35,954 nucleotides of DNA from a virus: positions 1 to 35,954 of the IMG/VR virus record IMGVR_UViG_3300030098_006240. One strand, written 5' to 3'. Of the stretch, positions 1 to 35,954 are shown one piece after another. Both the position numbers and the translations under genes were made by a program. Every line of letters starts with the position of its first letter. The first letter of the stretch is position 1. Below the pieces are notes generated by a model. It was not told the DNA's origin. It worked only from the letters and a program-made list of their open reading frames with translations, and made no database searches.

Positions 1-2918
1 TCGTTAAGGAAATCAATATCGTATACCTTGTTGAAACCGCGACGTGCCTCTGCGACTGCCTTATCGCCACGCTTAGCAGCAGCCTTAGCAAAAACGGTTT
101 CAAATTTTACGACCTCTTTGTAGCGAAACTCCGCAGCGGTTTTGGTTTTGGGGGAAAACCGTTTTTTGTCGTAGGTAAACCTTTCCGCCAACAATTTCCA
201 AACAGGGTGGTCTGTTCCTAGTCTTTGCGATTCTGGCGTTGCTGTTCGAGGCGTCAGGCTACCTTCCCGACGTTCGCCCTTTTTGTATTCGGCCCCTACA
301 GCTGTTGCAAAGCTTTCGTAAAACTCAGGCTTACTTTCAAACAGCTGCAAAATGGCATCTACATTGGGCGGTCGTAGTTTTTTTCTTTTTGCAGTTTCTG
401 CCTTAGCTTTCTTAGTAAGCTGGCCTTTGCGTCGGCCGCGCAATTTTGCCATTTCGCCGCTGTTAAAAAACCGCTCGATTGCTTCAGCCATAAAAGATTC
501 GTCAGTCTTTTGCCCTGGCTGAAGATCGGTTCCCCCACTGTGAACAATCTTTCTGTAATTTTGCTGGTTTGTGGCTCGTATGGAAAGCAACTGGTCAATT
601 TTTTGTACAGCAACAACCATTGCCTGTTCGGCTTCTTTGCTTGCCAATCCTTCCAGTTGAAAAATGCGTTTTCTGCCTTGCCAGACTTGACGATCTTTTA
701 TCCGGTCAACTTCGCCAAGGGGAACATCTTCCATCAAAGCCTTGACAAGCCTGGGCGAAGCGTACTTTGGCTTGGCTTGCTCGAAGACACTTTGCATAAG
801 CCGGTTGATGCCCGGTTTTCTTTTGCTCCCAAACAAAGACTTGAAGTATTGCTTTGGGTTTTCGCCTAGATCCGAAAAAACAGCATCAGCAACGTCTTGT
901 TCGGTGTATTCCCCACCCTTTTGCTCAGGGACATCCAGCACAAAGTAAAGCTCTTCGGCAGGGGCTGCGGGTTCAACTTCGGGCTCAGCAACAGGCTCAG
1001 CAACAGGCTCAGCTTCGGGCTCAGCTTCGGGCTCAGCAACAGGCTCAGCTACGGGCTCAGCTATGGGTTCGACTACTGGCTCGACTACTGGCTCGACTAC
1101 TGGCTCCTCAGTTATCGGAGCATCAGCTGCTTCCTCAAACGGCAGAGCCTCAGGATCTGGGAACAAGCCTTCACCAGGCGGAGGATCGCCCGTGACGGGC
1201 GCTGGCTCAGCTGGGGCCGCAGGGCCTTCTTCCAGCGTCGGGGCCTGAGAGGGCTCCTGAGGCTCTCCTGTGTCAAACAGCTGCCCTTGGTCTGGCTCAG
1301 GGGCCGCTTCTGGCTCAATAAACGTGGTTTGGCCAGATGGGTCCTCAAATATCTCCTGAACCGGCTTGATGCCAGCCTTCGATTGGACGTATTCCCTGAT
1401 CTTGTTTTGAGCAGTCTCAAATTCTGCTACTGCGCCCGTTGCGGCGGCCAAGCTGCCACCGACGCCAATTCCGCCGACAGCAGAAAGCGCAACCTCACCC
1501 TGCGTAAAGCTTTGCTTGTCAAGGAACGCAAGGAAAGCGTCCAGACGCTCGCCTTCGGGAATTGAGGGGTCGCTGGCAATACTAATTGCGTTCTCGGCCA
1601 AAGCCTGGGTGGCTTCCGTGCCGCCCTCTGCGACAGCGGCCTGAATGACACCTGCAACATATCGCTTGAGAGCCTTGTCTCCACCGGCCTTGTCGAACAG
1701 CTTGCGGCCCACAGACGCGATCTGCTTCGCACCAAAGTATTCCAAGAGACCAGATGACGCGCCGTAGTACAGCCCGACATTAAAGGCACTGGATTTGGCA
1801 AGCTCGTGCGCCTCTTCTTCAGAAACGCCTTGATCGACCAGGCTGTTGTATGTTTCGTTGTAATGAGCAGATGAAGCCGCCCCCGCCTCCAAAGACGTGG
1901 CCGCACCAATGGCACCTACCGGTCCCAAGAACAGATTGGACAGCAGCACAGTGACTACAGACGAAGCGCCTTGCCCAAACACTCGCGCAAATGTTTGCGG
2001 GGTAAGGTCTTCGCGCGAAAGCGAACGCAAAGTAGTCAGTGCAGGCCGAAACTCCGGGACGTTTTGAAGTTCCTGTGCAGCCTGCCCAATAGCAATCAAA
2101 AGATCGCCTTCAACCCTAGCGTCACGTTTGCCCTCAACCGGCAAAGCGGCAATGTCAAAGAATCGACCAATGTCTTCATTGCTTTGCAGCAGCCCAGCAT
2201 CCTTAAGGGCGCTGTATTGCATAGCAACTGTCAGAGGGTCAAGTTGCCCGCCAGCTTGAAAAGTCAGCTTAGCGGTCTCAAAAATGTCACTTGCGGTCTG
2301 GGCAACAGGCTCAAGAAAACGCAGCGATTTGATGCTGCGCAAAGCAGAAAACAGCCCAGTTGTCACTTGGAACGGCGCAGCAGTGACGCCTGCGCCAAAT
2401 CCACGGCCACTTTCAAAATTGTCTTCTTTAAGCGCGGCTTGCATCTTGACCCGAACCGCAGCTGCAATTTCTGGAGCGACCTGGATCTCTCCCGCTTGAA
2501 TTGCGCTGTGCAGCCCATCAAGAGATCCAAGCTCCTCTCCACTAAAATCTGCCAGATTTTTGGTCAGGAATGCAAACTCATCAGGTAGCGGAACCTGCTG
2601 GATGTTTTGCGCTACGTTTTCAACTGCAAGGGCACTGGTGTCGCCTGCAAGCGGCGGGGCCAAATCCCCGTACCCTTGCGTGTAATCCGGCATTGGCGCT
2701 TGAGGCTCAGGCTCAGGCTCAATGCCAAAAAGCTTGTCAATGTCGCGCAAGGAAACGACGCCAGCAACCTGCTCAGGAGTTTGCGTTGTAGTTGTTGGGG
2801 TAGGAGCAGGCTGCGAAAGGCCAAAAAGCTCCTCAAACTTTTCAACGTCAAAAATGTCTGGGCGATCCTTGCTCTGCAAGGTGTTTGCGTCAAATCCTGG
2901 CTGATTAAAAGTAGTCAT
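1..2918 (-). CDS. Giant candidate internal virion protein (C-terminus outside window)
   Basis: The reading frame is open from an ATG at 2918 to the left edge, giving at least 972 residues with no stop. The N-terminal half is acidic and proline-rich. Around residues 315-350 there is a Gly/Ala-rich hydrophobic stretch, and near 420-440 an A-E-G-G-T-E-A-T-Q segment. I associate this combination with large ejection or internal virion proteins and polyvalent proteins of marine phages. A second Gly/Ala-rich stretch lies around 474-498. Residues about 607-650 are a tetrapeptide repeat (E-P-V/A/E-V/A), and the region after it is Lys/Arg-rich. The start lies 7 bases after the stop of the 1015-aa gene, so the two are co-transcribed. 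The function is inferred from size, composition and position at the end of the virion module. No catalytic motif was recognised. Confidence 0.75.
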   Translation of the reverse strand, partial: MTTFNQPGFDANTLQSKDRPDIFDVEKFEELFGLSQPAPTPTTTTQTPEQVAGVVSLRDIDKLFGIEPEPEPQAPMPDYTQGYGDLAPPLAGDTSALAVENVAQNIQQVPLPDEFAFLTKNLADFSGEELGSLDGLHSAIQAGEIQVAPEIAAAVRVKMQAALKEDNFESGRGFGAGVTAAPFQVTTGLFSALRSIKSLRFLEPVAQTASDIFETAKLTFQAGGQLDPLTVAMQYSALKDAGLLQSNEDIGRFFDIAALPVEGKRDARVEGDLLIAIGQAAQELQNVPEFRPALTTLRSLSREDLTPQTFARVFGQGASSVVTVLLSNLFLGPVGAIGAATSLEAGAASSAHYNETYNSLVDQGVSEEEAHELAKSSAFNVGLYYGASSGLLEYFGAKQIASVGRKLFDKAGGDKALKRYVAGVIQAAVAEGGTEATQALAENAISIASDPSIPEGERLDAFLAFLDKQSFTQGEVALSAVGGIGVGGSLAAATGAVAEFETAQNKIREYVQSKAGIKPVQEIFEDPSGQTTFIEPEAAPEPDQGQLFDTGEPQEPSQAPTLEEGPAAPAEPAPVTGDPPPGEGLFPDPEALPFEEAADAPITEEPVVEPVVEPVVEPIAEPVAEPVAEPEAEPEAEPVAEPVAEPEVEPAAPAEELYFVLDVPEQKGGEYTEQDVADAVFSDLGENPKQYFKSLFGSKRKPGINRLMQSVFEQAKPKYASPRLVKALMEDVPLGEVDRIKDRQVWQGRKRIFQLEGLASKEAEQAMVVAVQKIDQLLSIRATNQQNYRKIVHSGGTDLQPGQKTDESFMAEAIERFFNSGEMAKLRGRRKGQLTKKAKAETAKRKKLRPPNVDAILQLFESKPEFYESFATAVGAEYKKGERREGSLTPRTATPESQRLGTDHPVWKLLAERFTYDKKRFSPKTKTAAEFRYKEVVKFETVFAKAAAKRGDKAVAEARRGFNKVYDIDFLN
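970..1101. repeat. Tandem 12-bp repeat, about 11 units, coding
   Basis: Eleven consecutive 12-bp units of the type ggctcagcaaca, with variants ending in cttcg, tacg, tatg and ggctcgactact, lie in frame inside the giant - strand gene. Each encodes a tetrapeptide E-P-X-X where X is V, A, I or E. This is a low-complexity acidic/proline linker, probably extended and prone to unit gain or loss by slippage. Confidence 0.9.
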
Positions 2919-2925
2919 GTATTAG

Positions 2926-5900
2926 TTATCCGCTAATGCGAAGACTTTCAAGATCGCTTTGCATTTGCTGATTAGGGGCTGCGTTATTCTTTTTCAGCAG
3001 TTCTTCATACTCGTCAATGATTGCCGAGTACGGAATGTTTTCAGCAGTTGGGTTATCTGCTCGGTATTTGTTGATAATGCTTTGCACCAGTTTTTGGTGG
3101 AAAGCGTAATCGAGTTCTTCAGGAAGCTCATTTGCAGGCGCTGCTCGCCTAGCCTTCGTAGGTGATTCTTCGCCTTGAGTTGGCAGGCCACTAAATTCGC
3201 TAGCAACGCCTTCCATTGCTTCGGTTTGCGTACCAAAGATTCCTGTGCGCAATTCGGACAAGAGAGCATTAGTCGCTTGCTCGTTCTCTTCACCCCAAGA
3301 AAACTGCCGAAAAAGCCCACTTTGTTCCACAATTGTTCTTGGCGGGTTTTCTATGATGTCATAAGCAAGAGTCACATCAGCGTTAGTTGGTGTGATTGTT
3401 ACTGTTTCATCATCATTGTTCTTGTAAGTTATTGGGCGCCCAAAGAAATTTTGTACTCGTGACCGCACCGCTGTATCAATTCGCAGTTGACGCGTGGCAT
3501 CAGTGCCACGTGGGCGGGCTTGGGCTTCAGCCTGCTGTTCGGCAATGTTGCGCTGCGCCTGATGCATCATCATCTGGTATTCAATGCCAGGGACCTGCAA
3601 GGCGTATTGGGCATCTTCTGCTGCCACAATTGCTTGCGCAGCGGGGCTTTGGGCAATGGAAAACATGAGTTCGGCGTAAACGGACTCTGCGCCTTCGACG
3701 GCAAGCTTGTAATCTTTGGCATCAAGACTGACGCCAGAGCGGTCTGTAGACCTGCGCGCGTTTTCAATTTCCATTTCAGCATCGCGCGCTTCTGCAACCA
3801 GCGGGTGATTTGCAAGCAGAGGATTGCCCAAAATCATCCGCATTTTTGTTGCGTCAGCACTAGAAAGGCCAGAGTACCAATGGTCAGCCTGTTCCTGACG
3901 AGACATGCTCTTCAGAAGCGGGTGGGCATCGTACGCAGTTGCGCGCACAAGTGGTTCCTTGGACCTGTAGTTTGTTAGCGCTTCCTTGCGCTTGAGAGCT
4001 TCCTTGCGTTTTTCACGTGACTCTGTTTGCTTGACAGCGCGTTGGCGATCGCGCTCCGGGCGCCCTTGAATGTTTTTCCATTGGCGCTTTGCGCTTCTTT
4101 CGTTGCGATCAAGCCAATCTTGATACGGCAGGGTATCCAGTCCCATAGCGTCGTTTGCAAGCTTGTGCCCTTCGTAACGGCTGTACAAAAGGCGATCTGG
4201 CCCATTAAAACGCGCCCACAAACCAAAAGGCATACCGTCAGCTGGCTTGTCAGATTCGTACATGTAGCGCAATTCGCGCTTCAACCCAGAAGCCTCTTCG
4301 GGAGTAAAGCGCTCCCAAGCACTGACAGTAGCCGCTTCAGCCCCGGCGCCCCCATTGAAGCCAGAATTGACGTTTATCCTGGGCGGAATAAGCACGTTTC
4401 TGATTTCAGGGTCAGAAATTATTCGCGCAAGCTCACGCTTGACTGCCGGGCTGGTAGTAGGGCTGTTGTAAATGTCACTAAAACTGACGTTTCCAGTGGC
4501 AATCTCTTCTACCAGATTGCTCATGCCCTCACGGCCTTCACCTTCTCCATAAACAAGGTCAAGGGTTGTTTCTACCAAAGCCTCGCGGTCCCTTTGCTGC
4601 GCAACCTTGGCAGCGTCAACTGCGCGTTCCAGCTTTTGCTCAGGCGTAAGCTCTGGGTCTTGGTCAATTTCAGCCAAACGCAAAGCCACCTGCTCGCGCA
4701 CGTGATCATCCATCTCTTTGCTAAGCCGACGCAATTCATTTTCCATGGCTTGCGTTTCGCGAACCATGTACGAGTCAGATGGGCCTGTGTAGTTGATCGC
4801 GTCGTAGCCATAAAACTCTGGTTGCGGCGCTTCGCCCCCAGGGTCAACGTCAAATTCAGGCCGTGGCTCCAAACGATTACGAAAACCAAACTCGTTTAGG
4901 GTCGGGTCGTTGACCAGATCTTGAAAATTGCCCCCATATTGCGCATCAGGTTCGTAGGGCTGCTGCGCTGTTTGCTGCGAAGGCGGTACAATCGTACCGC
5001 TCCCTGAAGGGGGTACTGGAGCGCCACCCATAAGCAAAGGGTTTTGTGCGGCCATGTTTGCAGCAGGGTTTCCTGGCATTCCGCCACCTGTGGAAATTTG
5101 CTGCTGATTGTTGCTGGCACTAGGCTGGCCTCCTCCTGCGGGAATTTGCTGCTGATTGTTGCTGGCACTAGGCTGAACGCCGCTTGTGCTTTGTGCCTGT
5201 TGAACGTCGCCAGGAACCGGCGCTGTTCCAGCCAGCATTGGAGCAGCTGCACGGGCAACACTGCCAGCTGGACCCATACCAACCGAGCCCATGCCTACAC
5301 TGCTAGTGCCTAAAGAGCCCGCGTCGCCGCGAAGCTGATTTTCGAATTGCGTAGCTTGATTCGCAGCAACCAACGTCCCATCGTACCGCTGCCTCTTTTT
5401 TTGCTCGCGAATTTCGTAAGCATCACGCGGTTCTGGATCGTTGCGGCCATAAGGATTCTTGGGTTTATTTGTCTTTGCCATTGTTTTAGCCCCCGGAGCC
5501 GTGGCTCCCGCCCTCGCCGCCTGCCGAGCAGCCATGCGAGCATTACGACCAGCTACTCGTGCAGCTTGAAAGTCAGAACCTGCTCCAGCAAAAAACTCCA
5601 GGTTATCGCGTCCACGAGCGGCATCGGCCGCCCGCAGGATCAAATCTTGATAGAAATCTTCTAGTTCACGGGTTTTTTTTTCGTCCCTGTGAACGTCACC
5701 ATATGCATCCGTTATATGGGCCAGATTGGCCTCATATGCTTTTTTCCCCCCCATTCGCATGATCGCTTCGTCTTTTAGTCTGTTGTAATAATCAACATGT
5801 GAACTTGGCTGCCACACCTCCCCTGAGCCATACCCCTTATCAGCTAACCATTCTTCTCTTTCTTTAAACCACTGATTAAATATCTCAGCTCGCCTATCGT

Positions 5901-5973
5901 TGTGAAAGATACGAGTGTCCCAGGCGCCCGGCACTGCTGTATCAGAGTGTATTTGTCCGCGTAAATTTGCCAT
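2926..5973 (-). CDS. 1015-aa candidate virion/internal protein with proline-glutamine-rich linker
   Basis: An ATG at 5973 opens 1015 codons. The first 180 residues are charged and alpha-helical in character. Residues about 200-345 are a low-complexity Gly/Pro/Gln/Ala/Ser linker that includes a duplicated 16-residue unit with S-A-S-N-N-Q-Q-Q. The remainder is charged and rich in Arg, Glu and Ala, consistent with long helices. I see no enzyme signature. It lies between a tail-type protein and another giant virion-type protein, with 2 and 7 bases to its neighbours, so an internal or structural virion role is likely. The linker also contains the 16-bp palindrome at 4984-4999, read here as S-G-T-I-V-P. 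Confidence 0.8.
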   Translation of the reverse strand: MANLRGQIHSDTAVPGAWDTRIFHNDRRAEIFNQWFKEREEWLADKGYGSGEVWQPSSHVDYYNRLKDEAIMRMGGKKAYEANLAHITDAYGDVHRDEKKTRELEDFYQDLILRAADAARGRDNLEFFAGAGSDFQAARVAGRNARMAARQAARAGATAPGAKTMAKTNKPKNPYGRNDPEPRDAYEIREQKKRQRYDGTLVAANQATQFENQLRGDAGSLGTSSVGMGSVGMGPAGSVARAAAPMLAGTAPVPGDVQQAQSTSGVQPSASNNQQQIPAGGGQPSASNNQQQISTGGGMPGNPAANMAAQNPLLMGGAPVPPSGSGTIVPPSQQTAQQPYEPDAQYGGNFQDLVNDPTLNEFGFRNRLEPRPEFDVDPGGEAPQPEFYGYDAINYTGPSDSYMVRETQAMENELRRLSKEMDDHVREQVALRLAEIDQDPELTPEQKLERAVDAAKVAQQRDREALVETTLDLVYGEGEGREGMSNLVEEIATGNVSFSDIYNSPTTSPAVKRELARIISDPEIRNVLIPPRINVNSGFNGGAGAEAATVSAWERFTPEEASGLKRELRYMYESDKPADGMPFGLWARFNGPDRLLYSRYEGHKLANDAMGLDTLPYQDWLDRNERSAKRQWKNIQGRPERDRQRAVKQTESREKRKEALKRKEALTNYRSKEPLVRATAYDAHPLLKSMSRQEQADHWYSGLSSADATKMRMILGNPLLANHPLVAEARDAEMEIENARRSTDRSGVSLDAKDYKLAVEGAESVYAELMFSIAQSPAAQAIVAAEDAQYALQVPGIEYQMMMHQAQRNIAEQQAEAQARPRGTDATRQLRIDTAVRSRVQNFFGRPITYKNNDDETVTITPTNADVTLAYDIIENPPRTIVEQSGLFRQFSWGEENEQATNALLSELRTGIFGTQTEAMEGVASEFSGLPTQGEESPTKARRAAPANELPEELDYAFHQKLVQSIINKYRADNPTAENIPYSAIIDEYEELLKKNNAAPNQQMQSDLESLRISG
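4984..4999. repeat. 16-bp palindrome, copy 1 (cggtacaatcgtaccg)
   Basis: This is the reverse complement of the 16-mer cggtacgattgtaccg found at 19469-19484 and 30346-30361. The arms CGGTAC and GTACCG flank a 4-base centre. Here it lies inside the 1015-aa gene. Exact recurrence in unrelated reading frames suggests a DNA-level role. Confidence 0.8.
5095..5175. repeat. Duplicated 33-bp segment (48-bp period)
   Basis: A 33-bp stretch at 5095-5127 recurs without change at 5143-5175. Together with the less conserved bases between them this is a 48-bp, 16-codon tandem duplication inside the linker of the 1015-aa protein. The protein unit is S-A-S-N-N-Q-Q-Q-I followed by a Gly-rich turn. It looks like recent slippage or unequal recombination in a disordered linker. 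Confidence 0.9.
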
Positions 5974-5975
5974 TG

Positions 5976-7400
5976 CTATCCAATCAAGCTATCGGCAATA
6001 GCTGAGCCGCCAGAAGTGGGGAGGTTGTAGTTCATTGACCCGGTGCTGAAAAACCGGTCAAAGTAAAATTGCCACTTGTTAGCTGGCGGCGATGCGCTGT
6101 GGGCATACGTAATAGTGAATGTGTCGTTGGTCCTGAAGTCAGTGTTGCCACGAACAAGAATGCAACCGGGACCACCTGGGTACAGCTGGACGCGCTCTGC
6201 CAAGACCAACTCATCAATTACAATTGTTTTCCCGTTGGGAACCGCTGTGGTGCAGTCGATTGCAAACCTTGCATCCGTAGGGATTTCAGTGTCACTCATG
6301 TCCCATGGTTGCGTAACATGGGTCCAGCTTGTGCCAACGCTTGTCAAATCCAAGGTTTTGGTTCCGCTGGTAGCCGTGCCTGCTTGGTTTTGAATTTCAA
6401 ACTTCAGAGCCCCGCCGCCGACTGTTCCGCTGCCCGCAGCCAAACGCACACGGCAACTAAGAATGTAATTGCCATTAGCCACAACACGCCCGCGAGTTCC
6501 CGTAGGGTCATTGAGGTTTTGGTAGATCCGGTGTTGCCAGCCACTAGAGTCTCCAATGATCGAAAGATTGCCTGAGCTTTCTGTGTTCCAGATGTACGCA
6601 GAAGTCGTGTTTTTCTGCTGCGGCTGCGTTCCTCCAGCATACGTTGCGCTGCCAATTTGCGTGTTTGTCCAGTTGGATGGCGTCCCAGTCGATTCCCACA
6701 ATTGGAAATCGCTGTTGCGCAGTATATTGACACCTGGCACATAGTGACGCTGCGTGGCGGCCCCAAGGTCCTTGGCGCATGTCACTTTGATGTTTCGATT
6801 CACTCCGCTCCCAAGGGGCCAGTCTGCGTCAAACGGGGGGACGAATTCATCGCCGCGTACGTTAAACTCTTCATTCCCTAGCTGCCTGTCGCTAGATTCA
6901 TCAGCTACACATTCAAAATTGAGAACTTCGCCTTTGATTGTTTGATAAAGCGTTGCTGAAGACATGATGTTCTTAGGCAGGTTGCTGTTAACAATCAGGG
7001 TGCCCGTGCCCGTGTTTGAGCCACCGGCTGCCACTGTGCCTGACGTAGAATAGTTAACAGCTTCGACGTAATAGCTGCCAATCATGTCCTGGATCAAGTG
7101 CCAAAGGGCGTCTTGAACATTTGTACTTTCTATAGACAGCCCAGCGTTGACTGTTTCAATCAAGATATTGCGCGCAATGTTTTGCAACTGCCTAAAACTA
7201 GCGTTCAGCGGGGCATCAAACGTCTTGTATTGAGCAGGCAAATTGCCCAACATATACATGTCAGTGTTGGTAAATTCGTCCAGCACATCTTCAATTTCTG
7301 CTCGGACGTTGCTTTGATACGACTCCATAAGTTCATGGACGTAAAACAACTTTCCAAGCCTTGTAAACAATCCGTTCGTGCCAGTGTAGGTTATCGCCAC
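5976..7400 (-). CDS. Virion/tail protein with C-terminal carbohydrate-binding-like jelly-roll domain
   Basis: A GTG start at 7400, with a GGAG ribosome-binding site about 8 bases upstream, opens 474 codons. Residues 1-120 are helical and may be an attachment or oligomerisation part. Residues about 224-400 have the pattern of a carbohydrate-binding or galactose-binding beta-sandwich: V-N-I-L-R-N-S-D-F-Q-L-W, then P-S-N-W, followed by alternating beta strands and a D-E-L-V-L strand. In tail proteins such modules usually bind cell-surface glycans. It follows the cysteine-rich block by a few bases and precedes the giant genes. A host-contacting tail or fibre-associated role is inferred; the domain assignment rests on sequence pattern only. 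Confidence 0.75.
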   Translation of the reverse strand: MAITYTGTNGLFTRLGKLFYVHELMESYQSNVRAEIEDVLDEFTNTDMYMLGNLPAQYKTFDAPLNASFRQLQNIARNILIETVNAGLSIESTNVQDALWHLIQDMIGSYYVEAVNYSTSGTVAAGGSNTGTGTLIVNSNLPKNIMSSATLYQTIKGEVLNFECVADESSDRQLGNEEFNVRGDEFVPPFDADWPLGSGVNRNIKVTCAKDLGAATQRHYVPGVNILRNSDFQLWESTGTPSNWTNTQIGSATYAGGTQPQQKNTTSAYIWNTESSGNLSIIGDSSGWQHRIYQNLNDPTGTRGRVVANGNYILSCRVRLAAGSGTVGGGALKFEIQNQAGTATSGTKTLDLTSVGTSWTHVTQPWDMSDTEIPTDARFAIDCTTAVPNGKTIVIDELVLAERVQLYPGGPGCILVRGNTDFRTNDTFTITYAHSASPPANKWQFYFDRFFSTGSMNYNLPTSGGSAIADSLIG

Positions 7401-7414
7401 AAGAATGCTCCGAA

Positions 7415-7720
7415 TTACCCACCCAGCATTGTCAAAGTCAACCGGCCTGCAACACCCGCAACTGCCTCAAATCGGTGAGTGCGAGGCAGTTCGACGCGGA
7501 AGTCCTGGTTGAAAATCACTGTGCTGTTTTGTGGTACTGTCTGGTGAAACAAAAGGTGATCTGTAAGAGTCGAGCTAGCATTAAGTAACGGCACAGCGTA
7601 CAGATGCACTGTAGTGTCTGTTCCAGAATGATTCACAACCACTATTGTTGCGCCAGCACCGGCAAATTCAATCGGCTTGCGGACTGTTGTCAGTGGTGTC
7701 TGGCTCGCTAATCTCGGCAT
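7415..7720 (-). CDS. Small beta-rich hypothetical virion protein (101 aa)
   Basis: The 101-residue product is mostly short hydrophobic beta-strand segments (T-I-V-V-V-N-H-S-G, V-H-L-Y-A-V-P, S-T-V-I-F-N), with no charged helices. This is typical of small decoration or tail-associated phage proteins. Its ATG at 7720 lies 53 bases inside the 3' end of the preceding 146-aa gene in another frame, with only a weak Shine-Dalgarno. The overlap is long, but no later ATG exists in the frame. I do not recognise a named family. Confidence 0.65.
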   Translation of the reverse strand: MPRLASQTPLTTVRKPIEFAGAGATIVVVNHSGTDTTVHLYAVPLLNASSTLTDHLLFHQTVPQNSTVIFNQDFRVELPRTHRFEAVAGVAGRLTLTMLGG

Positions 7721-8108
7721 CGTCTTGCTCAGATTTCTGCTTGTAAGGGAAAGCCTTGTTCAACATAGCTTGACGCTTCTTGCAACCGCCGCAAGGTTTG
7801 ATGCCCACGGCATTGGTCATCTTCGCAATAGTGTCGCCTAGCCCACGTGATTTATCGGTGGTTTCTTCGTTTGGCTTGCTATTCTCAGGAATACTTTCAA
7901 GCGGCCATTCGTCATTGACACACGACATGAGCGCTTGTGTGTATACATGCACGTCCACAGAACTAAATACACGCTTTCCATCTTTCAAGGTCACAGGCAC
8001 GCGCTTTTCGCAAGCCAAACAATCCCCGGCCTTAGGCGTTCCGTCGTGCAAGCCCAAAGAGCAGTTTTCCTTATCGGACAAGAAGATGCATGTTTCTGGG
8101 TTGCTCAT
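7668..8108 (-). CDS. Cysteine-motif phage protein (146 aa), possible metal binding
   Basis: The N-terminal half has spaced cysteines (residues about 7, 16, 30, 33 and 62). The C-terminal part contains I-K-P-C-G-G-C-K-K-R-Q followed by L-N-K-A-F-P, a C-x2-C-K-K-R motif that I know recurs in small proteins of tail modules in many marine phages. The tail end is acidic. The ATG at 8108 overlaps the TGA of the 755-aa gene (ATGA), so translation is probably coupled to that very cysteine-rich product. The pattern suggests metal binding or disulfide formation. The biochemical function is unknown. Confidence 0.75.
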   Translation of the reverse strand: MSNPETCIFLSDKENCSLGLHDGTPKAGDCLACEKRVPVTLKDGKRVFSSVDVHVYTQALMSCVNDEWPLESIPENSKPNEETTDKSRGLGDTIAKMTNAVGIKPCGGCKKRQAMLNKAFPYKQKSEQDDAEISEPDTTDNSPQAD

Positions 8109-10375
8109 CAGCTGTAAGTCATCCTTCCATAAGCTCGAATGGTACCAAGGTTCCAGCCTTGCTTGTTTAAGTCTACCACACTATTGTTGCAGCGGTTACA
8201 TGCATGTGTAGCAGTCCCTAAGTCGCAGCCAGCAAAACCTTCTGTTCTGTATGAGCGTTGCGACTCTATGGGGGTGGAAGTTCCGCAAGCGCTACGATTT
8301 GCAAAACTAAGCTGAAGTATATCAATAGCTGTAGGCAGCTCTAGAGCAGCAAATTCTGTGCGTCCAGTTGCTTCATAAAGAGCCATAATTTCACTTACCA
8401 AGCCGCTTTCTTCAGGGTGAAATTGACGCGGTGGTTTTATCCCGCAATTTTCACGTATGCGACCTGCCAAAATCCTGTCGCCGTCAATGCCCTCAATGTT
8501 GGCAATTGCAGCGTCCCAATCAAACCATTGATACACACTGCCAGTGCCTTGGCACGGATGCTTCAATCCGGAGCACGCGCTACCAAAAGAAATAGGCAGA
8601 TACAAATCAGTGTTATCTGGATTAAAAGTCACTTGCATCCGCACGACGCCTGTGCAATTAGGAAGAGTAGCACCGCTTGTTTCAACATAACCGACAAAAG
8701 TGCCAGGGATTCCTATAGACCCCGTAGACCCAATCGAATAAGAAAGTCCCCATCCGTTGGGAATGCCGCCATGGCAACAAGATGGCTGGGAACAATTGAA
8801 ACGCAAACTGTCATCACTTGTACACCAATGCCCCAACTTAATTCTTGGGCACTGCAATAATCCTTTTTCACCTACATCAAACTTGTTGCCAGAACCTTGT
8901 GTGCATTCAACCGAAAAGCTCAAAACCATTTGCAAGCCAAGATGCCGCTGGCCAAAAGCAGTATACCCTTTAAGACAATCGTAATTTGAGTGCGGAATAT
9001 TGCCAAAGCCGCATTCTATGTAATCAGTTATGAACGCAGGGAAAGTTGTCGGGCAGCACAACTGGTCAATAATACCGCAATTGTCTACGCACTCTGTGGG
9101 CGGCCCGCTAGCAGGAGTAACGGTGGGAAATTCTGGCGTAGAACCACACATATCTTGCTTTGAACAAATCAAAGCGTTGCCTTGGGTGCTGTTTCCGCAA
9201 TCAATTGTTAGGCCATCAAGCGCGCTTGGATCCAAAGGAACTCGCAAGCTTTGGCCACCAAACGCTTCCGCAAACCCATCTTCAAGCGTGCCAGTGCAAC
9301 TTGATTCCGTTGGCCCTAATTCAAACGCTGACTTAATATTTATTGATACGCTCAAGCTATGGCTTTGGTTTCCAAACGGGCAGCAAGGCCCGGCCAAGTC
9401 GCAATCCCCAGTTTGGTCGCACTCAATATTTTCATCTTTGCAAAAACACCTATCGTCCCCTGGGGGTGGTGGGCAGCATCTCTGGCCAGAAGGGCAATTT
9501 TCTGCGCAATTTCCATGACAAGTTTGTGGCCCGGGGTCATCTCCGCACCCGTCAAGGCAATCCCCGCAGGTTGCTCTTATTGGATCATTATTGCAAAAGG
9601 GTCCGCCAAACCCGCCGCAGTAATAATCGATAGTTAAAAGTTGCCCATCCCACTCGCAGTAATCAATAATTTCTACGTCACAGGAATCGCAACAAACAGG
9701 GCAACTAGCATTTCCTTCGCCGCAATCTCTTCTTTCGCATGGAATGTCATACGGATCAGGTAACCCTGGCCATGAATCCCCATCGCGGCAAAATTGACGA
9801 ATGTCGCCAACAAACGAATCATCTGGGCAACTGCCAATACTATCATCCCCTAAGCCTGCCCTTACAAGAGTCCAACATTTGCCTCGCCATGTGTAAATAG
9901 GACGAATGGCACGGCAAGGTGGAGGCTGCGAAGGATTATCCGACCGGCATTCAGGAACATCTATTAAATCACGACCTGTTGTTGCAATAGGCACGCATTG
10001 TTTGCCGTTGCACCCTTTGTTGCAACATGGAAAAGAAACTTCATTGCCTTGCTCGTCGATATACGTGCTTCCTGACGTGCAACGATATTCAGGCTCAAAT
10101 ATAGGCCCTGTTGAGTACCAAGCGCCACATCTACATTCCGCCTTTCCCTCATCCGTTTCCAAATCGTCGCAACAATCAGCGCATCCACCCTCTGTTTCGC
10201 TGTTTAATTGATGGTAAATCAAAACGCAATCTTGGGGAAGCTGCGTTTTGCAATCAGGCGGGTCTGCCCATTCTGGACATAGGGGTCGCAATATGTACCA
10301 ACAACAATTTTCACAAGCCCTGCACAAGTCAGCGCAAGGTTGATTGTGCAAAGTTTGCCGCGTGTCAATTAGCAT
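8108..10375 (-). CDS. 755-aa extremely cysteine-rich virion-module protein
   Basis: By my count the product has about 70 cysteines in 755 residues (about 9%), many as C-C pairs or C-x2-C and C-x3-C. They are densest in residues 1-340, with Gly, Asp and Pro between them. This resembles extracellular knottin, EGF or granulin-like disulfide modules more than zinc fingers, because histidines are few. The C-terminal half has beta-sandwich-like stretches, including N-P-D-N-T-D-L-Y-L-P. There is no N-terminal signal peptide. Its start shares one base with the stop of the 241-aa gene (TAATG) and its stop overlaps the next start (ATGA). Position among virion genes suggests an exposed tail component. 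I cannot assign a family. Confidence 0.8.
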   Translation of the reverse strand: MLIDTRQTLHNQPCADLCRACENCCWYILRPLCPEWADPPDCKTQLPQDCVLIYHQLNSETEGGCADCCDDLETDEGKAECRCGAWYSTGPIFEPEYRCTSGSTYIDEQGNEVSFPCCNKGCNGKQCVPIATTGRDLIDVPECRSDNPSQPPPCRAIRPIYTWRGKCWTLVRAGLGDDSIGSCPDDSFVGDIRQFCRDGDSWPGLPDPYDIPCERRDCGEGNASCPVCCDSCDVEIIDYCEWDGQLLTIDYYCGGFGGPFCNNDPIRATCGDCLDGCGDDPGPQTCHGNCAENCPSGQRCCPPPPGDDRCFCKDENIECDQTGDCDLAGPCCPFGNQSHSLSVSINIKSAFELGPTESSCTGTLEDGFAEAFGGQSLRVPLDPSALDGLTIDCGNSTQGNALICSKQDMCGSTPEFPTVTPASGPPTECVDNCGIIDQLCCPTTFPAFITDYIECGFGNIPHSNYDCLKGYTAFGQRHLGLQMVLSFSVECTQGSGNKFDVGEKGLLQCPRIKLGHWCTSDDSLRFNCSQPSCCHGGIPNGWGLSYSIGSTGSIGIPGTFVGYVETSGATLPNCTGVVRMQVTFNPDNTDLYLPISFGSACSGLKHPCQGTGSVYQWFDWDAAIANIEGIDGDRILAGRIRENCGIKPPRQFHPEESGLVSEIMALYEATGRTEFAALELPTAIDILQLSFANRSACGTSTPIESQRSYRTEGFAGCDLGTATHACNRCNNSVVDLNKQGWNLGTIRAYGRMTYS

Positions 10376-11100
10376 TAATAATTCCGTGGTGTTCTTGTTT
10401 GACTGTATGCTTCATTGCCAGGAAGGGGCGTAATGTCAAAAGGAACACTGGTAAGGGGCTCGGTGCCACCGCCATCGCCTTCATCTTCTCCGCAATACAA
10501 GCAGGGCTGCACCACAGCGCTAAACCAATAAAAAGTGTTTGGGCCAAGGAGCCTGTCTGTTTGCATACATTGGCTGCAAACTAGCTCCTCAGATTCTCCT
10601 TCGTCACCCTTCGATGCTTCAAACTCAGCACATACAGCTGCGTTCATTGTCACTATGTGGCCTTCGCCACCACTGCATATAGGTTGCGCTTGACATTCCA
10701 GGCCCTGAAAACATTCTGGAATAGTGGCAGGCGGAATCACAATTGGTTTGCCAGATTCGCAAACAAGGTTTTCTTCGTACGTGTTAGAAGCCACAAACTT
10801 GTAAGAGCCGGGGGAATCGTCCTTTGCATCTTGTGGCACCTGTATGGTTGCTGGAATTCCTCGCGGCCCAGCAACCTCAACAGCAACGTAGTTGCAACCT
10901 TGGCTGTCAAAAGAATTGCCAAATTCAATGACTGCGGGGAAGGCCCTGTACTTCATGAGGCCGCCGCCGCCATTGTGTATTGCGTACTCAATCAGGGGCA
11001 TGTATTGCTGAATCGCCTGAAGCTCAGAACCCAGCTGCAAAACGTATTCGCGCCACGTGCTGCTAAGCCAAGGTTTTCCATTAGGAGGTGTGCCAGGCAT
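10375..11100 (-). CDS. Hypothetical virion-module protein (241 aa) with C-terminal cysteines
   Basis: The N-terminal 90 residues contain an amphipathic helix and a beta-type segment (Y-R-A-F-P-A-V-I-E-F). The C-terminal half has about nine cysteines, including C-S-Q-C and C-L-Y-C, and a Gly/Glu-rich loop, so it shares the cysteine-rich character of the 755-aa product that follows it by a one-base TAATG overlap. It lies 2 bases downstream of the 263-aa gene. I do not recognise a family. The coupling suggests the 241-, 755- and 146-aa products form one assembly, which is inference. Confidence 0.75.
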   Translation of the reverse strand: MPGTPPNGKPWLSSTWREYVLQLGSELQAIQQYMPLIEYAIHNGGGGLMKYRAFPAVIEFGNSFDSQGCNYVAVEVAGPRGIPATIQVPQDAKDDSPGSYKFVASNTYEENLVCESGKPIVIPPATIPECFQGLECQAQPICSGGEGHIVTMNAAVCAEFEASKGDEGESEELVCSQCMQTDRLLGPNTFYWFSAVVQPCLYCGEDEGDGGGTEPLTSVPFDITPLPGNEAYSQTRTPRNY

Positions 11101-11102
11101 AA

Positions 11103-11894
11103 TTAAAACTCAAACTGGCCGATTACCCAGCCGTCATTATCTCTTTCAACAGTTGGCGTGTAAATGCTGCCACCAATGCGCTCTTCAAACCTGTCTGCAC
11201 GCGCCGTAAATTCGTAATAGCCCTTGAATCGATACGTGTTTGCGCCGTCGCTGACCAGCCCACCAAACTCGTCCATTTGTACGCCATCAAAGCGCACTGC
11301 TTTTTCACCAAAATCGACGCCGCCAAGTGTTGTCCTTGCGCATCTTCCTCCAAGAAAATTCAAGACCCCACCAGTAGACCTGATTGGGTTTCGCGATGTG
11401 TAAAAAGGAAGGCGTATTTTGAGTTGCTGCACAGTGGTGACAATTGGGCGCGGCAAACTAACCGGCTGGCCATTTACTATCACGCTGTCAACAGACTTGG
11501 CTGCATATTCTGCGCGCAAACTCATGGTTCCTGGAATGTTTGCCGCGCCCCCTGCTTGCCCCGGAATTACAAAATACTGAGCAGTTACCAGAAACTTGTC
11601 TGCGCCCAAAGAAGCTACATCTACAGTTTGCAAAGGAAGCTCTGTGTCGATTGGATGCATTATGCGGGCGCCGCTTTCGTTTCCATAAACAGGCCCTAGG
11701 GGAGTTGCGTTGTTGCTGCCCGAATCCTCCGCTTTCATGTCCGCGATAATGTCGTCAAATGACGCCATGTTAGTTCGAGGTGTCACATTGTTGTAAACAA
11801 TAAATTTTCGCGTTGATTTTGTGCGGCTGTAGTCAGGCACGCCCTTGGTGAACGATGACCCAATAACATCACTTTCTAAAATTGTTGTAGCCAT
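11103..11894 (-). CDS. Virion-module protein (263 aa) sharing its N-terminal domain with the 95-aa neighbour
   Basis: The ATG at 11894 is preceded by an AGGTGA ribosome-binding site. The first 105 residues align by eye with the whole upstream 95-aa product: an I-G-S-x2-T-K opening, R-T-x2-T-R-x-F-x-V, an H-P or H-P-I segment, L-P-L-Q-S/T, and a V-x-A-Q-Y-F end. After this domain there is a unique beta-rich C-terminal region of about 155 residues ending W-V-I-G-Q-F-E-F. No enzyme motif is visible. Context places it in the tail/virion module, and the repeated domain suggests an assembly or interaction fold. Confidence 0.8.
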   Translation of the reverse strand: MATTILESDVIGSSFTKGVPDYSRTKSTRKFIVYNNVTPRTNMASFDDIIADMKAEDSGSNNATPLGPVYGNESGARIMHPIDTELPLQTVDVASLGADKFLVTAQYFVIPGQAGGAANIPGTMSLRAEYAAKSVDSVIVNGQPVSLPRPIVTTVQQLKIRLPFYTSRNPIRSTGGVLNFLGGRCARTTLGGVDFGEKAVRFDGVQMDEFGGLVSDGANTYRFKGYYEFTARADRFEERIGGSIYTPTVERDNDGWVIGQFEF

Positions 11895-11901
11895 ATGTCA
11901 C

Positions 11902-12183
11902 CTAAAAGGGATAGAAATATTGCGCATCAACAATCCATCTTCCTCGCCCCGCTTTACGCGCAGATAAAGACTGAAGGGGCAAGCCGCTGTTGGCAACTCC
12001 AAAAACATGTGGGTGCGTTGTTCCGATGCCGCTTTGCACCGATGTTATTACCGTGTCTTTTGTTTCGTTCCCACTTGCAGCAACCAGGAATCTCCTCGTA
12101 GCTCGTGTCCGCTTGTGATCGACGCCAAAATTTTTGGTTATTTCGGAGCCGGGTATGTCAAATGCAATAATAGATACAGCCAT
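11902..12183 (-). CDS. Stand-alone copy of the 263-aa protein's N-terminal domain (93 aa)
   Basis: From the ATG at 12183 the product is 93 residues. An in-frame TTG at 12189 would add two residues and overlaps the previous stop, so I prefer the ATG. The product corresponds over its full length to the N-terminal domain of the gene just downstream, including P-G-S-E-I-T-K, R-T-R-A-T-R-R-F-L-V, T-H-P-H-V-F-G, L-P-L-Q-S-L and I-V-D-A-Q-Y-F. This looks like tandem duplication followed by loss or gain of the C-terminal part. Function unknown; probably structural. Confidence 0.75.
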   Translation of the reverse strand: MAVSIIAFDIPGSEITKNFGVDHKRTRATRRFLVAASGNETKDTVITSVQSGIGTTHPHVFGVANSGLPLQSLSARKAGRGRWIVDAQYFYPF

Positions 12184-12185
12184 TT

Positions 12186-12314
12186 TCAATCCAGCGCGTT
12201 GTCAATCGTAGTTCGCAACTGCGATACTTCCGCCAAAAGCTGACGCATTGTTTGATCCAAAGAATCCAATTTGGTTTCCACTTGGCTTAAATCTACATTG
12301 GGTTCTTCGTCCAC
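12186..12314 (-). CDS. 42-aa coiled-coil peptide with GTG start
   Basis: This small gene uses a GTG at 12314, one base after the stop of the 174-aa gene, with a good AGGAGA ribosome-binding site ending about 6 bases upstream. The product is acidic at its N-terminus (V-D-E-E-P-N-V-D). It then forms a heptad-like helix (L-S-Q-V-E-T-K-L-D-S-L-D-Q and R-Q-L-L-A-E-V-S-Q-L-R), predicting a short coiled coil. Its TGA at 12186-12188 sits immediately before the next start. The fit between neighbouring genes supports it as real. A multimerisation or chaperone-like role is a guess. Confidence 0.7.
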   Translation of the reverse strand: MDEEPNVDLSQVETKLDSLDQTMRQLLAEVSQLRTTIDNALD

Positions 12315-12315
12315 T

Positions 12316-12840
12316 TTATGTCTCCTGCACAGGACCGCCAGACCCACCAAATTGATCGGTCACGCGCCCTTGAATTGACAATCCAACAAAAGGCTGGTCC
12401 ATGTCAAAGTTAATTGTGACACGTTCAACAGTCATCATAAACTTGATGACCTTTTCATCGCCTTGCGTAGCCGTTGAGTTGCGCCCATAGCCGATTGTGA
12501 ATTTAACGCCAATGCGATTTTTGTCAGGGTCTTCGAGATTAGCCAGGCCGATTGCTGACGCGGTTGACACACAAAACCCTTGCATAACCACTTCGCCACG
12601 AAGCTGCCCAAGGCTACGCATTTGTGTGTCATCAATAATGTTATTAGAACCAAACGTAGCCGTGTCCCATTCGCCAGTGGCATCTATGAAATCTGTTCCA
12701 AAAGACATCTGAGCCTGTGTAACCTTGATTTCATAGTCCGGGCTGCCACTGCTGGTGGCACCGCGATAGATAAGTGCTACCGCAGTGCTTTCGCCAGTAA
12801 ACGGCTTTAGGGCAAGATCCGGTTGGGAGCGCCTTGGCAT
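12316..12840 (-). CDS. Hypothetical structural protein (174 aa), beta-rich
   Basis: The product begins with a basic M-P-R-R-S-Q-P and continues with alternating beta-strand segments, a W-D-T-A-T-F-G motif, a G-E-V-V-M-Q-G strand and a C-terminal V-G-L-S-I-Q-G-R-V strand. Size and all-beta character are compatible with a tail-tube or decoration fold, but I see no diagnostic motif. It lies 3 bases after the 71-aa gene and one base before the 42-aa coiled-coil gene. A virion role is inferred from context. Confidence 0.75.
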   Translation of the reverse strand: MPRRSQPDLALKPFTGESTAVALIYRGATSSGSPDYEIKVTQAQMSFGTDFIDATGEWDTATFGSNNIIDDTQMRSLGQLRGEVVMQGFCVSTASAIGLANLEDPDKNRIGVKFTIGYGRNSTATQGDEKVIKFMMTVERVTINFDMDQPFVGLSIQGRVTDQFGGSGGPVQET

Positions 12841-12843
12841 GGC

Positions 12844-13059
12844 TTAGGCTACAGTAATAGCGTTGAAGTCAGCGGTGCTGGAAGTGCCTTCGTTTACATA
12901 AAGCGCAGTGCCGTCCCCACCATCAGTGTGAATGAAAATACATCCCGTGGCGTAGCCAGCGACAGAACCCGGAACGGTTTTTCCGTAATCCAGAATCTTG
13001 CCGTTGTATTCAATTTCAGCTTCTTTGTTAAGCTGTTCCAGAGCGTTGTGACCAGGCAT
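12844..13059 (-). CDS. Small conserved phage protein (71 aa), likely capsid/tail decoration
   Basis: The sequence G-Y-A-T-G-C-I-F-I-H-T-D-G-G-D-G-T-A-L-Y-V-N-E-G-T followed by D-F-N-A-I is a pattern I know from small beta-rich domains of marine phages, where a G-C-x-F-h-x-T-D-G strand is followed by L-Y-V-N-E-G-T. It occurs alone or attached to head and fibre proteins, so a decoration or trimerisation role is plausible. It is preceded by GAGG upstream of the ATG at 13059 and sits 11 bases after the adaptor-like gene. Confidence 0.8.
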   Translation of the reverse strand: MPGHNALEQLNKEAEIEYNGKILDYGKTVPGSVAGYATGCIFIHTDGGDGTALYVNEGTSSTADFNAITVA

Positions 13060-13070
13060 ATTGTTTTACC

Positions 13071-14102
13071 TCAATAAAGTGTGCTGTTGTAAGTTACGTT
13101 GTTGTTTGGGTCGCGGTACTTTGGAAAGCTTGTCCGTTTATCGGAGCTATCGCCGTTGTATCCAAAGTACTCGACCCGGGAAACCGTTCGATCCTGAGCT
13201 ACTGCGGATTGTAGTTGCTGTGCGTAAAGCCTTGCAAATGTTCCGTTATTGGGGTGGTCTGCGTAGCCTTCTGCAATAGCCAGGGCGGCATTGATCACAA
13301 TGCCTTCATACCGGTCAGGGATGACTTGCGAGCCAGTCCCGTCAGTGTGCGTAATGTCATTTAAGTACCCGTACCGAAGTATATAATCAGTGTCCGGTGG
13401 CGGGTAGAACATGAACTTGCTCAGTTTTTCGTCATAAGAAACGTATTGCGGCCTATTTGGGGAGATCGTCTTGGCCGAGTACATGTTCATCATGGTGTCC
13501 CAAGGGATCACCTCAAGGTGGGGTTTGCTAATGTTCAGGTCATGAACCATGGGCCCATCAAACCCACTGAAATGCGTTGCCGCATCGTGAAACACCTGAT
13601 AGAAAGTAAACGACACCCCTGTGGTTTTAGCCGTAACATCAAGGTCGGCGTTTGCTGCGGCCAGCGTCATGTTGGTTGCTGTCAAAGCAGCCGGAATGTG
13701 CCAGCCATCTGCGATACCAAGACCAGAAACTTCAACAACGGTGGTTTTTTGATCTGTGCTGTCAAAAGCCCATGTAGGAACTGCTCCGCCACCAGTAAAA
13801 TTAAAGGTGATGGTTCCGTTGACAACCACAGGGCCACTCGAAGCGTCCAGTTTGCTGTTTGCGTGTGACGCCGTGTAGGGATCATTCAGGTACGCGGCGC
13901 TGTTGGAGCGGAGCCACGACCAGACATGAGACACTCTTTCCCCGGGCATCGGTGGGGGCATCAAGAAGTCTTTGAGCGCCCTGTCCGCAATGTTGGTGAT
14001 CAGGCTTGCCGTGCCGGTCGGGGCACTAGCGGCTGTTGATGAATACCCGTAACCCAGAAAGTGCGATACTTCGCTGATAATTACGCTTGCTGCTACTGCC
14101 AT
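13071..14102 (-). CDS. Putative head-tail adaptor (connector) protein, 343 aa
   Basis: I chose the ATG at 14102, preceded by AAAGG at suitable spacing, over a TTG six codons upstream; the upstream gene ends at 14104. The N-terminal helix region reads I-S-E-V-S-H-F-L-G. A central segment of about residues 90-170 is beta-rich and may be an insertion. The C-terminal part has the order typical of phage adaptor/connector proteins: Y-D-E-K-L-S-K-F-M-F-Y-P-P-P-D, then Y-I-L-R-Y-G-Y, then V-I-P-D-R-Y-E-G-I-V followed by an alanine-rich helix. Such proteins join the portal to the tail. The assignment is from this pattern and from context. Confidence 0.65.
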   Translation of the reverse strand: MAVAASVIISEVSHFLGYGYSSTAASAPTGTASLITNIADRALKDFLMPPPMPGERVSHVWSWLRSNSAAYLNDPYTASHANSKLDASSGPVVVNGTITFNFTGGGAVPTWAFDSTDQKTTVVEVSGLGIADGWHIPAALTATNMTLAAANADLDVTAKTTGVSFTFYQVFHDAATHFSGFDGPMVHDLNISKPHLEVIPWDTMMNMYSAKTISPNRPQYVSYDEKLSKFMFYPPPDTDYILRYGYLNDITHTDGTGSQVIPDRYEGIVINAALAIAEGYADHPNNGTFARLYAQQLQSAVAQDRTVSRVEYFGYNGDSSDKRTSFPKYRDPNNNVTYNSTLY

Positions 14103-14103
14103 G

Positions 14104-14787
14104 TCAATACACCTTTGCAATCAACGCGTTTCCTGGCACTGACAGGGAGCCCATGCTGCATGTGACAACCAGCTTCTGGAACATGGAAAGGCCAGGGATG
14201 TAACAAAGCGGCGTAGTATCAATGCCAGAACCAACAGCAGTTCCGCGCATATCGAGGGCAGCAAGTGATGACAAATCCGCCGGATCTATACCATCCAAAG
14301 TGGTGGTCGCCATCCAAAGCCCATTTTTTTCATTTGTGCCATCGCCACCGCGAACGAAAGATTCGTACGTAGTTTCCGTAACTGGGTGCGTAAAAATCAT
14401 GTTCGTCCTTGTCCCTCCCACATCTGCTTGATTTTCGTCCAGCAAAGTAGCGTTGTTCGAGGTCACGCGTGCAATTTTTACGGTTCCAAGAAGGGTTAGC
14501 ATTGCAGGGTTTTGTGAAGACGATTGCATTGGTGTTCCTTGCGTAACACACCCGTAAACGTCAAACTCTGCGTCGTTGCTGCCAAGCCCTGCTTGATAAG
14601 AACCAATCAAGGGCATCAAAAACAAGCCCTCTACATCTTCAGTGTTGATGACAGATATTCTTTTTGCAAGCGAATCAGTGTCAAGTCGCTCTTGTGATAT
14701 GTAAACAACCGAATCGCCATAGGGCTCAGCGTTTCCGCTTGCCATATCAACGTCATCACGAAGCCAACTGAAGCCTGTATTGAACAT
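14104..14787 (-). CDS. Virion protein, paralogue B of a tandem pair (227 aa)
   Basis: The ATG at 14787 is preceded by AAGG. The product starts M-F-N-T-G-F-S-W-L and ends S-M-F-Q-K-L, then a beta strand, then N-A-L-I-A-K-V-Y. The upstream 219-aa product has M-Y-N-T-G-F-H-W-L at the start and V-F-Q-K-L with N-V-L-V-A-R-L-Y at the end, so the two are diverged tandem duplicates of similar length. The body is beta-strand rich, as in decoration or tail-tube proteins. No enzymatic motif is seen and the function is unknown. Confidence 0.8.
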   Translation of the reverse strand: MFNTGFSWLRDDVDMASGNAEPYGDSVVYISQERLDTDSLAKRISVINTEDVEGLFLMPLIGSYQAGLGSNDAEFDVYGCVTQGTPMQSSSQNPAMLTLLGTVKIARVTSNNATLLDENQADVGGTRTNMIFTHPVTETTYESFVRGGDGTNEKNGLWMATTTLDGIDPADLSSLAALDMRGTAVGSGIDTTPLCYIPGLSMFQKLVVTCSMGSLSVPGNALIAKVY

Positions 14788-14796
14788 TAATAGCCC

Positions 14797-15456
14797 TTAA
14801 TACAGCCTGGCAACAAGTACGTTGGCTGAAGTAGTGCCCGCAGTTCCTTGATGGAAAACAAAGAAAAGCTTCTGGAACACTGACACGTTAGAAAAAACAC
14901 CAAACCCAGCATCGCCGCTTGCGCCAGGAATGTGATAATCAGAAACATCACTCGTGTTGGCAGTTGTTGCGTGCGTTACGGCTGTAGTAAACAATTCTGC
15001 TTGATCATTAGCCTGCGTGCTGCCGCCAACATATCCGGTGTACGTTCGCCCATTGTGAGTAAGCGCAAGCTGTTCAGCAGAACCGCTGTCAAAATATTGG
15101 TTCGTAATAGCTGTCATTGCACCAGAACCAACAGTACCCACAGCGTGCGTACCAAGCCGCGCAACAAACACTGGATTGCTGTCCCACGTGTCCTGCGTCG
15201 GCTCACCGAATCCAATAGCGCCATAAATAACAATGTTTGCAGTCGTTGAATTGCTGCCAGTAGCAGTCGAAGACGCAAAAGCAGACATGGCAAGAGACTT
15301 CGCGCCTTCGACGTTCAGCGTAAGCAACTTGTTTGCAGCGATGTCTTCAGCAATTCTGGCAGAAGAAACCCACGCAGAAGTGCCGCCGTAGTAATCGGCG
15401 CTTTCGCAATCAACCAGGTCATCGCCACCTAGCCAATGAAAGCCAGTGTTGTACAT
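14797..15456 (-). CDS. Virion protein, paralogue A of a tandem pair (219 aa)
   Basis: This is the first member of the pair described for 14104..14787. It shares the M-Y-N-T-G-F-x-W-L opening, the S-V-F-Q-K-L motif near residue 188 and the N-V-L-V-A-R-L-Y end. The middle is rich in Ala, Ser, Thr and Gly with alternating strands. The ATG lies 3 bases after the stop of the 43-aa basic peptide gene. The start region has only a purine-rich, weak ribosome-binding site, so expression may depend on coupling to that small gene. Confidence 0.8.
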   Translation of the reverse strand: MYNTGFHWLGGDDLVDCESADYYGGTSAWVSSARIAEDIAANKLLTLNVEGAKSLAMSAFASSTATGSNSTTANIVIYGAIGFGEPTQDTWDSNPVFVARLGTHAVGTVGSGAMTAITNQYFDSGSAEQLALTHNGRTYTGYVGGSTQANDQAELFTTAVTHATTANTSDVSDYHIPGASGDAGFGVFSNVSVFQKLFFVFHQGTAGTTSANVLVARLY

Positions 15457-15459
15457 GGT

Positions 15460-15591
15460 TCACTTTTTCTTTCTTGGATTAGTGGAGCGCCTGGAAGCCA
15501 TTGCGCCTCTCACGTTAGTCTTTTTTGGCCCAGAACTTCTCGCAGCCTTTTTGGTTCTGCGAGGATTTTTTGATGTGGCATTACGAGCCAT
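15460..15591 (-). CDS. 43-aa strongly basic peptide
   Basis: The ATG at 15591 has an AAGGAAA ribosome-binding site and opens 43 codons ending in K-K-K. About sixteen residues are Lys or Arg and none are acidic (for example R-R-T-K-K-A-A-R-S-S and R-K-K-K). It sits tightly between two genes. Such peptides usually bind nucleic acid or act in condensation inside the virion. That role is inference and no family is recognised. Confidence 0.6.
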   Translation of the reverse strand: MARNATSKNPRRTKKAARSSGPKKTNVRGAMASRRSTNPRKKK

Positions 15592-15601
15592 TGCTGTTTC
15601 C

Positions 15602-15721
15602 TTATTTCTTTTTCTTCTTCTTCTTAGCTGTTTTGGCGTTCATTTTCTTGGTCACCTTTTTTACATCCCGCTTAGGAGGGCGACCACGCTTGCTTCCGTA
15701 TGTCCCAGGTCCCATTGGCAT
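15602..15721 (-). CDS. 39-aa basic peptide (GTYGSKRGRPPK type)
   Basis: An ATG at 15721 gives M-P-M-G-P-G-T-Y-G-S-K-R-G-R-P-P-K-R followed by a lysine-rich tail ending in a run of seven lysines. The G-T-Y-G-S-K-x-G-R-P-P-K motif is one I know from small proteins encoded near structural genes in many phages. G-R-P resembles an AT-hook core, so minor-groove DNA binding is possible. A purine-rich AAGG lies about 10 bases upstream. It ends 10 bases before the 43-aa basic peptide, so the two may work together. Confidence 0.7.
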   Translation of the reverse strand: MPMGPGTYGSKRGRPPKRDVKKVTKKMNAKTAKKKKKKK

Positions 15722-15748
15722 TGTCTGCAACCTTCTTTCTTACCACAG

Positions 15749-15913
15749 TTACGTGTCATCTTCTTCGTCATCAATTTCAATTACCATGAGTAAATCCATG
15801 GCAATGTCAAACAGAACTCCGGCCACTTGCCATTTATCTAGCTCAAATTCCGTCATCCAGTAAATCGAATGTTTGTGGACTTCAGCTTTCATTTTTTCGG
15901 CAGCTGACAACAT
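15749..15913 (-). CDS. 54-aa small acidic-tailed hypothetical protein
   Basis: The ATG at 15913 directly follows the TAA of the metallophosphoesterase gene. The 54 residues begin with a charged helix (L-S-A-A-E-K-M-K-A-E-V-H-K-H), then a hydrophobic amphipathic helix (V-A-G-V-L-F-D-I-A-M-D-L-L-M-V-I), and end in an acidic D-D-E-E-D-D-T tail. The acidic tail next to two very basic peptides invites the idea of charge-based interaction, but this is speculative. Confidence 0.55.
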   Translation of the reverse strand: MLSAAEKMKAEVHKHSIYWMTEFELDKWQVAGVLFDIAMDLLMVIEIDDEEDDT

Positions 15914-16690
15914 TTAGGACATCCTTACAAGTTCTGCATCCCAACATCGACCATTTAGCCGAGAAGGTCTATCCCAAATACATTCTACAATAATTAATGC
16001 TGTACCCCATTGGCTAGTATCTTTTCTCTTCATGTAACCGGGCCGTAAAGGCCCACAAGTCCCGACATTGGAGTACCAAAATGGAAGTGGAATCTTGGCT
16101 GTTCTTCGGCATTGCGTTGGCTCTACTGGCCTGTGCGTATGGCCTCGAACGGTCAAACTAAATGGCACCCACCCACAAGCGCCAAGCATTTGCAAACCCT
16201 CAAGTTCGTCAGAATTTTGAGCAGAATCGAATCCGTGGTAGAAATGGCATTGCCCAACTCTGTACACCCCTTTCTTGGTCTTTTCATATGGCACCCAGTG
16301 CCATTTCCTGAACTCCGACCCAAATTCGGGATGCAGATTCCAATCAACAAGACCCCTTAGGGATTTGGGTATGCGCCTGGGGTCTTGGGTTTTGATATTG
16401 TCATCGTGGTTACCTGTATTGATCCACCTATGGCAATTAGGTGGCAACACGTCTCGAATAGATTTCAGTAAATTGCACGCGTGTTCATATTCGTCTGATA
16501 ACGAATGGTCGAATTCGTTGGCGTGAACGCTTGCTGCCCCGGCTTCAAACACGTCGCCCAAGTGCCCAAAGTGCGTCAGCCCAGAAGTGTTAGCAAGCGT
16601 GTCTAGGAGCCACTGATGTGTTTCTGGTGGCGTAAACGGCGAGTGTGTGCAAGAGATGGCCGCAATTTTTGCTTTATTGCGTTCCCTCAT
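15914..16690 (-). CDS. Calcineurin-like metallophosphoesterase (258 aa)
   Basis: Most signature motifs of the dinuclear metallophosphoesterase superfamily are present in order: G-D at residues 45-46 (G-H-L-G-D), G-N-H-D at 93-96, an H-G at 152-153 and G-H-T-H at 183-186. The first motif, normally D-x-H, reads C14-T-H16 within I-S-C-T-H, so the usual metal-ligand Asp is a Cys. Related enzymes hydrolyse phosphodiesters or phosphomonoesters; the substrate is unknown. The gene lies between a possible exported lipoprotein and small virion genes, and overlaps the former by 17 bases. Confidence 0.85.
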   Translation of the reverse strand: MRERNKAKIAAISCTHSPFTPPETHQWLLDTLANTSGLTHFGHLGDVFEAGAASVHANEFDHSLSDEYEHACNLLKSIRDVLPPNCHRWINTGNHDDNIKTQDPRRIPKSLRGLVDWNLHPEFGSEFRKWHWVPYEKTKKGVYRVGQCHFYHGFDSAQNSDELEGLQMLGACGWVPFSLTVRGHTHRPVEPTQCRRTAKIPLPFWYSNVGTCGPLRPGYMKRKDTSQWGTALIIVECIWDRPSRLNGRCWDAELVRMS

Positions 16691-17171
16691 CTGTTTTCCA
16701 ATTACCTAGAAGAATCGTCAAATCCGACCCTTCAACAGTACCGTTGTTATTGAGGTCCCAGGGGCTGTCCGTTGAGCCCCATTCTGCAAGTAGCTTTCCT
16801 ACATCATCGGGGCCAAAGCTATTACGCATCAAATAAAAGGCAAAATGCATCGGCGTACTGACGGGTTGGTGCATCGCTGAATGTGCTGTTCGGCACCAAC
16901 TGACCTGAAGCAATTTGCCCTCATAAAGAAAATCGTCGAAACGCAACATCGGTTCACCCGGGCGGCACGAAATGGCGGGTCCCGCAAGCACCTGATTATC
17001 GGGCACATCAAATGCGTATTCCATGCAGGGAGTCGTTGTGGTTTCAAAATGCAACCATGCGGTGCCTTTGTAGACGGTTCGAGGCCCATCTTCTTCGATT
17101 GTGTACTGAATCGTGTATTCGTCAGTTAAACAACTGCCCAACAACCGCAAAGCCATCGCAAATGAAAGCAT
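16674..17171 (-). CDS. Possible lipoprotein with C-terminal dockerin/EF-hand-like motif (165 aa)
   Basis: The ATG at 17171 has an AGGG site and follows the preceding stop by one base. The start M-L-S-F-A-M-A-L-R-L-L-G-S-C resembles a short signal with a lipobox, although the n-region lacks a positive charge. The middle is beta-rich with further cysteines. Residues about 122-158 hold a helix ending in L-L-A-E-W-G, then a 12-residue calcium-binding-type loop D139-L-N-N-N-G-T-V-E-G-S-D150, then L-T-I-L-L-G-N-W. This matches the dockerin-like C-terminal signature common in exported Phycisphaerae (planctomycete) proteins. In a phage it may mimic host surface or secretion machinery, or be a lysis or receptor-blocking factor. 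Confidence 0.7.
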   Translation of the reverse strand: MLSFAMALRLLGSCLTDEYTIQYTIEEDGPRTVYKGTAWLHFETTTTPCMEYAFDVPDNQVLAGPAISCRPGEPMLRFDDFLYEGKLLQVSWCRTAHSAMHQPVSTPMHFAFYLMRNSFGPDDVGKLLAEWGSTDSPWDLNNNGTVEGSDLTILLGNWKTDEGTQ

Positions 17172-17172
17172 G

Positions 17173-17316
17173 TTAACCCTGGTACTTTCCGCCGGTAATG
17201 AGTTTCAGGAACGGCGTCTTGAAAACGACGCCAGCACCAAAACCGCCCACGGCAACAAGAAGAACAAACCAAACGGTGCCAAGAAAACCAGACAGGGAAG
17301 CAAGAGTAGTAATCAT
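17173..17316 (-). CDS. 47-aa single-span membrane protein, possible holin
   Basis: I chose the ATG at 17316, which overlaps the previous stop as ATGA; upstream extension of the frame would run through the 128-aa gene. The 47 residues are mostly one hydrophobic segment (F-L-G-T-V-W-F-V-L-L-V-A-V-G-G-F-G-A-G-V-V-F) followed by a short basic tail (K-T-P-F-L-K-L-I-T-G-G-K). This looks like a small class III holin or lysis accessory peptide. It is the last of four tightly coupled membrane-protein genes. The lysis role is inferred from size and context. Confidence 0.65.
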   Translation of the reverse strand: MITTLASLSGFLGTVWFVLLVAVGGFGAGVVFKTPFLKLITGGKYQG

Positions 17317-17699
17317 TTTGTTTTTTTCTCCAATAGGATTTGGCGCACAATCTTGTACGTCCATGCTGCTGAAATCATGCCCGTGCATACGACAAGCGGG
17401 TAGAACAGGTAATCGTCGTATTTTGCAACTAAGTAATTCAGCACAACCAAAATGATCCCTCCGATAACCGGATACCACCCTTTCTTTCCGCTTGTCACTA
17501 CCAATAGGGCCATTCCCGCAATCAGACAAAGGCCCCCTGTGACGCTGAGGACAGTCAATGTCTCCGCAGATTCCTGAGCCTGGCCGATAAAATTTGTAGC
17601 TGCGTTAGAATTACCGCCAATCGGGCTGGCAAATTTGCAGCTGGCCAAAAAAAGAGCCATAGTGGCAAAAAAAATAAATCTGCTTGTGCGCTCATTCAT
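17313..17699 (-). CDS. 128-aa predicted lipoprotein/multi-span membrane protein
   Basis: The product starts with a typical lipoprotein signal: basic n-region (N-E-R-T-S-R), a hydrophobic core and lipobox L-A-S-C with Cys21. It then has about three further hydrophobic segments (around residues 48-68, 76-92 and 98-115) and a basic C-terminal tail ending K-K-T-K. The ATG overlaps the stop of the preceding membrane protein, and its own stop overlaps the next start (ATGA). A role in lysis or in changing the host envelope (for example superinfection exclusion) is plausible. No family is recognised. Confidence 0.7.
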   Translation of the reverse strand: MNERTSRFIFFATMALFLASCKFASPIGGNSNAATNFIGQAQESAETLTVLSVTGGLCLIAGMALLVVTSGKKGWYPVIGGIILVVLNYLVAKYDDYLFYPLVVCTGMISAAWTYKIVRQILLEKKTK

Positions 17700-17899
17700 T
17701 CAATTGTCTTTCGAATTGTGAACGCTTTCTCAAAGTGTGATTGCAGCTGCCGGGTGTTAGATGTAATTCGCTTTTCCATAGCCTCAATGTGCTTTTCTAG
17801 CATTGCAATGCGACTGTTTGCGCGCCACAAAAACCCAAAAATGCCCAGTATTGCTGGGCCAGCGATACTTAGAACGATAGACACAAGATGTTCTTGCAT
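17696..17899 (-). CDS. Small membrane protein with coiled coil (67 aa), holin/spanin-like layout
   Basis: The preferred start is the ATG at 17899, which has a GGGGGA ribosome-binding site and sits one base after the previous stop; an in-frame start ten codons earlier lies inside that gene. The product has an N-terminal membrane span (V-S-I-V-L-S-I-A-G-P-A-I-L-G-I-F-G-F-L-W) followed by a heptad-rich helix (L-E-K-H-I-E-A-M-E-K-R-I). That layout, one span plus a coiled coil, is shared with the gene before it and resembles i-spanins or small phage holin partners. Confidence 0.7.
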   Translation of the reverse strand: MQEHLVSIVLSIAGPAILGIFGFLWRANSRIAMLEKHIEAMEKRITSNTRQLQSHFEKAFTIRKTIE

Positions 17900-17900
17900 T

Positions 17901-18161
17901 TCATCCCCCGTTGTGTTCAAGGCGATCAAGGCGAAGCTTCAAATCACGAATTGCATTTGCGTGCGTCGAGTCGTTTGCTTCTGACAATACTTGCGATTTT
18001 ACCAAATCTCTTGAAATTTCCCGAAGTTCAGAAATGTGTTCGCTGTTGTTTTGAACCACCTGGTCACGACGCCCGATCATGAGAAACACGCCAGCAGCCG
18101 TAGCTGTAAGCACGACAGTCTGCAAAATAGACCAAATGTCGTGAGTCTGTTTGTTGTCCAT
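17901..18161 (-). CDS. Small membrane protein with coiled coil (86 aa), first gene of the late - strand operon
   Basis: The product begins M-D-N-K-Q-T-H-D-I-W, then has one membrane span (L-Q-T-V-V-L-T-A-T-A-A-G-V-F-L-M-I-G), then R-R and a long charged helix with repeated leucines and valines (I-S-E-L-R-E-I-S-R-D-L and I-R-D-L-K-L-R-L-D-R-L). This layout matches the 67-aa gene immediately downstream, so they may be distant duplicates or partners. It is the first gene after the 341-base structured intergenic region. Confidence 0.7.
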   Translation of the reverse strand: MDNKQTHDIWSILQTVVLTATAAGVFLMIGRRDQVVQNNSEHISELREISRDLVKSQVLSEANDSTHANAIRDLKLRLDRLEHNGG

Positions 18162-18251
18162 CCGTCAAAAATCCGCAAGTAGTTTGTGTGGTAGGGATTA
18201 CACATCCGTATCCCAGGAAAGACATCGGCGAATGGTATGCAAGTGAACAAG

Positions 18252-18331
18252 TCAACTGTCCAGAGAAAATCGAGACAGACCGACCCCTTACGGGGTCGGG
18301 TTTTTCAACTGTCCGTCGAATAATCGAAGAC
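18252..18331. repeat. Imperfect direct repeat flanking the terminator hairpin
   Basis: The 10-mer tcaactgtcc occurs at 18252-18261 and 18305-18314. Each is followed after 7-8 bases by atcgagac (18269-18276) or atcgaagac (18323-18331), giving a repeated unit of about 26 bp. Read on the - strand, each unit is oriented toward the virion genes. This is consistent with paired regulator sites or phage-type promoters. Confidence 0.55.
18280..18305 (+). terminator. Rho-independent terminator, + strand
   Basis: An 8-bp GC-rich stem (ccgacccc / ggggtcgg) closes a ttac loop and is followed by g and a run of five T on the + strand. The - strand lacks a T-run after the stem, so it reads rightward. No + strand gene precedes it, which suggests a short non-coding transcript or a barrier to antisense transcription. 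Confidence 0.75.
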
Positions 18332-18374
18332 GAGCCGCCGTACATATTGAGGCATTGCACGGTTTCACCCTACC

Positions 18375-18434
18375 TGAGAAACATGGGCTAGCGGGCGAGG
18401 CAGTGTGTCGGTGCGCCGACCTCGCCGTTTCTCA
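18375..18434. ncRNA. Nested long hairpin, candidate structured RNA
   Basis: Three consecutive helices can stack in one 60-base element. The outer one is tgagaaac with gtttctca (8 bp, 18375-18382 and 18427-18434). The middle one is ggcgag with ctcgcc (6 bp). The inner one is gtcgg with ccgac (5 bp) around a tgcg loop. All unpaired bases are on the 5' side as read on the + strand; the 3' arms are continuous. There is no T-run, so it is not a simple terminator. It may act as an RNA element, an RNase processing site or a protein-binding site. Confidence 0.45.
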
Positions 18435-18502
18435 ATACATGCTACAAGGCCGCATGTGGCCCCGTGGCTGCCCGCAAGCAATTTGCGCCACGAAACAATA
18501 CT

Positions 18503-18925
18503 TCAGTTGTCAATCGGCTTCACAACTACTTCCACGCCACCAATGTCATCCCGTTCCGAGCGGTATTGATCTACGCGCAAGGTGGTGTGCTTGGGGCTGT
18601 CATCTTGGATGATTCCAATCCCGCCCTTGGTTTTTAATGCATCAAGCAGCAACTTGCAACCGCCATAAAGATTATCAATATCAAACGCTCTTTTACGTTT
18701 GCCCCACATGCGCGTAACGCGGATTTCCACTTGGCACTCGTATTTTGGTAACGGCTTATCCCCGTATGCCACAACCATGTGCAACAGGTTCTTGTACGCC
18801 TTCTTGCGTGCCGCCCAATGCATTCGCATAAGTTTGTTAGGGTTGATCAGGTCGTAACCTGGGATGTAGCAGCGCCACGTATCAACTTCAATAGGTCTTG
18901 TCTCTGGCATCCTTGGTATTTCCAT
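18503..18925 (-). CDS. RusA-like Holliday junction resolvase (140 aa)
   Basis: RusA-family endonucleases cut four-way DNA junctions as dimers using Asp residues that bind Mg. The product has the family core F-D-I-D-N (D82 and D84), followed by L-Y-G-G-C-K-L-L-L-D-A-L (K91, D95), then G-I-I-Q-D-D-S (D108-D109). Length is typical. It overlaps the primase gene by 79 bases; the ATG at 18925 has a GGGA-type site and an alternative ATG lies five codons later. It would resolve recombination or replication intermediates before packaging and is the last gene of the replication operon. Confidence 0.85.
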   Translation of the reverse strand: MEIPRMPETRPIEVDTWRCYIPGYDLINPNKLMRMHWAARKKAYKNLLHMVVAYGDKPLPKYECQVEIRVTRMWGKRKRAFDIDNLYGGCKLLLDALKTKGGIGIIQDDSPKHTTLRVDQYRSERDDIGGVEVVVKPIDN

Positions 18926-19680
18926 TCCCGCAGATCCTTTGCGGGCGGTGTTGCAATTGACACACTCTTAGTTACCGGATCTAAAGCCTGCGCAAGTTTT
19001 TGGGCTCCGGTCTGGCCCGGCCCATCCGAATCAGCAAGAATGCAAACGTGCTGATTTTGAAGCAATTCAACCAGCAATTTCTGCCCACCAAGGCACGATG
19101 GCCTTCCAACAGTTCGAAAATCAAAGAAAAGGGCTGCCGCTGTGTCTGTGGGGCCCTCACACACAACAACGGGGCGTTTATCTTTGTCGTATGACTTCGG
19201 TATGAACAGGCCTTCACGGCTACCTTTTTGCGAAAACTTTCTTCCGCCTGGGCTTCGAAAGCGTATTCCAATCAATTGATGCCCCTTGCGGAACATTGGA
19301 AAAGCGTAGGCGCTCCTTACGCGACTGTGCCCCGTCATGAGATCCAACCAAACCTCACCGGGCAACTCGGTGTTCGAAACCAGATCTTCCATGCGCTTAT
19401 CACTACTCTTAAGCAGCATGGTCTTCATCATTTCAGCTATGACGGTGTTGTGTAGCGGAAGCTCTGAACGGTACGATTGTACCGCTTGGCTTGAATATGC
19501 CTTCGAGCGATCGCCTTTGACTAAAACGTGAAGATACCCACTCCCATCAATGTACTTTGTGCTGCCCTTTTCGACTCTTGGGCAAATTGCCGCTGTCTTG
19601 TCTTGTGCAACCAGGCACCAATCTGTGCCATCGCAAACAGGACACTTTTTTGTTCGACTCACCCTTTCAAACTGGCTCAT
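18847..19680 (-). CDS. Phage primase-type protein with zinc motif and TOPRIM domain (277 aa)
   Basis: Residues 13-33 hold four cysteines (C13-P-V-C16, C22, C33) as in the zinc-binding domain of DnaG-type primases. The TOPRIM domain is clear: V-V-V-C-E175-G-P-T-D and I-L-A-D217-S-D219-G-P-G, the metal-binding Glu and Asp-x-Asp. It would make RNA primers on single-stranded DNA, but it is shorter than DnaG and has no fused helicase. The start overlaps the helicase stop. I prefer the ATG at 19680 to the adjoining GTG at 19683. It contains the second copy of the 16-bp palindrome. Confidence 0.85.
   Translation of the reverse strand: MSQFERVSRTKKCPVCDGTDWCLVAQDKTAAICPRVEKGSTKYIDGSGYLHVLVKGDRSKAYSSQAVQSYRSELPLHNTVIAEMMKTMLLKSSDKRMEDLVSNTELPGEVWLDLMTGHSRVRSAYAFPMFRKGHQLIGIRFRSPGGRKFSQKGSREGLFIPKSYDKDKRPVVVCEGPTDTAAALFFDFRTVGRPSCLGGQKLLVELLQNQHVCILADSDGPGQTGAQKLAQALDPVTKSVSIATPPAKDLREWKYQGCQRQDLLKLIRGAATSQVTT
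19469..19484. repeat. 16-bp palindrome, copy 2 (cggtacgattgtaccg)
   Basis: It is identical to the copy at 30346-30361 and the reverse complement of that at 4984-4999. It lies inside the primase gene, where the - strand reading is A-V-Q-S-Y-R. The peptide therefore differs from the S-G-T-I-V-P encoded by the other two copies, so protein conservation does not explain the repeat. Confidence 0.8.
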
Positions 19681-21314
19681 CACTTTTTCCTGTTAATAAA
19701 GCGGTCTATTTGATCTGACGCTTCCCTGAAAGTCATATTGGATGCGTCTACCCCAAACTTTTGCAACAACTTTGCCTGTTTGAAAGTGCAAAGGTCATTC
19801 TTGCGGCGCTTCATCAGGTTGTCAAAAATGGCGCATTGCTTTGCAGGGTCGTACCCATCAGGGTTGATCCCTGCACGGCGAACGGTAGCAAGCTGCTTTT
19901 CAGACAATCGGCGCTTGAACCATTGTGAAAAACGCTTGGGCCTGATTGAAAGAATCTCAAATGGGTCAGACGTCTTCGTCTCATAACTAACTTTCGCACG
20001 AATGCCCTTGCGCTTGTTTTGTATACGCTGAAGTTGCTCCTGGTTTTCGTTCTCATAATCCGGTGCTGGCTCATCCTCTTCGTAAAGCTCTTCGTAAGTA
20101 CGACCAGGCGCCAGTTCCTCGTCAATGACAATAGGTGCGCCGTGGTCAGTCCACTCGACGTACTTCCCATCAAGAACGTCAGCTGCGCACATGAGGCTGT
20201 GGCGGCCCGCGTTTCCAACAAAATCGATCACGGTCAATCTGGGCTTGGCGCTTGTTGCTATGGCCAAACGGCGATCTTCCGGCGTTGTCATGCCATCCAC
20301 GGTTCCCGTAAGAGGGCGCGTGCCCCTGCCGCAACATTGCGCATACAGCGCACGTGACTGGGTGGGCCGCGCCATGGCAACGCAGGAAATATCGGGGACA
20401 TCAAAGCCCTCGGTGGCAATTCCGACGTTGACCAAGTACTGAATCTTGCCGGAACGGTAATCGCGCAAGATCTTGTCGCGCGTATCCTTGTTCATTCTGC
20501 CGTCGATAGTGGCAGCCTTGCCAGTCTGAGTCCGGTTGATGATTTCAGCCATGCGTTCGGCGTGCGCTACGCGGGTCGCAAAAATCACTGTTTTTCTATC
20601 GCCCGCAATCTCCATGGTAGGCACGACCACGCCATGAAGATTTTTCTCCTCTTCCATGACGCGCCCAAGGTCGCCTTGATTGAAATCATTACCCACATTG
20701 CGGCAAGCTGTAAAATCAAGAGACTTTACAAATACACGATGCACATCAAGGGGAACAAGCCAGCCGTCGTCAATTGCGTCAACAATCTCGTACTTGAACG
20801 CCACCGACTCAAACACCTGGCCGAGAGCCAGCTCATCCGCGCGGTCAGGTGTGGCGCTGACCCCCATTACTTTGCAACCCGCTTCCATAAATCGATCCAA
20901 GATGCGCCGATACGAGGGTGCGCAAGCATGGTGCGCCTCGTCCACCACAACCAGGGAAAAGTCGGAAGGGTTAAACCTTTCCATTCGTTTCTTGTGTGTG
21001 CCAGAGTTAAGCGTCTGCACGCTTGCGACAACGACCTTGCTGCGATTAAATATGGTCTTTTCGTCTGACTCCAACTCAGCCATTTCAATTGCTGGTCTCT
21101 GGCCAGTCACCATGCCAATCTTTTCCGCAGCCTGATGCACCAGAATGTCGCGGTGCGCAATAACCAAGGCGCGCTTACGCGCCATCTCTACAGCTTTGGC
21201 AAACACAATAGTCTTGCCAGTGCCTGTAGGCATAACAATTAACGTAGATCGGTGTGTTCGCAACGACACCTTGAGGCCATTAATGGCCTGATTCTGATAA
21301 TCGCGCAACTGCAT
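19680..21314 (-). CDS. Superfamily 2 DNA helicase (DEAH type, 544 aa)
   Basis: Clear SF2 motifs in order: Q-type start (Y-Q-N-Q-A), Walker A M-P-T-G-T-G-K-T at residues 28-35, D-E-A-H at 124-127, S-A-T at 152-154, E-G-F-D-V-P at 301-306 and Q-C-C-G-R-G-T-R at 325-332. This is the UvsW/type III restriction-like group of phage helicases that unwind forks and recombination intermediates with ATP. The remaining C-terminal 200 residues are acidic then basic and may bind DNA or the primase. The start has a GGGGTG site. Its stop overlaps the primase start, which argues for a helicase-primase pair made in fixed ratio. Confidence 0.93.
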   Translation of the reverse strand: MQLRDYQNQAINGLKVSLRTHRSTLIVMPTGTGKTIVFAKAVEMARKRALVIAHRDILVHQAAEKIGMVTGQRPAIEMAELESDEKTIFNRSKVVVASVQTLNSGTHKKRMERFNPSDFSLVVVDEAHHACAPSYRRILDRFMEAGCKVMGVSATPDRADELALGQVFESVAFKYEIVDAIDDGWLVPLDVHRVFVKSLDFTACRNVGNDFNQGDLGRVMEEEKNLHGVVVPTMEIAGDRKTVIFATRVAHAERMAEIINRTQTGKAATIDGRMNKDTRDKILRDYRSGKIQYLVNVGIATEGFDVPDISCVAMARPTQSRALYAQCCGRGTRPLTGTVDGMTTPEDRRLAIATSAKPRLTVIDFVGNAGRHSLMCAADVLDGKYVEWTDHGAPIVIDEELAPGRTYEELYEEDEPAPDYENENQEQLQRIQNKRKGIRAKVSYETKTSDPFEILSIRPKRFSQWFKRRLSEKQLATVRRAGINPDGYDPAKQCAIFDNLMKRRKNDLCTFKQAKLLQKFGVDASNMTFREASDQIDRFINRKK

Positions 21315-21327
21315 ACGTCACCCCAAA

Positions 21328-22215
21328 TTAAAAATCAGGCTCGTAAAACTGCCCCACTTCGTTCCCAGGATCAAGATCCTCATCGTCTCGTGGGTCATGC
21401 ACGGCAGCGATGTCGGGGTTGTAGGTTTCTGAATCGTAGTGCAGAGAATCGGTAGCGATGGGCTCCATCGATTCGCGCAAGGCTTCCTTGCTTGCATCGG
21501 GCGCAGATTCCCAGACAGACTTGGGAACCCACCCAAGCCCACGACAAGCAGGGCAAGGATTACCATCTTCGCCAACCCCCGTCCCCTTGCAATAAGGGCA
21601 AAAATCATGCGGGGTTGCCATCTTGATGTTGGCCTTGATGTTCTTCATGTCGATTTTGAATTCGTCCATGTCAAGCCATGCGCCATCATCTTGCTCCCCG
21701 ATTGCGACGATTGCGGTAGATACGCGGTTAAGTGCGGATATGCACGACTGCATGTCCTCCACCAAGTGGCGAAACCCAGCCTTCTTCTCTTCCCACACCT
21801 CGCCATCTTCTTCGGCTTCCTCCGCAATAGCCTCGGAAGCAATCGTGCTCTTGATCCGCTTCAGCTGCGCCCCTGTCACCCTGGCCGGGTCACCAACTTC
21901 GTCAACAGCCTTTTCAAACACTGCAACCTTATCTTCGTCTGGCAAATCAGAAAGCTGTCTTGCCTGCCATTCGTTTTCGACAGGCACAACCTCCTTGACC
22001 TCAACGGCGCGAATCATCTTGCGCGCCCAGTTGCTGCCCTTCTGCCATCTTTCATTGCAGTAATCCTCGAACGACTTGTAATTACCCTTCCAAAGCTTTT
22101 CGTCGCGAATGACCATAAGAGTCATTCCAATACGAAAGATTGCCTTCAAATCCTCCTGAATAAGCATTTCCAGCTCAATCAGTCGATCGCCATCAGATTT
22201 GACAATATCAGTCAT
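21328..22215 (-). CDS. Phage DNA-binding-like protein with DnaJ-type zinc finger (295 aa)
   Basis: The ATG at 22215 overlaps the RecT stop (ATGA). Residues 26-75 (I-F-R-I-G-M-T-L, K-S-F-E-D-Y-C, W-A-R-K-M-I-R-A) resemble the helical region seen in phage and ParB-like or DUF3102-type proteins. A helical region follows. Residues 206-229 are a DnaJ-type double C-x2-C-x-G-x-G motif (C206, C209, C221, C224), and the C-terminus is acidic. This layout fits a regulator or recombination/replication accessory factor. The exact function is not known to me. Confidence 0.8.
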   Translation of the reverse strand: MTDIVKSDGDRLIELEMLIQEDLKAIFRIGMTLMVIRDEKLWKGNYKSFEDYCNERWQKGSNWARKMIRAVEVKEVVPVENEWQARQLSDLPDEDKVAVFEKAVDEVGDPARVTGAQLKRIKSTIASEAIAEEAEEDGEVWEEKKAGFRHLVEDMQSCISALNRVSTAIVAIGEQDDGAWLDMDEFKIDMKNIKANIKMATPHDFCPYCKGTGVGEDGNPCPACRGLGWVPKSVWESAPDASKEALRESMEPIATDSLHYDSETYNPDIAAVHDPRDDEDLDPGNEVGQFYEPDF

Positions 22216-23033
22216 TCCCACACATCGCTTCCTGCCGCTTCATTTGCGACATCAACCATTTCCTGTCTTTGCTTTTTGTATCCCTGCCAGGTGCGGCCTT
22301 TTCCGGTGATTGTTTCAACGTGCTCCAGAAGGGCAACGAAGTCCTCTTCTACAGCACTGCCATCTGTCGGGTATCCAAGGTCGGACATGATGAACTTGCA
22401 ACAATCAAACAGCTCAGCCGGGACCGACACATTCGCCCACTCTTTGACAAGGCTCATGAACTTCTGCTTGGCGGTCTCTTCCTCCTGCGCAGGCACCTCG
22501 CGCTGGGGAGTGGGCGGCTCAACTTCGACCACCACGCCGTTGTCGGCAGGCTTGGCCTGCTGCATTTCCTCTTGTGTGTAGAGGCCGCTTAGTTCAGCCG
22601 GGAAGGCTTTCCTCAGAGCCAGGGACTCGGCGCACTTGCCCAGCATCAGGTGCGGCATCTTCTTCCACATGAACCCCTGCCTTTCGCCCGGGAAGTACTG
22701 CTCCCAGCGGGCGCTTGCCGTGAACGGGCAGCGTGCGCCGCCGACAATCTTGTACACGGTGACCGTCGCCTTCTTCGGATCCTCTTCGTTGTCGTAGATC
22801 GGATCATCGTTTCCTGCGTAGCACCTGGTGCGATCGGCAATGAGTCGAAACCCGTCAATCCCGGTAGTGACCGTCATGTTCGACCCACGCACCTGAGGGT
22901 AGATCTGGTTGGTGATCGGGTTGAGGTTGTAGCGCTTCGCTGCAAGCAGGAACACCTCCAACTGATCGTTGTTCAACTTGAATCTGTTCTTGATGTAGCG
23001 CTCTTCTTCTTCAGTAAACATGATATCCGACAT
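22212..23033 (-). CDS. RecT/Bet-family single-strand annealing protein (273 aa)
   Basis: The product shows the conserved core of lambda Bet and RecT relatives: F-L-L-A-A-K-R-Y-N-L-N-P-I-T-N-Q-I-Y, then T-G-I-D-G-F-R-L-I-A, a R-W-E-Q-Y-F region, and K-M-P-H-L-M-L-G-K-C-A-E-S-L-A-L-R-K-A-F-P. Such proteins anneal complementary DNA strands during phage recombination. The C-terminal 90 residues are acidic and more variable. I chose the ATG at 23033, which shares a base with the stop of the nuclease gene (TAATG). That coupling is expected for an exonuclease/annealase pair. Confidence 0.93.
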   Translation of the reverse strand: MSDIMFTEEEERYIKNRFKLNNDQLEVFLLAAKRYNLNPITNQIYPQVRGSNMTVTTGIDGFRLIADRTRCYAGNDDPIYDNEEDPKKATVTVYKIVGGARCPFTASARWEQYFPGERQGFMWKKMPHLMLGKCAESLALRKAFPAELSGLYTQEEMQQAKPADNGVVVEVEPPTPQREVPAQEEETAKQKFMSLVKEWANVSVPAELFDCCKFIMSDLGYPTDGSAVEEDFVALLEHVETITGKGRTWQGYKKQRQEMVDVANEAAGSDVWE

Positions 23034-23980
23034 TATGCATCTCCTTCCAGCGCAACAGTGTCGAAGCGCGTGCAAAACTCTTCGGCCTCGCAGATACCGC
23101 AACCAACAGGGTCGGGGTTCTGTGGCCAGAAACCAGCCTTAAACATCTCAACCTTTCGCACAACGGCTGCAATGGCAGCTTCAGTTTGAGCGGGCTGATA
23201 CTTTACCACGCGCACAATTTGGCGCAGCGGCCTATCGTCCCCTTTTTTGAATTCCTGCACAAATCCATCATCGTCCTTCGTTGTGACCTTGCGCGTGTAC
23301 GGCTTCAAGGCGGGCAGATGCACCCAAGCCATGCCCGGGTATTGATCCATGTTCACCCAATCCTTCATGCCTGCGCCACTTACAAGCAAAGACCCATACT
23401 TGCAGGCCAACCAATAAAGCAGGAACTGCTTGTTTCTTGCCAGGTAAGCCTTTGCGGGGCTGTCCATGCGCCATTTCCAGTCAAACACAACCAAACCACT
23501 TTCCGTGCCCGTCGCAAATACGTCATCGGGGTCATGAAAAACCAGGTCAAGGTGACTGGCAAACTTGACGCCTTCAAAGCTTGCGCGAATGGGCACTTCG
23601 GTGCCAATGGGCGCTGTCTTGGCAAAGATCGGGCCGAGACGCCGTGCGTAATTGCCAAGAACCAACTCCAACTCCAATGGTAGTTGCTTCACCAGAGCAT
23701 CTTCGGCTGCGTCAGTCAGGATGCGATTGTCAGTCTCAAGGCTTTCGCGCAAGAGACAAGCGCCGTACTTGATGGCTTCGGATATAGGCGCATGGTCAGT
23801 GCCCCAGTCCGAAGGATCCTTTTCGTGCAGGTACTCAAGCGCGCCGCCAGCAAGCATCCCGCGAACCATGGCTGTTGGCGCGCGACTGTTGATGTTCCCA
23901 GTCAAGCGCAGTTTCACGCGTGCGGGGCAGGAGTCGGTAAGGTCCGTAGTGTGCCATTCCTGTATGTCTTCAATTTTCAT
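23033..23980 (-). CDS. RecB/Cas4-like PD-(D/E)XK nuclease with iron-sulfur cluster motif (315 aa)
   Basis: The nuclease core has H-L-D145-L-V-F and V-V-F-D167-W-K169, the metal-binding Asp and D-x-K of the PD-(D/E)XK family. Four cysteines match the Cas4/AddB iron-sulfur pattern: C18 near the N-terminus (D-S-C-P-A-R) and C294-G-I-C297-x5-C303 at the C-terminus. Length is typical of phage RecB-like exonucleases. The ATG at 23980 has an AAAGG site, and upstream extension of the frame would run through a terminator hairpin. It precedes recT with one-base overlap and probably resects DNA ends to load it. Confidence 0.9.
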   Translation of the reverse strand: MKIEDIQEWHTTDLTDSCPARVKLRLTGNINSRAPTAMVRGMLAGGALEYLHEKDPSDWGTDHAPISEAIKYGACLLRESLETDNRILTDAAEDALVKQLPLELELVLGNYARRLGPIFAKTAPIGTEVPIRASFEGVKFASHLDLVFHDPDDVFATGTESGLVVFDWKWRMDSPAKAYLARNKQFLLYWLACKYGSLLVSGAGMKDWVNMDQYPGMAWVHLPALKPYTRKVTTKDDDGFVQEFKKGDDRPLRQIVRVVKYQPAQTEAAIAAVVRKVEMFKAGFWPQNPDPVGCGICEAEEFCTRFDTVALEGDA

Positions 23981-23991
23981 GTGGGCCCTTT

Positions 23992-24036
23992 CTAAAACCC
24001 TTCCCCCGGCCACGGAAGGCAGGCCGGGGGAAGGGT
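23992..24036 (-). terminator. Strong Rho-independent terminator/attenuator, - strand
   Basis: A perfect 15-bp stem (accc ttcccccggcc with its complement, 23997-24011 and 24022-24036) closes a 10-base loop. On the - strand it is followed by TTTTAGA, giving a leftward terminator. It lies immediately before the ribosome-binding site of the nuclease gene. It would either end the small-gene transcript or act as an attenuator in front of the replication operon. The GC-only stem could also give RNase protection. Confidence 0.85.
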
Positions 24037-24070
24037 GGGTTCGCAACAAGCTCGCCCTTTGAGGAAACAG

Positions 24071-24520
24071 TCATTCCGCGATGGTGGTCAAAGGCAGGTT
24101 GTCACCGCCAGGCGCGTTGACTAGAAAAAGGTAAACTCCATGTGGCGGGGCAGTGTACATGGTCTCGCCCTGCAAACGCATGTCTCTGGGCAGATTGTTC
24201 CGCCCAACCACAAGCACGTCTCCGCGCGGAACCTTGACCCCGTTAGGGCCGTCTGAAAATGCAATTGCCAGAGCAGATGCGCGCACGTTGATCTTAGCGG
24301 GCTCTTCTGCTGGTGCTGTCACAAGCAGTGGAACCCATGGGACGTTGTGAACATCCGACCTAGAAAGCAAGGTCTGAAATTGCAGGCCTTCGTCATCACA
24401 GTGTTCCCCAAAAGGCCCGCAAAAATGCTTGCGCATCGCCTCGTCGTTGGTTTCCAAGGGGAAATCAATCATGCGCAACGGCAAGTCGGTGTCGCATGGA
24501 ATGTAGATGGATCGCAGCAT
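24071..24520 (-). CDS. Hypothetical early protein (149 aa)
   Basis: The product starts M-L-R-S-I-Y-I-P-C-D and contains two cysteine-bearing stretches (F-C-G-P-F-G-E-H-C) and beta-rich segments (V-P-R-G-D-V-L-V-V-G-R-N). It has a P-H-G-V-Y-L-F-L-V-N-A region near the end. The start and general pattern resemble DUF3846-like phage proteins, but I am not confident. It shares one base with the upstream gene (TAATG) and is the last gene before the strong terminator at 23992-24036. Confidence 0.7.
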   Translation of the reverse strand: MLRSIYIPCDTDLPLRMIDFPLETNDEAMRKHFCGPFGEHCDDEGLQFQTLLSRSDVHNVPWVPLLVTAPAEEPAKINVRASALAIAFSDGPNGVKVPRGDVLVVGRNNLPRDMRLQGETMYTAPPHGVYLFLVNAPGGDNLPLTTIAE

Positions 24521-24903
24521 TACGATGTCACCTCGGCTTCAAGGTCAATCCTGTAGATCATTGCCAGCTCCTTCAAGTAGCACATCATTCCTGACCTGTG
24601 CGCGGCATCGCTGAATCTCGCGCCACTTAACGTCAGCATGGCGTGTATAAAGCTGTTGATCACATTCCGGACTATTCCGCTTCCCAGGTTGCCGTCGAGG
24701 AACATCTTGTCGAGTTCCCCGAAAACAATGAGCCCAGAACCATTGTCGGACACCTGACGCATGTGAGTTCCCATGCGCAACGCCTGAGCGCACGCTTCCG
24801 AACAGAAGTCGTAGGTGCAAAGGGTAGTCCACACGTGTGCGTTGCGCTCACTCAAGCGCCAAGTTCCGGTTGTGCGATCATGCTGTACTTTGTACGTAGA
24901 CAT
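24520..24903 (-). CDS. Hypothetical early protein (127 aa) with N-terminal zinc-like cysteines
   Basis: I chose the ATG at 24903, with AAAGGG about 8 bases upstream, over an ATG six bases earlier that is too close to that site. The first 40 residues are a beta-hairpin-like strand region with W-R-L-S and a C-x4-F-C-S-E-A-C pattern, as in zinc-binding proteins that recognise a split cysteine set. A helical C-terminal part follows (I-V-R-N-V-I-N-S-F-I-H-A-M-L). No named family recognised. Confidence 0.7.
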   Translation of the reverse strand: MSTYKVQHDRTTGTWRLSERNAHVWTTLCTYDFCSEACAQALRMGTHMRQVSDNGSGLIVFGELDKMFLDGNLGSGIVRNVINSFIHAMLTLSGARFSDAAHRSGMMCYLKELAMIYRIDLEAEVTS

Positions 24904-24973
24904 TCTCATGTCCCTTTCATGTAAAAAGAAATGGCAGTTTCCCGTCATGCCAAGGACGGTCGGAGGCTCGTTC

Positions 24974-25330
24974 TCAATCGCCGTTTAGAATGAGACACTG
25001 CACGTTTTCGTCATGTTCAAGCTCAGCTATAAAAGCGTCGCGGGTGGCCTTGTTCATCAGGATGAAGTCCGACCACACCTCCTGCGCATCCGTGCTCATC
25101 GCATCCGAGCCATCTTCGATGTAATCAACGCACAAAAAGTCAATTTCAACGATGTACGCGTATCGGTCGGACACAAAACCACCTTCGTAGTCACTGTAGA
25201 TGGTGCCGGAAACTTCAATTGTGAGATTCAAGATGACGTTTTCGTGACTCATGCCAAGGGGCGAACTATCAGGCTCATACTCGAAACCTGAAATTGTCAC
25301 TGTGAATCCCTCGGTGCGCGTATCAATCAT
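24974..25330 (-). CDS. Hypothetical acidic early protein (118 aa)
   Basis: The product is acidic (many Asp and Glu) with beta-strand-like segments in the first 70 residues (F-T-V-T-I-S-G-F-E, N-V-I-L-N-L-T-I-E-V), then a helical C-terminal part. No catalytic motif is seen. It overlaps the upstream 101-aa gene by 8 bases. Small acidic early phage proteins often inhibit host enzymes or mimic DNA, but nothing here identifies a target. Confidence 0.65.
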   Translation of the reverse strand: MIDTRTEGFTVTISGFEYEPDSSPLGMSHENVILNLTIEVSGTIYSDYEGGFVSDRYAYIVEIDFLCVDYIEDGSDAMSTDAQEVWSDFILMNKATRDAFIAELEHDENVQCLILNGD

Positions 25331-25628
25331 CCTGTCTCCCTTCGATCAATTCAGTCATGTACGGGCTGACGGTGTAGTCGGCAATGGTCTCATCGGGCTC
25401 ATTGCCGAACACGATCATGATGATGCCCTTGCAATGCCCGTTGATGCAGAACTGGACATTCACTGTGTCTGCATACGCCTCGATGGCCTCCATGGCCTCT
25501 TCAATGTCATCTGTCGAGACATCGCAGACGTTCGGGTATTCCATCACCCGGACGTAGGACTTCTCCCTTTCAAGGTGTTGCGCAATGGGCCTGCGGTACT
25601 CTTGTCGGTGTGCTTCTGTGAGTCTCAT
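25323..25628 (-). CDS. Hypothetical early protein (101 aa)
   Basis: The product begins with a basic helix (M-R-L-T-E-A-H-R-Q-E-Y-R-R), then an acidic helix (D-D-I-E-E-A-M-E-A-I-E-A-Y-A) and a beta segment with two cysteines (F-C-I-N-G-H-C-K-G-I-I-M-I-V). The start at 25628 directly follows the TGA of the 69-aa gene, so it is co-translated. Function unknown. Confidence 0.65.
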   Translation of the reverse strand: MRLTEAHRQEYRRPIAQHLEREKSYVRVMEYPNVCDVSTDDIEEAMEAIEAYADTVNVQFCINGHCKGIIMIVFGNEPDETIADYTVSPYMTELIEGRQDD

Positions 25629-25838
25629 TCAGCTGCGCTCCTCGTCTTCGTCTTCGAACAAGTCATCAAATTGCGGACGAGGAAGGTCTTTGATTCTCAC
25701 GGGCAGGGTGAAGGTGATCTTCGGATCCTTCTGTGATCGAATCTCGACGGCAGCGTGCGCGTAACCGGGCGCTACCGTGACCTGCACAGTTCGATCAAAC
25801 ATCGCAGTCGTAACTTCTCTCTTGATTTCTTGGCCCAT
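25629..25838 (-). CDS. Hypothetical small early protein (69 aa)
   Basis: The preferred ATG at 25838 has an AAAGGG site six bases upstream; an in-frame upstream ATG at 25853 overlaps the preceding gene's end. The product has beta-like strands (V-Q-V-T-V-A-P-G-Y-A-H-A-A-V-E) and an acidic C-terminus (D-D-L-F-E-D-E-D-E-E). No family recognised. Confidence 0.6.
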   Translation of the reverse strand: MGQEIKREVTTAMFDRTVQVTVAPGYAHAAVEIRSQKDPKITFTLPVRIKDLPRPQFDDLFEDEDEERS

Positions 25839-25849
25839 CAATAACCCTT

Positions 25850-25966
25850 TCATTTCTGTGCGTTGAACAACGCCATGCCAATAATGAATGCGAAGAAAGC
25901 AGCAGCCCCGATCATGGCCATAAGTTCAAAGAAGCGAATTACTGAATAGAAGTTGTTGCGCCTCAT
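25850..25966 (-). CDS. 38-aa single-span membrane peptide
   Basis: The ATG at 25966 has an AAAGGAG site at good spacing. The product has a basic N-terminus (M-R-R-N-N-F-Y) and one membrane span (M-A-M-I-G-A-A-A-F-F-A-F-I-I-G-M-A-L-F). It is the first gene after the terminator at 26035-26069. Very small early membrane proteins are common in phages and often alter host envelope functions; the role here is unknown. Confidence 0.6.
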   Translation of the reverse strand: MRRNNFYSVIRFFELMAMIGAAAFFAFIIGMALFNAQK

Positions 25967-25992
25967 ACCTGCTCCTTTCATGCTTGCGCCCG

Positions 25993-26001
25993 AATCGTAC
26001 C
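25993..26001. promoter_or_regulatory. Intergenic half-site of the recurrent GGTACGATT palindrome
   Basis: The nine bases aatcgtacc (ggtacgatt on the - strand) match one arm and the centre of the 16-bp palindrome found at 4984, 19469 and 30346. This copy lies in the gene-free stretch between the terminator at 26035-26069 and the 38-aa membrane gene, where a promoter or operator is expected. TACGAT on the - strand could serve as a -10-like element. Confidence 0.35.
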
Positions 26002-26034
26002 ACCTTATTCGGTTCTTGTGTTCCTGGCGCAATA

Positions 26035-26069
26035 GAAAAACCCCGCAAAGTTGTGGAGCTTTGCGGGGT
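26035..26069 (-). terminator. Rho-independent terminator, - strand
   Basis: An 11-bp perfect stem (accccgcaaag with ctttgcggggt) closes an 8-base loop, and the - strand continues with a run of five T and then C. It follows the zinc-ribbon gene and ends the leftward GC-rich operon. Confidence 0.9.
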
Positions 26070-26103
26070 CTGAAAGGGGATGAAGGCCAGCATTCTACAG
26101 CGA

Positions 26104-26340
26104 TCACATGATGCCCGCAAGCACAAGGACCGACGCGACCTGTGCGCTGCCGCATTCGTCGCAGGGGCCGTTGCGCATGTCCGGCTCACACGAGTCGTGG
26201 TGGACTGCCCCGCACTGGCGGCAAGCGCCGGAGTTGACGCTGTCCATCAACGCCTCTTCGACTGCGGCCAGAACATCACCGCCGTTGATCTCATCTGCAA
26301 TCGCCTGAACCAATCTGTGTGAATCAAGTCTGCGACTCAT
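26104..26340 (-). CDS. Small zinc-ribbon protein (78 aa)
   Basis: The N-terminal half is a helix (V-Q-A-I-A-D-E-I, V-L-A-A-V-E-E-A-L). The C-terminal half has C-R-Q-C-G-A-V-H-H followed by C, then C-D-E-C-G, the C-x2-C pair arrangement of zinc ribbons. Products of this kind are common in actinophage-like and other early gene clusters, where they are presumed to bind nucleic acid or protein. It is the last gene before the terminator at 26035-26069. Confidence 0.75.
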   Translation of the reverse strand: MSRRLDSHRLVQAIADEINGGDVLAAVEEALMDSVNSGACRQCGAVHHDSCEPDMRNGPCDECGSAQVASVLVLAGIM

Positions 26341-26343
26341 CGC

Positions 26344-26856
26344 TCACCTCCTACCTTTCAGAGTTTCTCCGCGCTCTTCCATTTCGCCTGCGCAGGACTT
26401 GTGCAAGCGCAGTGCTTCGCCCGCCCTTGCGAACCAGACTTCCAGCAGCTGGGGTGCGGTGTACTGCTTGAGGTCTTCGGCGCCCATCATGGCCCCCCGC
26501 CCGTCGTTTGCGCTCTTGTCCACCCAGCACGCGGTCCAGACCGTGGGGATGATGTCGAAATCCCACGATGCAGAATACACATCTCCGAACCTCAAATCAT
26601 GGTAGTGCTGTTCAGGGGGCAGGTTGAAGGACACCCAGGACTCGATGTACTGCGCAAGCTGCTGGATCATGTCGCGCCGGTCGTACCACCCGTAGTTCTC
26701 GTTGGCCTCGCGGAGTCGCCCGGTGTACCAGTCGTGCCCGATGGGCACGCTGACCCTGTTCATGAAAAGGTTCTCGGTCAGGATCGCAGCCGTCTCCGAC
26801 ACGCGCACCCCGAAAGCGGGGCGGGTGAGGTCATGCTCTGTGACTTTGTGCGTCAT
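26344..26856 (-). CDS. Hypothetical early protein (170 aa)
   Basis: The product contains a W-Y-T-G-R-L motif and tryptophan-rich stretches (Y-G-W-Y-D-R-R, Y-I-E-S-W-V-S-F-N, S-A-S-W-D-F-D, V-W-T-A-C-W-V). Its C-terminal region is helical and charged. The ATG at 26856 overlaps the TGA of the previous gene (ATGA). It is preceded by GGAGGTG, a strong ribosome-binding site. I do not recognise a family. Confidence 0.7.
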   Translation of the reverse strand: MTHKVTEHDLTRPAFGVRVSETAAILTENLFMNRVSVPIGHDWYTGRLREANENYGWYDRRDMIQQLAQYIESWVSFNLPPEQHYHDLRFGDVYSASWDFDIIPTVWTACWVDKSANDGRGAMMGAEDLKQYTAPQLLEVWFARAGEALRLHKSCAGEMEERGETLKGRR

Positions 26857-27074
26857 GCATCACCTCCTTCCGTCTTCGGAACGAGTCGAGACGGCACATC
26901 GAAGACGAGCGCGGGATAGTCCCCGCCCCAGTCCTGATCAATGCCAATGGAAATGGCGCCCTCCGGCATCATGTCGTGCTTCACAGCGAACCGGTGCAAC
27001 ATCGAGGCGAACGCGTGGAACTCCTCCTCGGACAGTTCGCGCCGAACCTCAACAACGTCAGCAGATCTACTCAT
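26853..27074 (-). CDS. Hypothetical small early protein (73 aa)
   Basis: The start at 27074 has an AAAGGG site and lies 8 bases inside the end of the 124-aa gene. The product has an N-terminal charged helix (V-R-R-E-L-S-E-E-E-F-H-A-F-A-S-M-L) and a beta-type C-terminal end (I-S-I-G-I-D-Q-D-W-G). No family recognised. Confidence 0.65.
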   Translation of the reverse strand: MSRSADVVEVRRELSEEEFHAFASMLHRFAVKHDMMPEGAISIGIDQDWGGDYPALVFDVPSRLVPKTEGGDA

Positions 27075-27441
27075 TGTGTCCCCTTTCAAGTTTCAGGACG
27101 TAGATAAGAAAGTCGGCCAGATTGGCCTGAAGTCCCGGATGCAACCCTGCTTCCGGGAAACGTAGAACGATCGTATCGAGCGAATCGGCATTGCGCAACA
27201 TAACATCAACCACGCCTGCGAGGCACTGCAAGCCGAATCCCTCGCGCCTTATACCCGCAGGCGTCATGTCACCAACACCGGAAATGCGCTCGATCCATTT
27301 TCCTGTGTCCGGGTGGAACTCATCCACCTCCGCAACGTGGGCGAGCCGTTCACGGACGCCCCATACACGCCGGGAGGGATGCTCGATGTCTTGGGTATGA
27401 TTTGCGGCGGGAATAATCACGCCCAGGCGCGCCCGTTTCAT
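27067..27441 (-). CDS. Hypothetical early protein (124 aa)
   Basis: I chose the ATG at 27441, which overlaps the stop of the 88-aa gene as ATGA. The product begins basic (M-K-R-A-R-L-G-V-I-I), has a V-W-G-V-R-E-R-L-A-H-V helix and a C-terminal helical part (V-V-D-V-M-L-R and L-A-D-F-L-I-Y-V-L). No catalytic motif is visible. Confidence 0.65.
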   Translation of the reverse strand: MKRARLGVIIPAANHTQDIEHPSRRVWGVRERLAHVAEVDEFHPDTGKWIERISGVGDMTPAGIRREGFGLQCLAGVVDVMLRNADSLDTIVLRFPEAGLHPGLQANLADFLIYVLKLERGHNE

Positions 27442-27704
27442 TGGCCGCCCCCCTTCATGAACCACCGGAGGCTAGGGTCCTCCAGCATGGCGGCGATGGC
27501 TTGTAGGTGTGTCAGGGTGTCCAGCTGCCCCCGGCGCACTTGCTCCGCCACCGCCCCGGCTCCCGGCCTGCCGTAGGTCATGCGCTCGATCTCATCGAGA
27601 GCATAGAACACCGCGCGCAGGTTCTGCGCTTTCTTGGTCCACTCGCCCGCGCCCCTATATAGGACGTGGGCGGGTTCTAGCAACTCCTCGGCGTCTAGTG
27701 TCAT
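27438..27704 (-). CDS. Hypothetical helical early protein (88 aa)
   Basis: The product is mostly alpha-helical and charged (D-A-E-E-L-L-E-P-A-H-V-L-Y, A-V-F-Y-A-L-D-E-I-E-R-M-T). It ends R-W-F-M-K-G-G-G-Q, overlapping the next gene as ATGA. It lies 12 bases after the 230-aa gene. Function unknown. Confidence 0.65.
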   Translation of the reverse strand: MTLDAEELLEPAHVLYRGAGEWTKKAQNLRAVFYALDEIERMTYGRPGAGAVAEQVRRGQLDTLTHLQAIAAMLEDPSLRWFMKGGGQ

Positions 27705-27716
27705 GGGTTGCCCTCC

Positions 27717-28409
27717 TCAGTGCTTCGGATATACAACGTCAATCCCAGCACGCGCGCAGGCGGTACAGTTGCCGCACTTCGCGCGCTCGGTGTCTGCGCC
27801 TACTTTCTTGGCCGCTACTGCCGGGCACACGATGCAACGGCGCCCGGTCGCCTTGCGCCGCTTGCGCGCGGCTGCTCTCGCCTCGTCCAGACCATCCACG
27901 ACGAACGAGGACGGCCCGCCAGCATCCCGGAACCGCTGCGCGCTGGTTGCGCTCTCACGGACCACGACACCCAACCCGCGCAGGGCTCGTCGGTATCGGG
28001 TCGCCTTCTGCCTCGTCTCGGTGGGGAAGTGTATCGGGATCGACCGATCGATCAGCCACCCACACAAGTCGCGGAGCGCTCGCACGTCTTCGCGGGTCGG
28101 ATGCGCTGGCACGCTGCCACATACGCACAAGCGGAACCAGATCGGCACGAACCCCGCGCGCGCGCCTGCGCGCAGTTCATCCAGAGCCGCTCGACAAGTA
28201 GCCGCGAAGCCTTGCGCGTGGTGTCGGTCGAGCTTCTCCGCAAGGGCACGATATCGGCCCTCGATCCGCTCCGCGTAGCAGCCGCGCCCGTAGTGGGGGC
28301 AGCGCTTCGAACAATGCGCCGAAGCACTCCGGGCGAAGGAGAGCCCGACCGAGCCGGGCGCCCCCTTCCCGAAGACCGTCAGCGTGGTGGGTTGTAGTCG
28401 TAGCCTCAT
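27717..28409 (-). CDS. Cysteine-motif early protein (230 aa), GP88/Gp37-68-like pattern
   Basis: Near the N-terminus is H-C-S-K-R-C-P-H-Y-G-R-G-C-Y-A-E, a C-x3-C-x5-C-Y-A pattern that recalls phage Gp37/Gp68 and GP88-type families, in which cysteines bind metal or an iron-sulfur cluster. A C-V-C-G pair follows in the middle, and the C-terminal 45 residues have C-I-V-C-P, C-G-N-C and C-A-R. The rest is Arg/Ala-rich helix typical of this GC-rich block. It overlaps the upstream gene stop (ATGA). The family assignment is tentative. Confidence 0.6.
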   Translation of the reverse strand: MRLRLQPTTLTVFGKGAPGSVGLSFARSASAHCSKRCPHYGRGCYAERIEGRYRALAEKLDRHHAQGFAATCRAALDELRAGARAGFVPIWFRLCVCGSVPAHPTREDVRALRDLCGWLIDRSIPIHFPTETRQKATRYRRALRGLGVVVRESATSAQRFRDAGGPSSFVVDGLDEARAAARKRRKATGRRCIVCPAVAAKKVGADTERAKCGNCTACARAGIDVVYPKH

Positions 28410-28606
28410 CAGTCCACCTCTCGCGGTGCGGTCACGTCGTTGACCATCAACTCGACCACCGGGGCAAGGTCGCGAACGGTCGCGCCCCCTAACAGCTTTT
28501 CGTATTCACTGGGGGTGATCAGGCAAATCGAGCCCCCGGAAAGCTCCGCCCAGGTCTCGCCGTCTGATGTGACGATGATCGGCACGAGTTCGGGTGCGGC
28601 GTTCAT
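28409..28606 (-). CDS. Hypothetical small early protein (65 aa)
   Basis: The ATG at 28606 overlaps the stop of the preceding gene (ATGA). The product is short and beta-rich (V-P-I-I-V-T-S-D-G-E-T-W-A-E-L, S-I-C-L-I-T) and ends in an acidic helix. No family recognised. Confidence 0.6.
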   Translation of the reverse strand: MNAAPELVPIIVTSDGETWAELSGGSICLITPSEYEKLLGGATVRDLAPVVELMVNDVTAPREVD

Positions 28607-28854
28607 CGGTCCACCTCCAGATCGAGGCTTGCGCAAATCTCGATCGCTTCATCCTCGGACAGCGCGCCGAGTTCTACGAGGAGGGAGCCCGCGCGCAGGT
28701 AGAGGTCTCGACGTTCGGGGAGCCGGGCAGAGTCGCGCGCGCATCGGGTGCAATGAGCGAACGCCGCGCGGGCGCCGCGTTCCATTTGAAGGCGGATGGA
28801 GAGCTTCAGCGCTCGACGCTCGCGCGCTTCTCGGATCATGTCGGTGGCTTTCAT
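28603..28854 (-). CDS. Hypothetical helical early protein (83 aa)
   Basis: From the ATG at 28854, preceded by GGAGGT, the product is a charged helix (M-I-R-E-A-R-E-R-R-A-L-K-L) with a single C-T-R-C pair and an acidic C-terminus (S-E-D-E-A-I-E-I). The start overlaps the previous stop (ATGA). Confidence 0.65.
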   Translation of the reverse strand: MKATDMIREARERRALKLSIRLQMERGARAAFAHCTRCARDSARLPERRDLYLRAGSLLVELGALSEDEAIEICASLDLEVDR

Positions 28855-29078
28855 CGTTGTACCTCCGCGGGCTGTCCGTTCTCGAATGCGCGTCGGGCGC
28901 TTGCGGCTGGGGTGATCATCCTGCACGCGCCGTCGCGGCGTTCGTATGCGTAGACAATCAAGGCCCGCCCGGTAAGCGGTGCGGTGCTGCGAATGCGCGC
29001 GATGGTCTCGCCGTGGGCGGTGATGCGCCGCGGTGCGGTCTTGCGTTGCTGCGCGTACGCTTGAGCATGGTGGGTCAT
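28851..29078 (-). CDS. Hypothetical small basic early protein (75 aa)
   Basis: The ATG at 29078 has an AAAGGA site. The product is basic (A-Q-Q-R-K-T-A-P-R-R-I), with a beta hairpin (T-I-A-R-I-R-S, A-L-I-V-Y-A-Y). It is the second gene of the GC-rich leftward operon, following a long inverted repeat. Function unknown. Confidence 0.65.
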   Translation of the reverse strand: MTHHAQAYAQQRKTAPRRITAHGETIARIRSTAPLTGRALIVYAYERRDGACRMITPAASARRAFENGQPAEVQR

Positions 29079-29105
29079 TTCTTCAATCCTTTCAGGGGTT
29101 GGGGG

Positions 29106-29160
29106 AACCGGGGCGGGTGCGCTTCCTGCGCTGGCGCATCCTTGCGCCCCCGCCCCGGTT
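29106..29160. repeat. Long inverted repeat between two early genes
   Basis: The 12-mer aaccggggcggg at 29106-29117 pairs exactly with cccgccccggtt at 29149-29160. The 31 bases between them can form a smaller tgcg/cgca hairpin. No T-run follows on the - strand, so it is not a canonical terminator. It may stabilise or process the early transcript. Confidence 0.7.
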
Positions 29161-29165
29161 CGTAA

Positions 29166-29681
29166 TCAGTGCTTCGGAGTCGTTCCGGCTTCGGCACGGT
29201 CGCGCGCGTACGGTTGGAAGAGTGCGCCGGGATGCGCGGGCGGATGCTGTTCGAGCAGCGCTAGCAGGTGGCGGTAGCAGTCTTCCGCCTCGGATCCGCG
29301 GCCGAACTTGTCCGAGTGGTATCCGGTCATGCCTGCCAGAGTGCGAAGCACATCCAAAGAGTAGACGCCGCGCATTTCCTCGACCCGCTCGCCCGAAAAT
29401 CCTCGCGTGATCGTAGACTTCGGGCCATCCCCGCTCTTGTACGTGCGCACCAGTCCGGCGACCTCCAGAAGCTCGGTCGGCACGTCGGCTTTGTGCGCGA
29501 AGTCCTCGACGGGATAGATGGTATGCCCATCCGCACCGATCGCGCGCGCGATGCGCTCGACCTGTTCGCACGTGAGCGCGTCCGGGTTGGAGATCTCCCG
29601 CCCGTTCCGCGTGCTTGCGCTCGCGATGGATTCGACCATGTCGGCGAGCCGCGTGGCCAGCCCTCGCAATTCATCAGTCAT
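29166..29681 (-). CDS. Hypothetical first gene of the leftward GC-rich operon (171 aa)
   Basis: I chose the ATG at 29681, preceded by AAAGG. The frame continues upstream to 29993, but that part lies in the divergent regulatory region. The product begins M-T-D-E-L-R-G-L-A-T-R-L-A-D-M-V and has V-E-R-I-A-R-A-I-G, L-L-E-V-A-G-L-V-R-T-Y-K and C-Y-R-H-L-L-A-L-L-E helices. The middle could be a DNA-binding helix-turn-helix but I cannot define it. As the first early gene after the divergent region it is a good candidate for a regulator. Confidence 0.65.
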   Translation of the reverse strand: MTDELRGLATRLADMVESIASASTRNGREISNPDALTCEQVERIARAIGADGHTIYPVEDFAHKADVPTELLEVAGLVRTYKSGDGPKSTITRGFSGERVEEMRGVYSLDVLRTLAGMTGYHSDKFGRGSEAEDCYRHLLALLEQHPPAHPGALFQPYARDRAEAGTTPKH

Positions 29682-29727
29682 CGTTGTACCTTTCATGATG
29701 CGCGCCCCGTGGCGCTGGTTGTGTGAC

Positions 29728-29741
29728 GGATTGTACCGTTT
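29728..29741. promoter_or_regulatory. Related operator-like palindrome upstream of the leftward operon
   Basis: Acggattgtaccgt (acggtacaatccgt on the other strand) is a 14-bp inverted repeat related to the 16-bp CGGTACGATTGTACCG palindrome. It lies 47 bases upstream of the first leftward early gene. TACAAT on the - strand could be a -10 box overlapping the site, as expected for a repressor operator. Confidence 0.4.
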
Positions 29742-29974
29742 CGACGAGTAGAGAGTCGGATCCTGACCGGGTGAAACTTGAAAAGAATGCGCGAAACATA
29801 TACACGGGAGAGCCCGCCGGGTATGTGCGCAGACAAGGACGCAAGCAACAAGTAGCCCAGGCGCAGCCCATGCGCGCCGTCTTGGTGGGTGGGGTACTCC
29901 CCTCTTCAAAGACCTGCTCATCCGTGCCGCGAATCGTTCGACCGAATCGACGAGCGCTCCGCCAGCCGGGCAGC

Positions 29975-30034
29975 GCCGAGCGCCGAGCAACACAAGAGGC
30001 CCGCCGGGCGCCGAGAGCCGAGAGCCTCGCCGAG
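29975..30034. repeat. Five GCCGAG hexamers, iteron-like
   Basis: GCCGAG occurs at 29975-29980, 29982-29987, 30010-30015, 30017-30022 and 30029-30034, with a GCCGAA variant near 30038. Pairs are spaced 7 bases start to start. This is iteron-like in appearance, though GC-rich low complexity is an alternative. Confidence 0.4.

Positions 30035-35954: not shown

Follow-up and report, generated by a model that had tools for sequence, protein, structure and literature searches.

A cysteine-saturated protein and a small cysteine gene form a recurrent pair in uncultured phages

Cysteine-rich proteins in phage particles and host envelopes

Synthesis in the reducing cytoplasm usually keeps the cysteine content of phage structural proteins low. 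In the available excerpts of the report on Agrobacterium phage Milano, a disulfide network locks the tail and ties the receptor-binding proteins to the baseplate, and the structural proteins contain 2.1% cysteine on average (PMC10811340). The locus analysed here, on a single linear viral record of 35,954 bases (the window), resembles Milano, as those excerpts present it, in a putative phage structural protein, P0001, that uses cysteine. Unlike Milano, where the 2.1% is spread over many proteins in the part of the report considered (PMC10811340), the window places 9.3% in one protein, about four times richer. No sequence relation between the Milano proteins and P0001 was found, and a search of open PMC text found no paper on such a cysteine-rich phage tail protein.

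Excerpts of a second report describe cysteine-rich YTV proteins in the cell wall of planctomycetes, their genes being confined to Planctomycetales (PMC8567305). P0001 is like these proteins, so far as the excerpts describe them, in its cysteine richness, and they belong to the envelope of the suspected host phylum (PMC8567305). P0001 matches no Pfam family, and the search thus shows no relation between it and the YTV proteins.

For the small genes that follow the cysteine-rich gene, P0003 among them, the closest described families are two PHROGs of unannotated function. P0003 matches phrog_32048 over residues 84–125 (E 4.3e-12, profile positions 8–49 of 119); matches in GenBank phages span the C-terminal motif alone, and the Nonlabens gene lies near a terminase gene. 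The second, phrog_13558, is an alternative small gene found behind a cysteine-rich gene, for example in L097, and differs from P0003 in its CPxGHW end, its other cysteine pattern and its absence from this slot in the window.

The cysteine-rich gene and its neighbours

Among 13 window proteins counted, P0001 alone exceeds 5% cysteine (70/755, about every eleventh residue). The other 12 range from 0 to 4.8%, with both neighbours of P0001 next highest, at 10/241 (4.1%) and 7/146 (4.8%); the median of 770 ORFs of at least 150 aa from other phage loci is 0.9%. Residues 1–332 hold 46 of the 70 cysteines, and an N-terminal cluster is formed by C14, C18, C21, C24 and C25. P0001 is a real, conserved gene, flanked by a module of conserved genes (Table 1).

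Table 1 Features of the window around the cysteine-rich gene and of genes bearing on phage type and host.
Feature	Coordinates	Strand	Remarks
P0005, 474 aa, conserved anchor gene for finding relatives	5976..7400	-	no match to a family above cut-off
P0004, 101 aa, no Cys	7415..7720	-	conserved in slot
P0003, small cysteine protein, 146 aa, 7 Cys	7668..8108	-	matches phrog_32048
P0001, cysteine-rich protein, 755 aa, 70 Cys	8108..10375	-	ATG at 10375; orthologues in L002, L007, L008
P0002, 241 aa, 10 Cys	10375..11100	-	orthologue identity 25–41%
P0008, 263 aa, conserved module gene, similar to P0013	11103..11894	-	
P0013, 95 aa, short relative of P0008	11902..12189	-	
P0009, 174 aa, conserved module gene	12316..12840	-	
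P0010, SU10-type head-tail adaptor	13071..14120	-	Pfam PF24175, 31.5 bits, cut-off 27
P0017, dockerin-like repeat at end, planctomycete type	16674..17171	-	host clue only
P0021, terminase-like protein	31540..33330	+	Terminase_6N, E 0.041, below cut-off
P0022, portal-like protein	33279..35087	+	SU10_portal, 28.2 bits, just under cut-off 30

An earlier note on this DNA had described an ORF of this length and cysteine content, lacking a signal peptide and translationally coupled to genes of 241 and 146 aa. The ORF is exactly where the note placed it and has this length and cysteine content, although it lies on the minus strand; read for ORFs, the plus strand over the same interval is full of stops. 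By Kyte–Doolittle hydropathy, used here as the signal check instead of a dedicated signal-peptide predictor, no hydrophobic signal or membrane stretch was found in P0001 (maximum 19-residue mean 1.05, N-terminus 0.46). The P0001 start codon shares one base with the stop of P0002 (TTAATG), and the P0001 stop codon shares one with the start of P0003 (TGATG), an arrangement that would fit translational coupling at both ends. The note had also singled out CC and C-x2-C arrangements, and here it fared less well: P0001 has 8 CC and 7 CxxC, and shuffles preserving regional cysteine density give an expectation of 6.9 for each. CxC occurs 2 times, against 6.8 expected in shuffles.

The adaptor scores above its Pfam cut-off and the portal below (Table 1), and genes for a helicase, RecT, a PD-(D/E)XK nuclease and a toprim-like protein are also present; judged by its genes, the phage appears SU10-like and is probably short-tailed. 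No Rfam match was found in the window. GC-type dockerins are typical of planctomycetes. The dockerin-like repeat of P0017 scores 12.3 bits with Pfam, below cut-off, and P0017 has no NCBIfam match; its counterpart in L008 passes the NCBIfam GC-type dockerin model (29.4, cut-off 29), the one in L007 nearly does (27.4), and comparable motifs are present in additional relatives. A planctomycete is the probable host. No relative was found among bacterial genome contigs with alignments of P0005 and P0014 as queries, in a short-pattern search that is a weak method.

Divergence and cysteine retention in orthologues

In three related loci the gene order from the adaptor to P0005 is identical to that of the window, and the P0001 slot encodes proteins of 710 aa with 64 cysteines (L002), 582 aa with 48 (L007) and 571 aa with 55 (L008). 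A final scan with all four P0001-type proteins found no further orthologues. Identity within the four loci is 31–37% for P0001, compared with 55–71% for P0005 and 41–92% for the adaptor, and of eight neighbouring genes P0001 and P0002 diverge most.

Because an ordinary aligner favours C/C matches, a cysteine-blind matrix was used alongside it. Against L002, the closest orthologue (about 30% identity), 48 of the 70 P0001 cysteines are matched C/C in the ordinary alignment and 33 in the cysteine-blind one, where about 5.7 are expected by chance; against L007 and L008 the cysteine-blind alignment retains only 12–13, with about 4–5 expected. Five pairs from other clusters of cysteine-rich proteins, at about 50% identity, have C/C in 62–86% of cysteine columns with the cysteine-blind aligner, and two distant pairs, at 27–28% identity, in 24–37%. 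On these alignments the cysteine framework is conserved, firmly where the pairs are close and partially where they are distant. Loss of the cysteines in homologues had been named in the earlier note as a result that would count against its reading, and the range from the cysteine-blind to the ordinary count in L002 speaks for retention. Conservation of cysteines within a clade, as in a Milano-type system, is likewise found with L002 and the five closer pairs and is weaker against L007 and L008.

The position beside an SU10-type adaptor gene and the fast divergence appear compatible with a host-contacting part of the virion; together with the cysteine retention, they fit an exposed virion protein with a disulfide-fixed fold and a changing surface. 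P0001 could instead be an internal or structural part of the particle, at the head–tail joint or in the tail core, with cysteines serving stability and not host contact. Its location near the adaptor gene and near large cysteine-free proteins agrees with such a role, as does the contribution of disulfides to particle stability in Milano, in the excerpts of that report (PMC10811340). We consider this rather unlikely, given that P0001 ranks with the module's most divergent genes, that its length varies from 571 to 755 aa, unlike core proteins, and that the 82 cysteine-rich proteins described below fall into as many as 43 clusters.

Family and structure searches

As the sole query, P0001 gave no match in PHROGs, Pfam, GenBank phages or IMG/VR. 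No family match was obtained in Pfam, PHROG, NCBIfam or PDB sequences, tail fibre and spike families (PHROG, Pfam, PDB sequences) included, and relatives of the P0001 and P0005 types are absent from 50,697 GenBank phage records. Pfam includes a YTV model; at E 0.5 no Pfam family, YTV among them, matches P0001. A Pfam scan of 11 aligned members (A8) gave only two weak unrelated matches, in one member each. The knottin, EGF and granulin families, named for comparison in the earlier note, thus have no Pfam match in P0001 or these 11 members, nor does a WAP-type small disulfide domain or any metal-site family. A novel disulfide domain in P0001 is possible. An AlphaFold2 model of P0001, built with 11 aligned members, reached a pLDDT of 34 and was not used.

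Several other cysteine-rich partners of the small gene share a recurrent domain of about 130–139 aa, sometimes repeated within one protein, of which 14 copies were aligned. The domain is predicted to be all-beta (pLDDT 80). HMM iteration did not find it in P0001, and its fold therefore carries no direct information on that protein. Foldseek against the PDB returned no match under E 0.001 and 418 weak ones up to E 10; the best match in BFVD was the viral protein A0A1B1IPS6 (probability 1.00, TM 0.50, E 0.007), and the best by VIA-align was HtaA (Z 5.0, r.m.s.d. 4.5, 112 residues aligned), in a range that is common for the tool.

A recurrent pair with a small cysteine gene

With P0005 as anchor, 68 loci were found. 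For the new loci, numbering 65, two (L060 and L082) were dropped because the upstream DNA was cut off, leaving 63 P0005-type loci with enough upstream sequence. Just before P0005 in 46 of the 63 stands a cysteine-rich gene (at least 3.8% cysteine in this table) followed by a small cysteine gene, a figure that is not a count of independent cases, since overlapping and near-copy contigs are included (for example, L064 and L119; L077, L078, L111 and L120; L100–L102), and that comes from a partly circular table, the HMMs of the small gene having been built partly from the same loci. The small gene has two types. P0003-like genes carry GIKPCxxC, in the closer loci within the pattern RGxGD … GIKPCxxCKKR … LN, and in P0003 itself the C-terminal motif contains GLGDTIAK and GIKPCGGCKKRQ; genes of the other type end in CPxGHW.

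In 8 more of these loci the pair is absent beside P0005, and a CPxGHW-type gene lies about 10 kb downstream; these 8 distant copies were absent from the sequences used for HMM building. The gene directly before the distant copy has 6.5–10.6% cysteine in 7 of the 8. The exception, L066 (13187–15121), has 3.3%, compared with about 9–10% in similar loci, perhaps through a frame error in the contig. The remaining 9 of the 63 lack both arrangements. Of these, 7 stop before reaching 10 kb beyond the anchor, and one of the other two, L112, encodes a 606-aa ORF with 60 cysteines at a greater distance downstream.

An independent test, outside the P0005 clade, started from the small gene. The P0003 motif is encoded by 573 stretches, of which 80 were kept and 50 used, the difference being P0005-clade loci, near copies, and loci in which the motif or an upstream ORF could not be read. 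In 26 of these 50 non-redundant loci the GIKPCxxC ORF is immediately preceded by a gene of 5% cysteine or more; the same level is reached by 1 of 36 downstream genes and by 9 of 671 other ORFs (Fisher p 2e-26). In the other 24 the preceding gene stays under 5%, so a cysteine-rich partner does not accompany every small gene. The pairing is therefore strong but not universal, and it is more informative than the coupling to neighbouring genes, the only form in which the earlier note had mentioned it. Around the motif gene in phages of Nonlabens and Microcystis, the annotation lists other hypothetical, terminase or glycosyltransferase genes. In phage and plasmid collections the small CxxC motif was matched only in part.

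Often, a P0003-like gene encodes a total of two cysteines, which form one CxxC (for example, L132 and L141). Even one zinc site needs more than two, and a redox or tethering role for these genes would therefore be reasonable. In L129 (9965–11491) and L136 (9920–10742), behind a cysteine-rich gene, the GIKPCxxC domain is fused to sequence that by eye is glycosyltransferase-like. The cysteine-rich partner in L141 (2900–4837) has a long Ser-Pro repeat linker between its cysteine-rich parts.

P0001 could also be a non-virion protein, an effector or superinfection factor that is secreted or injected and acts on competing phages or the envelope of the host. Fast divergence, the absence of family matches, the presence of the pair in other phages and its occasional placement 10 kb from P0005 would all suit such a protein. 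Against it stand the lack of a signal or membrane stretch, the one-base overlaps with the neighbouring genes and the fixed slot beside P0005 in most anchored loci, and we regard it as unlikely.

Composition of the cysteine-rich proteins

From these loci, 82 distinct cysteine-rich proteins form 43 blastp clusters. They were selected by cysteine content (about 4–5% or more), so their richness is by choice; the N-terminal CCC is not, and it occurs within the first 40 residues of 47 of the 82, shuffles averaging 1.1 with a maximum of 5. By hhalign, the P0001 cluster has no detectable homology to the other cysteine-rich clusters (best probability 0.95%), and the clusters are therefore treated as occupants of the same slot and not as one family. 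On present sequence comparisons, they may either have diverged beyond recognition or be unrelated fillers of that slot.

In 20 representatives CC is enriched (65, with 43.4 expected from shuffles), and CxxC (41 versus 42.8) and CxC (44 versus 42.3) are not. The number of cysteines is even in 35 of the 82 and odd in 47. An odd count leaves at least one cysteine with no partner in its own chain, and if disulfides form, inter-chain bonds or some free thiols are needed. These counts bear on the possibility that P0001 holds zinc, copper or iron–sulfur clusters, in a structural role or to capture metal from the host. High cysteine content, odd counts in most of the 82 proteins, the N-terminal C-x2-C-x2-CC run of P0001 and the repeated C-x2-C in L061 and L062 would be natural in a metal binder. 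The excess of CxC or CxxC characteristic of metallothioneins and zinc ribbons is found in neither P0001 nor the 20 representatives, CC being enriched instead; P0001 has 11 histidines in 755 aa, and no metal-site family of Pfam was matched. Since CxxC is not enriched, metal binding is not favoured, zinc-ribbon-like binding by P0001 appears disfavoured likewise, and we rate metal binding as improbable.

A proposed role for the pair

The likeliest reading of P0001 is a fast-evolving, disulfide-stabilised, host-contacting protein on the outside of the virion tail; we infer the virion location, the disulfides and the host contact, and give this reading about an even chance of being right. The interpretation in the earlier note, a disulfide-stabilised host-contacting tail structure or a binder of many metal ions, is borne out in part: the retained cysteines favour the first, and the metal alternative loses ground with the unenriched CxxC. 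In the proposed mechanism, the fold of P0001 would be fixed by many disulfides formed after the particle leaves the reducing cytoplasm, or alternatively in an oxidising compartment of the envelope. No thioredoxin-like gene was found in the window, so oxidation would depend on the host or on air. The rigid cysteine framework would bear variable surface segments for host contact, and the clustered cysteines at the N-terminus, which form CCC in many relatives, probably link chains of an oligomer or anchor the protein to the virion, perhaps via the cysteine-containing neighbour P0002. P0003, the usual partner, probably aids folding, oxidation or assembly. Thiol–disulfide exchange with the host envelope may be a further possibility, in view of the cysteine-rich cell-wall proteins described, in the excerpts cited above, for the suspected host phylum.

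The novelty lies in the repeated association of a divergent, cysteine-saturated protein with a small cysteine gene; the searched family libraries do not contain the pair, save for the two PHROGs of unannotated function that cover the small gene. An unannotated pair whose larger protein has about 4–12% cysteine, in phages that otherwise have little in common, suggests a route to virion stability or host contact that has yet to be described; its occurrence in many different uncultured phages suggests a strongly cross-linked part of the virus particle that would likewise be undescribed. A cysteine-rich gene followed by GIKPCxxC is an easy genomic marker for such phages, some of which may infect planctomycetes. 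More tentatively, and with the balance of probability against it, a hypervariable cysteine-saturated surface protein with a CCC anchor and a dedicated CxxC protein that oxidises or assembles it could be a transferable cassette of many uncultured phages. If so, the cassette would be a phage-encoded route to disulfide-armoured, fast-diversifying host-contact proteins despite the reducing cytoplasm, with a logic comparable to that of other scaffolds in which cysteines hold the fold while loops vary.

Other features of the window

The product of P0014 (15914–16690) is metallophosphoesterase-like, with a Pfam match below cut-off, and shows 59–89% identity across 48 viral contigs, a strong conservation for otherwise different phages: with many of these contigs the window has no further translated gene in common, save P0017 in some. 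The adjacent genes P0011 and P0012 (14104–15456), of about 220 aa each, match the same region in relatives, and L004 likewise has two copies. Between the oppositely transcribed halves of the window, GC content is about 64% at 27000–30000, compared with 47–57% elsewhere, and this segment is possibly a recent acquisition.
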